In this document: in pieces, positions 1 to 64,000 of the stretch
Position numbering within the stretch: position 1 is the first letter of the stretch
Layout of the letters: each line of letters begins with the position of its first letter
From: an uncultured Acidimicrobiales bacterium
Lineage (GTDB): Bacteria; Actinomycetota; Acidimicrobiia; Acidimicrobiales; Aldehydirespiratoraceae
DNA length: 64,000 nt
NCBI GenBank assembly: GCA_951812975.1
Contig: CATOTC010000003.1
Location: 248,001 to 312,000, forward strand
Direction: 5' to 3'
Program-made: the position numbers and the translations under genes
The notes under the pieces: generated by a model
The model's database searches: none
The model's input: only the letters and a program-made list of their open reading frames with translations
What the model was told of the DNA's origin: nothing

Positions 1-2052
1 CAGCGCACATTCCAGCGCATAGATCGCCGGTTGTGTCCAGGCCGGGTCGTCGAGGTCTCCGGCCGCGTCGGGTCTTCCGAACATCACCGACAGCAGCGAT
101 GTCTGGCGTGCTTCGCGGATCAGTTCATCGCAGCGGTCCAACACGGCGCGCGCCACCGGTTCGCTTTGGTAGAGCTGCTCTCCCATGCCGACCCATTGGC
201 TGCCCTGGCCCGTGTAGACGAAGGCAAGTTTCTGGGCGCTGCCGGCGTCCGGCACCGCCTCATCCGAGTCGACCAGATCGTTGAGTCTCTGGCGCAGCGA
301 GTCGGCGTCACCGAACACCGCTGTGGCACGATGCGAGAAGTGGCTGCGGCCCACCGCGGCGGTCCAGGCCATGTCGGCGAGCAGCTCACTGTCTGGACCA
401 GCACGGTCCGAACCAGCACTGTCCGAACCAGCACTGTCGGAACCAACACTGTCCGAACCAGCACTGTCTGAACCAGCAACGGCGTCGGTGTGCTCGTCGA
501 GCCAGCTCAGATAGCTTCCGGCCAACTCCTTGAGCGCCTGGTCCGACTTCGCCGACAGTGCCAGCAGTCTCGCCGGGCGGTCCGACACGGTCTCGTCTGC
601 GCTGTGGTGCGCCGCGGCCGTCTCTGGCGACGAGACCGCCACCAGGCGTTCCGGGCCTGTCGGCCAGCGCTGCTCACCCTGCTGAGCGGGATCGTCCTGC
701 AGCGTCCCATGGCCCTCAACGATGACGTGGGCATTGGTCCCCGACCAACCGAACCCGCTCACACCGGCGAGCGGCATGGCCTCAGGACGGCGCGGCCACC
801 GAGTCGTCTCTGTGGGGACCTTCAACGGCAGCCGGTCCCAGTCGATCACCGGGTTCGGATTCTCGAAGTTCAAGTGTTTGGGAATCGTCTGCTGCTTCAT
901 CGACAGCATCACCTTGATCAGCCCGGCGACTCCCGCGGCGGGTTCAAGATGGCCGACATTGGTCTTCACGGACCCCAACAGGAGCGGCTGGTCATCTTCG
1001 CGTTCGCCACAGTAGGCGCCCGCTACCGCGGTCAACTCGATCGGGTCGCCGACCGGCGTGCCCGTCCCATGCGCCTCCACATAGTCCACCTGCAACGGCG
1101 AAATCCCCGCCAGCTTCAGCGCATCGGAGATCACCCGCTCCTGGGCCTCGCCGTTCGGCACGGTCAACCCCGTGCTGGCGCCGTCCTGGTTCAGGGCGGT
1201 TCCCCGTATCACTCCCCAGATGCGGTCACCGTCCGCTTCGGCGTCGGCCAATCGCTTCAATACCAGGATGCCGCATCCCTCGCCTCGCACATAGCCGTTT
1301 GCGCTCGCGTCGAATGTCTTGCACCGTCCGTCGGGGGCCAACATCCCGGCGTTGCCCCGCAGTTCGAAGAGCCGGGCGGACAGGATCACGTGCACCCCTC
1401 CCGCGAGGGCCAGATCGGCCTCACCGCGCTGAAGACCCGACACCGCCTGATGTACTGCTGCCAACGACGAGGAGCAGGCAGTGTCCACTGCCAACGCCGG
1501 TCCCTGCAGCCCCAGGGCGAAGGCCACCCGACCGATTGCGGTGTTGAACGATGTCCCGCTAACCGAGTAGAGGCTGACCGCGGCCTCCGCAGTTGCGCTG
1601 TCATTGAGGATCAGCCCGCGGTAGTCGTTGTTGCTGATGCCTGCATACACCCCTGTGCGGCTGCCTTTGAGCTGATCGGCGTCGATTCCTGCGTCTTCGA
1701 GTGCCTGCCAACTGGTCTCGAGCATCAACCTCTGCTGAGGATCGAGAAACTGGGCCTCAACTGGCGAAATCCGGAAGAACGTGGCGTCGAACTGGTCGAT
1801 CCCGTCGATGAATCCAGCGAACCGGCAAGAGGTGTTCTGCGTTTCGGGGTTGGGGAACAACTCGCCGATCCGTCCCTGACTAGATCCCGGGACTCCCTCG
1901 CTGATGGCGTTCTCCCCCGCCTCGAGCAGTCTCCAGAACTCCGAGAGGTCGTCGGCGCCGGGAAACCGGCAGGCCATGCCCACAACCGCTATCGCCTCTG
2001 CTGAGCGCGCCCTCTCACCGTCTCCGTGCGCGAGGTTCCGCTCGTCGGTCAT
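1..2052 (-). CDS. Type I polyketide synthase, N-terminal part (KS then start of AT); truncated by window edge
   Basis: The minus strand is open from an ATG at 2052 to base 1, 684 codons with no stop. Residues ~20-445 are a beta-ketoacyl synthase: active-site Cys193 in DTACSSSL, His328 in EAHGTGT and His368 in NVGHLE complete the Cys-His-His triad. A linker of ~100 residues follows, then an acyltransferase begins (FVYTGQGSQW near residue 617) and is cut by the edge before its active serine. The enzyme should condense acyl units into a polyketide or polyketide-like lipid; the product cannot be told because the later domains are missing. The KS begins only about 20 residues in, with no loading domain ahead of it. 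A GGAG box lies just upstream of the start. The gene starts 12 bp after the pepA stop, so the two are probably cotranscribed. Confidence 0.93.
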   Translation of the reverse strand, partial: MTDERNLAHGDGERARSAEAIAVVGMACRFPGADDLSEFWRLLEAGENAISEGVPGSSQGRIGELFPNPETQNTSCRFAGFIDGIDQFDATFFRISPVEAQFLDPQQRLMLETSWQALEDAGIDADQLKGSRTGVYAGISNNDYRGLILNDSATAEAAVSLYSVSGTSFNTAIGRVAFALGLQGPALAVDTACSSSLAAVHQAVSGLQRGEADLALAGGVHVILSARLFELRGNAGMLAPDGRCKTFDASANGYVRGEGCGILVLKRLADAEADGDRIWGVIRGTALNQDGASTGLTVPNGEAQERVISDALKLAGISPLQVDYVEAHGTGTPVGDPIELTAVAGAYCGEREDDQPLLLGSVKTNVGHLEPAAGVAGLIKVMLSMKQQTIPKHLNFENPNPVIDWDRLPLKVPTETTRWPRRPEAMPLAGVSGFGWSGTNAHVIVEGHGTLQDDPAQQGEQRWPTGPERLVAVSSPETAAAHHSADETVSDRPARLLALSAKSDQALKELAGSYLSWLDEHTDAVAGSDSAGSDSVGSDSAGSDSAGSDRAGPDSELLADMAWTAAVGRSHFSHRATAVFGDADSLRQRLNDLVDSDEAVPDAGSAQKLAFVYTGQGSQWVGMGEQLYQSEPVARAVLDRCDELIREARQTSLLSVMFGRPDAAGDLDDPAWTQPAIYALECAL
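385..474. repeat. Six tandem 15-bp units inside the PKS gene (KS-AT linker)
   Basis: Six imperfect 15-bp units (plus-strand consensus agcactgtccgaacc) run head to tail. On the coding strand they translate to repeated AGSDS-like pentapeptides (SDSAG/SDSVG) in the linker between KS and AT. The unit is a multiple of three, so copy-number change would keep the frame. The flexible Gly/Ser/Asp linker is probably unstructured. Confidence 0.9.
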
Positions 2053-2064
2053 CAGGTCTCCAGA

Positions 2065-3534
2065 CTACTCTTCCGATTCTGCGGCTGAGTTGCCTCCCGG
2101 CGGCTCGAAGTCCCGAGCCAATTCGATCAGCAGTCGCACTCCGTATCCGGTGCCTCCCTTGGTGATCTCCGCATCGTCTGAGTCGCTCCAGGACGGTCCG
2201 GCGATGTCGAGGTGGGCCCACGGAATTCCCTCCGCCACGAACTCCTTGAGGATCAGTCCGGCCGTCAGCGCACCCCCCTGGGGCTTGCCGATGTTCTTCA
2301 TGTCTGCGACCGACGACTCGATCTGTTTGGTGTAGTCGCCGGGCAGCGGCAGATGCCATACCCGTTCGCCCGAGACCGCGGACGCGTTCTTAACGGCGTC
2401 TATCCACTCGTCGTTGTTGCCCATTAGTCCGGCGATCTTCGGGCCGAGCGCGACCACGCAGGCACCGGTGAGCGTCGCCAAGTCGACGATCGCGTCGGGC
2501 TCCGCTTCGCTGGCCAGCGAGAGGGCGTCGGCGAGGATCAATCGACCCTCTGCGTCCGTGTTGAGCACTTCGATGGTCTTGCCGTTGCGGATCTTCAGAA
2601 CGTCGCCCGGGCGGGTGGCATCGCCGCCGAGCATGTTGTCGGTCATCGGAACGAAGGCCCGGACCTGCGCGGCGGGCGCGATCTCTGCCATGGCCGACAT
2701 CGCGCCGATCACGGCTGCACCCCCGCCCATGTCGTACTTCATGGTCATCATGCCCTGGCCGGTCTTGATCGACAGACCGCCTGCGTCAAACACGATCCCC
2801 TTGCCGACCAGCGCCAGAGTGCCGTGTTTGGGCCCGGGCGGATCGTAGGTCAGTTCAACCAGCCGGGGTGGGAGCGTTGATCCGCGGTTGACGCCGAGGA
2901 GGCCGCCGAGCCCGCCCTCGGCTATTTCGGTCTCGTCCCAGACCTTGACCGTCAATCCGCGGTCGCGCCCCACCGCGGCGGCACGGTCCGCGAACTCCGG
3001 TGCGGTCAGGATTCCTCCCGGCTCGTTGACGAGGTCCCGGGCCAGCATCTGCGCACCGGCCACAGCCCTGCCCAGATCGAGCGCTCCCTGGTTCGTTGCA
3101 CCCACTCCGCCGGCGACGTCGACTCGGTTCAACTTCACCGGTTCGCCTTCGGACTTGTACGTCAAGAACTTGTAGCTGCCGAGCGAGATCCCCTCGACCA
3201 GCGCTCGGCGGCAGATCGCGCCGTCGAGGTCAACGTCCGGCAGAGCAGCTCCGACCCAGGTGTGGTTGCCCAACCTCCGCCCGATCGCAGCTCCGGCACG
3301 GCGGAGGCGGTCGGCGTCCACCTCGGCACGGGGGCCGACCCCCACCAGAGCACCGACCCGGCCGTTGACGGGCCATGTGTAGGTCTGGCCGACCTGGCCG
3401 CTGAAGTCGGCGTTGTCGAGGTCTCTGCTGTCGACCTGTTCGAGCCCGCTGGTAACGGCTTCTGAGGTGACGATCCATACGTGCGCCCTTGCCCTCTGAG
3501 GCAGGACGCGGACTGCGCGGTAGCTGATTGACAT
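2065..3534 (-). CDS. pepA: Leucyl aminopeptidase (M17 family)
   Basis: A 489-residue cytosolic metallo-exopeptidase that removes N-terminal residues from peptides. The M17 signature NTDAEGRLILADAL is present, as is the upstream metal-binding segment KGIVFDAGGLSIK, which holds the conserved Lys/Asp pair; length is normal for the family. The ATG at 3534 (protein MSISYRAV...) is preferred over an in-frame TTG 39 bp upstream because the extra residues look non-coding. It sits 12 bp upstream of the PKS gene on the same strand. That is an unusual partner for a housekeeping peptidase and probably just shared transcription. Confidence 0.93.
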   Translation of the reverse strand: MSISYRAVRVLPQRARAHVWIVTSEAVTSGLEQVDSRDLDNADFSGQVGQTYTWPVNGRVGALVGVGPRAEVDADRLRRAGAAIGRRLGNHTWVGAALPDVDLDGAICRRALVEGISLGSYKFLTYKSEGEPVKLNRVDVAGGVGATNQGALDLGRAVAGAQMLARDLVNEPGGILTAPEFADRAAAVGRDRGLTVKVWDETEIAEGGLGGLLGVNRGSTLPPRLVELTYDPPGPKHGTLALVGKGIVFDAGGLSIKTGQGMMTMKYDMGGGAAVIGAMSAMAEIAPAAQVRAFVPMTDNMLGGDATRPGDVLKIRNGKTIEVLNTDAEGRLILADALSLASEAEPDAIVDLATLTGACVVALGPKIAGLMGNNDEWIDAVKNASAVSGERVWHLPLPGDYTKQIESSVADMKNIGKPQGGALTAGLILKEFVAEGIPWAHLDIAGPSWSDSDDAEITKGGTGYGVRLLIELARDFEPPGGNSAAESEE

Positions 3535-3624
3535 GCGAGCAGAATACGCCGATCGCGCGCCGTTCTGGGGCAAATGCTGATCTTGTGCGCCCGGGGCCGC
3601 CTCTGTCGGCTCGCTGCGGGTTCT

Positions 3625-4830
3625 TCAGCCCCGTTGCATGCGTCCCTGCGGCAGCACCTCGATGTCGAACTCGGGCACTTCACCGGCGAACATCGGGAAC
3701 TTGGGTACAGCCTGTTGACGGAACCTTGTTGAACGGTGCACCGGATCGCGGTCGTATTCGGGAATCACCTTGGATCCGAACAGTTCGATGCACTCGAGGG
3801 CCTGCTCATGGTTCATTCCGTCCTTGGGGAATGAGAACGCCACCTGGTCGGCACCGACCCGCTGATATTCCTCCAGCTGTTCGCAGACGTCCTCGGGCGT
3901 CCCGCAGAGCATGCCTCCGTGCTTGATCACCGTGTCGAGGACTTCTTCGTTGGGCACGCCCATGTCGGGGGGAGACGGCCAGGTTGTGCCGTTGCCCATC
4001 TTCGGGAAGGTGTCGTGGTACAGGTGCAGCAGGGTGATCAGGTAGCCGTTGCCCCGGGCGGTGGCTATTCGACGGGCCTCTTCGCGGTCGTTGAGGCAGA
4101 CCACCTCGTTGGTGAGCATCAGGTTGTTGTTTTGGAACTGGCCGATGACCTCTTTGGGCTCGGCTGCGGCGTCCTTGTAGGTGTCGACGAGCGGACCCAT
4201 CTCGTGGATCGGCTTGAAGTTGAACGCCACCGCGCCGATTCCCATCTCACCGGCTGTTACGAAAGAGCTGGGGTTCCCGCAGGCCAGCCAGATCGGCGGA
4301 TGACCCTGCAGGTACGGCTTGGGCAGGACGTTGTGGGGTGTGGGCACGTTGAAGAACTCGCCTTCGAAGACGTAGTCCTTCTGCTCCCACATCCTTGGGA
4401 TCTCACGCACGACCTCGTGCCACATCGCCTTGGTCTCGCTGGTCAAGGTGCCGTTGAAGCTGGCGACCTCGTGGCTGCCGGCGCCCCGGCCGGTCCCGAA
4501 CTCGAAGCGGCCCTCGGTCACGTGGTCGAGCATCGCCGCTCTCTCCGCGATCCGGACCGGATGTTCCTTGGTGGTGGGGAGGCTGGTGATGCCGCTGGCG
4601 AGATGTATCCGCTCGGTTTGGGCCGCGATGGCTCCCATCACGACCTCGGGTGCGGACATGTGGCTGTATTCGGTCAGGCAGTGGTGCTCGCCGAGCCAGG
4701 CGTACTTGAAATTGTGCTTGTCGGCGAGGACCCCGTACTCGATCTGCTCCATGAGCATTCGATGCTCAAGTTCGGGGTCATGCGCCGCCGGTCCCGGTAT
4801 GTACCCGTTGAGAAACAGCGCGAATTCCAT
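3625..4830 (-). CDS. LLM-class flavin-dependent oxidoreductase (luciferase-like monooxygenase)
   Basis: A 401-residue TIM-barrel protein of the bacterial luciferase family, which uses FMN or, often in actinobacteria, F420. It shows the N-terminal barrel strand (MEFALFLNGYIPG), the conserved GEHH motif near residue 48, LASGITSLPTTKEHPVRIAE and the GRFEFGTGRG segment typical of these monooxygenases. The C-terminal part has the usual GTPEDVCEQLEEYQRVGADQ region that closes the barrel. The substrate is unknown. It reads in the same direction as pepA and the PKS but ends 90 bp before the pepA start, so an operon is possible but not shown. Confidence 0.88.
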   Translation of the reverse strand: MEFALFLNGYIPGPAAHDPELEHRMLMEQIEYGVLADKHNFKYAWLGEHHCLTEYSHMSAPEVVMGAIAAQTERIHLASGITSLPTTKEHPVRIAERAAMLDHVTEGRFEFGTGRGAGSHEVASFNGTLTSETKAMWHEVVREIPRMWEQKDYVFEGEFFNVPTPHNVLPKPYLQGHPPIWLACGNPSSFVTAGEMGIGAVAFNFKPIHEMGPLVDTYKDAAAEPKEVIGQFQNNNLMLTNEVVCLNDREEARRIATARGNGYLITLLHLYHDTFPKMGNGTTWPSPPDMGVPNEEVLDTVIKHGGMLCGTPEDVCEQLEEYQRVGADQVAFSFPKDGMNHEQALECIELFGSKVIPEYDRDPVHRSTRFRQQAVPKFPMFAGEVPEFDIEVLPQGRMQRG

Positions 4831-4897
4831 GGGCGCGGACTCTAGGCCGTGTGTTGTCGCGGGACGTAACCCGGCCGCGTTCAGCGCTCAGAAGCAT

Positions 4898-5071
4898 GCG
4901 CTCCACCCTTGTTCGCTTCGCTCACGGGCCGCTCGGGCCACGGCCTCGTTCGGTCGCTGCCGTGCGCGGGATCAATCCGCTTGGCGCTCCACCCTTGTTC
5001 GCTTCGCTCACGGGCCGCTCGGGCCACGGCCTCGTTCGGTCGCTACCGTGCGCGGGATCAATCCGCTTGGC
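4898..5071. repeat. Two-copy 86-bp tandem direct repeat overlapping the 3' end of copA
   Basis: The sequence starting gctccacccttgttcgc at 4900 recurs at 4986, and the copies match to the end (atccgcttggc) apart from one C/A change near 5044. The second copy covers the copA stop codon (5058-5060), so the repeat extends into coding sequence. The upstream edge of copy 1 abuts the 5' region of the LLM gene. It may be a duplicated gene end or an intergenic repeat family. There is no spacer, so it is not a CRISPR. Confidence 0.92.
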
Positions 5072-7229
5072 CTCGGAACCGTCGCAGGCGCATGCTGTTG
5101 CTGACGACGAACAGCGAGGACAGTCCCATTGCTGCGGCTGCGATCATGGGGTTGAGCACGCCTGAGGCCGCCAGCGGAATGGCTGCTGCGTTGTAGGCGA
5201 AAGCCCAGAACAGGTTGCCCTTGATCGTGCTGAGGGTTCTGCGAGACAACGCCACGGCATCGGCGACGGCGACGAGGTCCCCTCGCAACACGGTGAGGTC
5301 GGAGGCTTCCATGGCGATGTCGGTTCCACTGCCCATTGCGATGCCGACATCGGCCTGGGCCAGTGCGGGAGCGTCGTTGATCCCGTCGCCGACCATGGCG
5401 ACCCGATGTCCTTCGCTCTGAAGTCGAGCGATCTCAGCGGCCTTGGCGTCGGGAAACATGGACGCTCGCACCTGTTCGATTCCAACTGCGGTGGCAACGC
5501 TTCGTGCGGTCCGTTCGTTGTCGCCGGTCAGCAGCACGATGTCGAGGTCCTGTCGCCGAAGCGCGGCGACCGCTTCTGCCGAAGACGGCTTGATCTGGTC
5601 CGCGACTACCAGCGCCGCTTCAGCGACGGGTCCGCGTCCCACCGGTCCGCGTCCGACGAAGACCACGGTTCGGCCCTGCGCTTCGGCCTCGCCTGCAAGC
5701 TGTTCGACCTCGGGACCGATCTCGCTGAACATGTCCCGACGACCGACGACGACGGCAGTTCCGTCGACCGAGCCGACCACACCGAATCCGGGGCGGTTCT
5801 CGAAATCGGTCACGGAGCGGTCGGGTTCGACAGCGTCGCCTATTGATCGAGCAGTGACTGATTGAGCGGCGATTGCTTGGGCGATGGGGTGTTCGGAGCG
5901 TGATTCGAGGGCCGCGGCGAGCGCCAGCAGTTCGTTGCCGTCGCCGTCGGGGGCGATCACTTCGACCAGTTCCATGCGGCCGTGGGTGACCGTGCCGGTC
6001 TTGTCGAGCACGACGGTGTCGAGCCGTCGGCTGTCCTCGAGCACCTCCGCTCCCTTGATGATGATGCCCAGCTGTGCTCCCCGACCGGTTCCGACGAGGA
6101 TGGCCAACGGGGTGGCGAGTCCAAGAGCACAGGGGCAGGCGATGATCAGAACCGCGACCGCGGCGGTGAATGCGTCGGTTCCGGAGTCTGCCAGGACCAG
6201 CCAACCGAGCAGCGTCGACAACGCAATGGCGATGGCGACGGGCACAAAAACCCCCGCCACGCGGTCGGCGAGTCGCTGGATCTGGGCACGGCTGCCCTGC
6301 GCCTCGTCGACGAGGCGGATGATCTGAGCCAACGCTGTGTCGGCACCCACCCGCGTGGCCTCGATCAGCAGGGAGCCGTTGGCGTTGACCGTGGCACCGA
6401 TGACTTCGTCGCCGGCTCGGACCTCGACCGGTACCGGCTCGCCGGTGACCATGGACACATCGACGGCAGAGTGCCCTTCGAGCACCACGCCGTCGGTGGC
6501 GATCTTCTCACCGGGCCGCACCCGGAATCGCATACCCGCGGCCAGGTCGTCGATGGCGATCTCGGTGCCGTCTTCGAGCATGGCGGTGCGGGCGCCAAGG
6601 TCCGCGAGGGATCGGATCGCCTCTCCGGACCGGCGGGTGGCACGTACCTCGAGCCATTTTCCGAGCAGGATCAGGGTGATTATCACCGCGCTCGTCTCGA
6701 AGTAGACCTCTGCGTCGACGTCGGCCAGCAGCACCACCGCCGACCAGGTCCAGGCCGCCAGAGTCCCGACCGAGACCAGCGTGTCCATGGTGACAAGGCG
6801 ATGTCGCAGGTTGCCGACGGCGACACGGTGGAATCGCCAGCCCGACCAGTAGACGACCGGTGTGGCCAGCACCAACGCGGCCCACTCCCATCCGTCGAAG
6901 CGCAGCGGACGGATCATCGAGACTGCTGCGACGACGACCGTGAGCACCGCGGCGAGTCGAAACCGCAGCCACAGATCGGTTTGACGTGCTGCTTCGGCCG
7001 CGTCCCGGTCCATCTCGGCCGGAGCGGAGTAACCGAGCGACTCGATGGCAGTGCGGAAGGCCTCGACGCCGACCGCGTCGCTGTGGAACACCGTGGCCTT
7101 GCTGGTGGTGAAGTTCACCTGGGCTGAAGCCACGCCTTCGAGACGGTTCAGGCTCTGCTCGATCGAGGCCGCGCACGCCGAACAGGTCATGCCATCAACC
7201 GCAAGTTCCGAGCGAACTTCGGTTTCCAT
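5058..7229 (-). CDS. copA: Copper-translocating P1B-type ATPase
   Basis: A 723-residue inner-membrane pump that exports monovalent copper (or silver) using ATP. An N-terminal heavy-metal-associated domain carries [10 protein letters not shown] (residues 13-22). Transmembrane helices follow, with the ion-binding CPC in [13 protein letters not shown] (~365), the phosphorylated Asp in DKTGT (~410), SEHPIA in the nucleotide domain, TGDN and [10 protein letters not shown] (~615). All catalytic motifs are intact. The start is 24 bp from the divergent selO start, so the two promoters must overlap. The stop lies inside an 86-bp repeat. No CopZ or CsoR gene is adjacent. Confidence 0.95.
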
Positions 7230-7253
7230 ATGCCCAGCCTAGGCTGGAGGTTG

Positions 7254-8867
7254 ATGACCGTGACGCGACTTGCTGAACTTGTCTGGGACGATTCGTTCAC
7301 CCGCGAGCTTCCCGGCGACGAGGACACCGCCAACCGCGTGCGCCAGGTCCACGGAGCGGCCTACTCGCGGGTCATGCCGACCCCGACCGAAGCGCCGACG
7401 CTGGTGTCCGCCTCCACTGAGATGCTGGAGATGCTCGGTCTTGATGCCGACATCGGTGACGACGAGTGGTTCGTGCGGGAGATGACCGGCAATTCCGTCA
7501 TCGCCGGCACGGACCCGCACGCAATGTGCTACGGAGGCCACCAGTTCGGCAACTGGGCCGGTCAACTGGGTGACGGCAGGGCCATCACCCTTGGCGAGGT
7601 GCTCACGGAGTCCGACGGCCGTCAGACACTGCAGCTCAAAGGAGCGGGTCCCACGCCGTATTCCCGCACGGCAGACGGCCTGGCGGTGCTGCGTTCGTCG
7701 ATACGCGAGTTCCTGTGCAGTGAGGCGATGCATCATCTCGGCGTGCCGACGACGCGGGCGTTGACCGTGGCCCTCACCGGCGACAAGGTCATGCGTGACA
7801 TGTTCTATGACGGCCGTCCGGCTCTCGAGCGCGGGGCGGTGGTGTGCCGGGTGGCTCCCTCGTTCATTCGTTTCGGGAACTTCGAGATCTTCGCGGCGCG
7901 TGGTGACATCGACAACCTCCGCCGCCTCGCCGACTACACGATCCGGACGCACTTCCCAGAACTCCTCGACTCACCGGCGGGTCCGGTGTCAAAAGACGTA
8001 TACGTGGACTGGCTCGCCGAGGTCGCCCGAACCACCGCTGACATGATCGTTCACTGGCAGCGTGTCGGTTTCGTCCACGGGGTGATGAACACCGACAACA
8101 TGTCGATTCACGGGCTCACCATCGACTACGGGCCCTACGGATGGCTTGAGGACTACGACCCCGGTTGGACGCCCAACACGACCGACGCCTCGATGAAGCG
8201 TTACCGCTTCGGCGCCCAGCCCCACATTGCGAGTTGGAACCTCGAGCGTCTGGCGAACGCCGTATACCCGCTCGTCGAGGAGGTTGAACCGCTTCAGGAC
8301 GCGCTCAACTCCTACGTCACCCGTTTCAACGAGCGGTGGCCGCAGATGATGGCCGACAAGCTCGGGATCGTCGATTTCGATCCCGAGTCGGACCAGTCGC
8401 TGATCGAGGGACTCCTTGAACTGCTGGTCCGGGCAGAGACCGACATGACCTTGTTCTTCCGGGGCCTGGCCGATGTCGATACCGCGTCGGCCACGATCGC
8501 TGACGACGAGTTGGTCGCTCCATTGGTCGAGGCCTATTACGTCGCCGATCAGTTCAGCGGCGACCACCGCGCCAACACGGTCGCCTGGCTGCGGCGCTAC
8601 CGCGAGCGGATCGCTGCGGGCGGCCAGGCCGATCCAGCGCGCCGGCGTGCCATGAACTCGGTGAACCCCAAATTCGTTTTGCGCAACTATCTGGCGCAGT
8701 TGGCTATCGACGACGCTGACCAGGGTGACTTCGGGCTGACCAACGAACTGCTCGATGTGCTGCGCAACCCGTACGACGAGCAACCCGAGCACGAGCGCTT
8801 CGCCGCCAAGCGGCCCGACTGGGCCCGCACCCGCCCCGGTTGTTCAATGCTCAGCTGCTCAAGTTGA
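7254..8867 (+). CDS. selO: SelO/YdiU family pseudokinase-like AMPylase
   Basis: A 537-residue SelO protein. The family has a kinase-like fold that binds ATP in a flipped orientation and transfers AMP to Ser/Thr/Tyr of targets, linked to redox stress. Diagnostic stretches are CYGGHQFGNWAGQLGDGRA, LQLKGAGPTPYSRTADG, GRAVLRSSIREFL-like LAVLRSSIREFL, the catalytic-loop region VHGVMNTDNMS and IDYGPYGWLEDYDP. The C-terminus ends in a Cys-Ser-Ser tail as in E. coli YdiU. The ATG at 7254 follows GGAGG (7246-7250) closely; longer in-frame starts reach into the copA start and are less likely. Confidence 0.93.
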   Translation: MTVTRLAELVWDDSFTRELPGDEDTANRVRQVHGAAYSRVMPTPTEAPTLVSASTEMLEMLGLDADIGDDEWFVREMTGNSVIAGTDPHAMCYGGHQFGNWAGQLGDGRAITLGEVLTESDGRQTLQLKGAGPTPYSRTADGLAVLRSSIREFLCSEAMHHLGVPTTRALTVALTGDKVMRDMFYDGRPALERGAVVCRVAPSFIRFGNFEIFAARGDIDNLRRLADYTIRTHFPELLDSPAGPVSKDVYVDWLAEVARTTADMIVHWQRVGFVHGVMNTDNMSIHGLTIDYGPYGWLEDYDPGWTPNTTDASMKRYRFGAQPHIASWNLERLANAVYPLVEEVEPLQDALNSYVTRFNERWPQMMADKLGIVDFDPESDQSLIEGLLELLVRAETDMTLFFRGLADVDTASATIADDELVAPLVEAYYVADQFSGDHRANTVAWLRRYRERIAAGGQADPARRRAMNSVNPKFVLRNYLAQLAIDDADQGDFGLTNELLDVLRNPYDEQPEHERFAAKRPDWARTRPGCSMLSCSS

Positions 8868-8948
8868 TCGCCTCGTCGTGCAAATCCCAGACCGAAGCGC
8901 GCTCCGGCTCTTGAACGGGTGACGGGCAACGGGCTCGACGCCCGCCTG

Positions 8949-8954
8949 TAACCT
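8949..8954 (+). promoter_or_regulatory. Putative -10 hexamer of a leaderless promoter
   Basis: TAACCT, matching TANNNT, lies 7 bases before the GTG start of the glycosyltransferase, with no Shine-Dalgarno box between. This predicts a transcript beginning at the start codon. A GC hairpin (8930-8934 with 8940-8944, loop of 5) just upstream could be a weak terminator of selO. Confidence 0.4.
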
Positions 8955-8961
8955 CGCCTCT

Positions 8962-10050
8962 GTGCGCATCGCCTACGTAGGTCCCGTGCCGCCCCATCGA
9001 GGGGGCATCGCCCAGCATGGACAACGAACTGTCGAGGCCCTGCGCGCCTGCGGCCACACCGTCGAAGTGGTCTCCTGGCGGGCTCTCTACCCGCGGCTGC
9101 TCGTGAAGCACCAACAGCAGCGGATCACCGCTGCGGATCGTGCCCGGTCACGCTTCTCTCTTCAGTGGTGGAACCCGCTGAGCTGGATCGCCGCGGGCAG
9201 GTCGCTGCGGAACGCCGATCTCATCGTGGTGAGCTGGGCGGCGCCGGTTCACGCCGTTCCCCTGCGGGTGCTTGCCGGCGCCAGCGGCGGCACCGCCGCG
9301 GTCGCCATGCTCCACAACCCCGAGCCGCACGAGCCCATGCCGTTCTCCCGACTGCTGCTCAAGGTTCTGCTGCGGCGGATGCGCGGCGTGGTTGTCCACA
9401 GTGAGGCCGTCGCCGACAGGGTCCGCGAGCTCACCGGAGCCACCTCGGTCCAGGTCACGGCCCATCCGCCCAACTTGAGGATCAATCAGGCTCCGCTGCC
9501 CCCGGCTCCGCCGCTGCGCTTGCTCATGCTGGGGTTCGTGCGGCGCTACAAGGGTGTCGATCTGGCCTTCGACGCGGTCGCTCTCGGCGTCAGCCGGGGG
9601 GTCGAACTCGAGCTGACGGTGGCCGGGGACTTCTGGGAGCCTCCAGAACCTCTGTTCGCGGAGCTCTCGGCCCGGGGGCTCAACGATGCAGTGACACTGC
9701 GACCCGGCTATGTCCCAGACGATCAGGTAGAGGCCCTAATCTGCGCCCATCATCTGCTGATCGCCCCCTATCGATCAGCGACCGTGTCCGGCCTCGTTCC
9801 TCTGGCCTTCTCAGCTGGTCGTCCAGTGGTCGCGACCCCCGTCGGCGGGCTCCCAGAGGCAGTTGTGGACGGGGTCAACGGAACCGTTTCGAAGGCCGTG
9901 GACGCCGAGTCGTTCCTCGACGCCGTCGAACGGGCCGCGGCTGACCTCGACGCACTGGCCCTCGCTGCAACCCGATCCGCCGGCGACTGGCTCGACGTGG
10001 CGAAAGCCCTGCTCACAGCCGCCGGACAAGACCCCCGAGAACCGGGTTGA
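8962..10050 (+). CDS. Glycosyltransferase family 4 (GT-B fold)
   Basis: A 362-residue cytosolic or membrane-associated glycosyltransferase. The N-terminus has the GT4 pattern IAYVGPVPPHRGGIAQH, the glycine-rich loop that begins the acceptor domain. The second Rossmann domain carries LLMLGFVRRYKGVDLAFDA, followed by LIAPYRSATVSGLVPLAF and GRPVVATPVGGLPEAV, the nucleotide-sugar-binding region with the conserved Gly-Leu turn. It likely adds sugars to a lipid-linked or cell-envelope glycan. It converges with a GT-C enzyme 12 bp away, suggesting a small envelope-glycan locus; donor and acceptor are unknown. The GTG start has no SD, consistent with leaderless expression. Confidence 0.88.
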   Translation: MRIAYVGPVPPHRGGIAQHGQRTVEALRACGHTVEVVSWRALYPRLLVKHQQQRITAADRARSRFSLQWWNPLSWIAAGRSLRNADLIVVSWAAPVHAVPLRVLAGASGGTAAVAMLHNPEPHEPMPFSRLLLKVLLRRMRGVVVHSEAVADRVRELTGATSVQVTAHPPNLRINQAPLPPAPPLRLLMLGFVRRYKGVDLAFDAVALGVSRGVELELTVAGDFWEPPEPLFAELSARGLNDAVTLRPGYVPDDQVEALICAHHLLIAPYRSATVSGLVPLAFSAGRPVVATPVGGLPEAVVDGVNGTVSKAVDAESFLDAVERAAADLDALALAATRSAGDWLDVAKALLTAAGQDPREPG

Positions 10051-10062
10051 ACAGCTGTTTGG

Positions 10063-11520
10063 TCAACCGTCCAAGACGAACACGCTGACCCGCCCCATCT
10101 CGAACATCTCAGCAACGTCTTCCACGGTGGGGTCACCCAGACGCACTGAGTAGGACGAGTCGACGAGAACAATGTCGGCGTCGTCGGGGGTCACTGGATC
10201 GTCGCCCTCGACCAGGTCCCAACCTGGAAGATGATGCGACGCTATGTGGAGCGGTCCGAACAGTTCGATACGGGTTTCGGAGTCGAAGCCGCGTTCACGG
10301 AGCTCCGATTCGAGAGCGGAGTAGTCCTGGGGTTGCAATGTGGCGAGTCGCACCAGAGAGAACACCCCGGCAACGACCAGCACAGCCAGACTCGCCACAC
10401 CCACGACACGCCAGAACTTCGGGACCGCTCCGAACACCGAGGTTGCACCCGCTGCCAACAACAGCACCAGAGGGGGCCATACGACGAAGCGGTAGTGACG
10501 TATCTCCACTGGCAGAAGCGACAGGCACAGGTATATCCCCGCGACCGCCGACAGGCAGAAGACGACGGGCCGGCGTCGCCGCGGATCAACGAAGGCGAGG
10601 CAGACCAGCCCTATCGCTGCCGCTGTCAGCCAGGGCCCCTCCGCGTCGAAGTGGTACCAGAGTTCGGTGTACCAGGGGGGATGCAAAGTCGACTCCCCCC
10701 GCACGAACACCAGGTGGCCGGCATCGGCGTGGTCACGTTGAAACTCGATCATCGAGGAGATCGCATCATCGGCATCGCGCCCGAAGGGGGCGTACGCCAC
10801 CAGGAAGGTGACGGCCGAGACCACACCGGCCACCACCAGGCGGGCGACGATGCGCAGCCGATGGACGGCGAGCAGGAACACCGCTATCGGAACAGCGACG
10901 AAGACTCCGGAGAGTTTCGATCCGGTGGCCAGACCGATCGCAGCCCCGAGCCCGACGGCGTCGAGCCATCCGGCACGTTGGCTGAGACGCCAACCGAACC
11001 ACAACGCCAACAGCATGAACATCGCCGTGACCGGCTCAAGGTAGGCGAAGCGTTCCAGTCGATCGCCCGGTGTGCCTGCCTCGATGGAGCCGATGGAACG
11101 GGGCAGGGCCACCCACAGCGCGGCCGCAACGACGCCTGTGACCGGACCCAGCATCGCGGTGCCCAGGCGCCACAGCGCCAACGCGATCACCACCGATGCG
11201 AGCGCGGACACGACGCGGGCAGCGGTGACTCCATCCCCGAGCAGCACCTGCGCTGAACCGAACAGATAGGGGACGACCGGGGGGTGTCCCGCCGTGTCGC
11301 TCAGGTCACCGGCAAGGTAGTCGCGTCCGAGCGACGCATAGATCGGCTCGTCGAACAGAATCGTCGTGGTGCCGATCCGCCACACTCCGGCCCACAGCGC
11401 CACCAGGCCGATCACGATGCCGGTCAGCAGAGAGTGGCGGTTCAGTTTCGCAGCTAGGCCGGGTTCGTCATACCAATCGTCCTCAAGACCCTTCAAGCGC
11501 GTAGTTACCGTTGCAATCAT
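10063..11520 (-). CDS. GT-C (ArnT/PMT-like) membrane glycosyltransferase
   Basis: A 485-residue polytopic membrane protein. A first helix (LLTGIVIGLVALWAGVW) is followed by the acidic loop LFDEPIYASLGRDYLAG, the catalytic Asp/Glu pattern of family 39/83 glycosyltransferases that use polyprenyl-phosphate sugars. Seven or more further hydrophobic segments follow, then a hydrophilic C-terminal domain of ~100 residues outside the membrane. It should transfer a sugar from a lipid carrier on the outer face of the membrane to protein or lipid. Acceptor and sugar are unknown. It is transcribed toward the GT4 gene. Confidence 0.82.
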   Translation of the reverse strand: MIATVTTRLKGLEDDWYDEPGLAAKLNRHSLLTGIVIGLVALWAGVWRIGTTTILFDEPIYASLGRDYLAGDLSDTAGHPPVVPYLFGSAQVLLGDGVTAARVVSALASVVIALALWRLGTAMLGPVTGVVAAALWVALPRSIGSIEAGTPGDRLERFAYLEPVTAMFMLLALWFGWRLSQRAGWLDAVGLGAAIGLATGSKLSGVFVAVPIAVFLLAVHRLRIVARLVVAGVVSAVTFLVAYAPFGRDADDAISSMIEFQRDHADAGHLVFVRGESTLHPPWYTELWYHFDAEGPWLTAAAIGLVCLAFVDPRRRRPVVFCLSAVAGIYLCLSLLPVEIRHYRFVVWPPLVLLLAAGATSVFGAVPKFWRVVGVASLAVLVVAGVFSLVRLATLQPQDYSALESELRERGFDSETRIELFGPLHIASHHLPGWDLVEGDDPVTPDDADIVLVDSSYSVRLGDPTVEDVAEMFEMGRVSVFVLDG

Positions 11521-11596
11521 CCCACAATACCTGCGAATTTCCTGGGCTTGTAGGCCTGTGGACCTCGGCGGCCGGCGCGCCCAGTTCCGATGGGAT

Positions 11597-12373
11597 TCAG
11601 CTCAGCGGCGGCACTCCCGTCAGGTTGACCTCGCAGAGCAGGCCGCCGTCGATGGTGATGGCCTGGCCGGTGATCGCTGTCGACTCATCAGACCCGAGGA
11701 ACAGAACCAGATCGGCGATCTCCGAGGGCTGGATCGTGCGTCCGATGGCGTGCATCGCTGCGATCTCATCGCGGGTGGTGAGGCCGATCCCGAGAACCGA
11801 TTCGAACATCGGGGTCTCCACCACTCCGGGACAGACGGCGTTGCAGCGGATACCCAGGCGGCCGTACTCGATGGCGGTCACCCGGGTGAGGTTGATCAGC
11901 CCTGCCTTAGCCGCGCAGTACGGCGCATTGGCCGCCGAGGCGACCTGCCCGTACACCGAGGAAGTGTTGATGATCGAACCGCTCCTGCGCTCCACCATGT
12001 GCGGCAGCGCCGCCTGCATTCCGTACAGGGGAGCGCTAAGCATGACTCTGATGCTGTCGTCCCAGCCGTCGAGATCGAGATCGGCGACGTACCCTCCGGT
12101 CGAGGTGGCTGCATTGTTGAACAGCACGTCGATGCGTCCGTGGTCGGCCACGCAGCGGTCCACCGCGGCGCGCACCTGCTCAGGGTCCGACACGTCGCAC
12201 TCGAGGAAGGTCACGTCCGGTCCGACGTCGTCTACGAGCGCCTCCCCTCGTTCGGTGTCGCGGTCCGCCGCAACTACCTTCGCTCCCTCTTCGACGTAAC
12301 GCTTCGTTGTCGCCCAACCGATCCCGCCGGCTGCGCCGGTGACTACTGCGGCCCGTCCGTCCATTCGTCCCAT
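11597..12373 (-). CDS. Short-chain dehydrogenase/reductase (SDR)
   Basis: A 258-residue classical SDR, NAD(P)-dependent. It has TGAAGGIG (cofactor glycine motif) near the N-terminus, an acidic residue after strand 2 (VVAADRDTERG) favouring NAD, NNAA, the catalytic Ser in INTSSVYG, and YCAAKAG for Tyr/Lys. C-terminal CPGVVETPM and TGQAITIDGG are typical. The ATG at 12373 has an AAGGA box 8 bases upstream; longer in-frame extensions upstream have no support. It is divergent from a PhyH gene and possibly part of a catabolic or secondary pathway with it; substrate unknown. Confidence 0.9.
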   Translation of the reverse strand: MGRMDGRAAVVTGAAGGIGWATTKRYVEEGAKVVAADRDTERGEALVDDVGPDVTFLECDVSDPEQVRAAVDRCVADHGRIDVLFNNAATSTGGYVADLDLDGWDDSIRVMLSAPLYGMQAALPHMVERRSGSIINTSSVYGQVASAANAPYCAAKAGLINLTRVTAIEYGRLGIRCNAVCPGVVETPMFESVLGIGLTTRDEIAAMHAIGRTIQPSEIADLVLFLGSDESTAITGQAITIDGGLLCEVNLTGVPPLS

Positions 12374-12475
12374 GTGTCGAGTCCTTCTTGCTTGAGTTCG
12401 GCCCGACACTAACGCCATGTCCCAAGGGGCGATAAGTCGACAGCCCCAGTAGGCAACCCATACCCTTCTCGACGT

Positions 12476-13288
12476 ATGGCGATTGTTTCCGGCGTGTCCT
12501 CCACGGCCATCGACAGCTTCCGCGACGACGGCTACTTCATCGTGGACGGGTTCAGCGGCGTTGACGTCGGCCACCAAATGCTCGCCGACGTCATCGAGAT
12601 CGTCCGCGACCCCGATGAGGTCGTGTCGTCGACGCCTGGAATGCTCATCGTTTCAGAGACGCAGGAGGACATGGTCGGCGTCAACCCCGAGGACACCGTC
12701 TCCAAGGTGTTCACCCTCCATGATCGGGGTGCTTTCAAATCGTTCCTGGACGATGAGCGGATCGCCGCGCTGCTCGTTGATCTGATCGGGCCCGACGTGG
12801 ACTGCTTCCCGTCGCAGTTCATCTTCAAGAACCCCGGTGCCTGGGGCCAGCCCTGGCATCAGGACAGCTACTACTTCCCGTTCGATCCACCCCGGCCCAT
12901 CGTCGGACTGTGGCTGGCGGTGACCGAGGCCACACTCGGGAACGGCTGCCTGCACATCCTGGCCGGCAGCCACACCGAACCGGTCCACACCCACGTTCCC
13001 GACAGGCGGCCCAATGCCAACCTCGGATACGTGGAGATCGTCGACCACGACATGTCCGACCAGCAACCCGTCCTCATGGACGCCGGCGACCTTCTGGTGT
13101 TCGACAGCCACTTGATGCACTGCTCGATCGACAACCTCTCGGAAGGGATCCGGGCCGCGATGGTGTTCCACTGCTGCGCGGCGGGCACCGTCGACCTCGG
13201 TTTTGAGCAGTACGACTACTTCAAGAGCCCGATTCACAGGTTCACCGCCCTGTTGCGCGACGGCGAACTGGCGATAGCACCGCAATGA
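12476..13288 (+). CDS. Phytanoyl-CoA dioxygenase (PhyH) family protein
   Basis: A 270-residue Fe(II)/2-oxoglutarate oxygenase. The facial triad is visible: HQDSYYF gives HxD, and the distal His lies in FDSHLMHCS, followed by an Arg (GIRAAMVF) positioned to bind 2-oxoglutarate. Family members hydroxylate lipids or small natural products; the substrate cannot be inferred. A TACCCT hexamer (12461-12466) lies 9 bases before the ATG and there is no clear SD, so the gene may be leaderless. It is followed by a GH51 remnant and a second PhyH gene on the same strand. Confidence 0.88.
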   Translation: MAIVSGVSSTAIDSFRDDGYFIVDGFSGVDVGHQMLADVIEIVRDPDEVVSSTPGMLIVSETQEDMVGVNPEDTVSKVFTLHDRGAFKSFLDDERIAALLVDLIGPDVDCFPSQFIFKNPGAWGQPWHQDSYYFPFDPPRPIVGLWLAVTEATLGNGCLHILAGSHTEPVHTHVPDRRPNANLGYVEIVDHDMSDQQPVLMDAGDLLVFDSHLMHCSIDNLSEGIRAAMVFHCCAAGTVDLGFEQYDYFKSPIHRFTALLRDGELAIAPQ

Positions 13289-13337
13289 CTCCCGACAACC
13301 CACCCGGGTCGACTCTGTGCGGATCGGAGCGGCTGCA

Positions 13338-13529
13338 ATGAGCACTCCGACTGCCGCGGTGCTCGTTGATCCCCGCCGGACCACCGGGCCGATCGACGAC
13401 CGTGTCTACGGACAGTTCATCGAGAACATGGGACGCGCCGTCTACGGGGGCATCTTCGAGCCGGACTCTCCCCTGGCCGACGAGTTGACCCTTTTGCCCC
13501 ACAGCCACGTCACCCTGGTGGTCCCATGA
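13338..13529 (+). pseudogene. Alpha-L-arabinofuranosidase (GH51) remnant with internal deletion
   Basis: A 63-codon reading frame begins like a GH51 arabinofuranosidase: RRTTGPIDDRVYGQFIENMG followed by RAVYGGIFEPDSPLADE is the well-known N-terminal strand of that family. It then jumps to LTLLPHSHVTLVV, which resembles the family's last beta strand (the LPPxS... ending). The catalytic barrel of roughly 400 residues is absent, so it cannot be active. A GGAG box sits 8 bases before the ATG at 13338 and the stop overlaps the next start (ATGA). It is a decayed gene or an assembly collapse. Confidence 0.72.
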
Positions 13530-14377
13530 GCAACTCGGCGGTCAGCGCGCATCCGTGGAACCGGGACTTCGTCTGGCGTTCGGTCACCGCGTCGCCCGCC
13601 GCGCTCACCACAGGGCAGACCGACGCGTTCGACAACGAGGGGTTCTTTGTGATCGAGGACCTGATCGATCCAGACACCACCGATACGGTTGTCGAGGAGA
13701 TCGACGCCATCGAAGCGGAAACCGAAGCAGCGCTGCGCTCCTTTGAGGACGAGCGCTTGATGATCGGCGAAGCTGGCGCGATCACCTTTTCTCCTCATCT
13801 GGTCGCCCGGTCGGACCTTCTGCGGCGGCTGGCCGCTGATCCCCGCATCGGCGCGCTCTGTGCTGATCTCATCGGCCCGGACGTGAACCTGTACTGGGAC
13901 CAGGCCGTTTACAAGAAGCCCGAGAAACCCCGACGGTTCCCCTGGCATCAGGACAACGGCTACACCTATGTCGAACCCCAGCAGTACCTCACAGTGTGGC
14001 TGGCCCTCAGCGACGCCACGGTCGACAACGGCTGTCCGTGGGTCGCCCCCGGTGTTCATCGGCGGGGCACTCTGGCCCACAACTACGTCGATCCGCTGGG
14101 GTTCGAGTGCTTCGAGCGATTCGACGACGCAGAGCCTGCGCCGGTACCCGCGGGCGGGGCTGTGGTGTTCTCCTCGCTCACCCCGCACCTGACCGGCCCC
14201 AACACCACCGACGAGGTCCGCAAGTCCTACATCCTGCAGTACGCGCCGCGGGGCGCTGAGGTGCTGACCGGCGATCCCGGTTCGGGTCCGCCGACGGGAC
14301 GGGTCTCCTGCGATGCTCCCGAACGCCAGTTCCCGGTAGTTCGAGACGGCTCTGCGGTCACACCGGATCCGATCTGA
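13526..14377 (+). CDS. Phytanoyl-CoA dioxygenase (PhyH) family protein
   Basis: A 283-residue Fe(II)/2-oxoglutarate oxygenase. FPWHQDNGYTYV supplies His/Asp of the metal site and SSLTPHLTGPN the second His; KSYILQY follows with the basic residue used for 2-oxoglutarate. The segment DNGCPWVAPGVHRRG is typical of PhyH proteins. It overlaps the GH51 remnant stop by four bases (ATGA), so it probably once followed that gene in an operon, which hints at a sugar- or lipid-linked role. It is clearly diverged from the PhyH protein at 12476 rather than a recent duplicate. Confidence 0.88.
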   Translation: MSNSAVSAHPWNRDFVWRSVTASPAALTTGQTDAFDNEGFFVIEDLIDPDTTDTVVEEIDAIEAETEAALRSFEDERLMIGEAGAITFSPHLVARSDLLRRLAADPRIGALCADLIGPDVNLYWDQAVYKKPEKPRRFPWHQDNGYTYVEPQQYLTVWLALSDATVDNGCPWVAPGVHRRGTLAHNYVDPLGFECFERFDDAEPAPVPAGGAVVFSSLTPHLTGPNTTDEVRKSYILQYAPRGAEVLTGDPGSGPPTGRVSCDAPERQFPVVRDGSAVTPDPI

Positions 14378-14421
14378 TCGGTCCACGGTGCCGCACCCCG
14401 CCTGCCGTCACTTGGGCAGGG

Positions 14422-15162
14422 CTAGTACAGGCCCAAAAGATGGCCGGACATCGCCACGACGGCGACCACGAGCACGGGACGGACGACCCTCTCACCGCCT
14501 GCAACCGTGACGCGTGCGCCGACAACGGACCCGGCGCCCAGACCTGCCGCGAGCACTATCGCGGGCAGCCAGTAGACGTCGCCGTTGACGATGAACACAG
14601 GCAACGTGAAGACCGTGTAAACGAAGGTCACGATCACCTTGATGTGGTTGGTCGTCACAATGTCGATGCCCGCTCGGGTGAGCGCCACGATCAGAATCAA
14701 CCCGATGCCTGCCTGGATCGATCCCCCATAGATACCGACCGCGAAGAAGACGAGCGTGGTGACCCACCAGGACCACTGGGGCCGGTCTTGCAGCTTGGAG
14801 GGATCGGGTCTGATCAGCGACAGGGCGAGTATCGGGATCATCACCAGACCGAAGACACGCTCGAAGTCGTCGTCGGTCAACTGCGAGATGAGCACCGAAC
14901 CGACGAGTGCTCCTACCACCGTCGGCACGAGAATCCGGCCGATGCCGGCCCATCCGGCCACTCCCAGGCGGCGGAAGGTGTCCGTGGCGCTCATTGAGCC
15001 CGCAAGCACCCCGACCCGGTTGGAGCCGTTGGCGGCGTTTCCGGGCACATCGGCGAATACCAGCAGCGGAACTGTCAGCAGAGAGCCCCCACCAGCCATC
15101 GTGTTGATGATTCCTGCCAGGAAACCACCACCGAGGAGAAGCACGACATGGATGGCCTCCAT
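14422..15162 (-). CDS. TauE/SafE family permease
   Basis: A 246-residue membrane protein with about eight hydrophobic segments. The N-terminus (GGGFLAGIINTMAGGGSLLTVPLL) carries the repeated glycine-rich motif of TauE/SafE proteins, followed by NAANGSNRVGVLAG. The family is linked to export or uptake of sulfite, sulfoacetate and other sulfonates or organic anions. The substrate is not deducible here, and no sulfonate genes are adjacent. It converges on the PhyH gene with a 44-bp gap. Confidence 0.88.
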   Translation of the reverse strand: MEAIHVVLLLGGGFLAGIINTMAGGGSLLTVPLLVFADVPGNAANGSNRVGVLAGSMSATDTFRRLGVAGWAGIGRILVPTVVGALVGSVLISQLTDDDFERVFGLVMIPILALSLIRPDPSKLQDRPQWSWWVTTLVFFAVGIYGGSIQAGIGLILIVALTRAGIDIVTTNHIKVIVTFVYTVFTLPVFIVNGDVYWLPAIVLAAGLGAGSVVGARVTVAGGERVVRPVLVVAVVAMSGHLLGLY

Positions 15163-15290
15163 GCGCCTTACGTTACGCCCCGCTCACCACGCCCCGCTCA
15201 CCGGCCCCGAACTGCGCCCTTCTCACCGGCCCTGAGGGCGCTGGTCGGGGTTGCCGTCCGGGGCCGCAGGACGAAGGTCGGGCCGCGTGT

Positions 15291-16190
15291 CTAGGGATCG
15301 GGGTTGAAGGGGCCCCGGTTCATCTGTTGGCGGACGGGAACCACAGTGGGGTTCGTCATGAAGCGGCGCTGCCAGTTGGCGCCGTCGACGACGAGCGTGT
15401 GACCGGAGATGAACTGGGCGTAGGGGCTGGCCAGGAAGGTCGCCGCCCAGCCGAACTCTCGGCGGGTGCCCACCCGCATGGCCGGTTGGAGCAGGTCCTT
15501 TTCGGGATCGGCTCGTTGGAGGTTGGCGGTGATGTCGGCGGTCATGTCCTCATGGGGGATCAGGCCGGGCACCAGACCGTTGACCTGGATGCCGTAGGGC
15601 CCCCATTCCACCGCCAGGCTCTCGACCATGTTCTTGACGCCCGCCTTTGCGGCTGCGGAGTGGGCGAAACCGGGACCACCGGTCCAGGCGTAGCTGGCCC
15701 CGATGTTGATGATGCTCGCCGGCGTGTTGGCCGCGAGGTGTCGGCGGGCGAACTCGCGAGCGACGAAGAAGGTTCCGTTGAGCGTGATGTCGACCACAGT
15801 GCGCCAGGCGTTGGGCGACATGTCCTCGGCCGGGACCGGGAAGTTCGCGGCCGCATTGTTGACGCATACCCGAGGGAGTCCGAACGCTTCGGAGGCCGCA
15901 CCGACCATGGCCGTGATCGAGTCGGGGTCACGGATGTCGCAGACGACGGTTTCTACCGGCGCGCCGAGCTCTTCGATCGCGGCTCGGCCGGCGTCGAGGT
16001 TGTCCTGCTTGCGGCTGGCGATCACGATGCTCGCGCCGAGCCGGGCGAACTCCACGGCGATGCCCTTGCCCAGACCGGTGCCGGCGCCGGTGATGAGCAC
16101 GGCGGTTCCGTCGAAGGTGCCCGCCGACAGTGCTGACGACCCGAGCGGCGGCGGCGCAGGCAGCCCCTGTGGTCCGTCGTCGTTGCTCAT
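15291..16190 (-). CDS. SDR family oxidoreductase (2,4-dienoyl-CoA reductase-like)
   Basis: A 299-residue SDR with TGAGTGLGKGIA (cofactor loop), ASRKQDN (basic residues favouring NADPH), NNAAANFPVPAEDMS, an INIGASYAWTG segment and a Ser/Ala-rich HSAAAKAG in place of YxxxK. The catalytic Tyr of classical SDRs is not present at that position, as in the DECR-type dienoyl-CoA reductases. FPVPAEDMSPNAW also fits that group. The ATG at 16190 overlaps the TGA of the upstream enoyl-CoA hydratase by one base (TGATG), so translation is coupled and a joint role in unsaturated acyl-CoA breakdown is likely. Confidence 0.85.
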   Translation of the reverse strand: MSNDDGPQGLPAPPPLGSSALSAGTFDGTAVLITGAGTGLGKGIAVEFARLGASIVIASRKQDNLDAGRAAIEELGAPVETVVCDIRDPDSITAMVGAASEAFGLPRVCVNNAAANFPVPAEDMSPNAWRTVVDITLNGTFFVAREFARRHLAANTPASIINIGASYAWTGGPGFAHSAAAKAGVKNMVESLAVEWGPYGIQVNGLVPGLIPHEDMTADITANLQRADPEKDLLQPAMRVGTRREFGWAATFLASPYAQFISGHTLVVDGANWQRRFMTNPTVVPVRQQMNRGPFNPDP

Positions 16191-16969
16191 CACGATCCCC
16201 TGTAGTTCGGCTCGCGGCCCTCGGCGCGGGCGGCTCTGAACTCGGCGAAGTCCTCTGATTTGTTGAGGAAGGTCTGGTAGATCAGCTCGTCCTCCATCGA
16301 GGTGCGGACCGGAGGCCGTGACAGGTGGCTGATCACACGGCGGGCGAGTTTCACCGTCACCGCGGGCGACGCTGCGATCTTGTCGGCCATCTCTTTGGCG
16401 GTGCTGTCGAGTTCGTCGGGCGCCACGACCCGGCTCACGATGCCGTGGGCGAGTGCTTCTTGAGCATCGAGTACCCGTCCCGTCAGGACCATGTCGCTGA
16501 CCAGGCCGTGCCCGCACATTTCATAGAGCACTCCCATCCCGCCGGTGTCGGGGATCACGCCGTAGTTCACTTCGGGCAGCATGAAACGCGCCCCCTCCGC
16601 GGCGATGCGGATGTCGCACATCAAGGCCCGCTGGAAGGATCCGCCGATGGCCCAACCGCCGATCGCCACGATGATCGGTGCCTCCAGTTCCCAGATCTTC
16701 TGAATCCCCTTGTGTCCCCGGGTCATCAATTCGTGGTGGGTCATGTCGGTGACGTTGGTGCCGATCGCGGCGACGTCGCGGCCAGAGGACCAGTTCTTGC
16801 CCTCGCCGCGCCAGATCACAGCCCGCACTGAGGGGGTGGCGATGAGCTCGTCGAATATGGCGAACAGGCGGGCGTCCATGTCGTCGTCGAACGCGTTGTG
16901 CTTTGCGGTGTTGTTGTTGGTGATGGTCGCCACAGGACCATCGATTTCCAGAATCAGCTTCTCGGTCAC
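16190..16969 (-). CDS. Enoyl-CoA hydratase/isomerase (crotonase) family protein
   Basis: A 259-residue crotonase-fold protein. ATITNNNTAKHNAFDDDM opens the fold; SSGRDVAAIG and GGWAIGGSFQRALMCDIRIAA form the oxyanion-hole strands that hold the CoA thioester. PEVNYGVIPDTGGMGVLYE occupies the region with the catalytic acidic residues. It hydrates or isomerises an acyl-CoA double bond. The GTG at 16969 is chosen because upstream in-frame sequence overlaps the divergent isomerase gene. It is coupled by TGATG overlap to the dienoyl-CoA-reductase-like SDR. Confidence 0.87.
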   Translation of the reverse strand: MTEKLILEIDGPVATITNNNTAKHNAFDDDMDARLFAIFDELIATPSVRAVIWRGEGKNWSSGRDVAAIGTNVTDMTHHELMTRGHKGIQKIWELEAPIIVAIGGWAIGGSFQRALMCDIRIAAEGARFMLPEVNYGVIPDTGGMGVLYEMCGHGLVSDMVLTGRVLDAQEALAHGIVSRVVAPDELDSTAKEMADKIAASPAVTVKLARRVISHLSRPPVRTSMEDELIYQTFLNKSEDFAEFRAARAEGREPNYRGS

Positions 16970-17069
16970 GCCTTGATTCTGTCTGATTGCCGGGCTCGGG
17001 GCACATTGGCCTCCCTTCCGGTGCAACTGCCGATTGGATAAGCGCCGTTCAATTGAGGAGACTCCTCTG

Positions 17070-17882
17070 ATGAAGATCGATTCACTCGGCAACTGTCCGT
17101 CAACGCTGCTGTCCGACCCGATGCGCGTCGATGCCGACTCGTTCAGGGGATACATCAACGCCACCGCGCAGGCAGGGTTCGATTCGGTGAGTCTGTGGGC
17201 CTTCCATCTCATGTTCGCGGGCCCGCAGGCGGCCAGCGTCGTGATCGATTCGGGACTGTCGGTGAAAGCGGTCGAGGCTGCGATCAGTTGGACCGCCGGC
17301 CCGACTGATGCGGCGCGTGCGGAGGTCGCCGGTCTGGTCGAGACGGGTTCGCAGTTCGGTGCCCACATTGTCGGCGCGGCCTGTCTGGGGCCGGTCGACG
17401 ATCAGGGCGCGGCAGCCGAGGGGGTGGCGATGCTGGCGGAGGTGGCGGCCTCTGCTGACATGGTGATCGCTTTGGAGTTCCTGCCGTGGACCGGGGTACC
17501 GAGTTTTTCTGCCGCCAATGATCTGGTGGTCGCCAGCGGTGCCGACAACGCCACGATCCTGCTCGACGCCTGGCATTGGATCCGTCAGCCTGGCGGCCCC
17601 GACCTCGATGCTCTCCGCTCGGTTCCCGGCGACCGGATTGCGTACGTGCAGATGTGTGACCCGGGCCCGACCCGGGGCGACAACCTGGAGGCCGAGGCGA
17701 TGACGGACCGCCGGCTCCCCGGTGCGGGAACGGTCGACTACGCCTCAATCTGGTCAGCGCTCGACGACATCGGCTCTAACCCGTTCGTGGCCGCGGAGGT
17801 GTTCAACCCGGAGATGACGGCCAGGGGCCCTGTGCCGATGGCGGCCGCCATCCACGACGCCTGCTGGATGCAACTGCCATAG
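17070..17882 (+). CDS. Xylose isomerase-like TIM-barrel protein (sugar phosphate isomerase/epimerase family)
   Basis: A 270-residue AP-endonuclease-2/xylose-isomerase-like barrel. Metal-ligand positions are visible: IALEFLPWTG (Glu), ILLDAWHWIRQPGG (Asp and His), YVQMCDPGP (Asp) and VAAEVFNPEM (Glu). The block MTDRRLPGAGTVDY is shared with the isomerase at 44060. The fold isomerises or epimerises sugars or keto-acids; the reaction here is unknown. The ATG at 17070 has GAGGAG 9 bases upstream, better than the upstream ATG. The next reading frame (GST remnant) starts two bases after the stop. Confidence 0.84.
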   Translation: MKIDSLGNCPSTLLSDPMRVDADSFRGYINATAQAGFDSVSLWAFHLMFAGPQAASVVIDSGLSVKAVEAAISWTAGPTDAARAEVAGLVETGSQFGAHIVGAACLGPVDDQGAAAEGVAMLAEVAASADMVIALEFLPWTGVPSFSAANDLVVASGADNATILLDAWHWIRQPGGPDLDALRSVPGDRIAYVQMCDPGPTRGDNLEAEAMTDRRLPGAGTVDYASIWSALDDIGSNPFVAAEVFNPEMTARGPVPMAAAIHDACWMQLP

Positions 17883-17884
17883 CC

Positions 17885-18371
17885 ATGGCCGATCATCGTC
17901 TGGTTCTCGCCGGCGGGTACGAGTCGCCCTACACGCGCAAGATGCGCGCCGTGCTGCGCTACCGGCACATCCCGTTCCGCTGGGTGTTGCGCGACTCCAA
18001 GTGGGACGACCTTGCAGAGGTGCCGGTGCGGATCGTCCCGGTGATCGTGTTCCCCGACGCAGACGGCCGCTGTGATGAGGGCCGGGGCGAGGCCATGGTC
18101 GACTCGTCGCCCCAGATCATGCGCCTCGAACGAGAGTACGGGGGCCGCAGTGTCGTGCCCGGCGATCCTGCGCTGGCGTTCATCGACGCCCTGATCGAGG
18201 ACTTCGCCGACGAGTGAGATCGACGGACTCCAGTATCGCCAGGGCCCCTTCAAGTACCAGGGAAAGTGCCTCGCCTGGATCCGCGACGACTACAACGCAC
18301 TCACCCCAGCCGACCGCACCCGCGTCGACAAGATCCTCGTCGGCAGCGGCTGCGAATCCCTGTTCGTGTAA
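17885..18371 (+). pseudogene. Glutathione S-transferase-like gene with central deletion and frameshift
   Basis: From the ATG at 17885, a 110-codon frame gives a thioredoxin-fold GST N-terminal domain (ESPYTRKMRAVLRYRHIPFR, VPVIVFPD, SPQIMRLERE) and stops at 18215-18217 just after DFADE, where the GST helical domain should begin. Immediately after, in the +1 frame (18216-18371), comes the C-terminal end of such a protein (FKYQGKCLAWIRDDYNAL...VDKILVGSGCESLFV). About 150 middle residues are missing. The gene is broken by deletion; an assembly error would look the same. Confidence 0.75.
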
Positions 18372-18436
18372 CCGGGAACACACCGACCTAAGCCGACAGG
18401 CCCGATGTCAACGCCGACCGGAGTCCGAACCGGCCT

Positions 18437-19474
18437 CTACAAGTTCTGGGGCGCTGGGCCGGTGCTCTCGCGAACGACAAGTTCGGGGGTGATGTAGACA
18501 TCGTCGGTGTACCGGGGATCCTCTATCGCCGCAAGCAACTGGAGGATCAAGTGGCGTCCTAGGACCTGGGAATGATGCCGGAGAGTGGTAAGCGGGGGTG
18601 TCGTGTGGCTGGCCGCGTGAACGTCATCGAAACCGACGACGCTCAGGTCCCCAGGCACATCAATATTGCGCGATGCCGCAGCGCGGAGCGCTCCGATGGC
18701 AAGCAAATCATTGAAAGTCACGAGCGCGGACGGCGGATCCGGGCCGTCGAGCAATCGGGCGGTTGCCTCTGCAGCCTCTTCCTCTCTGAAGCCGCACACC
18801 ACGATGTGGCGGGGTTGAGCCTCCAGCCCCTGGTCAGCAAGCGCCCGATGAAACGATGCTTTGCGTTGTGTTGCGATGGCATGCTCGAGCGGTTCGGCGA
18901 GACAGCCTATTCGGCGGTGGCCCAGCGCAACGAGATGATCTACGGCCGGATGAAGACAGCCGATCGGTTCCTGCACGGCCGGATGCCCACCGGTGTCGCC
19001 GACGCGCCCGAAAGTCACAAAAGGCACTGCATGTTCCAGGAGGAACTCAACACGGGGATCATTGTGGACGGCTCGCAACACGACGAATCCATCTACCCGT
19101 TTGGTCGCAAGAGCACGTTCGTAAGACGCAGTCGGATCGTCGTCGGCAAGCGGTGTGGTGAGTTGCACTTCGCAGCCGTTGTGAGCTGCTTCGTCTACCA
19201 GCGCGGTCAGCAACTCGCCGAAGAACGGATCCGAGAAGCGCTGATTCTTGGTTACCAGCACCAGTCCGAGCGAATTCGTTCGCGCTTCGGGCATCTTCAG
19301 GCGTCGAGCCTCAAGATTCGGTGCGTATCCGATCCTCGTCGCCGCCTCAACAACACGCTCGCGAGTACGTGCGGACACGTCATCGTGTCCGTTGAGTGCC
19401 CTGGACGTCTGGGTCACGGAGACGCCCGTCTCTCGGGCTACATCGCGAAGTGTAGGGCGTCGCTTAGGTCTCAA
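18437..19474 (-). CDS. LacI-family transcriptional repressor
   Basis: A 345-residue regulator. The N-terminal helix-turn-helix and hinge helix are clear (TLRDVARETGVSVTQTSRAL, VVEAATRIGYAPNLEARRLK), followed by a periplasmic-binding-protein-like sugar-sensing domain. The TTG start at 19474 has AAGGAG six bases upstream. It is divergent from the ABC transporter operon starting at 19641, and a perfect LacI-type palindrome lies at 19573-19588, so it should repress that operon (and perhaps itself) until the transported sugar or a derivative binds. Confidence 0.93.
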   Translation of the reverse strand: MRPKRRPTLRDVARETGVSVTQTSRALNGHDDVSARTRERVVEAATRIGYAPNLEARRLKMPEARTNSLGLVLVTKNQRFSDPFFGELLTALVDEAAHNGCEVQLTTPLADDDPTASYERALATKRVDGFVVLRAVHNDPRVEFLLEHAVPFVTFGRVGDTGGHPAVQEPIGCLHPAVDHLVALGHRRIGCLAEPLEHAIATQRKASFHRALADQGLEAQPRHIVVCGFREEEAAEATARLLDGPDPPSALVTFNDLLAIGALRAAASRNIDVPGDLSVVGFDDVHAASHTTPPLTTLRHHSQVLGRHLILQLLAAIEDPRYTDDVYITPELVVRESTGPAPQNL

Positions 19475-19529
19475 AGGCTGCTCCTTGGTCTTGCTCGAAA
19501 GTGGTGGCGGTGACTATCTAAACTTTTGC

Positions 19530-19558
19530 TTGACAGCGGGCAAACAGAATTGTAGCGT
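19530..19558 (+). promoter_or_regulatory. Putative sigma70-type promoter of the ABC operon
   Basis: A perfect TTGACA (19530-19535) is followed after 17 bases by TAGCGT (19553-19558), a weak -10. The operator at 19573-19588 lies just downstream, where a bound repressor would block initiation or clearance. Confidence 0.55.
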
Positions 19559-19572
19559 ACTTGCATCCGATT

Positions 19573-19588
19573 TCCGAAACGTTTCGGA
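19573..19588. promoter_or_regulatory. LacI-family operator palindrome
   Basis: TCCGAAACGTTTCGGA is a perfect 16-bp palindrome with the central CG and AAACGTTT core typical of LacI/CcpA-type operators. It sits between the divergent LacI gene and the ABC operon, about 50 bp upstream of the binding-protein start. Confidence 0.8.
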
Positions 19589-19640
19589 TTCGGTCAACAA
19601 CTGCCGACACAACCGCCCCTGGGCAAGTAGGAGGGAAACC

Positions 19641-21122
<1,482 letters not shown>

Positions 21123-21168
21123 GCCTCCGAAGCGCTACCAGGTCCCTTTCACCCCAAGAGGGAGCCTA

Positions 21169-22572
21169 ATGACAACACCCGATACCGCCACGTCCGCCTC
21201 AAAGGCTAGGACGTGGCGGTATCGCGTCGTCCCCTATCTGTTGATCGCGCCGGCGATCGTCTACCTCGCGATGTTCTTCGCGTATCCGATGTATGAGGGT
21301 CTCGTTCTGGCCGTCTACGACGAGGACGCTCTGCTACCGACCCGCGACGAACCGAACCTCGACGGAAGCGAGGTCTCGAAAATCCCCCAGGGCACGGCGC
21401 TGGCAATAGTGGATCGGAGCAGTCAAGAAGTTGTCGGCGACGAGAACCCGGACGCGCTCACGGACCCGTGGTATCAGGTGACCGCCGACGATCCCACCGG
21501 ATCGCCCATCACCGGGTGGGTGTCTGAGGCTCGGATCCGGGTCCGCGACGAAGATGCCGCAGGCGCGCCTGTGAGCGGAACAGTCCGCCCGAGGCTCGCC
21601 GCCACTTCGGATCCTCTAACCGATGTGTATGAGGCACCCAACGACCGCAGCGAAGTGATCGGCAAGCTCGAACAACGCGCACCTGTGGAGATCACCGACG
21701 TCGCGCTGCTCGAGGTCTGGTTCCAGGTACGGCCGGCAGACGACCCTTCTGCGGCGGCGGGTTGGGCGCCGTCGCGGTTCCTGCAGGTGTTCGAAGACGG
21801 CGAGAACGGGCGAGTACACCGAGGAACCGACGGCGAGTTCACCACGGCGTTCATCCGACGCATGATCGATGACCGTTTCTTTGGTCCCGCCGTTCGGACC
21901 ACCTTGTTGCTGATGGTGCTGATCATTCCGGCCCAGCTCGTTCTGGCGATGGTCATGGCTCTGGTTATCCATGCCAGGACCCGCTTGAGCACTGGCTTCC
22001 TGTACGCCTTCTCACTGCCCATCGGCATGAGCGATCTCGCCGCGGGAATCCTCTTCTTCTCGATCTTCACCGGCAACGGACTGCTCAACAGCATCCTCGA
22101 CGCTCTGGGCATCATCGACGGGCCATATGCGTTCTTGACCGCGGATACGGTCCGCTGGATCATCTTCGCCATCGTGCTCGCCGAGTTGTGGCGAGCGACG
22201 TCGATCGTCATGGTGATCCTGGTTGCGGGCCTCCAGGCCATCCCTGACGAGACTCTGGAGGCGGCCGAACTGTTCGGAGCCAGCTATTTCCAGCGGGTCC
22301 GCCACATCATGCTGCCGCTGTTGCGTCCGAGCATCCAGGTGGCACTGATCCTGCGCACGATCCTTGCCTTCCAGGTGTTTGCGGTTGTGATCGCCCTGGG
22401 CGGGGGCGATGTCGTCACCGTCCTCGCCAACGAGTCCTACCGCCAGTACTTCGGCCTGCGCAACAACAATGTCGCGTCGGCCTATGCCGTGTTCATCCTC
22501 CTGTTGTCCATGGCAAGCGCATTCTTCTACCTGCGAGCGGTTCGATCCGAGCCGGAGGCCCGTCCGACATGA
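21169..22572 (+). CDS. ABC sugar permease (MalF-like) with large SH3-like extracytoplasmic insert
   Basis: A 467-residue permease, long for the family (~300). The first helix (VVPYLLIAPAIVYLAMFFAY) is followed by an extracytoplasmic insert at about residues 55-205. The insert contains two similar units, each with a Glu/Pro-rich start, a hydrophobic strand, WYQV or WFQV, and GWVSEARIR or GWAPSRFLQ, which is the pattern of bacterial SH3 (SH3b) domains. The remaining helices and the EAA loop (EAAELFGASYFQRVRHIMLP) are normal. The insert occupies the same place as the P2 loop of E. coli MalF that touches the binding protein. The start overlaps nothing and follows the binding-protein stop by 46 bp. 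Confidence 0.9.
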   Translation: MTTPDTATSASKARTWRYRVVPYLLIAPAIVYLAMFFAYPMYEGLVLAVYDEDALLPTRDEPNLDGSEVSKIPQGTALAIVDRSSQEVVGDENPDALTDPWYQVTADDPTGSPITGWVSEARIRVRDEDAAGAPVSGTVRPRLAATSDPLTDVYEAPNDRSEVIGKLEQRAPVEITDVALLEVWFQVRPADDPSAAAGWAPSRFLQVFEDGENGRVHRGTDGEFTTAFIRRMIDDRFFGPAVRTTLLLMVLIIPAQLVLAMVMALVIHARTRLSTGFLYAFSLPIGMSDLAAGILFFSIFTGNGLLNSILDALGIIDGPYAFLTADTVRWIIFAIVLAELWRATSIVMVILVAGLQAIPDETLEAAELFGASYFQRVRHIMLPLLRPSIQVALILRTILAFQVFAVVIALGGGDVVTVLANESYRQYFGLRNNNVASAYAVFILLLSMASAFFYLRAVRSEPEARPT

Positions 22573-23498
22573 GTCTCAATACCGCTCCCGATGACTCGGC
22601 CGGCACCGGTGCGGGTGCAGGGCTTCCAACAGTGCTGCCTCCGCTCGATTCTCCCGAGGTGGAGAAGATGCACCGGCGTATGCGGCGGCGCCGCGGCCGC
22701 GGCCGGCTGACCGCGTACATCACGGGCGCCATCTTGACACTGTGGATCGCGGTGCCGATCTTCTTCGTGTTCTCGATGGCGTTCACAACACAGGAGACGG
22801 TCCGCTCCTACCCCAAGAACTTCCTTCCGTTCATCCCCTTCTCAACCGATACGATGCGCTTCTTCCTGGAGTCGGAAGGTGTCCTGCAGAGCCTGTGGAA
22901 CAGCATGATCGTGGCTGGGATCACGCTGTTCCTGTCAACCTTGATCTCGATTCCGGCCGGTTACGCGATCGCCCGTTATCTGTTCAGGGGCCGCGACCTG
23001 TTCCGGCTGGCCGTGCTTGCCGTCCGTGCCTTCCCGATCGTGGTGCTGTCGATCCCCCTCGCCGTGCTGTACCTGCGGATCGGTGTTTTTGACAGCCTCT
23101 ACAGCCTGGCATTGATGCATACTGCGCTCGCTCTGCCGACTTCAATACTGGTCGTGTCCAGTGTGTTCGCCAGCGTCCCGTACGAACTTGAGGAGGCGGG
23201 CAAAGTCTTCGGGGCGAGCCCGTTCCAGTCGTTCCGCTACATCGTGGTGCCACTGGTGCTGCCGGGGATCGCCGCGTCGGGGCTCTTCTCGTTCGTGCTG
23301 TCCTGGAATGAAGTCTTCGCCGCGGCCATCCTCACGATCAACAACCGAACGCTGCCTGCGCTGGTGTTGAGCTCGCTGGCCAACTCGCCTGATGCGTTCC
23401 AGTTCGCCGGCGGGTTCTTCCTGATGGTCCCGTCGATCGTGTTCATGTTCTTCATCCGCCGCTACCTGTTCAACATGTGGGGGCAGGTCACCAAGTGA
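22569..23498 (+). CDS. ABC sugar permease (MalG-like)
   Basis: A 309-residue inner-membrane permease with about six helices and the EAA loop EEAGKVFGASPFQSFRYIVVPL that docks onto the ATPase. It has a short Arg-rich cytoplasmic segment before the first helix (RRMRRRRGRGRL). Its ATG overlaps the MalF-like stop (ATGA), so translation is coupled and the two should form the heterodimeric channel. Confidence 0.92.
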   Translation: MSLNTAPDDSAGTGAGAGLPTVLPPLDSPEVEKMHRRMRRRRGRGRLTAYITGAILTLWIAVPIFFVFSMAFTTQETVRSYPKNFLPFIPFSTDTMRFFLESEGVLQSLWNSMIVAGITLFLSTLISIPAGYAIARYLFRGRDLFRLAVLAVRAFPIVVLSIPLAVLYLRIGVFDSLYSLALMHTALALPTSILVVSSVFASVPYELEEAGKVFGASPFQSFRYIVVPLVLPGIAASGLFSFVLSWNEVFAAAILTINNRTLPALVLSSLANSPDAFQFAGGFFLMVPSIVFMFFIRRYLFNMWGQVTK

Positions 23499-23510
23499 AA
23501 GTAGGACGCA

Positions 23511-24605
23511 ATGGCTGAGATTCGAATCGAGCATGTCACCAAAACGTTCGGTGACAACGTCGCGATTGACGACATCAACCTCACTATCGAAGACCGCGAG
23601 TTTCTGGTTCTGCTCGGACCGAGCGGTTGCGGCAAGACAACTCTGTTGCGGGCAATCGCGGGTCTCGGAATGGCCGACTCCGGCCGGATATCCATCGGCG
23701 GGCAAGACGTCACCTATCTGCCACCGGGTCAGCGCCAGATCTCGATGGTTTTTCAGAGCTATGCGATCTTTCCCCACATGACGGTGCACCAGAACATCGG
23801 TTTCGGCCTCTTGATGAACAAGGTCGACAAAGCCGAGAGCGACCGCCGAGTAAGGAGTGCTGCGGAACTCCTGCACATCGAGAACCTGCTCGACCGAAGA
23901 CCAAGTGCAATGAGCGGCGGACAACGCCAGCGAGTCGCAGTGGCACGCGCACTGGCGATGGAAGCCAAAGTGCTCCTGATGGACGAGCCGTTGAGCAACC
24001 TCGACGCACTGCTCCGACTGGAGATGAGAGCTGAACTCAAGCGGCTGCTGGCCGATGTCGAAGCCACCACCGTATACGTCACCCACGACCAGATCGAAGC
24101 CCTGAGTATGGGCGACCGGGTTGCGGTCATGCTCGACGGCAAGATACAGCAGTGCGACGCACCCAACACCGTCTACGAGTCGCCCTCCAACCAATTCGTC
24201 GGCAGCTTCATCGGCAACCCGCCCATGAACTTCATGGAGGGGACGATTCAACGTGACCGCGACACCGTGACTGTCGCTGTCGGCGAACACGAATTCTCGC
24301 CCCCCGAAGCGCTGCAACCACTGATCCGGGACCTCAGCAGCGATCGGATCACGCTGGGTATTCGGGCCGAGAACATGGAGACACTCGCCGCACCGTCGTC
24401 TGACACCGTCCCCGTAACGATTGAGGTCGTCGAGCCTCTGGGCGCGCAGAACCTGCTGACGGCAAGGATCGGAGGGCACCGGCTCAAGGTCTCGACCCAT
24501 CCGAGCCTGGATGTGGCCGCGAAACAACAGGTTTATATACGCTTGCCCGCTGATCAGATCCGATGGATAGACCCTGCCACCGAGAGCGTGCTCTACAAGC
24601 GATGA
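23511..24605 (+). CDS. ABC sugar transporter ATP-binding protein (MalK/UgpC type)
   Basis: A 364-residue ATPase. Walker A is GPSGCGKTT, Q-loop VFQSYAIFPHM, signature MSGGQRQR, Walker [13 protein letters not shown] and switch His YVTHDQIEALS. A C-terminal regulatory OB-type (TOBE) domain of about 120 residues follows. It energises the two permeases; in the family one such subunit often serves several transporters. An AGGA box precedes the ATG, and the TGA overlaps the glycosidase start. Confidence 0.94.
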   Translation: MAEIRIEHVTKTFGDNVAIDDINLTIEDREFLVLLGPSGCGKTTLLRAIAGLGMADSGRISIGGQDVTYLPPGQRQISMVFQSYAIFPHMTVHQNIGFGLLMNKVDKAESDRRVRSAAELLHIENLLDRRPSAMSGGQRQRVAVARALAMEAKVLLMDEPLSNLDALLRLEMRAELKRLLADVEATTVYVTHDQIEALSMGDRVAVMLDGKIQQCDAPNTVYESPSNQFVGSFIGNPPMNFMEGTIQRDRDTVTVAVGEHEFSPPEALQPLIRDLSSDRITLGIRAENMETLAAPSSDTVPVTIEVVEPLGAQNLLTARIGGHRLKVSTHPSLDVAAKQQVYIRLPADQIRWIDPATESVLYKR

Positions 24606-25903
24606 CCCCCAAGCCGAACCTAGACGGCCCAGACCGTACAACTGAGGCCGTGTCTGTACTTCGCAACAACGATCGAGGCGGCTACACGGTGCCGTCTCAA
24701 CACCTCTATCCGTTCCAATGGAACTGGGATTCGTTGTTCGCGGCGCTCGGCTGGGCCAAATTCGACGTGGCCCGAGCCTGGACCGAGATAGAGACGCTGT
24801 TTGAAGCTCAATGGCCCTCGGGAATGGTCCCCCACATCGTGTTCTGGTCTGAGTCCGAGAGCTACTTCCCGGGGCCCGACGTCTGGCAGATCAACGGTTC
24901 CACCCCTCCAACTTCAGGGATCTCGCAGCCACCGGTGGCGGCCACGATAGTAAGGAGACTGGCCGAGACGCACGGACTGCCACCGCGGTCGCTGTACGAG
25001 CGCATAGAACGCTGGCACCAGTGGTGGCACCGTGCCCGCGATCCCGAAGGCCGGGGAGTGATCGCTATCACTCATCCCTGGGAGTCGGGGCGCGACAATC
25101 TCCCGGACTGGGATCTTCCCCTTTCGCGCGTCACCCCAACGCTCATAGACGGCTACGAACGACGTGATCTCGACCACGTCAACCCGGACATGCGTCCCCA
25201 CAACGACGACTACGAACGCTACCTCGCCCTAGTCGCCTACGGTGCATCCAAGGGGTGGGACGATGCGGCCATAGCGCAAGAGAGCCCATTCTGGGTCGCC
25301 GACCCGTGCCTGACAGCCGTGCTGCTACGAGCCGAGCGCGACCTCGTCTGGCTCGGTGAGGCCATAGGCGCTGACACCATCGAGACTCACCGGAGGGTGG
25401 ATCGACTCTCCGAAGGGTTTGAGCAGTTCTGGAATCCGGCCGTCGGCGCCTACTGTTCGCTGGATCTGCGGACCGGGGTTCACGCTGACGCTGCAACCTC
25501 AGCGTCCTTCCTTGCCCCGTACGGCGGCATCAACGAACACAGCGACCGGTTGTTGGACGAACTCGAAGCATGGTCGAACGCATGCACGTACCTGGTACCG
25601 AGTTTCGATCCCCGCCACCCCAGTTTCGAACCGCTGCGCTACTGGCGCGGACCCGTCTGGTGCATGGTCAACTACATGATCGCCACCGGTTTGGCTGAGT
25701 TCGGCGCGCCCGATTGGGCCGAGCGTCTCCGCTCCGACACGTCGAAGCTGATCACGCTCAGCGGCATGCCCGAGAGCTTCGATCCTCTGACTGGTGGCCC
25801 CGTCGGTGGAGAGCACTTCACCTGGACCGCCGCACTCTGGCTCGCCTGGGCCAGAGGTTCAAACAACGGTCAGGGCCCCAAAGCCGAGCCGACCGCACGT
25901 TAG
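24602..25903 (+). CDS. MGH1-like (GH63-related) glycoside hydrolase
   Basis: A 433-residue (alpha/alpha)6-barrel enzyme with no signal peptide, so cytosolic. Hallmarks of the GH63 mannosyl/glucosylglycerate hydrolase group are QWNWDSLFAALG, SGMVPHIVF, the SGRDN motif (~162-166) carrying the likely general acid, YWRGPVWCMVNYMI, and GGEHFTWTAALWL near the end with the second acidic residue. Its ATG overlaps the transporter ATPase stop (ATGA). The context says the ABC system imports a glycoside, possibly glucosylglycerate or mannosylglycerate, and this enzyme splits it. The substrate is inferred, not shown. Confidence 0.8.
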   Translation: MTPKPNLDGPDRTTEAVSVLRNNDRGGYTVPSQHLYPFQWNWDSLFAALGWAKFDVARAWTEIETLFEAQWPSGMVPHIVFWSESESYFPGPDVWQINGSTPPTSGISQPPVAATIVRRLAETHGLPPRSLYERIERWHQWWHRARDPEGRGVIAITHPWESGRDNLPDWDLPLSRVTPTLIDGYERRDLDHVNPDMRPHNDDYERYLALVAYGASKGWDDAAIAQESPFWVADPCLTAVLLRAERDLVWLGEAIGADTIETHRRVDRLSEGFEQFWNPAVGAYCSLDLRTGVHADAATSASFLAPYGGINEHSDRLLDELEAWSNACTYLVPSFDPRHPSFEPLRYWRGPVWCMVNYMIATGLAEFGAPDWAERLRSDTSKLITLSGMPESFDPLTGGPVGGEHFTWTAALWLAWARGSNNGQGPKAEPTAR

Positions 25904-25953
25904 CCCCCGAGCCTTCTTCTAGACCCGAACCTCAGCCGAGCCCCCGAGCCTTC
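25902..25953. repeat. 15-bp direct repeat in the intergenic region
   Basis: agcccccgagccttc occurs at 25902-25916 and again at 25939-25953, just after the glycosidase stop. Its role is unknown. The rest of 25954-26056 shows no gene or hairpin I would defend. Confidence 0.7.
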
Positions 25954-26113
25954 CCCGCTGATCGCGTCGCTCCGGGTCAGAACCGAGAGATCGGCGAACT
26001 GAGGCACCGCGCCTGGTTTCGAAGGGGTCGAGATCTCGCCGGAGGCTTGGCTGGCGGTGTTGATCCGCCACGCATACGGTGACGGGGTCCGCCTCGATGC
26101 CGGAGGAGTGACG

Positions 26114-27715
26114 TTGGCTGACCGAAAATCCTTCTGGGCGTGGTGCCTCGAATCTGAGGAGCCCTCCGACGCGGATCGGGCTGCGCTGGCGGCCAAGCTG
26201 TCGAAGCGGTACGGCACCGAGATCACTGCCAAGCCGGTGCCCTCGCTGGGCAACGCCGAGTTGCGGGCCCCCCGCATCGACGTGCCGGACTCGGTGGCCG
26301 ACTGGTGCTCAACCACTACCTACGACCGGGCCCGCTACGCCTACGGCGCCCACTTCACCGAGCGTGTGAGAGCCTTCAACCTCGATTTCGGTAACCCGCC
26401 CGACGTCGTGGCCCACCCCTCAAACGAGACTGAGGTGGAGGCCACCCTCGACTGGTGTGACGCCAACGGCTATGTGACGGTCCCCTACGGCGGCGGATCA
26501 TCGGTGGTGTGGGGGGTCACGCCTCACGACGACCTGGGGCCGACGGTGGTGATATCGCTGGACCGGCTCGACCGGGTGCTCGAGATCGACGAGGTGTCTC
26601 GGGCCGCCCGCATCCAGGCCGGAGTGTTCGGTCCCCACCTCGAGGACCAGCTGCGGCCCAGCGGCCACACCCTGCGACACTTCCCGCAGTCCTTCCGCTT
26701 CTCCACCCTCGGCGGTTGGATCGCCACCCGCTCAGGCGGCCACTACGCCACCAACCACACCCACATCGACGACTTCGTGGAGTCGGTGCGGATGATCACC
26801 CCGGCGGGCTGGTGGGAGTCGCGCCGCCTGCCCGGCTCCGGTGCCGGTCCCAGCCCCGACCGGATGGTCGTCGGCTCCGAAGGGATCTACGGGATCATCA
26901 CCGAGGCCTGGATGCGAATCCAGCGCCGGCCGGTGTTCAGGGCCACTGCCGGTGTCACGTTCGGGTCCTGGGACCAGGGTTGCGAGGCCGTCCGCCACCT
27001 CGTGCAGGCCAAGCTGTGGCCGGCCAACCTGCGTATCCTCGACCCCGCGGAGGCCAGCCGTGCCGCTGGACTCGACGGCGAGCAGGCTCTGGTGATCGTG
27101 TCGTTCGAGTCGGCGGAGCTCAGCCAGCGACACAACATCGCGGCCGCGGTCGAGATCGCCCGGGACTGCGGCGGCAGCATCGCCGGCGACGACGTCCGCG
27201 TCGATGACGGGACGGGCGCACCGACGGGTCGGGGCGGGGCGGTGGGCGCCTGGCGCGACGCCTTCATCGGGGTCGGCAACGGCGTGGAGACGTCGTTGGG
27301 CCTGGTCGTCGACACGTTCGAGACGGCCGTCACCTGGGATCGCTGGGGAGAGTTCGACGCCGAGGTCCGCAGCCGGGTGGGTGCCGTGCTCAACGACACG
27401 TTCGGGTCGCACCATTCGCTGTCGTGCCGGTTCACCCACGTCTACCCCGACGGCCCGGCCCCCTACTACACCTGGTCGGGCATGGGCGCGCAGGGCAGTG
27501 AGATCTCTCAGTGGCGGGCCGTCAAGGACGAGGCCAACCGGGCCGTGGTCGATGCCGGCGGCACCGTCACCCACCACCACGCGGTCGGGCGCATGCACCG
27601 GCCAGGCGGTTACGACCGCCAACGGCCCGAGCTGTTCGCTCAGTCCGTCCGCGCCGTCAAGGCGCGCCTCGACCCCAACGGCATCCTCAACCCCGGCGTC
27701 CTCATCGACCCCTGA
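26114..27715 (+). CDS. FAD-linked oxidase, alkyldihydroxyacetonephosphate synthase-like
   Basis: A ~533-residue VAO/PCMH-type flavoprotein. DVVAHPSNETEVEATLDWC and VTVPYGGGSSVVWG form the FAD-binding start; TLGGWIATRSGGHYATNHTH and DRMVVGSEGIYGIITEAWM complete the cofactor cradle. The C-terminal HHHAVGRMHRPGGYDRQR followed by LDPNGILNPGVL matches AGPS-like enzymes, which swap the acyl group of acyl-DHAP for an alkyl group (ether lipids), though many bacterial relatives act on other hydroxy acids. TTG 26114 has GGAGGAG at a good distance; an upstream ATG at 26057 would add 19 residues and cannot be excluded. Confidence 0.85.
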   Translation: MADRKSFWAWCLESEEPSDADRAALAAKLSKRYGTEITAKPVPSLGNAELRAPRIDVPDSVADWCSTTTYDRARYAYGAHFTERVRAFNLDFGNPPDVVAHPSNETEVEATLDWCDANGYVTVPYGGGSSVVWGVTPHDDLGPTVVISLDRLDRVLEIDEVSRAARIQAGVFGPHLEDQLRPSGHTLRHFPQSFRFSTLGGWIATRSGGHYATNHTHIDDFVESVRMITPAGWWESRRLPGSGAGPSPDRMVVGSEGIYGIITEAWMRIQRRPVFRATAGVTFGSWDQGCEAVRHLVQAKLWPANLRILDPAEASRAAGLDGEQALVIVSFESAELSQRHNIAAAVEIARDCGGSIAGDDVRVDDGTGAPTGRGGAVGAWRDAFIGVGNGVETSLGLVVDTFETAVTWDRWGEFDAEVRSRVGAVLNDTFGSHHSLSCRFTHVYPDGPAPYYTWSGMGAQGSEISQWRAVKDEANRAVVDAGGTVTHHHAVGRMHRPGGYDRQRPELFAQSVRAVKARLDPNGILNPGVLIDP

Positions 27716-27724
27716 TCCGAATCA

Positions 27725-27793
27725 CCGCACGTAGCCTTCGCGAGCCCGTCCGCTCGTGATCTCTTCGTGGCGAGCGACCAAGTGATCAAGTGA
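27725..27793 (-). pseudogene. Fragment of a fic-like gene
   Basis: On the minus strand these 23 codons read SLDHLVARHEEITSGRAREG..., which matches IDHLIARHQEIMSGRPDQR in the Fic protein encoded at 29802-31361; the DNA is also closely similar (compare 27747-27785 with about 30285-30323). It is only a small piece, ending at the VapB promoter, so it is a remnant of a second fic copy or a partial duplication. Confidence 0.65.
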
Positions 27794-27796
27794 TGC

Positions 27797-27802
27797 TATG
27801 AT
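27797..27802 (+). promoter_or_regulatory. Putative -10 box and operator of the first VapBC pair
   Basis: TATGAT lies 7 bases before the antitoxin ATG (27810), with no SD between, predicting a leaderless message. The box is inside an inverted repeat (gtgat at 27790-27794 with atcac at 27803-27807) that could be the antitoxin's own binding site. Confidence 0.45.
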
Positions 27803-27809
27803 ATCACCT

Positions 27810-28058
27810 ATGCGAACAGTGGTGACCGTGCCTGACCACATACACAAACTTGCCAAGCAGCGCGCCTCAGAACTCGGAATCAGCTTCGCGGAGTTCACGC
27901 GGCGTCTTCTTGAGCAGGAACTGGTCGGCACCGATCCTCAAGGAGACATCGACTCGATTCGAGGGATAGTGACCGGCCCTGCGTACGACATGGCCGATGA
28001 CGGCGAGCGGCTCATTGGTGAAGCCACCGACGCCCTGCTGACGCACAGGCGCGGCTGA
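27810..28058 (+). CDS. vapB: VapB-type antitoxin (ribbon-helix-helix)
   Basis: An 82-residue protein. The N-terminal strand MRTVVTVPDHIHKLAKQRA and the helix ISFAEFTRRLLEQEL fit a ribbon-helix-helix DNA-binding domain, and a short C-terminal tail would bind the toxin. It precedes the PIN toxin by 3 bp. Such antitoxins neutralise the toxin and repress their own promoter. An ATG 12 bases upstream is in frame but lies inside the predicted promoter. Confidence 0.8.
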   Translation: MRTVVTVPDHIHKLAKQRASELGISFAEFTRRLLEQELVGTDPQGDIDSIRGIVTGPAYDMADDGERLIGEATDALLTHRRG

Positions 28059-28061
28059 CGC

Positions 28062-28481
28062 GTGGACTACTCTTATGTAGACACCTCGGCTTGGGTGTCG
28101 CTGGCCAACAGTGCCGAGGCATCACATGAGCGTGTCGTCGCAGCGCTTGGCGACCGTCGGGGGCGTCTGGTCACAAGCGATCATGTGTTGCACGAAACAT
28201 GGACCGTCATGCGCTTTCGCCATGGCTTCGAGCCGGCTGAGCGTCTGATCAACGGCATCCGCGGGGGCATAGCGAAGGTCGAAGTATCGGGTCTGGCCGA
28301 CCTGGAGGTCGCCGCGGCCATAGACACGGCCTTCCCTGACCAGCGATTCTCATTGTCGGACCGAACCAGTTGGGCTGTCATGCGACGGCTGGGTATCCAC
28401 GATGCGATCACGCTCGACAAAGACTTCCGCATCTACAGATTCGGCTCGGACCGACGCCGCTCCTTCACCGTCTCGCCCTGA
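28062..28481 (+). CDS. vapC: VapC-type PIN-domain ribonuclease toxin
   Basis: A 139-residue PIN-domain protein. Acidic positions of the fold are visible: DTSAWV near the N-terminus, Glu in HETWTVMRF (position 45-50), Asp in SLSDRTSWAVM and Asp in ITLDKDFRIY. The fold cuts RNA with Mg2+; free toxin halts translation. The GTG start is set by its 3-bp spacing from vapB. This pair is distinct in sequence from the second VapBC pair 90 bp downstream. Confidence 0.85.
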   Translation: MDYSYVDTSAWVSLANSAEASHERVVAALGDRRGRLVTSDHVLHETWTVMRFRHGFEPAERLINGIRGGIAKVEVSGLADLEVAAAIDTAFPDQRFSLSDRTSWAVMRRLGIHDAITLDKDFRIYRFGSDRRRSFTVSP

Positions 28482-28572
28482 TCGGAACCAATGCCCGGCT
28501 CAGGTCCTGGATGCCGCGCAACTGATTGAACAGTGTTGTATGCAATACCGCATCAATGTGTATGATAAATGT

Positions 28573-28851
28573 ATGCAGAAACACCGGGTCACGGTCACCG
28601 TGGACGAAGAGTTGCTTGAGGCGGCCAACCGCGCGGTGAGCGAGGGACTCGCCCGATCTGTAAGCGAGTGGGTAGGCGAGGCGATGGCCCAACGGCGCGA
28701 CAAAGACGCGCGGCTCGCCGTGATGCGGCGACTCATCGAGGAGTACGAGGCCGAGCACGGTTTCATCAGCGACGAGGAGATCGCCGAGCAGGCCCAGCAG
28801 GATCGCGACGCGGCCGGGTCGTATCGAGCCGAATTCCGGCAGACGGGATGA
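28573..28851 (+). CDS. vapB: VapB-type antitoxin (second pair)
   Basis: A 92-residue protein beginning MQKHRVTVTVDEELLEAANR with a ribbon-helix-helix-like N-terminal domain (ARSVSEWVGEAM) and an acidic helical tail (EEYEAEHGF, EEIAEQ) likely to wrap the toxin. The ATG at 28573 is taken instead of upstream frames because the region before it is AT-rich and promoter-like (28540-28572: tgtatgcaatac and gtatgataaat). It overlaps vapC by four bases. Confidence 0.78.
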   Translation: MQKHRVTVTVDEELLEAANRAVSEGLARSVSEWVGEAMAQRRDKDARLAVMRRLIEEYEAEHGFISDEEIAEQAQQDRDAAGSYRAEFRQTG

Positions 28852-29228
28852 CCGATATTCTCGACTCTGGTGCGCTCATCGCACTGGAGGGCGACGACCG
28901 CCGGATGTGGCGACGGTTCAAGGGGGCCCTTCAAGCCGAGAGCCCGCCACGAACGCACGGGGGTGTAGTTGCCCAGGTTTGGCGCGGCGGCACCGGACGC
29001 CAGGCGCGCCTCGCCGTTGCGTTGCAAGCCGTGGAGGTTGTGCCCCTAGATGCAGAGCTTGGACGAAACGCTGGAGTCTTGATCGCCGACAGTGGCCATT
29101 CCGACGCAATCGATGCCGCCTTGGTCGCGCTAGCTGACCACGGCGACCAGATCATCACCTCGGACCCGGGCGACCTGTCCATCCTCGCCGCCGCCAGCAA
29201 TCGACGCATCGACGTAGTCCCCGTCTAA
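28848..29228 (+). CDS. vapC: VapC-type PIN-domain ribonuclease toxin (second pair)
   Basis: A 126-residue PIN-domain protein. MTDILDSGALIAL holds the first Asp; the C-terminal core HSDAIDAALVALA and ITSDPGDLSILAA holds the others. The ATG overlaps the antitoxin stop (ATGA), so synthesis is coupled. The central Glu expected after HGGVV is not obvious, so catalytic completeness is less sure than for the first toxin. Confidence 0.75.
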   Translation: MTDILDSGALIALEGDDRRMWRRFKGALQAESPPRTHGGVVAQVWRGGTGRQARLAVALQAVEVVPLDAELGRNAGVLIADSGHSDAIDAALVALADHGDQIITSDPGDLSILAAASNRRIDVVPV

Positions 29229-29282
29229 CGTCACTAATCTGGCAAGGCTGCCGCCGTCGGGCGTGCCGGAGATGGGAGCACC

Positions 29283-29757
29283 ATGAGCAATAGGGCGAGC
29301 AGGGACAGCTAAAAGACGGAGCCGATCTCCGACTTGCACCCGATCCCTGCGCCGGACTGGGTCTGGGCCGATGAGGAGATGGGTTCGATTCGGCTTGGAT
29401 TTGTCCCGCACATGATGGAGGAGAAGTGGTTCATGTTCATGGAACAGAACCGCCTGTTCGCGCGTCGCAGCTGGACCGGATTCGGAATCTACGAGGCGAC
29501 ATTCGCCTCCACTGAGGGCGGACACGTCATCGAGTCGGCGTTCGTCTCCGGCGACGGCGCAAGGGCACCTGCGCTCCTCAGACGAGGAGGAGTCGGCGTT
29601 TCTTGAGACGCTCATCACCAGCCACCTTCTGCAGCAGCCGTTGTCTGAGGAACAACGAGACGGCAACGACCCCCATACCAATTGGGAGCTCACCGTCCCA
29701 ACACTGCCCAAAGAGTCCTTCTTCTCCAGGGTCATCAAGAACCCAGACTCGACCTAA
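29283..29757 (+). pseudogene. Broken gene for a small tryptophan-rich protein
   Basis: A GGGAG box precedes an ATG at 29283, but codon 10 is TAA (29310-29312). The same frame then reads well as protein (WVWADEEMG, HMMEEKWFMFMEQNR, RRSWTGFGIYE) and loses sense after VSGDG near 29553-29570. A convincing continuation (RSSDEEESAFLETLITSH to KNPDST, stop 29755-29757) lies in another frame. So there is one nonsense or frameshift change near the start and one frameshift in the middle. I do not recognise the family. Confidence 0.62.
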
Positions 29758-29801
29758 CCGCCAGTAGTCCAAAGTTGAGCCCCCGCCACAATGCGCTGTG
29801 C

Positions 29802-31301
29802 CTAGGGCAGTTCGAGCCGTTTGCCGGCTATCTCGGCGTCGGTCGAGTCCATAAGGGCGTTGGTTGCGATGAGTTGGCCGTCGGTGGCGACGAGGTCGTT
29901 CCAGGGCATCGCTGCTGTCCATCGCCATGGGTGGGTCATGACTCTGATGTATGCGGTCAGGTCTCCGTCATTCACCGAGGCGCTTCGCAACCCGGTGAGG
30001 TACTCGTTGCGATACACGCTGGGTATCACGATGCGAGCGGCGCCGATGGCTGACATTTCGGCGTTCATCATCACGCGAGCGACCCGGCCGTTTCCGTCTG
30101 CGAACGGGTGAACCTCGGTCACGACGATCATTACGTAGAGGGCGCGGGCAAGGCCCTCCGGAAGTTCCACGATGCGCTCGAGCCCCTTGATGAGCGTGCC
30201 TTCGACCAGGTCCGGCGCGACGAACTCGTAGGTACCGACGCGGTTGCTCTCTGTCTTCCAGGCACCTGGGCGCTGGTCGGGGCGTCCGCTCATGATCTCT
30301 TGGTGGCGAGCGATGAGGTGATCGATCAGTTCGGCGGGATCAGTCGATGTGGCTGCACGGCCGATCGGATCAACGACGCAGCGGTACGTGCCGAGGACAT
30401 CGTGGCCGTCGGCCGGGCGCTCGGCCGGCGGAGTGTTCGTTTCGACGATCCGGCGCGCTTCGTCAACGGTGAAGGTCGTGCCCTCGATGTAGTTGGAGAA
30501 GTAACTCTCGTAGAAGGGAAGCTCACCAGTGGGGTCGATTCCGGGGAGCCATTCGGGAACTCCTGGAGGCGCCATCCGTTGGAGGGACTCGATTGCGGCG
30601 TCGAAGAGCCGCAGGCGTCGCTCATCCCACGCTTCGCCGACGGTGACGGCTCTGAAGAGTTGGCCAGCACTTGGTCTCAGCGGTTCTACCCCGGTGAGTT
30701 GCTCGAACAGGGAGTCGATCGCCGCAATGCGCTCGGAGCGTCCCGTCGTTTCGGCCAGATCGCGGGCCTCGGCTCGGAATCGGTCGGTGCGCTCAGGACC
30801 CCAAGCGATGTACTTGCCGGCGATCCAGTCCTCAAGCTCGCTCAGCGAGAGGGTTCGCGAGGGCCGACCGCTTCGGCTTCGGCTCGGTTCGAGGTTGTCG
30901 AGGAGTGCGCGTGCCGGGCTGGACATGTAGAGCCCGTTACTCCAAGGCAGGTCGGATTCGTAGGGGGCTCCTCGTCGGATTCTGATTTCGAGACCTGGGA
31001 GCTTGATCGAAGTGCGGGTTGTGTCAGCCGCGACCGTGAGCGTGCCGTCTCGAATCACTCCGTGGGTCGCCGCGGACCTGTCGACGATGACAGCTCCCGG
31101 CAGGTAGTGGTTGCAGAGCTCGGACCAGTTCGCCCCGACGATCTCGGCTAGCTCCGATCTGAGGTCAGCCGTGTAGATGCGCGGCGCGATCCGCCGGATA
31201 CGACCGTCGCCGACAGCCTTAGACAGCGTGGTACGTGAAGCGACGTCGTCGAAGAAGATCGTGCACGGCCCGGTAGGCCAGCGCAGAGAAGCTGGTGCCA
31301 T
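29802..31301 (-). CDS. Fic-domain protein with AbiEi-like N-terminal domain
   Basis: About 499 residues from the ATG at 31301 (an upstream start at 31361 would add 20). Residues 1-~130 resemble AbiEi-type antitoxin/winged-helix modules (VASRTTLSKAVGDGRIRRIA, RIYTADL). The C-terminal Fic domain has the catalytic HPFADGNGR (~399) that transfers AMP or another nucleotide onto proteins. SNYIEG (~269) fits the inhibitory (S/T)xxxE(G/N) helix found ahead of the core in class II Fic proteins. So the enzyme is probably kept off until triggered. It lies in a defence island; a matching fragment is at 27725-27793. Confidence 0.82.
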   Translation of the reverse strand: MAPASLRWPTGPCTIFFDDVASRTTLSKAVGDGRIRRIAPRIYTADLRSELAEIVGANWSELCNHYLPGAVIVDRSAATHGVIRDGTLTVAADTTRTSIKLPGLEIRIRRGAPYESDLPWSNGLYMSSPARALLDNLEPSRSRSGRPSRTLSLSELEDWIAGKYIAWGPERTDRFRAEARDLAETTGRSERIAAIDSLFEQLTGVEPLRPSAGQLFRAVTVGEAWDERRLRLFDAAIESLQRMAPPGVPEWLPGIDPTGELPFYESYFSNYIEGTTFTVDEARRIVETNTPPAERPADGHDVLGTYRCVVDPIGRAATSTDPAELIDHLIARHQEIMSGRPDQRPGAWKTESNRVGTYEFVAPDLVEGTLIKGLERIVELPEGLARALYVMIVVTEVHPFADGNGRVARVMMNAEMSAIGAARIVIPSVYRNEYLTGLRSASVNDGDLTAYIRVMTHPWRWTAAMPWNDLVATDGQLIATNALMDSTDAEIAGKRLELP

Positions 31302-31544
31302 ATCTGAACAATATCGCCCCGAGAACGTCCAAAGTGAACGTTTTTCCGATTTAGTGATCATAACTAGTGGTCAGATAGAGGCATGAAAGCCAATTTCTGG
31401 CCAAAATTCACTCATAACAGCTGACTAACCCGGCTCTGTGATCATGCTCTTGGGGGCCGAGCGCGACCCTGCGTGGCTGGAGCCGAAACGACAGGGAGTC
31501 CTCCGGTGCATCCCTCCGAGTGTTCTCCGTTGTCGAGTCTTGGG
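31302..31544. other. Intergenic region of the defence island, no gene supported
   Basis: Upstream of the Fic gene the sequence around 31330-31420 is AT-rich (tttttccgatttagtgatcataactagtgg) and probably carries the fic promoter. No convincing gene, hairpin or repeat was seen; the right half is GC-rich and unassigned. Confidence 0.5.
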
Positions 31545-31997
31545 TTAGGCAGCCGTTCTCATGAGCCGGTTCCCGGTCTTGGTATCGACGTAGGCGAAGC
31601 TCTGCGGCGGTCGGAAGTTCCTCGGTTTCTCCCGGAGGTCTTGGAGAGGGATCGGCCGGCTGAGTGCTTGTGGCTCGGAGAGCGTCAGAGCGGTGCCTGT
31701 GTTCACGCCCTCGAAGTACTGCTGGAACTCATGGAAGGACAACTCTGATCGTGGGCCGTGCTCTTCCCAAAGGGCGGCGAGATCAGCGGTCCGGACACTG
31801 GTGATGACGCATGTTCCAACGAGCGCTCGCACCGGCGACGCGGCATACAGGAGAGCCCGCGTCGGAATCACGATCTTCGGCACGGTGCGACGCAGCTCCA
31901 GAGTCTTGACGCCCGCGAGGATGGCCTCCGCGAATCTGGGTCTTAGCGACAGCACGACCATCCGGTCTTGGTCGAGCCCCTGGAGATTGTTGCTCAT
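31545..31997 (-). CDS. ASCH-domain protein
   Basis: A 150-residue protein with the ASCH signature at the N-terminus: VVLSLRPRFAEAILAGVKTLELRR, where the conserved Lys-Thr-x-Glu-x-Arg follows the strand, then ALLYAASPVRALVG. ASCH domains share the PUA-like fold with EVE domains, which bind modified bases or RNA. The remainder (LSFHEFQQYFEGVNTGTALTL) fits the short ASCH proteins of the COG4933 type. Its ATG overlaps the upstream GNAT/ASCH-like gene stop (ATGA), so the two act together. It is next to a DNA methyltransferase operon. Confidence 0.78.
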   Translation of the reverse strand: MSNNLQGLDQDRMVVLSLRPRFAEAILAGVKTLELRRTVPKIVIPTRALLYAASPVRALVGTCVITSVRTADLAALWEEHGPRSELSFHEFQQYFEGVNTGTALTLSEPQALSRPIPLQDLREKPRNFRPPQSFAYVDTKTGNRLMRTAA

Positions 31998-33019
31998 TGC
32001 GGCCCCATCCCTTCCTCGTAGAAAGCGCGGACAGTATTCTCATCAATTCCGCGTGTTGTTATGAAGTATGAATTTTGGTTCATGCTGTCACACATCTCTC
32101 GTGCACGGGCAATCGAGACTGGTTCCGTGAACATCTCCGTTTGACTGAAGACCAATGCGGTGGCCTCCGAACGACCGTTCTGCGCTGAGCGTTTGGCGGT
32201 TCCGATCACCTGGTGTTCGTCAAGCACTCCGAAGTGGCGATAGCGGCGGTAGAGCCGACGCGGGTGTCCCGTCTCGACTTCGTCCAACCAGGACATGGCT
32301 CTCATGCCCCCGAGAGACCCTCCGCCGGAAACCCACCAGATGATCCTCGCGGGCGCTTCAATGGAGCGACGTGGCGACATGTAGTAGACGTTGTCACGAG
32401 CGGCCGCTCCCCGGCGATGCTGTTCGAACAGCTGTCGTTGGGGCTCTTCATACCCGAGGATCACGCGAGCGAATTCAGGCTTGATCGGGACCACATAGCA
32501 CGGAACGCCACCGGTGAAGATCTTTAGCGGCCACGCGTACAGTTCAAAGTCGCGGGCAAGATGCACAGTGAGCCGGTCCCAATCGATGTGCTTCAGTTCC
32601 TGCGGCAATGGATCACCGGGGCCGAGCACGCCAGTTCTAACTGCTGCCTTCCATCCCGACCCCTCAGATCTGAATCCCTCGTCGCGCAATGCCTGGTCGA
32701 CGGGTGAACGGGTCTGATCTTCCACCACGATGGTGGCCGGACCGTCTGCGGACGCGATGGTGCGGAGGTGATGGACCATCTGCCTCGCCGCCGCGTTCGA
32801 TAGCGCTCCTGAGGCACTACGGAGCGCCGTGACGGTGACTTGGGCTCCATCGCGGTACATCGCTCCGAGCGCAAGGTGTCCCCCGTCGTCCGACACCAAC
32901 TGCTCGATCCGTCCCGACGGATGGGCGGTGACGACGCTCAGGCGCGGGCGCAGGCCCGTCGGACGCTCATCAAGATGTTCGTGGCAGGAGACTATTGTGG
33001 CTCCCGGAAGTCTGAACAT
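31994..33019 (-). CDS. GNAT-like plus ASCH-like two-domain protein
   Basis: A 341-residue protein. Residues ~60-135 look like the C-terminal half of a GNAT acetyltransferase (ALSNAAARQMVHHLR, TIVVEDQTRSPVDQALRDEGF). After ~residue 170 comes a second domain with CYVVPIKPEFARVIL, which resembles the ASCH opening strand, then YYMSPRRSIEAPARIIWW and HQVIGTAKRS. I read it as GNAT fused to an ASCH/PUA-like domain; the assignment of the second half is tentative. It is translationally coupled to the short ASCH protein and divergent from the DISARM operon (287 bp between starts). Confidence 0.6.
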   Translation of the reverse strand: MFRLPGATIVSCHEHLDERPTGLRPRLSVVTAHPSGRIEQLVSDDGGHLALGAMYRDGAQVTVTALRSASGALSNAAARQMVHHLRTIASADGPATIVVEDQTRSPVDQALRDEGFRSEGSGWKAAVRTGVLGPGDPLPQELKHIDWDRLTVHLARDFELYAWPLKIFTGGVPCYVVPIKPEFARVILGYEEPQRQLFEQHRRGAAARDNVYYMSPRRSIEAPARIIWWVSGGGSLGGMRAMSWLDEVETGHPRRLYRRYRHFGVLDEHQVIGTAKRSAQNGRSEATALVFSQTEMFTEPVSIARAREMCDSMNQNSYFITTRGIDENTVRAFYEEGMGPQ

Positions 33020-33306
33020 ATAGTTTCACTGCGTCTGTGGCTTCGACTTGATGGAAGGAGGGTGGCGAGTATCTCACCATCAGAAGTATGTGGACGAAGG
33101 TCCCCGACTCCGAGACCGCTGACCACTGTTCAGCGGACGCTTGACCGCGCGGGTAGAGACAGCGCGACGACGCTTCAAGCGAGTCGGGGGTACCGTCGCG
33201 GGCATGGCGATGACGTGCAGAATGTCTGAATGTGGGGCCGCTGTTTGGCACAACTTGATGCGGCCATGGTCACCGTAGGGCTCGCCGCGAGGAAGAAATC
33301 ACAGAC
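33020..33306. other. Divergent intergenic region between the ASCH pair and DISARM
   Basis: A 287-bp region that must hold promoters for both directions. A GAGGAAG ribosome site (33289-33295) serves the methyltransferase. Tiny frames exist (for example a 24-codon one from about 33204) but have no support. No palindrome strong enough to name an operator was seen. Confidence 0.5.
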
Positions 33307-34590
33307 ATGAATGCCGCCTCCCCCAACACACACAATCAGCAACCGCAAAGGGTCCGGGCTTCTGGACCCAGTGCCTGTGACTTGTGTGACGCCGATCGCG
33401 CATTCTTAAAGACCAAGGAACGACCGGATTATGGGGGTACGCCAAATCCGGTGAAACTCGTTGACCTGTTCGCCGGGGGCGGCGGTCTCACCGTTGGGGC
33501 AGCGGAAGCAGCGCGACGGAACGGGCGTGGGACGGAAGTTGTACTCGCGGTCGAGAACGACGAGAACGCCGCTGATGTCTACGAACTGAATTTCCAGAAC
33601 GTGAACTTGATCCGCTCTGACGTCGAGTCCCTCTTTGACGGTGAACTGGGTACTTCCCCCACGACCTCGGAAGCGAGGATTGCACACGATGTCGGGCACG
33701 TCGACCTCCTAGTAGCTGGGCCTCCATGTCAGGGACACTCGGACCTCAACAATCACACCCGCCGTGAGGATCCCCGGAACGCCTTGTACCTTCGGGCCGT
33801 CCGCGCCGCAGAAGTACTCAACCCGACTTTCGTATTGGTCGAGAATGTCCCGGCGGTGAGACACGACAAGGGCGGTGTCGTCGCAGTCTCGACTCAAGCT
33901 CTCAAGGCCACTGGATACTCGGTCCAAGATCACGTGCTTGACCTCGTCAAGTTCGGCGTGCCTCAACGCCGCAGACGCCATATCCTGCTGGCGTCGTCGG
34001 ACGAGCGAATCGACCCTGCCGTCATCCTCCAGATGCGCGCGCCGCGCTGCGAACACGACTACAGATCTGTGCGTTGGGCAATTGAAGATCTCGTAGACCA
34101 GACATCGGAATCCGGACCCGACGCCGCCTCAAGGCCGAGTCCAGTCAACTTCAAACGTATGCAGTGGCTGATCCGACAAGACAAGTACAACCTACCGAAC
34201 AACATGCGGCCCAAGTGCCATCACGGCGCTCACACCTATAGCTCGATGTATGGTCGGCTCAAGTGGGATACACCCGCACAGACCATTACAACCGGGTTCG
34301 GTTCGATGGGCCAGGGCAGGTATGTGCATCCTGCAAAGCCCCGCACGATTACGCCCCACGAAGCGGCGCGCCTACAGACGTTGCCTGACTTCTTTGACCT
34401 GGATGCTCATAAGGGCCGTGGGACTTGGGCGAGGGTGATCGGTAATGCAGTGCCCCCTCTCCTCGGCCTTCATCTAATCCAACCTCTACTGTGTGCACTG
34501 ACTCACGCCACTCCCCGTCCCGGGGTCGCGGGCAGCGGGAATGTGGAAGGCTGGCCGAGACTACACGACGACAGAATGCACACCGCGTAG
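33307..34590 (+). CDS. drmMII: DISARM DNA 5-cytosine methyltransferase DrmMII
   Basis: A 427-residue C5-cytosine methyltransferase. Motif I is LVDLFAGGGGLT (~50-58), motif IV AGPPCQGHS with the nucleophilic Cys (~140), motif VI VLVENVP (~178), motif VIII PQRRRRHILLAS (~219) and motif X GNAVPP (~378). TITTGFGSMGQGRYVH sits in the region before motif IX. In class 2 DISARM this enzyme marks the host DNA so that the rest of the system spares it. It is the first gene of the set; in described class 2 systems its place varies. The target site cannot be read from the sequence. Confidence 0.9.
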   Translation: MNAASPNTHNQQPQRVRASGPSACDLCDADRAFLKTKERPDYGGTPNPVKLVDLFAGGGGLTVGAAEAARRNGRGTEVVLAVENDENAADVYELNFQNVNLIRSDVESLFDGELGTSPTTSEARIAHDVGHVDLLVAGPPCQGHSDLNNHTRREDPRNALYLRAVRAAEVLNPTFVLVENVPAVRHDKGGVVAVSTQALKATGYSVQDHVLDLVKFGVPQRRRRHILLASSDERIDPAVILQMRAPRCEHDYRSVRWAIEDLVDQTSESGPDAASRPSPVNFKRMQWLIRQDKYNLPNNMRPKCHHGAHTYSSMYGRLKWDTPAQTITTGFGSMGQGRYVHPAKPRTITPHEAARLQTLPDFFDLDAHKGRGTWARVIGNAVPPLLGLHLIQPLLCALTHATPRPGVAGSGNVEGWPRLHDDRMHTA

Positions 34591-34607
34591 GCGCGCAGGA
34601 ATCAACC

Positions 34608-36974
34608 ATGTTGAATCCACCCGACTTCTCTCGCTCAAGTCCCCGGTCCCGCAGGGAACCACATAACGTACGTTCCTTGGACGCTGCCCTGCTTGAGAAC
34701 GCAGATAGTACCAGTTTGGTTTCCATAGGCCGGGAACGGCGGCTCATGCTTGACGACGGTCACGGCTCCCGAAGAGTTGAGCTATGTTGGGTGGACGAGG
34801 TCGTGCTGGTGTTGATTGCATTGGCCAAATCACGCGGCCTCGGTCTAACGATCGTGTACCCGGCGCCAGCTGGCCACGTTGGAGTTCTGCTCGCTGCCCA
34901 GCTTCTGCTCGATCAGTTTGTGCACGGTAATCGCGAATCGTCAGTTGGAGTGGTGACTGCCGATACCACGATGGCGACAAGAACGTGGAATGCGCTGCGG
35001 ATTGCTACTACCGGGATGCGCGAGCCGGTCTCCGAAGTCTTCCCTGCATATCGCGCTGATCCCGATGGAGAGAGCCCCGGCGGTAGCCACCGCTTGCAAG
35101 GTGTCATCATCGGACAAAAGTGCCTGGATTGGCCTGTCGACCACTTGGTCGTAGACCACTTGGCAGGTCTCGTTCGAGTCAAAACCGCACAACCATCGAT
35201 CGAGATCTTCGCCGATCCCAACGACCCCTCAATCCATCGAGCAGAGCGGGAGGAGCGACTCATCTGGGGGTGGTCCAAAGCAGGCATAGCCGCTGCCAAC
35301 CAAATAAAAGACGGCACTGACTACGCCACGCCGTTTTCAGTGGCCTCCGAACGGCTCGACACCCTCGCCACAGGCGTTGATCTCCAACTGCGCGTCGCGA
35401 TCCATCCCGATGCCGAAGCGGCGATCAAACGAGCCCGCGAGGACCTACGGGTCCTTCGATCCATGGCACCTGACCGCAAAGACCGCAATCTTGAGCGCGG
35501 GCTTTCCGCTGCCTGGCACCACCTCTCGACACTCTCCTCACTTCCTTGCAGACCGTCTCAGTTCGACCGATTCGCGAGCTTGCCACCGATAGCCGCGCGG
35601 TCCACGCGAGCGTTTGAACCCGAGTTGTCAGCGTGGGCCCGTACTCTGAGTGGAGAGTTCGCCGAAGTAGCGAGCATTCTCGCGAGCGACATTGCTGACC
35701 TGCGTGAATCGCTCGAACTTGGCAATCCCTTCGAGCAGACACTACGCGAAGTCTTTGAGAGCCGCATCGAGACACTCGTTGTGACGCGCACCGCGACAGC
35801 AGCTAAAGCCCTGCTAGACCTGCTTGGCCACACGGCCAGTAGCGCTCAGCACACTACGTTTACTGTCCAGTCAATCCGTAGAATCCACCGTCAAGGGACA
35901 TGGTCTCGCGTACTCATGATCGGTGAGCCGCCGCCGTGGGACTGGCACCGTTTGCTAAGTGGCCTCTCTCCAAACGTAGAGGTGCTCACCCTCGGGCAAG
36001 AATCAGCAGGTAGCTGCATTAGTTCGATCACATCCGTCGAGACTTCTAGAGACCACTGGGGCAGCGGCGAACTTCGCGGTCGAACGTGGCGAGCGCTCAC
36101 GGGACAAAATCCTCCTCAGATTCCTGAACCTGCGCTAGTTCCCACGAACCCGATCCTCGTAGTCGACGGCGCCGAATACGTCGCTGAGCCAGATCCATTC
36201 GGTGACCTCTCAACTCTCTTCAACCTCGACCCACTCGACTTCAATGCGGAGGGACTGAGCACCTCCCTTGCTCGAGAAGAGGAAAGCGGATGCTGGATAG
36301 CTGCAGCCAATGCGGTTACGGTGACAACCGATCGTGGACGTTTTTTTCTTGAAGTCGGACAACTGGTTGATGTGCAGGAGGGACCGCAGATCATCGAACG
36401 ACGGCCCGAACTTCTGGAGCCAGGTGAAATTGTTCTCGTGGGACGACGGCAGGGACGCGTTGGCCTGATTGAGGCACTTGAGGAGCGTCTGGGCGACAAA
36501 CCTGATCTACTGGCCGCTCGGTTCCTCATTGATCACTACCACCGCCTCGTCCGATCCCGCTTCCAGAAGTCGGGACATACGATCGAGTCACTTCATCGTG
36601 CACTCGTTCAACGCGGCTGTGGAAGAACCAGCGCGGCCGTCCGCTCGTGGGTGACTGAAGGAACCATGGCCCCTCAGCGGTTCTCAGACCTTGAGAAGCT
36701 GAACGATGCCCTCGCTCTAGGATTGTCACCGGTGCAACTTAGCGAGCTGTTCGCCGGCGTGAAACGTCGCCGCGGTTTCCGGCGAGCTGCTGGTCGAATT
36801 CTCGCGAACGCGGCGTTGGACGCAACCGTTGTGCTCGACGAGAATCGAGTCGATGAGGCTACGGGACTCTCAATTGCGGACTTGAGAGAGGCAGTCGTCG
36901 AAGCCACCGTCATCGAAGTGGCGCCATGCGAACAGCCGGTTCCTCTGACACTCCTCGGAAGACTGGAGGATTAG
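34608..36974 (+). CDS. drmE: DISARM protein DrmE
   Basis: A 788-residue protein between drmMII and drmA, the place and size of DrmE in class 2 DISARM. It has no motif I can name with certainty; it reads as a soluble alpha/beta protein with VIGEPP-like and TATAAKALL stretches and a C-terminal segment of helices (FSDLEKLNDALALGLSPVQ, ELFAGVKRRRGFRRAAGR). The ATG at 34608 has AGGAA six bases upstream; an in-frame start within drmMII is unlikely. The role of DrmE in the complex is not understood. Identification rests mainly on context. Confidence 0.72.
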   Translation: MLNPPDFSRSSPRSRREPHNVRSLDAALLENADSTSLVSIGRERRLMLDDGHGSRRVELCWVDEVVLVLIALAKSRGLGLTIVYPAPAGHVGVLLAAQLLLDQFVHGNRESSVGVVTADTTMATRTWNALRIATTGMREPVSEVFPAYRADPDGESPGGSHRLQGVIIGQKCLDWPVDHLVVDHLAGLVRVKTAQPSIEIFADPNDPSIHRAEREERLIWGWSKAGIAAANQIKDGTDYATPFSVASERLDTLATGVDLQLRVAIHPDAEAAIKRAREDLRVLRSMAPDRKDRNLERGLSAAWHHLSTLSSLPCRPSQFDRFASLPPIAARSTRAFEPELSAWARTLSGEFAEVASILASDIADLRESLELGNPFEQTLREVFESRIETLVVTRTATAAKALLDLLGHTASSAQHTTFTVQSIRRIHRQGTWSRVLMIGEPPPWDWHRLLSGLSPNVEVLTLGQESAGSCISSITSVETSRDHWGSGELRGRTWRALTGQNPPQIPEPALVPTNPILVVDGAEYVAEPDPFGDLSTLFNLDPLDFNAEGLSTSLAREEESGCWIAAANAVTVTTDRGRFFLEVGQLVDVQEGPQIIERRPELLEPGEIVLVGRRQGRVGLIEALEERLGDKPDLLAARFLIDHYHRLVRSRFQKSGHTIESLHRALVQRGCGRTSAAVRSWVTEGTMAPQRFSDLEKLNDALALGLSPVQLSELFAGVKRRRGFRRAAGRILANAALDATVVLDENRVDEATGLSIADLREAVVEATVIEVAPCEQPVPLTLLGRLED

Positions 36975-36976
36975 TC

Positions 36977-39900
36977 GTGGTAGCCCAAATCAATACACCT
37001 GGCGAAGGAGCTTTCATCTCCTGGATGCTCGAGGGTGTGGTCGCAGACGCACGCGGCGATGACATGCAGACGCTGCCTGTCGCTCCCAGAGGGAGGTTGT
37101 GGTTAGGGCGTCTCGCTCCGCAAGTGGTCGTTCAAGAAAGCCACCTTGGTGAACGCAGCGAGAGGCTCGAGCCATGCGAGGTTGGTGTGCGTCTGCGCCT
37201 GAGCGAGGTGGACGGCCGCGCGGTGCGATGCACCGGGCGTATCGTCGTGTGGAGCGAGTTCGATGGCGGAGACGACCCCGGCTCGCCAAAGTGGCGTAAG
37301 AGCGATCCCATTGAAGTAACATCCGAGTTGACGACGCCACGCTCTATAGGCACGATCAACTCTGCGGGGCGTGACGACTTCGCCGCTGCTTTAACGGCAA
37401 TCGGTGCGGATGGAATGGCGTGTGAGTTTCATGCCGAGTTCGAGTCCGGCAAAGAAGGTCCCGAAATCGTCGTCACTTTGGTAAACGTTTCGCGTGCGGA
37501 ACTGCTGCTTTGGGATACGAACGTCTATCAAGCAAGCCTCATTGTAGATTCCGGCTCAACTCTGCCGTTCACGCTCGACAACCTCCCAGACTCATTCCGC
37601 TACGACCGGCGAGTCGCGGCCTACGGCGTCAACGGCGGCGCAGAGAGTATACGCGGAACGACTCATCGAACGACCGATGTCGCTGTCCATGACCAGCCGC
37701 GACCCACCTATTGGGATGACGAAGTTGGCGCAGCACCGAACATTAGCTTTAGGGAACTCGGGGACGACCCCATTCCTGCTCTCCGGGATCTACTTAATGC
37801 CTACGAGCGATGGAGTGTGGAGCATTGGGCTCCAACAGTTCTCTTTCAGCGTGCCGAGGATGAAGCCTGGGACGACGAAATGCGCGCAAGGGCTGATGAG
37901 GAAGCGGCAATGTCTCTTGAGGAGCTTGCGAGATTGCAGCAGGGATTGGAGCTTCTCGAAGCCAATGAGATGCTCCGCAGAAGTTTCCAGCTTGCCAATC
38001 GAGCCTTCGCTCGTTCCCCGCTTGTTCGGCACGAGCAGTGGAGGCCATTCCAACTCGGCTTTCTACTTGCAAACGCCGTATCCATCGTCGACGACACTCC
38101 AGGCGGAAATCGTCGCATCGTCGACACCTTGTGGTTCGCAACAGGTGGAGGCAAGACCGAGACATATCTGCTCTTCGTGCTCACAGCCGCCTTTTTTGAC
38201 CGACTACGCGGCAAACGCGAAGGCGTTACTTCATGGGGTCGCTTTCCGCTGCGAATGCTCTCGCTCCAGCAGACGCAACGCTTTGCGGATGTGCTTGCTT
38301 CCGCCGAACTCGTACGACGCGAGAATCAAATCCGAGGAAGCGTATTCTCCCTGGGATTCTTGGTGGGGTCCGGCGGCACGCCTAACAAGATCCGACGAGG
38401 CTCAGACCTTCGCCCGGGCATGTCCGACGCCGATGACCCGGATATGCCTACTCGCTGCAAGGTCTTGTTGCACTGCCCTTTCTGCGGAAGTGTCGACCTT
38501 CGAATGAGGTTTGATCATGAACGCTGGGCCTTAGACCACCTATGTGCCGCTCCGGATTGCCCATGGGGTGGTCGGCAGTTGCCATTTCGTATCGTCGACG
38601 AGGAGATCTACCGTTCACTCCCAACGATCGTTCTCGGGACCCTTGACAAGGCCGCAAGCGTCTCAATGCAAGCTGCGATGCGCGGCCTCTACGGTGCGCC
38701 TTCCGGCCGTTGTTCCGTCGACACGCACGGCTTCACCTACGCTCCACGAAGCGGCTCGGCCGGAGGATGCCTATTCCCTGGCTGCAGCATGGATTCGGAG
38801 CCCCTAGAACAGGAAGCCAGTCTGTACGCGCCCACTATTCGAATGCAGGACGAACTTCATCTCTTGCGAGACAGTCTTGGCGCTGTGGACTCACACTATG
38901 AGGCGCTCCTCGACAACTTGCAGGATCATCACGGATCGACACCAAAGATCATCGCGTCCTCCGCGACGCTCGCGGGTCATGAAGAGCAGGTTGCCGCGCT
39001 GTATCGCCGAGAAGGCCGCACCTTCCCTCGTCCTGGACCGCGCGCCGGCCGATCTTTCTGGACCTGTGACACGCCGGTCCTGGCTCGTCGCTTCGCAGGG
39101 CTGGCGCCGCGAGGAGTGACGCTTGAGTACGCCACGGATCAGCTAACCGAGTCCCTACAGCGCGTGACCCGACGAGCTGTCGAAGACCCGGCAGCGGTTG
39201 CATTGGAGATTGGCATCGAACTCGCGCAGATGCCTGAGCTGGTGCTCAACTATGGAGTTGACGTTGTCTATGGCTCCAATCTCAAGGATGTCGAGGCCGT
39301 GGCAAGGTCGTTCGACTCTCAGATCCAGCTTGACCGACCCGTGAATGCCGCCACACTCACTGGGCGCACCCCACTTGACGAAGTGCGTACAACTCTCGCT
39401 CGCTTGGTCGACCCCGAGCAGGACTTCTATGAACGGATCCATCTCGTCGCAGCGTCGTCGATGCTGTCACACGGGGTCGATGTCGATCGCCTTAATGTCC
39501 TCGTGATGCTCGGCCTGCCGCTAGCAACCGCGGAGTTCATTCAGACAACATCGCGTGTAGGGCGAACCCATCCCGGGCTTGTCATCGTGTTACACAAGAT
39601 AGGCCGCGAACGCGATGCGGCTGTGTATCGAACGTTCCCCTCATTCGTTGCACACGCCGAGCGGCTCATTGACCCCGTACCCATCACGGCAAGAAGCCGC
39701 CGTGTGCTGGAGTTGACCTTTGCCGGTCTGGTACAGGCCCGAATCTACGGCATCCACGAACCGGCAGCCCTCGCAGCGGGACTACGGCAACTGACCAAAC
39801 CCGCGCCGGTCAGGCGCGCCTTCACTCAACTACCGGTTCCGGAACCCGAAGAACTCCGCGCACTAATCGAGATGCTCGGCTTCGATGGACAGTTGGACGA

Positions 39901-40072
39901 GAACTTGCGAGAGGACATTCGCTCGTACCTGCGCGAGTTCTATCGAGCACTCCACGATCCGGCAAGCGATGCAGAGTGGGTCAGTGAGCTCTTTCCGACA
40001 GGTGAGCCGATGCGTTCGTTACGGGATGTCGAAGAGCAGGCACCCGTGTTCTCAAGAGGGGGCAGGCCGTGA
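36977..40072 (+). CDS. drmA: DISARM helicase DrmA
   Basis: A 1031-residue superfamily 2 helicase. Walker A is ATGGGKTETYL (~388), DExH box QDELHLLRD (~623), motif III SSATLAG (~661), and motifs V/VI read SSMLSHGVDVDRLNVLVM and TSRVGRTHPGLVIVLH (~830-860). A Cys cluster (CPFCGSVDL and CAAPDCPWGG, ~500-535) fits a zinc finger between the two RecA-like halves. GTG 36977 is preferred since GGAGGA lies 6 bases before it and the longer ATG frame overlaps drmE. In DISARM the DrmA-DrmB complex binds DNA and is autoinhibited until it meets invading DNA. Confidence 0.9.
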   Translation: MVAQINTPGEGAFISWMLEGVVADARGDDMQTLPVAPRGRLWLGRLAPQVVVQESHLGERSERLEPCEVGVRLRLSEVDGRAVRCTGRIVVWSEFDGGDDPGSPKWRKSDPIEVTSELTTPRSIGTINSAGRDDFAAALTAIGADGMACEFHAEFESGKEGPEIVVTLVNVSRAELLLWDTNVYQASLIVDSGSTLPFTLDNLPDSFRYDRRVAAYGVNGGAESIRGTTHRTTDVAVHDQPRPTYWDDEVGAAPNISFRELGDDPIPALRDLLNAYERWSVEHWAPTVLFQRAEDEAWDDEMRARADEEAAMSLEELARLQQGLELLEANEMLRRSFQLANRAFARSPLVRHEQWRPFQLGFLLANAVSIVDDTPGGNRRIVDTLWFATGGGKTETYLLFVLTAAFFDRLRGKREGVTSWGRFPLRMLSLQQTQRFADVLASAELVRRENQIRGSVFSLGFLVGSGGTPNKIRRGSDLRPGMSDADDPDMPTRCKVLLHCPFCGSVDLRMRFDHERWALDHLCAAPDCPWGGRQLPFRIVDEEIYRSLPTIVLGTLDKAASVSMQAAMRGLYGAPSGRCSVDTHGFTYAPRSGSAGGCLFPGCSMDSEPLEQEASLYAPTIRMQDELHLLRDSLGAVDSHYEALLDNLQDHHGSTPKIIASSATLAGHEEQVAALYRREGRTFPRPGPRAGRSFWTCDTPVLARRFAGLAPRGVTLEYATDQLTESLQRVTRRAVEDPAAVALEIGIELAQMPELVLNYGVDVVYGSNLKDVEAVARSFDSQIQLDRPVNAATLTGRTPLDEVRTTLARLVDPEQDFYERIHLVAASSMLSHGVDVDRLNVLVMLGLPLATAEFIQTTSRVGRTHPGLVIVLHKIGRERDAAVYRTFPSFVAHAERLIDPVPITARSRRVLELTFAGLVQARIYGIHEPAALAAGLRQLTKPAPVRRAFTQLPVPEPEELRALIEMLGFDGQLDENLREDIRSYLREFYRALHDPASDAEWVSELFPTGEPMRSLRDVEEQAPVFSRGGRP

Positions 40073-41772
40073 GGGTCGAACGCGGCGCCTCCCAGGTACT
40101 CTTTGGGCTGCTGCCCGGTCAAACCGCTGACTTGGAAGGGCGAATTTGGAAAGTCGTTCGCTGGCGTGACCCAATACCAATTCGGCTCGATCCAAGTGCG
40201 GTACGTGCCGCCCTGCAAAGCGCCATTGCGCCGTGGGCAGCAACAGGAATGGATGACGGTCTTGCGAGCGAGCTACACGCTCGCACAACCGTGGACGTCG
40301 TCGGTCTCAACATGGACCGAGGGGTGCTCGTTGAGGCATTTCCGGAGCAGTGGCGCTGCAAGCAGTGCGGAACCATTGCCTCCAAGCGAGACGAACGGTG
40401 TTCCTGTGGAGGAGCTGAGCGCGCCCAGATGCACTTCGTCACGTATCACAATTGCGGCGCCTCGGGAGCACCGCGGCTCGAACGTTGCAAGCTTCATCGC
40501 GCCGTTGCCGTTCAACTGCCCGGAACCGCGACAGCACGGGAAGTTCGCTTCTTCTGCCCACAGTGCCACACCACTCTGACATCTGGGGGGTTCCCATTCC
40601 AACATTGCCCCTGCGGCGAGGGCGGAAGACTTGTCACGGTGCATCGAGCGGCCGTCGTCTTCTCGCCGCGATTCGCTGTGCTCGTCAACCCGCCCGATCC
40701 CGCGGATGCCGCCCAATTGCGGGCCGCCGGGGGAGGAGCGAGGGCACTCGAGTGGGTCCTGGACGGTATGGTCACAGACGATCCGACTTCTGGGCGGCAG
40801 ACCCTCGCTGGCCTTGTGGAGACGTTTCGACAAGCAGGTCTATCCGACGAGTCCGCACGGAAATTCGCTCAGGACGCGGTTGACACGGGTGAGGTAGAAG
40901 TCGGCAGCGGTGGGGAGCACCTAGCGCTTCCTGAGTTGGTTCGCGCCCACGCACAGGAGGAGGCCTTGAGTTTGGCGTCGGCGGTTCGTGGTGGTCGAAC
41001 GCAAGTCAACGACATGGTGCAAGGCACGACACCGCCACTTCGGACGCTGTACGAAGGTGCGTACCACGACGCAATTCACAATTCACGCCTCGAAAGCGTA
41101 GACTTGCTTGCAAACTTCCCCGTTGCGACGCTCGCGTTCGCGTACACACGCGGCGATCTGGCGCCCGGAGCAGCACGGCTGGTCCCTTTCCGTGAGCGCG
41201 GCCAGATTCGGGCTTACGGGTCGCTTACGCGTACGGAGGCGTTGCTGTTTCGACTCGACCCTCTGTCCGTATACGATCACCTCGTTCAAGCGGGGCACGA
41301 TCTTCCAGACGCAGGTGATCGCCGTGCTGCGCGGCTTGCGTTGTTGCAAGGCATTGAAGTTCCTCACCCCACACAGGAGCAACCGCAACCACTGGGGGGC
41401 GATGTGTTGCGACTCGTTCACTCGTACGCTCACCGCACAATCCGTCGCTTGGCCTCGTTCGCCGGAATTGAGCGAGACGGACTCGCCGAGTACCTGCTTC
41501 CGCACCATCTCGCCTTCGTCGTTTACGCCGCGTCACGAGGAGATTTTGTTCTCGGAGGCCTTCAAGCAGTCTTCGAAACGAGTCTGCATCGGTTCCTTCA
41601 AGATCTGGTAGAAGGTGAGTCGCGATGTGCGCTCGATCCAGGGTGTCGGAGCGGAGGAGGTGCGTGTATGGCCTGCCTTCACCTCGGTGAACCATCGTGC
41701 CGCTGGTTCAACCGTTTTCTGGACCGCTCCCAACTGTTCGGATCACAAGGATTCCTCAAGGGGAGCTATTGA
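40069..41772 (+). CDS. drmB: DISARM protein DrmB (DUF1998)
   Basis: A 567-residue partner of DrmA. It contains zinc-ribbon pairs CKQCGTIASKRDERCSCGG (~97-115) and CPQCHTTLTSGGFPFQHCPCGEG (~162-185). The DUF1998 C-terminus shows CRSGGGACMACLHLGEPSC then WFNRFLDRSQLFG (~530-560). The GTG start overlaps the drmA stop (GTGA) so DrmA and DrmB are made together, as expected for a complex. Its function is known only as part of the DISARM core. Confidence 0.88.
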   Translation: MRVERGASQVLFGLLPGQTADLEGRIWKVVRWRDPIPIRLDPSAVRAALQSAIAPWAATGMDDGLASELHARTTVDVVGLNMDRGVLVEAFPEQWRCKQCGTIASKRDERCSCGGAERAQMHFVTYHNCGASGAPRLERCKLHRAVAVQLPGTATAREVRFFCPQCHTTLTSGGFPFQHCPCGEGGRLVTVHRAAVVFSPRFAVLVNPPDPADAAQLRAAGGGARALEWVLDGMVTDDPTSGRQTLAGLVETFRQAGLSDESARKFAQDAVDTGEVEVGSGGEHLALPELVRAHAQEEALSLASAVRGGRTQVNDMVQGTTPPLRTLYEGAYHDAIHNSRLESVDLLANFPVATLAFAYTRGDLAPGAARLVPFRERGQIRAYGSLTRTEALLFRLDPLSVYDHLVQAGHDLPDAGDRRAARLALLQGIEVPHPTQEQPQPLGGDVLRLVHSYAHRTIRRLASFAGIERDGLAEYLLPHHLAFVVYAASRGDFVLGGLQAVFETSLHRFLQDLVEGESRCALDPGCRSGGGACMACLHLGEPSCRWFNRFLDRSQLFGSQGFLKGSY

Positions 41773-41773
41773 G

Positions 41774-42526
41774 TTGGACGATGCCGAACTCGTAGGTGGA
41801 GTGCTCGATGAGGCACTCGATCCCCGCAAAGCGGCTGAGCAACTGGTCGACCTGTTGCTCGCCCCACTTCCCGATCACGCGGCAGCAATCCGTGCTGGTT
41901 TGCACCCGGAATTGGTCGATGTGCTGCGTTCTCGCCTAGGCCGCGACCCACGCCGCGTTGCAACCGTGTGTCAAGAAGGGGCAGCGTGGGTACTCGGGCG
42001 ACGATCTGTAACTGTCGAGGAACCATGGGACCTAGTTGCGTCCCTACCAGGTGGGACGTCGCTGCCGCCCGGACTCAAGCGGACGACTGGGGAAACCATG
42101 GTGCAGCTCGTCGTGGAGGCTAAGTCGACCTTGAGACTCGCAGCGCCCTTCATCGACCGTCCAGGGCTGTCGTTTCTCGGCGATTCCCTTACGGCTGCTA
42201 CGACCCGCGGCGTGAAACTTGAGATTCTCCTGCCTACACGATCCTCTCGGGCTGACGAGGCACTCAACGAGCTTGAGACTTCAATCATTCGTACGGGATC
42301 GTACGATCACCTCCAGCTATCGCGCCTCCGGCTTGATGCACCGTGGGCACATCTGAAGGTCCTAAGCTCGGATGCAGCAACCGCATACATTGGTAGTGCG
42401 AACGTCACTGGCGCAGGCCTCGCCGGGCGTAACCTCGAACTGGGCGTCCTGGTTCGCGGTCCCGGTGTTCGAGTCGTAGAGAAAGTTCTTGACATCTATC
42501 GCGAGACACGATCACCGAAGTCGTAA
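41774..42526 (+). CDS. drmC: DISARM phospholipase-D-like protein DrmC
   Basis: About 250 residues with a PLD nuclease motif HLKVLSSDAATAYIGSANVT (HxK...D...GSxN, ~193-212) in the C-terminal half, giving a single HKD active site that would need a dimer to act. The TTG at 41774 is the best start: AAGGGGAG lies 8 bases upstream and the longer frame overlaps drmB. DrmC was dispensable in described systems. It is the last gene before the tRNA. Confidence 0.88.
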   Translation: MDDAELVGGVLDEALDPRKAAEQLVDLLLAPLPDHAAAIRAGLHPELVDVLRSRLGRDPRRVATVCQEGAAWVLGRRSVTVEEPWDLVASLPGGTSLPPGLKRTTGETMVQLVVEAKSTLRLAAPFIDRPGLSFLGDSLTAATTRGVKLEILLPTRSSRADEALNELETSIIRTGSYDHLQLSRLRLDAPWAHLKVLSSDAATAYIGSANVTGAGLAGRNLELGVLVRGPGVRVVEKVLDIYRETRSPKS

Positions 42527-42593
42527 CGTTGCACGCCCCCACCCCCGCGCAGTGCACCACCTTTCGCACCGAGCAAGCGCCTGACCAGATTTG

Positions 42594-42668
42594 TCGGGCT
42601 GAGAGGATTTGAACCTCCGACCTTCGGTCCCCCAGACCGACGCGCTAACCAAGCTGCGCCACAGCCCG
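42594..42668 (-). tRNA. tRNA-Pro(GGG)
   Basis: Read on the minus strand: acceptor 5' CGGGCTG pairs with 3' CAGCCCG, discriminator A, no encoded CCA. The anticodon stem TCGGT/ACCGA encloses the 7-base loop CTGGGGG with anticodon GGG. The T arm carries GGTTCAAATCC. The 3' end (42594) points toward the DISARM island. Confidence 0.93.
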
Positions 42669-42711
42669 CGACTCAGTGACAATACCGGGCAGCGCCCGGC
42701 CTCACACCCGC

Positions 42712-43851
42712 TCAGTAGATACCGGGGATGATCCTGTACTTGACCCGTGCCTTGTACTCCGCCCACTTCTCGGCGCCGTACTTCTCCTCGCAGTGCTTCT
42801 CGTCGTCGAGCTGACGGTATGTGAACAGCGAGACGATGCAGGCGAAGTAGGTCCACGCCCACAGATTGGTGAAGTGGCCGAACACCAAGGCGACCGACAG
42901 GCAGAAGAACCCCTCGCCCATGTAGTTGAAGTGGCGGGCCGGACCCCAAAAGCCGTTGCAGAGGATCTTGCGGTCACCGGCCTCAATGTACTGAGGCTCC
43001 AAGAACCCCAGGAACTTGCGCTCGGGCCAGCGCTTGAACGTGTACTTCTGCATGTTGGCACCACGCGAGATGCACCACCCGAAGAAGAACATCGCCGGCG
43101 AACCGATCAACCAGACCCACCGCCAGAAGCCCTCAAAGCCCGGGTCGGCGTGAACAGCCATACCCCACAACGGCATGATGTAGAGCCAGCCGTAGACGAT
43201 CAGGCCGCCCCAGAACAGCTTGAAACCGACGTTCTCATGGATCAGGTCGTAGGTGTAGAGCTGCACCCGCTCGAAGACGAAGTAGTCGAGCACGTAGAAG
43301 GTGAAGAACCCGGCATACAGGTAGACGCCGGGATTGGCGTCGTCGCCGAACTCCCGGTAGTGCCACACCGCGCCGGACAGGCAGTTCAGCGACAGCATCG
43401 TCCCGCCCACGACATAGAAGTACATCTTCACGTCGAAGCGCCCGTTGAATAACTGGATCTCCTGGGCCCTCCCGAACCACCACGCCAGGAAACGGTTCTT
43501 GACCTTGCCCTCCGGATAGCTGAACACCCCGATCGTGGTCATGATGATCGTCAGGACCGTTCCACCCGCGACCGCATACACCGAGGACCGGTAGAACCAG
43601 TCACGCGGCAAGCCCCCGATCTCGAAAGCCCAGACGACTATCGCCACCGCGAACACCAGGATGCCGTTCAGTCGATACGAGCGCGGCTCACCGGTCTCAG
43701 CATCGACGACATAGCCCGGAACCTTCCTACCAGGCAGGATGAGCTGCGCCACGAAGAAAGCGATGAACACGAACAGCGGGGTGAGGAACCCCCAGACCGC
43801 TTCCGATGCTGACAACTCGAATAGATGTTCGATTCCGAGCCACTCGGCCAT
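42712..43851 (-). CDS. Sterol reductase-like membrane protein (ERG4/ERG24 family)
   Basis: A 379-residue polytopic membrane protein with about nine hydrophobic segments. The end is diagnostic: GPARHFNYMGEGFFCLS and DDEKHCEEKYGAEKWAEYKARVKYRIIPGIY carry the conserved block of sterol C14/C7/C24 reductases, including the NADPH-binding tail. Reduction of a double bond in a polycyclic or isoprenoid lipid is the likely reaction; whether the host makes sterols is not visible here. The ATG at 43851 is preferred over a TTG six bases upstream. No sterol pathway genes are adjacent. Confidence 0.8.
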   Translation of the reverse strand: MAEWLGIEHLFELSASEAVWGFLTPLFVFIAFFVAQLILPGRKVPGYVVDAETGEPRSYRLNGILVFAVAIVVWAFEIGGLPRDWFYRSSVYAVAGGTVLTIIMTTIGVFSYPEGKVKNRFLAWWFGRAQEIQLFNGRFDVKMYFYVVGGTMLSLNCLSGAVWHYREFGDDANPGVYLYAGFFTFYVLDYFVFERVQLYTYDLIHENVGFKLFWGGLIVYGWLYIMPLWGMAVHADPGFEGFWRWVWLIGSPAMFFFGWCISRGANMQKYTFKRWPERKFLGFLEPQYIEAGDRKILCNGFWGPARHFNYMGEGFFCLSVALVFGHFTNLWAWTYFACIVSLFTYRQLDDEKHCEEKYGAEKWAEYKARVKYRIIPGIY

Positions 43852-43883
43852 GAGCAAGTATCCCTTCGTTGGTCGGTGCCGTC

Positions 43884-43889
43884 ATTATG
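43884..43889 (-). promoter_or_regulatory. Putative extended -10 element of the sterol-reductase gene
   Basis: On the minus strand CATAAT is preceded by TGC (extended -10, TGn). It lies 32 bases before the ATG, and AAGGGA in between can serve as ribosome site. The rest of 43890-44059 shows only a 28-codon frame (from about 43971) with no support. Confidence 0.35.
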
Positions 43890-44059
43890 GCACAACCGCG
43901 ACCAGCGACCCGCAACCCCAGTGTCGGACAGATGGCGACGGATGCTTGCGCCCAAAGACGTGATCTCTTATGTTTTTTCGTCAGCGAATCTGGGGTGTCG
44001 ACCGCGAAGGCATCGTCATCGCCGCAGGTTGGCGCAACGACGAAACCCGCTGAGACCCG

Positions 44060-44947
44060 TCAGCGAAACGAACCCGACTGAGCAGCAGCTCCGAGTGTCG
44101 CCTGCGCGGCGGCGTGGCACCGTCGGGCCGCCGCGACAGGTGCCAGTCCTGCGAGAGCCCGGCCGAAAACCTCAACCCCCACCGGGGGAACCGGCCCCGC
44201 CGCGGCCAGCGCCGCAATGTAGGCCACCAGATCAGCATGACCCTCCCCGGGGAGCCGACGGTCGGTCATGCACTCATCGCGCACTGCCGGCCACGGCTCC
44301 GGGCCAGTGTCGGCGAGCTGCAGACCGAGAATCGACTCGGCGGGAAACTCATCGGTGAATTCTGGCAAGAGACCCTGATCAGGGCCACGAACGAGGTGCC
44401 ACAGATCCACCAACACGCCACCGTTGCGACGACCCGCCTCAGCAGCCACGGCAGCGGCATCGCCGACTCGACCGAGATGCGACCAGGCGAACGGTTCGAT
44501 GTGCACGAGCACGCCGTGCTCGTCGGCGCAGTCGCAGTGGCGGGCGAAAGCCGCTGCCGCGTCTGCGAGCTGGGCCGCATCGTCGGGGTCGTAGCGGCCA
44601 GTCTCGACCACGGTGATCGAGCGCGCATCAAGGGCCACTGCAATGGCCAACGCCTCGTCGAAACGCTCCTCGGAACCCAATGTGTTGGCGACACCGTCCA
44701 CCTCCGCCACACGCAACCCGAGCGAGTTGAGAAGGACCCGGCAATCCACGCCCCGGCCAACGGCGTCGTGGTACTCCGCGCCGTAAACCGAGACCCAGCC
44801 GAAACCGGCTGCTGCCGCGGCTCGCCATTTAGCCTCGAGCGGGGCGTCGCCGAGCGAACCACTGCACAGTACCAGCGGCGGTTCTAGCAGCCGGTCGGCA
44901 GTTGGGTTCGAGGTCACAGAAGCCGGTTGATGCTCACGACAACTCAC
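44060..44947 (-). CDS. TIM-barrel sugar phosphate isomerase/epimerase
   Basis: A 295-residue xylose-isomerase-like barrel. Metal and catalytic positions show as HIEPFAW (Glu), GVLVDLWHLVRGPDQG (Asp, His), LQLADTGPEPW (Asp) and GVEVFGRALAG (Glu). It shares MTDRRLPGEGHADL with the isomerase at 17070-17882, so the two are paralogues. A GTG at 44917 is an alternative start that removes the 14-base overlap with the oxidoreductase. It lies downstream of a Gfo/Idh/MocA gene and may act with it on a keto-sugar or inositol-type compound. Confidence 0.83.
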   Translation of the reverse strand: MSCREHQPASVTSNPTADRLLEPPLVLCSGSLGDAPLEAKWRAAAAAGFGWVSVYGAEYHDAVGRGVDCRVLLNSLGLRVAEVDGVANTLGSEERFDEALAIAVALDARSITVVETGRYDPDDAAQLADAAAAFARHCDCADEHGVLVHIEPFAWSHLGRVGDAAAVAAEAGRRNGGVLVDLWHLVRGPDQGLLPEFTDEFPAESILGLQLADTGPEPWPAVRDECMTDRRLPGEGHADLVAYIAALAAAGPVPPVGVEVFGRALAGLAPVAAARRCHAAAQATLGAAAQSGSFR

Positions 44948-46016
44948 GCAGATCGAACCACGCTCCCGGTTCCTGCGACGACAGGCGGATACCGTCGATC
45001 ACCCGCTGCGCGGCCAGACCGTCGGCGAATGTCGGTGTCGGGGGCTGGTCTTCTGCGATGTCGGCACCGGTGATCTCATCGCGGAGCCGCTCGGAGAGGC
45101 GAATGAACAGCGGCAGTTCGAATCCAGTGAAGGCATGCTTGGGATCCTCGCTCGGATACTCGGGCGTTGGCCCAGGTTTCAGTTCCTCCGGCACGTCAAG
45201 CGTCACCGTCCCGTCGCCGACGGCGAGACCGACGCTGCCTCCGTCAAGCCAGATCGAACCCTCAGTGCCGATCACTTTGCAGATACTCACACCCTCACCG
45301 ACTGCACCCGAACAGTGCTGCACAGAGATGGCGACACCGTCGGCTGTGCGCATCAGTGCTCCGTAGGTGTCCTCGGCCCCTCCCTTGAGGGGAGAGACCT
45401 GGCGAAGGTCACCGCAAACCGACACAACAGGGCCGAGCCAGGTATGGAGGCGGTCGAGAACATGAACCCCCGCGGCGTTGAGGATTCCCCCACCCGCAGA
45501 AGCGTCTCCCCACCAGGCATCGTTGAAAGCGCGCGGCAGCCCGTTCGCCACCAGCCCGCTGTGGCTGACGAACGTGGCCAACCTCGGTTCGCCGATGTCG
45601 CCGCGCGCGATGGCCCGAGCGACGAGGGCCTCTGCGGGCTGCCAGCGAAACTCGAACGACACCATGGCAACCGAGCCGGACGCGCTCGCGGCATCCACCA
45701 TCTCCTGTGCCTCGCTCAACGATAAGGCGAAAGGCTTCTCTGCCAGCACATGCGCACCCGTTGCCACCGCTTCCATCACCGATGCGTGGTGAACCGCCGG
45801 TGGCGTGGACACGGTCACAACGTTGGCCCCGGTTTCGGATACGACACCGCTGATCGACGTGCCGTGAACGGGCACCCCGAAGGCCTCAGCGCGCGCTGCG
45901 GTCCGGTCGGGGTCGTTTCCGACGAGGCCGACCACATCGAAACCCGCAGCGCGCAGGGCCGGAAGGTGTACCCGACCCCCGAAGGATGTCCCGACGATCA
46001 CCGCTCGCAAACTCAT
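44934..46016 (-). CDS. Gfo/Idh/MocA family oxidoreductase
   Basis: A 360-residue NAD(P)-dependent dehydrogenase. The Rossmann start is AVIVGTSFGGRVHLPALRAAG, followed by VVTVSTPPAVHHASVMEAVATGAHVLAEKPFALS, where EKP holds the catalytic Lys. The C-terminal alpha/beta domain carries NDAWWGDASAGGGILNAAGVHVLD, with the family's GGGxLxxxGxHxxD signature. It oxidises or reduces a sugar or cyclitol; substrate unknown. It overlaps the isomerase start, forming a two-gene unit. Confidence 0.9.
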   Translation of the reverse strand: MSLRAVIVGTSFGGRVHLPALRAAGFDVVGLVGNDPDRTAARAEAFGVPVHGTSISGVVSETGANVVTVSTPPAVHHASVMEAVATGAHVLAEKPFALSLSEAQEMVDAASASGSVAMVSFEFRWQPAEALVARAIARGDIGEPRLATFVSHSGLVANGLPRAFNDAWWGDASAGGGILNAAGVHVLDRLHTWLGPVVSVCGDLRQVSPLKGGAEDTYGALMRTADGVAISVQHCSGAVGEGVSICKVIGTEGSIWLDGGSVGLAVGDGTVTLDVPEELKPGPTPEYPSEDPKHAFTGFELPLFIRLSERLRDEITGADIAEDQPPTPTFADGLAAQRVIDGIRLSSQEPGAWFDLRELS

Positions 46017-46160
46017 GCTGTCCTCGATTTCAGTTCGTGTCGGGCTACCAGGGTAACGGTCAGCACCCGCTCGCTAGCCGACCTCGAAGCGACCGTCGGT
46101 TTTGGCATACGATGTCGGGAAGATCCTGTAGTAGAACGATCCCGACACTTACATTCTCAA

Positions 46161-46247
46161 ATGGAAACCTTCGCAATAATCATCGGCTTGATAGTGCTGG
46201 TTGTCGGAGCGGCCATCTCGATGCGCCGCTCCCGCAATACTCAGTAG
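46161..46247 (+). CDS. Possible 28-residue single-helix membrane protein
   Basis: A short frame beginning METFAIIIGLIVLVVGAAIS and ending RRSRNTQ gives one transmembrane helix plus a basic tail, the pattern of real microproteins. There is no clear SD. It ends 7 bp before the next gene's ATG. It might be a chance frame. Confidence 0.35.
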   Translation: METFAIIIGLIVLVVGAAISMRRSRNTQ

Positions 46248-46254
46248 GCCCGCG

Positions 46255-47433
46255 ATGTCGCCTGGATGGAACGAGGCGGTGCCGCCGAACGGGTTCCACA
46301 ACCGGGCCGAGGCCGAGTCGCCGGAGTCGAACGACAACCCGCTCGGGCTGGCTTCACCGGTCGGTGAAGTCGACATCGAGACCACTCCCGAGCACCGCAA
46401 CCTGGTGACGGGCGACCCCCGATGCGTCGGCTGGACGCGCTGCTATGACGATCCCAATGTGGTCGCGCTGCGCGAGCGGCTCCGGGAACGCAACGGCATC
46501 GAGGGCTTCGAGGTCGTCGAGAGCAGCGACGTGGAACGGGCGGCGACCGTCTTCCATCGAGACGGGTTCGTCGCCGTGGCAGACGCTTTGGAACCCGAGC
46601 AGCTCGAAGAGCTCCGTCGGGGCGCGGAGGAGGTCACGGCCACCCTGCTCGAAGCGGACCCCGACGGGGCCGTCGGCGGCGGGGCCGGAGGTCTCCCCCA
46701 CCGTTACTCCTTCGGCGGGACCTCGGTGTCGCGGCACATGTTCCACCGGCCGGAGTGGTCCCAGCTGATCGACCTGCCCACGACAACCCCGATCCTGTCG
46801 GCGATCTTCGGAAGCCCCGACTACATCGTCTACGGCTGCGGGGGCGACCTGGTGCTCCCCGGAGCGATCGAGTACCAGGGCCTGCACTCCGACTCGGTGT
46901 GGAGCGAGATCCACGACCCGCTCGGAGCCGTCACCATGCGCGACCTCCCCACCCCGGTCCTCGCCGTCAACTTCCCGACTACAGATCTCACGCCGATCAA
47001 CGGACCCACCAGGTTCATCCCGGCGAGCCACCGGTCGCGCGCTCCGATCCCCACGCTCGCCGACGAGCCCGAATGGATGCGGCTGAGCACCGTCTGCCCG
47101 CTCCCAGCCGGCTCCGCGATCATCCGCGACGCACGTTGCTGGCACGGGGGAACGCCCAACCTGTCGAGGAAGATACGGGCGATGCCCGGCATCGAGTACA
47201 TGGCCCCCTGGTTCCGCAGCGAAGCACTCATCAGGTCGATGTCCTATGAGACCTGGACGACCCTGTCGCCCCACGCACAGCGGATCAGCCGCTACGTCGT
47301 ATGCGACAAGAGCGAGCCGGTGATCGGCGAGGGCGTCAACCTCCCCCGCCGCACCGACCGCGAACACATCCACAACCAACAGCTCAATGCCCTCACCCCC
47401 GAACAAGCCACCGCCTACCAACGCCGCACCTGA
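46255..47433 (+). CDS. Phytanoyl-CoA dioxygenase (PhyH)-like protein
   Basis: A 392-residue protein, longer than typical PhyH proteins because of an extra ~95-residue N-terminal region. The dioxygenase core begins at about 100 (FHRDGFVAVADALEPEQLEE). The facial triad reads LHSDSVW (HxD) and RDARCWHGGTPN (distal His), with RKIRAMP supplying a basic residue. The substrate is unknown. ATG 46255 has only a weak ribosome site, so an in-frame start at 46201 cannot be excluded, but that would lie inside the microprotein frame. Confidence 0.82.
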   Translation: MSPGWNEAVPPNGFHNRAEAESPESNDNPLGLASPVGEVDIETTPEHRNLVTGDPRCVGWTRCYDDPNVVALRERLRERNGIEGFEVVESSDVERAATVFHRDGFVAVADALEPEQLEELRRGAEEVTATLLEADPDGAVGGGAGGLPHRYSFGGTSVSRHMFHRPEWSQLIDLPTTTPILSAIFGSPDYIVYGCGGDLVLPGAIEYQGLHSDSVWSEIHDPLGAVTMRDLPTPVLAVNFPTTDLTPINGPTRFIPASHRSRAPIPTLADEPEWMRLSTVCPLPAGSAIIRDARCWHGGTPNLSRKIRAMPGIEYMAPWFRSEALIRSMSYETWTTLSPHAQRISRYVVCDKSEPVIGEGVNLPRRTDREHIHNQQLNALTPEQATAYQRRT

Positions 47434-47540
47434 TCTGCCTCTGGGCCACGAGGCGACCGAACCATGCTCAGCGTTTGCCGCTATCTGACCTACGCCCTCG
47501 GCTGCTAGGCCAAATCGCACTGGGAGACAACCGCTTCCCC

Positions 47541-47756
47541 TCAGAACAGGAGCAACAGGCCGTCGATGGCGCGCCAGCCCAGGTAGATGGTCGCGGCGGC
47601 GAGACCGAGCCAGAAGTGCCAGGGGGGGCGGTAGATCTGAGGGGCGTGGTCGACGCCGGGGGTCGGCTCTACGGGCTCGCCGCAATCGGGGCAGGTGCCG
47701 GCCGAGGTCAACGAAGTAGGCGTCCAGTTCTTCTCACACGGGGCGCACCACGGCAT
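47541..47756 (-). CDS. Small zinc-ribbon membrane protein
   Basis: A 71-residue protein with MPWCAPCEKNW and GTCPDCGEPVEP giving two CxxC pairs (a zinc ribbon) and a C-terminal transmembrane helix (FWLGLAAATIYLGWRAIDGLLLL). It lies 31 bp downstream of the SpoIIE-type phosphatase on the same strand and probably belongs to that transcript. Function unknown. Confidence 0.72.
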   Translation of the reverse strand: MPWCAPCEKNWTPTSLTSAGTCPDCGEPVEPTPGVDHAPQIYRPPWHFWLGLAAATIYLGWRAIDGLLLLF

Positions 47757-47787
47757 CAGAATCGAGACTACGGCACGCTTGTCGATC

Positions 47788-48870
47788 TCAGTCGCGGCGG
47801 ATGGCCATGACCGCCGTGTCGTCGTCGATGATCCCGCCGGCGTGGTCCTTGGCCGCGTCGAGCAGGGCCTTGCACAACACGTCGGGCGGAGCGTTCAACT
47901 CACGTTCCGCGGTCTTGATGATGCGGTCCTCGCCGAACAGCGCACCCCCCGCACGGGCCTCGGCCAGACCGTCGGTGTACATGACGATCATGTCACCGCT
48001 CTCCATCGGGATCTCCCGGGAGAAATAGGTTGCGTTGGAGTCGAGCATCAACAGCGGGCCAGTGGAGCGCAGCGGTTTCACCCCGTCCTCCTGGAAGAAG
48101 AACACCGCCGGGTGCCCCGCAGACGCACAACGCAGGGTGCCGGCCTCGGTGTCGAACACAACCACCGCAGCCGAGATGAACTCCTCGTGCCGGTCACCGG
48201 ACGCAAGCTGCTTGTTGAGCTCCTCGAAGGCCTGCGCCGGATCACGGAACTGCCGCAGGAACACCCTCAACAGATATTTCGCCTGGAAAGCGGTGATCGA
48301 CGACTCGATGCCGTGCCCGGCCACATCCCCGATGACCGCCGCAACCCGGGTGGGACCCACGCGGTGCACATCGAAGAAGTCCCCCGCCATTAGCCCCGAA
48401 CCGGCCTGATAGACACGGCCGATCTCAAAACCCGCGAAGTCCGGCACCTGCTCGGGGGCAAGACGGGCCGCCCATGCCTTGGGTGCCAACTGCTCCTGCT
48501 CGAGAGCCTCGCTGGCACGGCGTTCAATGTCGTAGCGGTTGCGTGCCATCCGAGCCTCACGAGACAGCGTGCGCGACCACCACAGAGAGGCGCCAGCCGG
48601 GAAGAGCAGCAGACCGAACAGTGCAGAGGTGACGTTGGATCCGTCGAACACCGCCACCACCGCCGCCGCAGGAACAATCAGCGCATAGATCGCCGAGGTG
48701 TGGGCCTCCTTGCGATACGACGCGAAGGCCAGCGAATGCCCCTCCCGATCATCCGCGCTGTCGGTCTCGATCAGGCGCGCCAGCCTCAACCGCCTACGAG
48801 CCGACCGGGCATAGACGACAGATGTCGCCAAGCTGACAACGGCAAGAACTCCGAGAATGATAGTTGTCAT
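47788..48870 (-). CDS. SpoIIE-type PP2C serine phosphatase, membrane anchored
   Basis: A 360-residue protein. A first hydrophobic segment (IILGVLAVVSLATSVVYA) and a second pair (AIYALIVPAAAVVAVFD, SALFGLLLFPAGASLWW) anchor it; the C-terminal half is a PPM/PP2C domain of the SpoIIE/RsbU type. Metal-binding Asp residues appear in GLMAGDFFDVHRV, AAVIGDVAGHGIESS and MYTDGLAEAR, then DDDTAVMAI at the end. Such enzymes dephosphorylate anti-sigma-factor antagonists in stress signalling. No partner kinase or antagonist gene is next to it. Confidence 0.88.
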   Translation of the reverse strand: MTTIILGVLAVVSLATSVVYARSARRRLRLARLIETDSADDREGHSLAFASYRKEAHTSAIYALIVPAAAVVAVFDGSNVTSALFGLLLFPAGASLWWSRTLSREARMARNRYDIERRASEALEQEQLAPKAWAARLAPEQVPDFAGFEIGRVYQAGSGLMAGDFFDVHRVGPTRVAAVIGDVAGHGIESSITAFQAKYLLRVFLRQFRDPAQAFEELNKQLASGDRHEEFISAAVVVFDTEAGTLRCASAGHPAVFFFQEDGVKPLRSTGPLLMLDSNATYFSREIPMESGDMIVMYTDGLAEARAGGALFGEDRIIKTAERELNAPPDVLCKALLDAAKDHAGGIIDDDTAVMAIRRD

Positions 48871-48969
48871 CGTGGCTCCGATTGCGTTGAGCCGGTTCCC
48901 CTCCAGGAACTCGCCTTAGCGGCCGAGCAGCACAACTATACCCCGGCAAATGTGCCCGTCACGACGATT

Positions 48970-50277
48970 TCAGTCGCTGCGGCGGCGAACCCGCAGCTTG
49001 ATCGGGGTCGCACCCAGCCCGAACTCCTCCCGCAGACGACGCTCGATATAGCGCATATAGGTCTTCGGAAGCTCCCGATTGACGAACAGGACGAACGTCG
49101 GCGGATCGGTCGCGCCCTGGGTGGCGTACAGCACCCGGGCGCCGCGGGGAGCGGGTTGCGCGGCCTGCGCCGAACGGATCACCTTGTTGACGTCGCGGGT
49201 CGGGATCCTGGTCCGGTACTCCACAACGGCGGTCTGGATCGCCGGCCACAGACGATTCACGCCCTTGCCTGACAGGGCGCTGATACGCAGAACCGGCGAC
49301 TCGCCCAGAAAGCCGAGCTTGCGCTCCACATCCTCGGCGATCTTGGTGCGTTTCGCAGTACCGAGCAGGTCCCATTTGTTGAGGAGGATCACGATCGGGC
49401 TACCGGCTCCGTCCACCCGCTCGGCGAGACGCTGGTCCTGGTGGGTGACCCCGACGGTGGCGTCGATCACCAACAGCGCCACATCGGAGCTGTCGACCGC
49501 TTTGAGGGCCCGAACCAACGAGTAGTACTCGGTGTCCTCGGCTATCCGCGCCTTGCGCCGCATGCCGGCGGTGTCGATGAACCGGATCGGACCGTGGTCG
49601 GTCTCCACGACAGTGTCGATGGCGTCGCGCGTCGTCCCGGGCCGGTCGTGCACGATCGCGCGCTCCTCGCCGATCAGCCGGTTGAACAGCGTCGACTTGC
49701 CCACGTTGGGTCGCCCCACCACCGCCACCGCGAACATGTTGGGGTCGTCCCCCTCGGCGGGCGAAGGCGTGTCGCTCGGGTCGTTGGGCAGCAGGCGGAC
49801 CACCTCGTCGAGAAGATCGCCGGTACCTCGACCGTGCAGGGCGCTGACCGGGAACGGGTCGCCGAGACCCAACCCCATCATCTCCCAGATCGAATGCTCG
49901 TGAGCGGCATCGTCGACCTTGTTGGCCACCACCAGGACCGGCACCTTGGAACGCCGCAACCGGTCGACCACCAGCTGGTCTTCGTGAGTGGTGCCGACCG
50001 CTGCATCAAGCACCAGCAGCACGATGTCGCTCTGCGCCATCGCCATCTCGGACTGTCTGGTGACCTTGTCGTCGAGCGCATCTCCATCCGCGATCCAGCC
50101 ACCGGTGTCGAGCAGCGAGAAATGATGACCGAGCCATTCCGCTTCCACGACCTTGCGGTCCCGGGTGACTCCCGGACGTGGTTCGACGATCGTCTCCCGG
50201 CGGCCGATTATGCGGTTGACCAGCGTCGATTTGCCCACATTCGGACGGCCCACGACAGCAACGACAGGCAGGCTCAT
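48970..50277 (-). CDS. der: Ribosome biogenesis GTPase Der (EngA)
   Basis: A 435-residue protein with two tandem GTPase domains: the first has GRPNVGKSTLVNR and DTGGW, the second GRPNVGKSTLFNRL, DTAGMRR and NKWD. The C-terminal KH-like domain ends in GLGATPIKLRVRRRSD. It is essential for 50S subunit assembly. The ATG at 50277 overlaps the stop of a tiny frame upstream (ATGA) and is downstream of the DUF512 radical-SAM gene. Confidence 0.95.
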   Translation of the reverse strand: MSLPVVAVVGRPNVGKSTLVNRIIGRRETIVEPRPGVTRDRKVVEAEWLGHHFSLLDTGGWIADGDALDDKVTRQSEMAMAQSDIVLLVLDAAVGTTHEDQLVVDRLRRSKVPVLVVANKVDDAAHEHSIWEMMGLGLGDPFPVSALHGRGTGDLLDEVVRLLPNDPSDTPSPAEGDDPNMFAVAVVGRPNVGKSTLFNRLIGEERAIVHDRPGTTRDAIDTVVETDHGPIRFIDTAGMRRKARIAEDTEYYSLVRALKAVDSSDVALLVIDATVGVTHQDQRLAERVDGAGSPIVILLNKWDLLGTAKRTKIAEDVERKLGFLGESPVLRISALSGKGVNRLWPAIQTAVVEYRTRIPTRDVNKVIRSAQAAQPAPRGARVLYATQGATDPPTFVLFVNRELPKTYMRYIERRLREEFGLGATPIKLRVRRRSD

Positions 50278-50339
50278 GCTCGGACCCCGGCTGCGACCCG
50301 AACTCGGCGGACACCTTCAGAATGGTCGGCGGGCCTCAT
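50274..50339 (-). CDS. Possible 21-codon coupling ORF between radical-SAM gene and der
   Basis: A tiny frame (starting MRPADHSEGVRRVRV) begins with an ATG overlapping the radical-SAM stop (ATGA) and ends with a TGA overlapping the der ATG (ATGA). Its only evident use would be to carry ribosomes from one gene to the next. It could be chance. Confidence 0.3.
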   Translation of the reverse strand: MRPADHSEGVRRVRVAAGVRA

Positions 50340-51868
50340 GATCCGACCTCGACTGCAACCCCGGCTGTGCCCGCGGCCACCCAAGAGGCCGTTACGCCAA
50401 GGTCAGAGTCCAAGGCACGGCGCAAGGCCGCACCGTCGGTCGGGACCACTTCAACGGGCCGAGGGAGATCCTCGGGCACCGAGCCGTCGAGGAACACCCC
50501 GCGGCTGAGGCACACGTCGGGCAACAGATAGCGATGGCCCTCCGGTTCACGGGCCAGCACCCTGGCCAGGTCCTCCCCCACCATCAGTCCCGTAACGCCG
50601 ATATTGCCTCCGAAGTATTCGTTGGGCACCGGTATGACCCGCACGTCGGAGCGCTCCAGAGAGTTCGTCAGCGACTCGATCACCGGTGCCGACATCGACC
50701 CCGTGAGCACCCCGACCGGAGCACTCCTGGGCGCTCCGAGCGACACCCTCGTCGCCCGCGAAGCGCGGACCGACTCGTTCGACCCAACAGACCCGCCAGA
50801 CCCACCAGACGGCGGTTCGCCGACGGAGTCGGCGGGGGAACCCGACCGAGGGGCGCGGTAGCCGTCGGCAGGCGCCCCGTCGACCCAGGCGAAGAACCCG
50901 GATCTGGGGCGGGTCGGCTGCCCGGTCGGGGTGAGGAACTCCGACTCGAGGGTGCGGACCATGCCGATCCCGTCCTCATGCATCGGGAATCCCTCGTAGC
51001 TGTCGGCCTCGGGAAACGGTCTGCGGGCCATCAGGTAGTACTCGTCGGCGGCGAACACCAGCCGACGGCCCACTGCGCTCAGGAACACCTCCTGCCAGTC
51101 GCTGACGATATCGACGACCCGCTGCGCCTCAGCGAGCGTGTGGGGCCTCATCCTGGCCTGTTTGTTGAAACGGGAGACCCCCAGAGGCACCACACAGACC
51201 GTCGCCAACGCCGAGAAACGTTCGAGCACTCCCGCGAGGGTGTCTTCGAGCACGTCTGCGTCGTTGACGCCGGGACACACCACGACCTGGCCGTGCACCT
51301 CGATCCCATGCTCCAACAGCGCCCCCAGCCATCGCAGCGACACCGCCCCCCGCCGGTTGCGCAGAATGTCGGCACGGATCTGCGGGTCAGTGGCGTGGAT
51401 CGAGACGTTGAGCGGTGACAGACGCTCTGTGATGACACGCTCCATGTCCAGTTCAGAGAAACGGGTCAACGTGGTGAAGTTCCCATAAAGGAACGACAGC
51501 CTGTAGTCGTCGTCCTTCAGGTAAAGCGAACGTCGCATACCGCGGGGCAACTGATGGATGAAACAGAACTCACAGTGGTTGTCGCAGGTCTGCACCTTGT
51601 CGAACACCGCCGCATGCACCTCAGCACCGAGCGGCTCCCCTTGGCGCTTCGACACCACCAGATCGAGGCACTGCGTTTGTTCGGCCCCTCCATCCGCTAC
51701 TTCCCGCTGCACCAGCAGAGGAACTACCGGATCATCGGTGAGAATCTGCCAACGGATCACGTCGCGTGGGACTTCGCCGTCGATCATCAAGATCTCGTCA
51801 CCCACCATGAGCCCGGCCTGCTCGGCCGGAGACCCCGGTTCCAAGGCGACCACGCGCGGCGACGACAT
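50336..51868 (-). CDS. DUF512 radical-SAM protein (PDZ plus radical SAM)
   Basis: A 510-residue protein. Residues 1-~60 are a PDZ-like domain (VVALEPGSPAEQAGLMVGDEI). The iron-sulfur motif is CDNHCEFC (CxxxCxxC), within VQTCDNHCEFCFIHQLPRG. The C-terminal half, with an Arg-rich Gly/Ser insertion (SGGSGGSVGSNESV), belongs to DUF512. It should bind 4Fe-4S and S-adenosylmethionine; the reaction is not known. The start at 51868 (MSSPRVVALEP) is preferred over frames reaching into the AT-rich promoter at 51919-51946. Confidence 0.84.
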   Translation of the reverse strand: MSSPRVVALEPGSPAEQAGLMVGDEILMIDGEVPRDVIRWQILTDDPVVPLLVQREVADGGAEQTQCLDLVVSKRQGEPLGAEVHAAVFDKVQTCDNHCEFCFIHQLPRGMRRSLYLKDDDYRLSFLYGNFTTLTRFSELDMERVITERLSPLNVSIHATDPQIRADILRNRRGAVSLRWLGALLEHGIEVHGQVVVCPGVNDADVLEDTLAGVLERFSALATVCVVPLGVSRFNKQARMRPHTLAEAQRVVDIVSDWQEVFLSAVGRRLVFAADEYYLMARRPFPEADSYEGFPMHEDGIGMVRTLESEFLTPTGQPTRPRSGFFAWVDGAPADGYRAPRSGSPADSVGEPPSGGSGGSVGSNESVRASRATRVSLGAPRSAPVGVLTGSMSAPVIESLTNSLERSDVRVIPVPNEYFGGNIGVTGLMVGEDLARVLAREPEGHRYLLPDVCLSRGVFLDGSVPEDLPRPVEVVPTDGAALRRALDSDLGVTASWVAAGTAGVAVEVGS

Positions 51869-51918
51869 CCCGACAAGGCTACCGCTCCCATCAACTACCA
51901 GGCCGAGGCGACTCGTCG

Positions 51919-51946
51919 TTGCAATAAGATATTTTTCATGTATTAT
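51919..51946 (+). promoter_or_regulatory. Putative promoter of the pseudokinase gene
   Basis: TTGCAA (51919-51924), a 16-base gap, and TATTAT (51941-51946) lie in the most AT-rich stretch of the region. The ATG at 51955 is 8 bases downstream, so the message may be leaderless. Confidence 0.55.
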
Positions 51947-51954
51947 CATAGTTC

Positions 51955-53202
51955 ATGACCGGTATCACAGTAACCCGCAGGAACGGGAACCTGTTGGCCT
52001 GCAAATCGGCAAGACCAGAGGAGTCGGACAGGATTCGACACGAGGCTCATCTGCTGAAACGCCTCCAGCACCCTGGGGTCGTGCAGTTCGTCGACTTCGT
52101 CGAAGGGTCGTCGGTGGAGCTGTACCTGGGGTTCGTGGGCCCCGACTCATGGGCTACTCAGCCACCCGCTACCTCTGCTGAGTCGATCGAGGCGCTCGCC
52201 TCCGCGGCGTCGACGGTCGCTGACCTCCACAGACTCGGGACCGTGCATGGGGCGCTGTGTCCCGAACATGTGCTCGTGGCACCCGACAAGCGGCCGGTCC
52301 TGTGCGGGCTGGCCGACGCCACAACCTCCTCTGAGGCGGGACGCGCACGCGACCTAGCCGGACTCGCCGCGCTGATCGATCATCTCGCCGCGGCCTGCGG
52401 GGAGAAGGAACGGCGCCAACTCGCTGCTTTGGCCCGGCGCGCCGAGCGGGGTTCGGTCACGGCCGGCGATGTCACCGCAGAGTTGGACCGGCTCCACGGT
52501 GGACCCCGCAATCGCTCCAGGCGACGCTCGCGCCCGACAATTCCCGGGCCGGCAATTCCCAGGCCGTCCATACGGGCCTCAATCACCGCCGCCGCAGTGC
52601 TCGGGGTCGCGGTGCTGGGCTGGACAGTACTCAAATCCGCAGGCTCCGGCACCAGCAGCCCTGAGCCCAGCACGGTCCCATCCGACTCTGTACCGGCCGG
52701 CACAGGGCCAACGGATGCGGTTCTCAACACGGAGCCGATCGATGCGGGCCCAACCGGTGCGGGGCCTGCCGATGCAACACTGACAAGTTCAACGCCGGCG
52801 GGCCCCGCACCAACCGGTGCGGTGCCGGGCACGAGCACCGCCGCGACCATCACCGCAGCCGACACCGACCCCTCGGAAGGGAGCCAAATCCGAGTCAATG
52901 ACGAAGACCGCGTGATCATCGACCATCGCGGCCGCCGATACGGGGTCGGTCGGCCGGGCGACAAAGCGCTGATCGGCGACTGGGGCTGCGACGGAAACCC
53001 CACGCTGGCGCTACTCCGGCCGAACACCGGAGTGATTGCAGTGTTCGCAGGCTGGCCTGCGCCGTCACAACGTCTCGAAGCCGACTACGTGACCGTGGTC
53101 GAGGGGGCCACCGACCTTCGCAACGACCCGTCGGGCGGTTGCGACCAACTTCGAGTCACCCACGCCGGCGGATCAACCCTCATAGAAGCGGAGTTTTCAT
53201 GA
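51955..53202 (+). CDS. Membrane pseudokinase with extracytoplasmic domain
   Basis: A 415-residue protein. Residues 1-~185 are kinase-like (LACKSA, RIRHEAHLLKRLQHPGVVQ, TVHGALCPEHVLV) but the catalytic HRD reads HGA and the DFG motif reads GLA, so ATP transfer is unlikely. A single helix (ITAAAVLGVAVLGWTVL, ~205-225) precedes a Pro/Thr/Ser-rich linker and a C-terminal domain of about 100 residues (YGVGRPGDKALIGDWGCDGN). The next gene overlaps by four bases (ATGA), and its product carries LysM, so the pair may link envelope state to the inside. Function inferred. Confidence 0.8.
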   Translation: MTGITVTRRNGNLLACKSARPEESDRIRHEAHLLKRLQHPGVVQFVDFVEGSSVELYLGFVGPDSWATQPPATSAESIEALASAASTVADLHRLGTVHGALCPEHVLVAPDKRPVLCGLADATTSSEAGRARDLAGLAALIDHLAAACGEKERRQLAALARRAERGSVTAGDVTAELDRLHGGPRNRSRRRSRPTIPGPAIPRPSIRASITAAAVLGVAVLGWTVLKSAGSGTSSPEPSTVPSDSVPAGTGPTDAVLNTEPIDAGPTGAGPADATLTSSTPAGPAPTGAVPGTSTAATITAADTDPSEGSQIRVNDEDRVIIDHRGRRYGVGRPGDKALIGDWGCDGNPTLALLRPNTGVIAVFAGWPAPSQRLEADYVTVVEGATDLRNDPSGGCDQLRVTHAGGSTLIEAEFS

Positions 53203-54017
53203 ACACCAACCGACCCGACCCTCTGCGCTGCGCCGCGACGGTGCTGCTCTCGCTGATCTGTGCAGCGCTGCTGATCGAAATCGACAGCTCCACAGCCTGG
53301 CCCTCAACAGATCCGGGCGCATTCCTCGACTGGTGGGAGAGGCTAGGCACAGCCACCGCCGCGATCACCCTGCTCCGCATCGGTGGCATCACCGTCGCCG
53401 GCTGGGGGATATTCATCGGCACCGCCGGTCTGTTGGCGTCGATCCGGCCGAGCGGTCTGCTGCCCGGCGTCTGGCGCCGCATCACGCCCGGTTCGTTCAG
53501 GCAGATCCTCGCCGCAAGCGCCATCACCATCACGCTCTCGGCTCCGGCGGTCGCAGCGGCCGGTAACCAAGCCGCCGAGGCACAAATCGTGTTGGAGGAT
53601 CTCGGGATGGCCGAAGACTCGAGCCAACAGGTTGAACCAGCAAGGTTCACCGCAGTGTTGAGCGACCTCGGTCCGGCAACGGTCCAGATGTCCGCTGATT
53701 CGGAACCAGCGACGATGATCCTCCCTAATTCCGACACGACCGCTTCCAGACTCGCCGAAGCCGCCAGTACCGCCCCGACCGACCCAGAACCCCACAGCGC
53801 CTCGGACTCCCGACTCTGGACCGTCAGCGAGGGAGACCACCTCTGGAAGATCGCGATGAGAACCCTGCGCGATCACGGCCACTCGACTGAGCCCGCCGCA
53901 GTCGTCGGCTACTGGCAACAGCTAATCGACCTCAACAGCGAGGCACTCAACGGGAACCCTGATCTGATTCATCCGGGGATGGTCCTGACCCTGCCTCCAG
54001 TGCCGCCCCAACCCTAG
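53199..54017 (+). CDS. Membrane protein with C-terminal LysM domain
   Basis: A 272-residue protein with two or three N-terminal hydrophobic segments (ATVLLSLICAALLIEID, GGITVAGWGIFIGTAGLLASI, ILAASAITITLSAPAVAAAG) and a long Ala/Thr-rich spacer. The C-terminal LysM reads WTVSEGDHLWKIAMRTL ... INHPGMVLTLP-like LIHPGMVLTLP, a peptidoglycan-binding fold. The start overlaps the pseudokinase stop (ATGA), so the two are coupled. The last 71 bases overlap the convergent regulator. Confidence 0.82.
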   Translation: MNTNRPDPLRCAATVLLSLICAALLIEIDSSTAWPSTDPGAFLDWWERLGTATAAITLLRIGGITVAGWGIFIGTAGLLASIRPSGLLPGVWRRITPGSFRQILAASAITITLSAPAVAAAGNQAAEAQIVLEDLGMAEDSSQQVEPARFTAVLSDLGPATVQMSADSEPATMILPNSDTTASRLAEAASTAPTDPEPHSASDSRLWTVSEGDHLWKIAMRTLRDHGHSTEPAAVVGYWQQLIDLNSEALNGNPDLIHPGMVLTLPPVPPQP

Positions 54018-54354
54018 CGACGACCCGTCTGAGGATCTGAGCCTCAGAATGCGACAGACCCAGCGATTCGAGCAGGTCGCCGAACCGCAGATCCGTCTCA
54101 TCCGAGTCGCCGCCGTCTTCAGCATGCGCGGGTTCGTCGACCGGAAGAAGTTCCGTCACCAAAACGCCGTAGAAGTGCGACAGTCGCCACAGGCGAGGAA
54201 CTGAGATGGCACGCTCGCCGCGCTCGTAGGCCCCGAGAACCGAGGCCTTGAACTCCTGGTTCGACAGACCCTCGACTTCCTGCAACGACATCTTCTTCGC
54301 ACGCCTGACGGCGCGAAGCGTCTCCCCCACTCTCTTGGAGTATTCGGCGCTCAC
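53947..54354 (-). CDS. BldD-like XRE-family regulator, short form
   Basis: A 135-residue regulator. The N-terminal HTH follows BldD closely (KRVGETLRAVRRAKKMSLQEVE, ASVLGAYERGERAISVPRLW, FYGVLVTELLP). BldD is ~167 residues and binds cyclic-di-GMP through an RxD...RxxD signature in its C-terminal half; here the tail is shorter and I do not see that signature, so ligand control may be lost or different. The stop of dnaJ overlaps the start (ATGA) and the 3' end runs into the LysM gene on the other strand. Confidence 0.83.
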   Translation of the reverse strand: MSAEYSKRVGETLRAVRRAKKMSLQEVEGLSNQEFKASVLGAYERGERAISVPRLWRLSHFYGVLVTELLPVDEPAHAEDGGDSDETDLRFGDLLESLGLSHSEAQILRRVVARVGAALEAGSGPSPDESDQGSR

Positions 54355-55454
54355 GTGAAAGCCGACTTGATCCGCGAGAACAAACCCTGGCCAGGCTCAG
54401 CGACCTCCTCACCGCGGGCCTCGGCCAACTCTCGCAGGAGCGCATCTTGATGCTCGTCGAGTTCGTCGGGAACATCAACGACGATCTCAACACGCAGGTC
54501 CCCACGACCCCGGCCGTGAACATGGGGCACTCCCCTGTTGCGGAACCGAAACTCCGTGCCGCTCTCCGTGCCGCGGGGAATCACCAGGGCCTCGACCCCG
54601 TCGAGGGTCTCGTACTCCAGTTCCGCACCCAGGGCCACCTGGGTGAAGGGCACGTAGAGGGCATGCACGAGATCGTCGCCGTCACGATGGAAGATCGGAT
54701 GGGGCCGCACCCTCACATGCACATAGAGGTCGCCGTGGGCACCGCCGCGCATCCCCGCGGCACCCCTCCCACCGAGCCGCAGAGTAGTCCCGTCGTCCAC
54801 GCCCACCGGCACCTCGACCTTGTAGGTCCGCTGCTCGATCGTTCTGCCGAGACCTCCGCACTCGTCGCACGGCGTCTCGATCCGCTCCCCCGCGCCACCG
54901 CAGGTCCGACAGGCCGACGCAGTGACCATCTGCCCGAGCACGGACTGGCGGACCCGGCGGACCTGCCCGGACCCACCGCACTCGTCGCAGACGACGGGGC
55001 GGGTGTCCGGCGCAGCACCGGAGGAGTCGCAAGGTTCGCAACGAACCGCTGTGCGCACTGTGATCTCGCGTTCCCCGCCGAACACGACATCTTCAAGGTC
55101 AAGGTCCACATGGGCCTCGATGTCCTCACCTCGGGGACTACTCGCCCGCCCCTGACCCTGGCCGCCGAAACCTGATCCGCTGCCGAAGAAGGCCTCGAAG
55201 ATGTCGCCCAAACCCCCACCGAAAGGATCCGCCGCGCCCGGCGCGTCAGTTCCGAAACGGTCGTAGCGGGCTCGTCGGTCGCGGTCGGCGAGAACTTCGT
55301 AGGCGGAGGCCACCTCCTTGAACCGCGCCTCGGCCGAGGCGTCTCCGGGGTTCATGTCGGGGTGGTACTGCCGAGCGAGCTTCTTGTAGGCGCGTTTGAT
55401 CTCCTCGTCGGTGGCGTCGCGCTCCACTCCCAGCGTCTGATAGTGATCGGCCAT
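54351..55454 (-). CDS. dnaJ: Chaperone DnaJ
   Basis: A 367-residue type I DnaJ. The J domain carries the HPD tripeptide (RQYHPDMNPGD); a Gly/Phe-rich stretch follows (GGGLGDIFEAFFGSGSGFGG); four CxxCxGxG-type repeats are visible (CEPCDSSG, CDECGGSG, CRTCGGAG, CDECGGLG). It stimulates the DnaK ATPase and holds unfolded proteins. It starts 1 bp after the hrcA stop, the common hrcA-dnaJ arrangement of actinobacteria, and overlaps the BldD-like gene. Confidence 0.95.
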   Translation of the reverse strand: MADHYQTLGVERDATDEEIKRAYKKLARQYHPDMNPGDASAEARFKEVASAYEVLADRDRRARYDRFGTDAPGAADPFGGGLGDIFEAFFGSGSGFGGQGQGRASSPRGEDIEAHVDLDLEDVVFGGEREITVRTAVRCEPCDSSGAAPDTRPVVCDECGGSGQVRRVRQSVLGQMVTASACRTCGGAGERIETPCDECGGLGRTIEQRTYKVEVPVGVDDGTTLRLGGRGAAGMRGGAHGDLYVHVRVRPHPIFHRDGDDLVHALYVPFTQVALGAELEYETLDGVEALVIPRGTESGTEFRFRNRGVPHVHGRGRGDLRVEIVVDVPDELDEHQDALLRELAEARGEEVAEPGQGLFSRIKSAFT

Positions 55455-55455
55455 A

Positions 55456-56463
55456 TCAGTTCTCGCTCAACGCACGGCCAAGACGGCGGCTCACCACCGC
55501 CACCGCGGACAGGGCCTGCTCGTAGTCCATGCGCGTCGGGCCCAACACGCCGATCATCCCCGTCGTCTCTCCCTCGACCGAATACGGCGCAACGACCAGC
55601 GAACAGTCAGCCAGGGGCTCGACGCCGGTCTCCCCGCCGATAGCGACTCGCATGCCGCGGTCGAGCACGTCGCGGATCAAGGACACGACCACAATCTGCT
55701 GCTCGAGGATGGAGAGCACGTCTCGGATCTGTTCCACCGCCTCGAACGCGGCCGCAACACGGGAGACCCCGCCGACGACGATCTCCGCGGTATGGGCCGC
55801 GGCCCGCAACGCCTCGACAGCTGCGTTCAGCAGCGGATCGTCGTCCAGCGCCTCGGGTGTTATCTCCATCAGGGACTTGCCGATGACGGTTTCGGCCAGG
55901 CGCCGGTTGGCGTCTTGAACAATCTGCGGTGTGAGTTCGGTGGCGACCTCGATGGTGCGTTTCTCGATCACTCCGTTGGACATGACCGCCACCACCATCA
56001 CCACATGCGTCGAGAGGTCGACCAACTGTGTCGAGCGCACCCGGGCGATGTCGACATTGGGCCCCACCACCACGGCCGCGCAGTCCGTGAGCGAGATGAG
56101 CAGGTCAGAGGTGCGGGCCAGAACCGATTCGAGCTCTCCGTGGGCATCGGCGAAGAACTGGCGGACCATCCCGCGGTCGGCCCCGACCAGCGCCGGTTCA
56201 CGTCTACGCAGAGTGTCGACGAAGAACCGGTAGCCCTTGTCGGTCGGTATTCGCCCCGCGCTAGTGTGCGGCTGGGTCAGATACCCCTGCTCTTCGAGCA
56301 CTGCCATGTCGTGCCGCACCGTCGCGGGCGACACGGCGACACCGGGCGCGTTCGAGATCCGCCCCGAACCCACCGGTTGTGCCGTTTCGATGTACTGCTG
56401 GACAACGGCTGAGAGGATCGCTGCCTTGCGGTTGTCGAACACCATGCGCCGATCATCGACCAT
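55456..56463 (-). CDS. hrcA: Heat-inducible transcription repressor HrcA
   Basis: A 335-residue repressor with the N-terminal winged-helix (FDNRKAAILSAVVQQYIETAQPVGSGRIS, VSPATVRHDMAVLEEQGYLTQPHTSAGR) and the HrcA core ending in GPTRMDYEQALSAVAVVSRRL. HrcA binds CIRCE operators (TTAGCACTC-N9-GAGTGCTAA) at chaperone genes. No CIRCE element was seen in front of hrcA here. A TACAAT (minus strand, 56475-56470) ends 6 bases before the ATG at 56463, suggesting a leaderless message. Alternative starts are 56490 and 56445. Confidence 0.93.
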   Translation of the reverse strand: MVDDRRMVFDNRKAAILSAVVQQYIETAQPVGSGRISNAPGVAVSPATVRHDMAVLEEQGYLTQPHTSAGRIPTDKGYRFFVDTLRRREPALVGADRGMVRQFFADAHGELESVLARTSDLLISLTDCAAVVVGPNVDIARVRSTQLVDLSTHVVMVVAVMSNGVIEKRTIEVATELTPQIVQDANRRLAETVIGKSLMEITPEALDDDPLLNAAVEALRAAAHTAEIVVGGVSRVAAAFEAVEQIRDVLSILEQQIVVVSLIRDVLDRGMRVAIGGETGVEPLADCSLVVAPYSVEGETTGMIGVLGPTRMDYEQALSAVAVVSRRLGRALSEN

Positions 56464-56495
56464 TGGAGAATTGTACCGTCGTTGCGCCACGACCC

Positions 56496-58280
56496 TTAGT
56501 CGTGAAGCTGCAGGGCCGAGATGAACGCTTCCTGAGGGATGTCGACGCGACCGATCGACTTCATCCGCTTCTTGCCGCGCTTCTGCTTGGCCAGCAGTTT
56601 GTTCTTGCGGGTGACGTCACCGCCGTAGAGCTTGGCCGTGACGTCCTTGCGAAAAGCACGCACCGTGCAGCGGGCGATGATCTTCCCCCCGATCGCCGCC
56701 TGGATCGGCACCTCGAACTGCTGGCGCGGGATCAACTCCTTGAGCTTCTCCGCCATCTTCTTGCCGTAGCTGTAGGCGTTGTCCTTGTGGACGATGGTGC
56801 TGAAGGCGTCGACAGCCTCCCCGTGCAGCAGCACGTCCACACGCACGAGGCTGTTGACCACATATCCGTCGGGTTCGTAGTCGAGGCTGGCATAACCCTG
56901 CGTCCGACTCTTGAGTTGGTCGAAGAAGTCGATGACGACCTCCCCGAGCGGCAGCCGATAGATGATCTCCACACGTTCGGGCGACAGGTACTCCATCTTC
57001 ACCATCTCGCCTCGACGACCCTGGCACAGGTCCATGACCGCGCCCGTGTAGTTCGACGGCGTCAACACGCTCACCCTCAAGTACGGCTCCGCGATGGAGC
57101 TGATCTCGCCGGCCGGCGGAAGGTCCGACGGGTTCGACACGACGACGCTGCTGTTGTCGCTGCGGGTGACGCGGTACTCCACTGACGGCGCTGTCGAGAT
57201 CAGCGACAGGCTGAACTCCCGCTCCAATCGCTCACGGACGATCTCCATGTGCAGCAGGCCCAGGAAGCCGCAGCGGAACCCGAAGCCCAGGGCGCCCGAC
57301 GTCTCAGGCTCATAGGTGAAGCTCGAATCGTTGAGGCGCAGCTTCTCGAGCGCTTCTCGAAGGTCGGTGAACTCGTCGCCCTCGATCGGATACAACCCGG
57401 AGAAGACCATCGGTTTGGGCTCCGCATAGCCGTCGAGGGGCTCGCCAGCGGGGTTCTTGTCGGTGGTCACCGTCTCGCCCGAGCGGGCCTCGCCGACGTC
57501 CTTGATGCCCGCGATCAGGTAACCGGTCTCCCCGGGACCGAGCTCGTCTACCGGTTGGTTGTCCGGAGTGCGCACACCGATCTCGTCGGGGTCGTGCGTG
57601 GTTCCCGCATGCATGAACCGCAGCCTGGACTTCGACGACATGACGCCGTTGACCACACGGACCGACGACACGACACCGCGGTACTGATCGAAGTGGGAGT
57701 CGAAGATCAGGGCCTGCAACGGCTCGGTCGCGCTGCCCTGCGGGCACGGTGTGGTCGCCACCACCGCGTCCAGAAGCTCGGCGATTCCCTCGCCGGTCTT
57801 CGCGGAGATGTGCAGGACTTCCTCTGCGGGTATGCCGAGCACCTGCTCGATCTCAGCTGCGTACTTGTCGGGCTCGGCAGCTGGGAGGTCGATCTTGTTG
57901 AGGCAGGCGACTATCTCCATCTCATTCTCCATCGCCAGATAACAGTTCGCCAGGGTCTGGGCCTCGATCCCCTGTGCTGCGTCGACCACCAGAATCACGC
58001 TCTCACACGCGGCCAGCGAACGGCTGACCTCGTAACCGAAATCGACATGTCCCGGCGTGTCGATGAGGTTGATGATGTGGTCGCCCCACTTGAGTCGGAC
58101 CGACTGGAGCTTGATGGTTATCCCCCGCTCGCGTTCCAGTTCCATGGAGTCGAGGTACTGGGCACGCATGTCTCGGATGTCGACCGCGCCGGTGAGTTCC
58201 AACAGACGGTCGGCGAGTGTCGACTTGCCATGATCAATGTGGGCGATGATCGACGTGTTGCGTATGCGCTCAAGCTCCAT
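56496..58280 (-). CDS. lepA: Elongation factor 4 (LepA)
   Basis: A 594-residue translational GTPase. G motifs read [29 protein letters not shown] and [10 protein letters not shown]; the LepA-specific C-terminal domain ends [29 protein letters not shown]. It binds stalled ribosomes and can move them back one codon. The start is 116 bp from the divergent rpsT, and the stop is 32 bp from hrcA, on the same strand. Confidence 0.96.
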
Positions 58281-58395
58281 CTGCCTCGAACGATAGCCGC
58301 CGCAGTTCCAAACAGACTCGAACAGCAGGTGGTGCGATCCGGCGAGCGGGGCCGATACGCTTGTCGGTCGTTCAACCGATCACCAGCAGGTAACC

Positions 58396-58662
58396 GTGGC
58401 CAACATCAAGTCGCAGATCAAGCGCAACCGACAGAACCTGAAACGCCATCAACGCAACCGGGGCGTGCGTTCAGAGATCAATACCCGCACCCGGACAGCG
58501 CTCGAAGCCATCGACAACGACGCCCCGGACGCTTCCGAGGCGGTGCGCCTCGCCGTCAAGCGCATCGACAAGGCCGCCCAGAAGGGCGTGCTCCACCGCA
58601 ACACCGCGGCACGCAACAAGAGCCGCCTCGTTCGCAGGCTCAACGCCGAGAACGACGGCTGA
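58396..58662 (+). CDS. rpsT: 30S ribosomal protein S20
   Basis: An 88-residue basic helical protein beginning MANIKSQIKRNRQNLKRHQR and ending KSRLVRRLNAENDG, clear S20. It binds 16S rRNA early in small-subunit assembly. The GTG at 58396 follows AGGTAA. The end overlaps the convergent holA by 23 bp. S20 next to holA and lepA is a common neighbourhood. Confidence 0.97.
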   Translation: MANIKSQIKRNRQNLKRHQRNRGVRSEINTRTRTALEAIDNDAPDASEAVRLAVKRIDKAAQKGVLHRNTAARNKSRLVRRLNAENDG

Positions 58663-59686
58663 GGTTGGTCAACCGGGCGACCAGCACCTCCATCACCAGC
58701 TCGGGAGGCCAGTCGACGGTGCCCCGAAGCTGCATGTCGGCGGTCGCCAACAAGTCGATGACACCAGCCAGTCTCTCGGTCCCGAGCCTGCGGCTCTGCT
58801 GCATCGCCTTCTTGGCGGGGAACGTCGATCCCTTCATTCCCAGCAGTTTCGCCGCCTCGGCTTCGTCGCGGACGCCCGCGCCGTCGAGGCGCAACATGTT
58901 GGAGTAGCGCTTGTGGAGCATTCCCAGCAGGCGGAACGCTGCACCGTTGCGGTCGCTCTGAGTGCCCTCATAGGGGATGAGTCTCCTCAGCAGCTTCAGC
59001 GCCGCTGAGATGTTGCCGCCGTCGATGGCATCATCGAGCGCCCACGGGACCGCTGAGCCGAGGTCGTCCCCCCCGTAGGTCGCCACATCGTCGGCGGTCA
59101 CCGATGCGCCGGTGCCCAGAGCTCCCTCCAGGGTGCGCAACAGCCCGACGACCCGGCCCCGGTCCTCGCCGATGAGCGTCTCCACCGCCCCGACCGCACC
59201 ACGGTCGAACTCGAGACCCGATTCGGCCAGGTGGTCACGCAACCAGACCGCTGCACCCTTGCCCCTCGGAACCGCGGTCTGCTGGACCGTCCCACCGGCA
59301 ACCTCCACCGCCACCTTCAGCGCCTTGGGAAGCGAGGGCATCCTGTCGACTCTGGGGTCGACGCCGCGCTCCCACACGATCACCAGATCGGTGGACTCGA
59401 ACGGTTCGCCGAGCAGGTCGGTGACCGCGCTGAGCTGTTCCCTGCCTGCCCAACGGCTGGCGTGTCGCCCCACCACGACCCGCTTGTCGGTCAACAACGG
59501 CGGGGTTCTGGCCGCGTCGATCAGGCGCGTCGGCTCAAAGGTGTTGTCCTCGCTGCGGTAGTCCGCTTCGGTGAGTGTCTCGAGCATCAGGGAACGGTCG
59601 CCGTCGCCCACCAACTCGTCGATTGCCCTGCTGACAGACTCACCCACGAGCACCGGATCATCACCGACAATGAGTCGCAGAGCCAT
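58640..59686 (-). CDS. holA: DNA polymerase III delta subunit
   Basis: A 348-residue clamp-loader subunit. It reads as the delta fold: MALRLIVGDDPVLVGESVSRA at the N-terminus, VVVGRHASRW and FESTDLVIVWERGVDP in the first AAA-like domain, and the C-terminal helical collar (SAALKLLRRLIPYEG, AFRLLGMLHKRYSNML). Delta opens the sliding clamp on DNA. It ends opposite rpsT and starts 6 bp after the folP-like gene, on the same strand. Confidence 0.9.
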   Translation of the reverse strand: MALRLIVGDDPVLVGESVSRAIDELVGDGDRSLMLETLTEADYRSEDNTFEPTRLIDAARTPPLLTDKRVVVGRHASRWAGREQLSAVTDLLGEPFESTDLVIVWERGVDPRVDRMPSLPKALKVAVEVAGGTVQQTAVPRGKGAAVWLRDHLAESGLEFDRGAVGAVETLIGEDRGRVVGLLRTLEGALGTGASVTADDVATYGGDDLGSAVPWALDDAIDGGNISAALKLLRRLIPYEGTQSDRNGAAFRLLGMLHKRYSNMLRLDGAGVRDEAEAAKLLGMKGSTFPAKKAMQQSRRLGTERLAGVIDLLATADMQLRGTVDWPPELVMEVLVARLTNLSRRSRR

Positions 59687-59691
59687 CGCGC

Positions 59692-60588
59692 CTAGCTCCC
59701 GGTCCGGTTCGTCGGGCCAGCCGGCACGGCTCGGCTGCCCGCGCCGCTCAGATCGGTTCGCCGGTTCGCCAGCAGGGCACTCACCATGTCCGCCACTCGA
59801 CGGCTGCCGGCCACATCATGGGCGCGCAGCACGCGACAACCGAGCGCGATGCCTAGGGCGTGGGCGCCCAGGGTCGCATGCGTCCGGTCGTCAACGGTCG
59901 TACCGGTCAACTCGCCGAGAAAACCCTTGTTGGACGCCGACAGGAACACCGTGAAGCCCAGTCGGACCAGATCATCGCTGTGACGCATCAACTCGGCCGA
60001 CATGGCTGGAGTCTTCCCCAAGTCCAGTCCCGCGTCGACCATGATCCGCTGGCGGTCGATACCGGCCGCGACTGCCGCCTCGGCGCGTGTTCGCAGGAAT
60101 TCGACCACCTCGGTTCGCACGTTGCGGTAGCGGGGCTGCGGGTCCGGAATCCGAGGGCCGATCCGCACATGGGTGGCCACCACCGAGGCATCGTGGCGCG
60201 CGGCGACACTAAGGTAGTCGGGATCAGCGAATCCGCTGATGTCGTTCCCGACCACCGCCCCCGCCCTGAGCGACTCCTCCAGAACCGATGCACGGAACGT
60301 GTCGACCGAGACCGGCAGGTCGAAACGCTCTCGCAGCGCCTCGACGGCCGGAACGACACGATCGATCTCCTCGGTTCGGGTCACTTCAGGCCCGGGCCCG
60401 GCCTTGACACCGCCAACGTCGAGAAAGTCCGCACCCTGGTCGACCAGCAGCTCCGCCTGGCGCAAGAAACCGTCGAAGTCCCAATACCGGCCACCGTCGA
60501 AAAAGGAGTCCGGAGTTCGATTGAGGATGCCCATCACGAGTGCCCGAGTGGTCACATCGAAACGAGTGTCGCCCAACTCAACGAACAT
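59692..60588 (-). CDS. Dihydropteroate synthase homologue, FolP2 type
   Basis: A 298-residue TIM barrel of the DHPS family: MGILNRTPDSFFDGGRYWDFD, DVGGVKAGPG, SVDTFRA, NDISGFADP and DAGLDLGKT. The KxSR-type loop of active DHPS reads SASNKGFLGELTG. GGVKAGPG and SNK are traits of the actinobacterial FolP2 paralogues, for which dihydropteroate synthesis was not confirmed (as in Mycobacterium leprae). So it may not make folate. It lies between holA and comEC. A second DHPS gene elsewhere would be expected. Confidence 0.85.
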   Translation of the reverse strand: MFVELGDTRFDVTTRALVMGILNRTPDSFFDGGRYWDFDGFLRQAELLVDQGADFLDVGGVKAGPGPEVTRTEEIDRVVPAVEALRERFDLPVSVDTFRASVLEESLRAGAVVGNDISGFADPDYLSVAARHDASVVATHVRIGPRIPDPQPRYRNVRTEVVEFLRTRAEAAVAAGIDRQRIMVDAGLDLGKTPAMSAELMRHSDDLVRLGFTVFLSASNKGFLGELTGTTVDDRTHATLGAHALGIALGCRVLRAHDVAGSRRVADMVSALLANRRTDLSGAGSRAVPAGPTNRTGS

Positions 60589-60653
60589 CGACCGGACCCT
60601 ACACGCGGACTACGACACAAGCACCGCCCCCCAATACCGCTCAGGACAGGCGC

Positions 60654-62420
60654 TCAAGGCGGGCGCTCAGGCGGTCCATGCTTCACGCTCAGTTCCAGCC
60701 GGGGCGCAACCCGCTCGAACCGCAGCAACAAGTCGTCGAACTCGACGGTCTGGCCTGCCTGCACGGTTCGTCCGCCAGGCACGCGGTGCATCGGCGGGGC
60801 CGCCACCGCGAGGGCACCGAACCGTTCGGTGAGCGCCAGCACGGCCTCCGCGTCGGAGCGGTCGCCGTCGAGGGCCACGACCAGATCAGGTCTGGTGCCG
60901 CCACTGCGCCTCAGCGACTCGATCAGTCCCCGTGTCGGCGGATTGTCGAGCACCAGCACCAGGTCACCACCCCCAGACACGAACGCCCGCGACTCTCCGA
61001 CCAAGGGGTGCTCTCCCGGTCCCAGGCTCGGGGCGGCCATCAACGCGGCAACACCGACCAGCGATGCCAGCACCCCGGCCGCGACCGCCAACGACCGGAT
61101 CCTCGACACCGCCAGCAACGCTGCGGACCCGAGCAACAGGATCGACACGATCCCAAGTGTCGCCTGAGGACCGAGCGCAGCCCGCGAGGCCACACCCCCG
61201 ATCCACCAGAGCATCACCCTGCTGGGAATATGCACAGACTCCGCTGCGACACCACCGAAGAGCCCCGCGAACATTCCACCGGTGCAGCCCCAGACCATCA
61301 CCGCTCCCGACACCGGACCCGCCAACAGATTGGCCGGAAGCGACGCCAGCGGCAGCGGCCCGAACAACCCCAGCAACACCGGCGAAACGGCCAGCTGGGC
61401 AGCCGCCGTGGTCGCCATCGGAACCCGCAGCCATGAAGGACCAACAAGCCGTTCCGCCAGCGGACCCGACCACCAGACGATGCCCGCGGTGGCGGCCACC
61501 GAGAGCTGGAACGCCACGAGACGCACCAGGAACGGATCAATCAGCAACAGTGTCGCGACCGCCCACGACAGGGCCCGTTTCCCGTCGATCGGAGTCCCCA
61601 TGACCGACGCGCCGATCCCCGTGCCGGCCATCGCGACCGCACGCATCACCGAGGGCTCGAACCTGGTGATCACCGCGAACAGCAGAAGGGTCGCGAAGAG
61701 CCACAGCGCCCGGAATGCCGGACGGAAACGCCCGGCGAACGGGGCGACCACCGCCAACACGAATGCCACGTTCTGCCCCGAGACGACCAGCAGGTGGCCC
61801 AGACCCGCGGCGCGAAAGTCGTCTGCGACCACTGCTGTCTGGCCCCGGTCATCACCGATCACCATCCCCAGAAAGACTGCCTTGTCGCCGCGACTCAACG
61901 ATTCTGCCCCGTGCACCAGGGTTCGGCGCACCGTGTTGGCGAATCTGAAGACCGGCGATCCCGGTTCGCGGCCATCGACTGAATCAACCGTGAGCCTGCC
62001 CACCACATGACGCCAAAGGTCAAAGTCGTCTTCGGCGCCCACCGGCGCGATCCGTCCGCTGAGCAACAGCCTCTCCCCCGCCAATGCGTCGTCGAAGCGC
62101 GCCGCCACCGCGCCGTGGGCCACCGCGCTGACGCGTCTGTCGTCATGGCGGACCGTGGCGATCACACCGACCGGACCCAGCGGCCGCGGGTCGTCGAGCA
62201 GGGTCACCCAACCAGAGAACGCATCGGCCTGCGGAGGATCGAGAGCGTTGAGTTCGCCCGCCCCACGGGTGCCGACGGCAACGAAGGCGACCAGCACGAT
62301 CAGCACGATGTGCCTCCGCCAACCCGCCAGCAGCACCATCCCCACCAGAACGGGGACCGAGACCGCCCACATCGACCATGCCCCCAGCGCCGCTGCCAGA
62401 GCCACAAGGTGCGCGGTCAC
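60654..62420 (-). CDS. comEC: ComEC-like DNA-transport channel protein
   Basis: A 588-residue polytopic membrane protein. After the N-terminal OB-type region it has the ComEC/Rec2 core (VVSGQNVAFVLAVVAPFAGR, WALATLLLIDPFLV-like segments, VMAMAGTGIGASVMG-type loops) that would carry single-stranded DNA in natural transformation. The usual C-terminal metallo-beta-lactamase nuclease is shortened and lacks a HxHxDH motif (LVVALDGDRSDAEAVLALTERFG stands there). Its start overlaps the comEA stop (ATGA), so the pair is coupled. Confidence 0.86.
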   Translation of the reverse strand: MTAHLVALAAALGAWSMWAVSVPVLVGMVLLAGWRRHIVLIVLVAFVAVGTRGAGELNALDPPQADAFSGWVTLLDDPRPLGPVGVIATVRHDDRRVSAVAHGAVAARFDDALAGERLLLSGRIAPVGAEDDFDLWRHVVGRLTVDSVDGREPGSPVFRFANTVRRTLVHGAESLSRGDKAVFLGMVIGDDRGQTAVVADDFRAAGLGHLLVVSGQNVAFVLAVVAPFAGRFRPAFRALWLFATLLLFAVITRFEPSVMRAVAMAGTGIGASVMGTPIDGKRALSWAVATLLLIDPFLVRLVAFQLSVAATAGIVWWSGPLAERLVGPSWLRVPMATTAAAQLAVSPVLLGLFGPLPLASLPANLLAGPVSGAVMVWGCTGGMFAGLFGGVAAESVHIPSRVMLWWIGGVASRAALGPQATLGIVSILLLGSAALLAVSRIRSLAVAAGVLASLVGVAALMAAPSLGPGEHPLVGESRAFVSGGGDLVLVLDNPPTRGLIESLRRSGGTRPDLVVALDGDRSDAEAVLALTERFGALAVAAPPMHRVPGGRTVQAGQTVEFDDLLLRFERVAPRLELSVKHGPPERPP

Positions 62421-63088
62421 AGAGACACCAACGAAGCCAACTGCTCCAGCTTGGCCGCACCGATCCCCGGGACTTCGAGCAGGGCCTCCACACGGCTGAA
62501 CGCCCCGTGCTGCTCACGGTGGCGGATGATCGCAGCAGCGATGCTGGGCCCGATCCCCGGCAGCGTCTCCAGGGCCGCGAGGTCACCGGTATTGAGGTTC
62601 ACCCGAGCACCGGAGGAACCGCCGAGGCTGCCGCCACCAGGATCGCTCGGACCGACCACCGGCGGCTCCGGCTCCCCGACCACAGGCACCCAGACCCGTT
62701 GACCGTCCGCGAGCGGCGCCGCCAGGTTGAGCCTTGAACGGTCCGCGTCGGCTGTCAACCCGTTCGCGGCGTCGATGGCATCGTGAACACGGGATCCCTC
62801 GGCGAGGTCGTGCACGCCTGGGAACACGACTGCTCCCTCGACGTGCACAACGATCCGCGCGCCCGGACCGGAAACGGACTCGACCGTCGCCGGAGCACCC
62901 TGCGCGGTCGCAACTCTGGGCAGCACCTCCTCCACCGGAGTCACCTCCGGCGACGCCAACGCCCACCAGCCGCCCACCGCGGCAGCGGCGATCGCCGCGA
63001 CACCCGCGAGGAATCCCCAGACCGTCACCCCGAGACGGTCCGCAACCGAATCGGCCCACCGCTGAATCGCCTCGGCCCTGCCCGCCAC
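62417..63088 (-). CDS. comEA: ComEA-like DNA-binding protein
   Basis: A 223-residue protein with one N-terminal helix (VWGFLAGVAAIAAAAVGGWWAL), a SLBB domain (HVEGAVVFPGVHDLAEGSRV) and a C-terminal helix-hairpin-helix pair (LETLPGIGPSIAAAIIRHR, LLEVPGIGAAKLEQLASL) for DNA. In transformable bacteria it catches incoming DNA for ComEC. The gene precedes comEC with a 4-base overlap. The order comEA-comEC-holA is standard. Confidence 0.92.
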   Translation of the reverse strand: MAGRAEAIQRWADSVADRLGVTVWGFLAGVAAIAAAAVGGWWALASPEVTPVEEVLPRVATAQGAPATVESVSGPGARIVVHVEGAVVFPGVHDLAEGSRVHDAIDAANGLTADADRSRLNLAAPLADGQRVWVPVVGEPEPPVVGPSDPGGGSLGGSSGARVNLNTGDLAALETLPGIGPSIAAAIIRHREQHGAFSRVEALLEVPGIGAAKLEQLASLVSL

Positions 63089-63266
63089 ACGCCGTCCTTT
63101 GTGAGGTCTTCTGCGGGGGAAGCGCCACGCCGAGGCGTTACCGCACCCTACCTACTCCCACGCCGACAATGACAGCGCGCAGACCGGTTCGACCGGACCC
63201 GTTTCAGCAGCGCCCATTCGCTTCCGGTCATGTAGTGTTGACCCGGGACAACCGAACAGAGGATTC

Positions 63267-64000
63267 ATGGCCACAGTCACATTCGATCAAGCCACAAGGG
63301 TGTACCGCGACGGGGACCGGCCCGCTGTCGAGCGTCTCGACCTCGAGATCGAGGACGGCGAGTTCCTCGTGCTCGTCGGCCCGTCGGGATGCGGAAAGTC
63401 GACGACGCTGCGGATGCTCGCCGGTCTCGAACCGGTCGACTACGGCGAGATCTACATCGGCGACCGGGACGTCACGAGCGTGCCGCCCAAGGACCGCGAC
63501 ATCGCCATGGTCTTTCAGAACTATGCGCTGTATCCGCACATGACCACCGCCGAGAACATCGGGTTCCACCTCAAGATCGCCAAGGTCGACCGAAACGAAC
63601 GCGCCAAACGGGTCGCCGAGGCGGCAGAGATGCTCGACCTGACCGAATACCTCGATCGCAAACCCGCGAAGCTCTCCGGCGGTCAACGTCAGCGGGTCGC
63701 CATGGGCCGAGCCATCGTGCGACAGCCCCAGGCCTTCCTGATGGACGAGCCGCTCTCCAACCTCGACGCCAAACTGCGGGTTCAGACTCGCACCCAGATC
63801 GCCGCGTTGCAGAGGCGCCTCTCGGTAACCACCGTCTACGTCACCCACGATCAGGTGGAGGCCATGACCATGGCGGACCGCGTGGCGGTGCTCAAGGACG
63901 GCATATTGATGCAGTGCGCCACGCCACGCGAGTTGTTCACGCATCCTGACAACCTGTTCGTTGCCGGTTTCATCGGCTCGCCCGCAATGAACCTGCTCGA
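63267..64000 (+). CDS. ABC sugar transporter ATP-binding protein (UgpC/MsmK type), truncated at window edge
   Basis: The first ~245 residues of a sugar-type ATPase: [14 protein letters not shown] (Walker A), [11 protein letters not shown] (Q loop), [10 protein letters not shown] (signature), [11 protein letters not shown] (Walker B) and [10 protein letters not shown] (switch). The TOBE domain starts at the edge. It differs from the ATPase at 23511, so it serves another sugar uptake system. A TAGTGT hexamer near 63232 could be its -10. The ATG at 63267 has GAGGA before it. Confidence 0.93.

Follow-up and report, generated by a model that had tools for sequence, protein, structure and literature searches.

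A tandem SH3 module lies in the first extracytoplasmic loop of a MalF-like permease encoded in the window analysed here (the whole stretch of 64,000 nucleotides) and, according to the permease tree, it was gained once. Taken together, the analyses suggest that the protein is a MalF-type permease of an importer for mannosylglycerate (or glucosylglycerate), and that the module most likely works like the P2 loop of MalF, a reading to which an about even chance is assigned.

The permease and its SH3 insert

The gene of permease 1 (21169..22572, forward strand) is an open ORF of 467 amino acids. Pfam analysis placed the BPD_transp_1 domain at residues 257-454 (E 2e-13), with a score of 50.7 bits against a curated cut-off of 26.4, while the EAA-X3-G loop was found as EAAELFG at residues 364-370, and the Pfam matches of the neighbouring genes showed that the operon supplies a binding protein, a second permease and an ATPase. 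These features bear out the MalF-like permease of the preliminary description and make permease 1 a channel-forming subunit, on the MalF/UgpA side, of an ABC importer of type I.

The position of the insert was determined from the junctions with insertless orthologs and from an alignment of 15 insert-bearing sequences. Around the junction the insertless orthologs read approximately FFAWPMxxALxLAFQD-xxGxFTLExxRRM, while permease 1 reads FFAYPMYEGLVLAVYDED, the insert and then DGEFTTAFIRRM, and this clean boundary delimits residues 52-219 (21322..21825, forward strand). The presence of an insert was thus correctly described before, and its length, given as about 150 residues, is nearer 168. The insert comes after TM1, and the next long helix begins at about residue 238 in the full-length AlphaFold2 prediction, which was read for secondary structure only, as its mean pLDDT was 56 and the core unusable; the only model used was that of the insert. 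Similarity to E. coli MalF in BLAST starts at query residue 223, which corresponds to MalF residue 263, directly past the MalF_P2 domain (residues 100-260 of E. coli MalF according to Pfam), and therefore the insert occupies the P2 slot, between helix 1 and the rest of the permease, as had been proposed. MalF_P2 itself (PF14785) gave no match in permease 1 at E values up to 1, using the same Pfam library that detects it in E. coli MalF at 4e-61. The location between TM1 and TM2, the basic N-terminus of permease 1 and the necessarily cytoplasmic EAA loop at 364-370 argue, by the topology of the MetI/MalF fold, for an insert that faces outside.

Searched as a whole, the permease showed two stretches of SH3_3 (PF08239) at 46.4 bits (E 4e-12), where the cut-off is 27, and the isolated insert matched the same family with E 2.5e-13. 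In the whole-genome search, domain 1 (residues 59-121 by Pfam; 21343..21531, forward strand) scored 27.8 bits and domain 2 (residues 152-206 by Pfam; 21622..21786, forward strand), which carries the invariant LEVWFxV and GWAPS, scored 24.7 bits; these were the only two places in the genome with SH3_3 at E 0.01 or better, both inside the insert. The family was also found in the insert of all 15 aligned orthologs. Comparison of the aligned halves by hhalign showed that they are mutually homologous (E 8e-10, 60 columns), in agreement with the two similar halves of bacterial SH3 pattern noted earlier.

The AlphaFold2 model of the insert, built with 15 sequences, was all beta with a mean pLDDT of 89.6. 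Foldseek comparison of this model with the PDB gave nothing with E under 1e-3, and the sequence profile of the insert found no match in the PDB. After realignment of the Foldseek candidates, the top matches were bacterial SH3b domains, with modest Z scores of 6-7.4, under 8, over 57-67 residues: CBDP35, a wall-binding domain of a Listeria phage endolysin (Z 7.4, 66 residues, 2.4 A), YkfC-like NlpC/P60 proteins (Z 7.0-6.5), YrvJ and PlyPSA. Because Z scores under 8 are modest, the SH3 assignment leans mainly on the Pfam match. The realigned rows span positions 2 to 168 of the insert model yet align no more than about 60 residues, and the next entries in the list are interdigitated double Tudor domains, a pattern that hints at a strand swap between the two SH3 barrels.

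Sequence change is faster in the insert (mean pairwise distance 0.45) than in the core (0.21), and to judge from the coding sequence the insert is kept under purifying selection; dN/dS between the window and locus L037 was 0.16 for the insert and 0.07 for the core. The invariant residues of the insert include W101, G116-W117, R122, R124, R126, R140, L181-F185, V187 and G198-S202. Some of them belong to the SH3_3 consensus, whereas the stripe of arginines and the LEVWF and APS segments exceed it and could form a contact surface.

The operon, its probable substrate and the binding protein

Upstream and divergent from the operon lies a gene for a LacI-family regulator (18437..19474, reverse strand; Pfam LacI and Peripla_BP_3, E 5e-33). 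The gap between regulator and operon contains the perfect palindrome CCGAAACGTTTCGG (19574..19587, no strand assigned), which is the sole copy within the window and a probable LacI-type operator; its exact GAAACGTTTC core was present near the gene of the solute-binding protein at 12 of 15 insert-bearing loci, as compared to one of 19 insertless loci. A sigma-70 promoter scan of the operon gave nothing above chance. Two other repeats of the window were recorded, a GC-rich unit of 86 bp in two head-to-tail copies that are 98% alike (4898-5071) and a 15-bp unit, CACTGTCCGAACCAG, in six copies (387-478).

Permease 1 is followed on the forward strand by a MalG-like permease 2 (22569..23498; Pfam BPD_transp_1, E 2e-15), a MalK/UgpC-like ATPase with an OB/TOBE domain (23511..24605; Pfam ABC_tran, E 1e-36; NCBIfam UgpC model, E 2e-117) and a predicted GH63 glycosylglycerate hydrolase, for mannosylglycerate or glucosylglycerate, assigned by phmmer (24602..25903). 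The closest relative of this enzyme was TTHA0978 of T. thermophilus (2z07/4wva; phmmer E 5e-110), and the mycobacterial glucosylglycerate hydrolase (GgH) was matched with E 3e-60. The motifs WESGxDN and PESFDPLTG align, and the catalytic Asp and Glu are conserved; Thermus thermophilus TTHA0978 (4wva) has been named mannosylglycerate hydrolase and its catalytic residues have been described (PMC6608630). The order LacI regulator, binding protein, permease, permease, ATPase and hydrolase occurs also in Meiothermus, Deinococcus, Chelatococcus and Loktanella, with an additional glycerate kinase gene in the Loktanella operon and a DUF4147 gene in that of Deinococcus.

This order and a GH63 or GH38 partner are conserved in most of the operons. 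In two insert-bearing operons a GH38 mannosidase-family enzyme takes the place of GH63 (L041, 11471-14272; L048, 10510-13224), and the two non-homologous enzymes perhaps share one osmolyte as substrate; beside the ATPase of L047 and L049 neither kind of hydrolase was found. The mannosylglycerate hydrolase (MgH)-type GH63 enzyme and the conservation of the operon point to mannosylglycerate as the likeliest substrate of the importer, followed by glucosylglycerate, which makes more specific the sugar permease of the preliminary description. The importer would mark marine and sponge-associated Acidimicrobiia as probable scavengers of glycosylglycerate osmolytes.

The binding protein (19641..21122, forward strand), whose ATG is preceded by AGGAGG, is a lipoprotein of 493 amino acids identified by Pfam (SBP_bac_1, E 4e-18) and by its orthologs, with a lipobox cysteine at residue 31 and an acidic tether extending to about residue 98. 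The tether is coded by a tandem repeat of DSDMDED units detected by TRF (19818..19898, forward strand), which encodes the Asp/Glu/Met-rich DSDMDEEDMDED. The same repeat is expanded in the binding protein of L037, as DDSDSDM units, so tether length varies with repeat copy number. The median tether was 59 residues in 15 insert-bearing systems and 27 in 13 insertless lipoprotein orthologs, a difference that represents one evolutionary event and hence holds no independent replicates; the tethers of seven paralogous binding proteins in this genome were roughly 8-50 residues by eye.

Replacement of the binding protein together with the gain of the insert was considered and rejected, the proteins being plain orthologs with 44-49% identity to those of the insertless operons. 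A different arrangement was observed at L048 (JAHDGV010000001.1, a MAG labelled Chloroflexi), where a single ORF of 1291 amino acids (2908-6783), upstream of the permease with the insert, encodes the binding protein. Behind one lipobox it has three binding-protein domains in tandem, which share 79-84% identity among themselves and 69-70% with the binding protein of the window. A solute-binding lipoprotein with three such domains is unusual and would suit docking at several sites.

Distribution and origin of the insert

Close orthologs of the permease, 59-94% identical, were found in 16 of 397 Acidimicrobiales genomes, including this one, and all of them contain the full-length insert. A scan of the contigs of 84,980 species, using patterns from this permease family that more distant insert-bearing genes could escape, revealed 14 insert-bearing loci: 13 from Actinomycetota, all Acidimicrobiia and including Poriferisocius and Ilumatobacter, and one from the Chloroflexi-labelled MAG. 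The carriers are mostly uncultured marine bacteria. Insertless orthologs, with a core identity of 46-57%, were detected in other Actinomycetota, in Chloroflexota (16 of 251 genomes) and on plasmids from Deinococcota and from Alphaproteobacteria. The insert is missing from the orthologous operons of other Actinomycetota, of Deinococcota and Alphaproteobacteria and of most Chloroflexota. The possibility raised at the outset, that it is simply the usual P2 loop of all relatives, does not hold, since orthologous operons outside one clade have no such loop.

In a core tree of 51 rows, calculated with the insert columns excluded, all 24 insert-bearing permeases, from Acidimicrobiales and the one Chloroflexi-labelled MAG, formed one clade with 100/100 support. 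This MAG, which may be misbinned, was the first branch of the clade, and the nearest insertless row also came from the Chloroflexota set. For this tree a single gain suffices, which may have taken place either among the Acidimicrobiales or in a related lineage of Chloroflexota. Across 298 Acidimicrobiales genomes the profile of the insert matched these permeases and nothing else, and it gave one match in 251 Chloroflexota genomes, thus indicating that the module belongs to this importer rather than to wall proteins at large; no domain donor or insert-like sequence beyond the permease orthologs was found in the same two sets.

Possible roles of the insert and comparison with known systems

From the position of the insert, its co-conservation and the longer tether in the insert clade, we infer a role in docking, and its position, its restriction to one importer and its co-inheritance make P2-like docking or capping the best guess. 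The first extracytoplasmic loop of the permease would have acquired the tandem SH3 module once, and the module would form a folded beta platform above the translocation pore, on which the lipid-tethered binding protein is docked, capped or held in position, its longer tether being as if made to reach over a taller platform. In the maltose system, MalF-P2 (91-271) touches MalE directly at 240-249 (PMC3150292). Against docking, the insert is faster-evolving than the core and the sister operons manage without it, and mirror-tree comparison of insert and binding protein showed no specific signal (partial r -0.05 and 0.17 after removing ATPase or core distance). A simple attraction between an acidic tether and a basic insert was rejected, since both are acidic (net charge -17 for the insert and a median of -25 for the tether), although Arg 122, 124 and 126 are invariant. 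The wider proposal of an independently evolved counterpart of MalF-P2, in which the recruited tandem SH3, of a type that binds walls, either captures the long-tethered binding protein or fixes the transporter to the wall, is held with slightly less than even confidence.

Anchoring to the wall, or sensing of it, by binding of the tandem SH3 to peptidoglycan or another wall polymer, so that the transporter is fixed under the cell wall, is the main rival, though rather unlikely. Wall anchoring and a hold on the binding protein had both been offered in the preliminary description. SH3b domains are best known for wall binding, the host group is Actinomycetota, an L,D-transpeptidase of a relative carries SH3_3, and the top structural realignments (CBDP35, YkfC-like, YrvJ and PlyPSA) are all SH3b wall-binding or wall-hydrolase domains; however, their Z scores are modest and a common fold indicates no ligand. 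The insertless orthologs of other Actinomycetota function without the module, which in the Acidimicrobiales and Chloroflexota sets is present on this importer only, and many wall binders differ from the net charge of -17 of the insert. A structural role, in which the insert spaces or stabilises the permease without a separate ligand, for example by pore shielding or contact with permease 2, appears slightly less probable still: the low dN/dS of the insert and the invariance of the inter-domain segment with Arg122/124/126/140 are as a folded platform requires, but sister permeases occur without the insert and a tandem SH3 would be an unusual choice. The orthologs refute an annotation artefact, be it two frames or genes joined through an error of sequencing or a likeness to SH3 that arose by chance: 24 distinct sequences, taken from many assemblies, show the same architecture, always in one frame, and SH3_3 was significant in all 15 orthologs scanned.

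Accessory loops of ABC permeases have been little studied outside MalF, and no paper describing SH3 domains in such a loop was found in the open-access papers searched, although one may exist. The orthologous importers that have the module and those that lack it, in operons otherwise alike, form a natural matched pair, which makes the action of the module on binding-protein docking as opposed to wall attachment testable. The insertless members next to a GH63-type hydrolase (Meiothermus pMtWR-220, Deinococcus, Chelatococcus and Loktanella) share an identical gene order, 47-52% identity in the permease core and 44-49% in the binding protein; in contrast, their permeases have about 283-307 amino acids and no SH3 module, and the tether of their binding proteins is short or absent. 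The sequence-closest permease of known structure is the mycobacterial SugA of LpqY-SugABC (8ja7, 7cad; E about 1e-20), which differs in having 307 amino acids, in matching only outside the insert and in serving trehalose.

Each half of the insert resembles the bacterial SH3b domains (SH3_3; CBDP35, YkfC-like, YrvJ) in sequence family and probable fold, whereas the SH3b domains found are parts of phage lysins or of wall enzymes that are secreted, and not of a permease loop. With MalF of the E. coli MalFGK2 transporter, permease 1 shares a MalF-like permease domain, the EAA loop and an extra folded domain of similar size (about 160-180 residues in P2) in the first extracytoplasmic loop of the six-helix core. 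The two differ in that the insert of permease 1 is a tandem SH3_3 with no PF14785 match, the MalF_N_TM helices are missing, and the binding-protein partner is a tethered lipoprotein.
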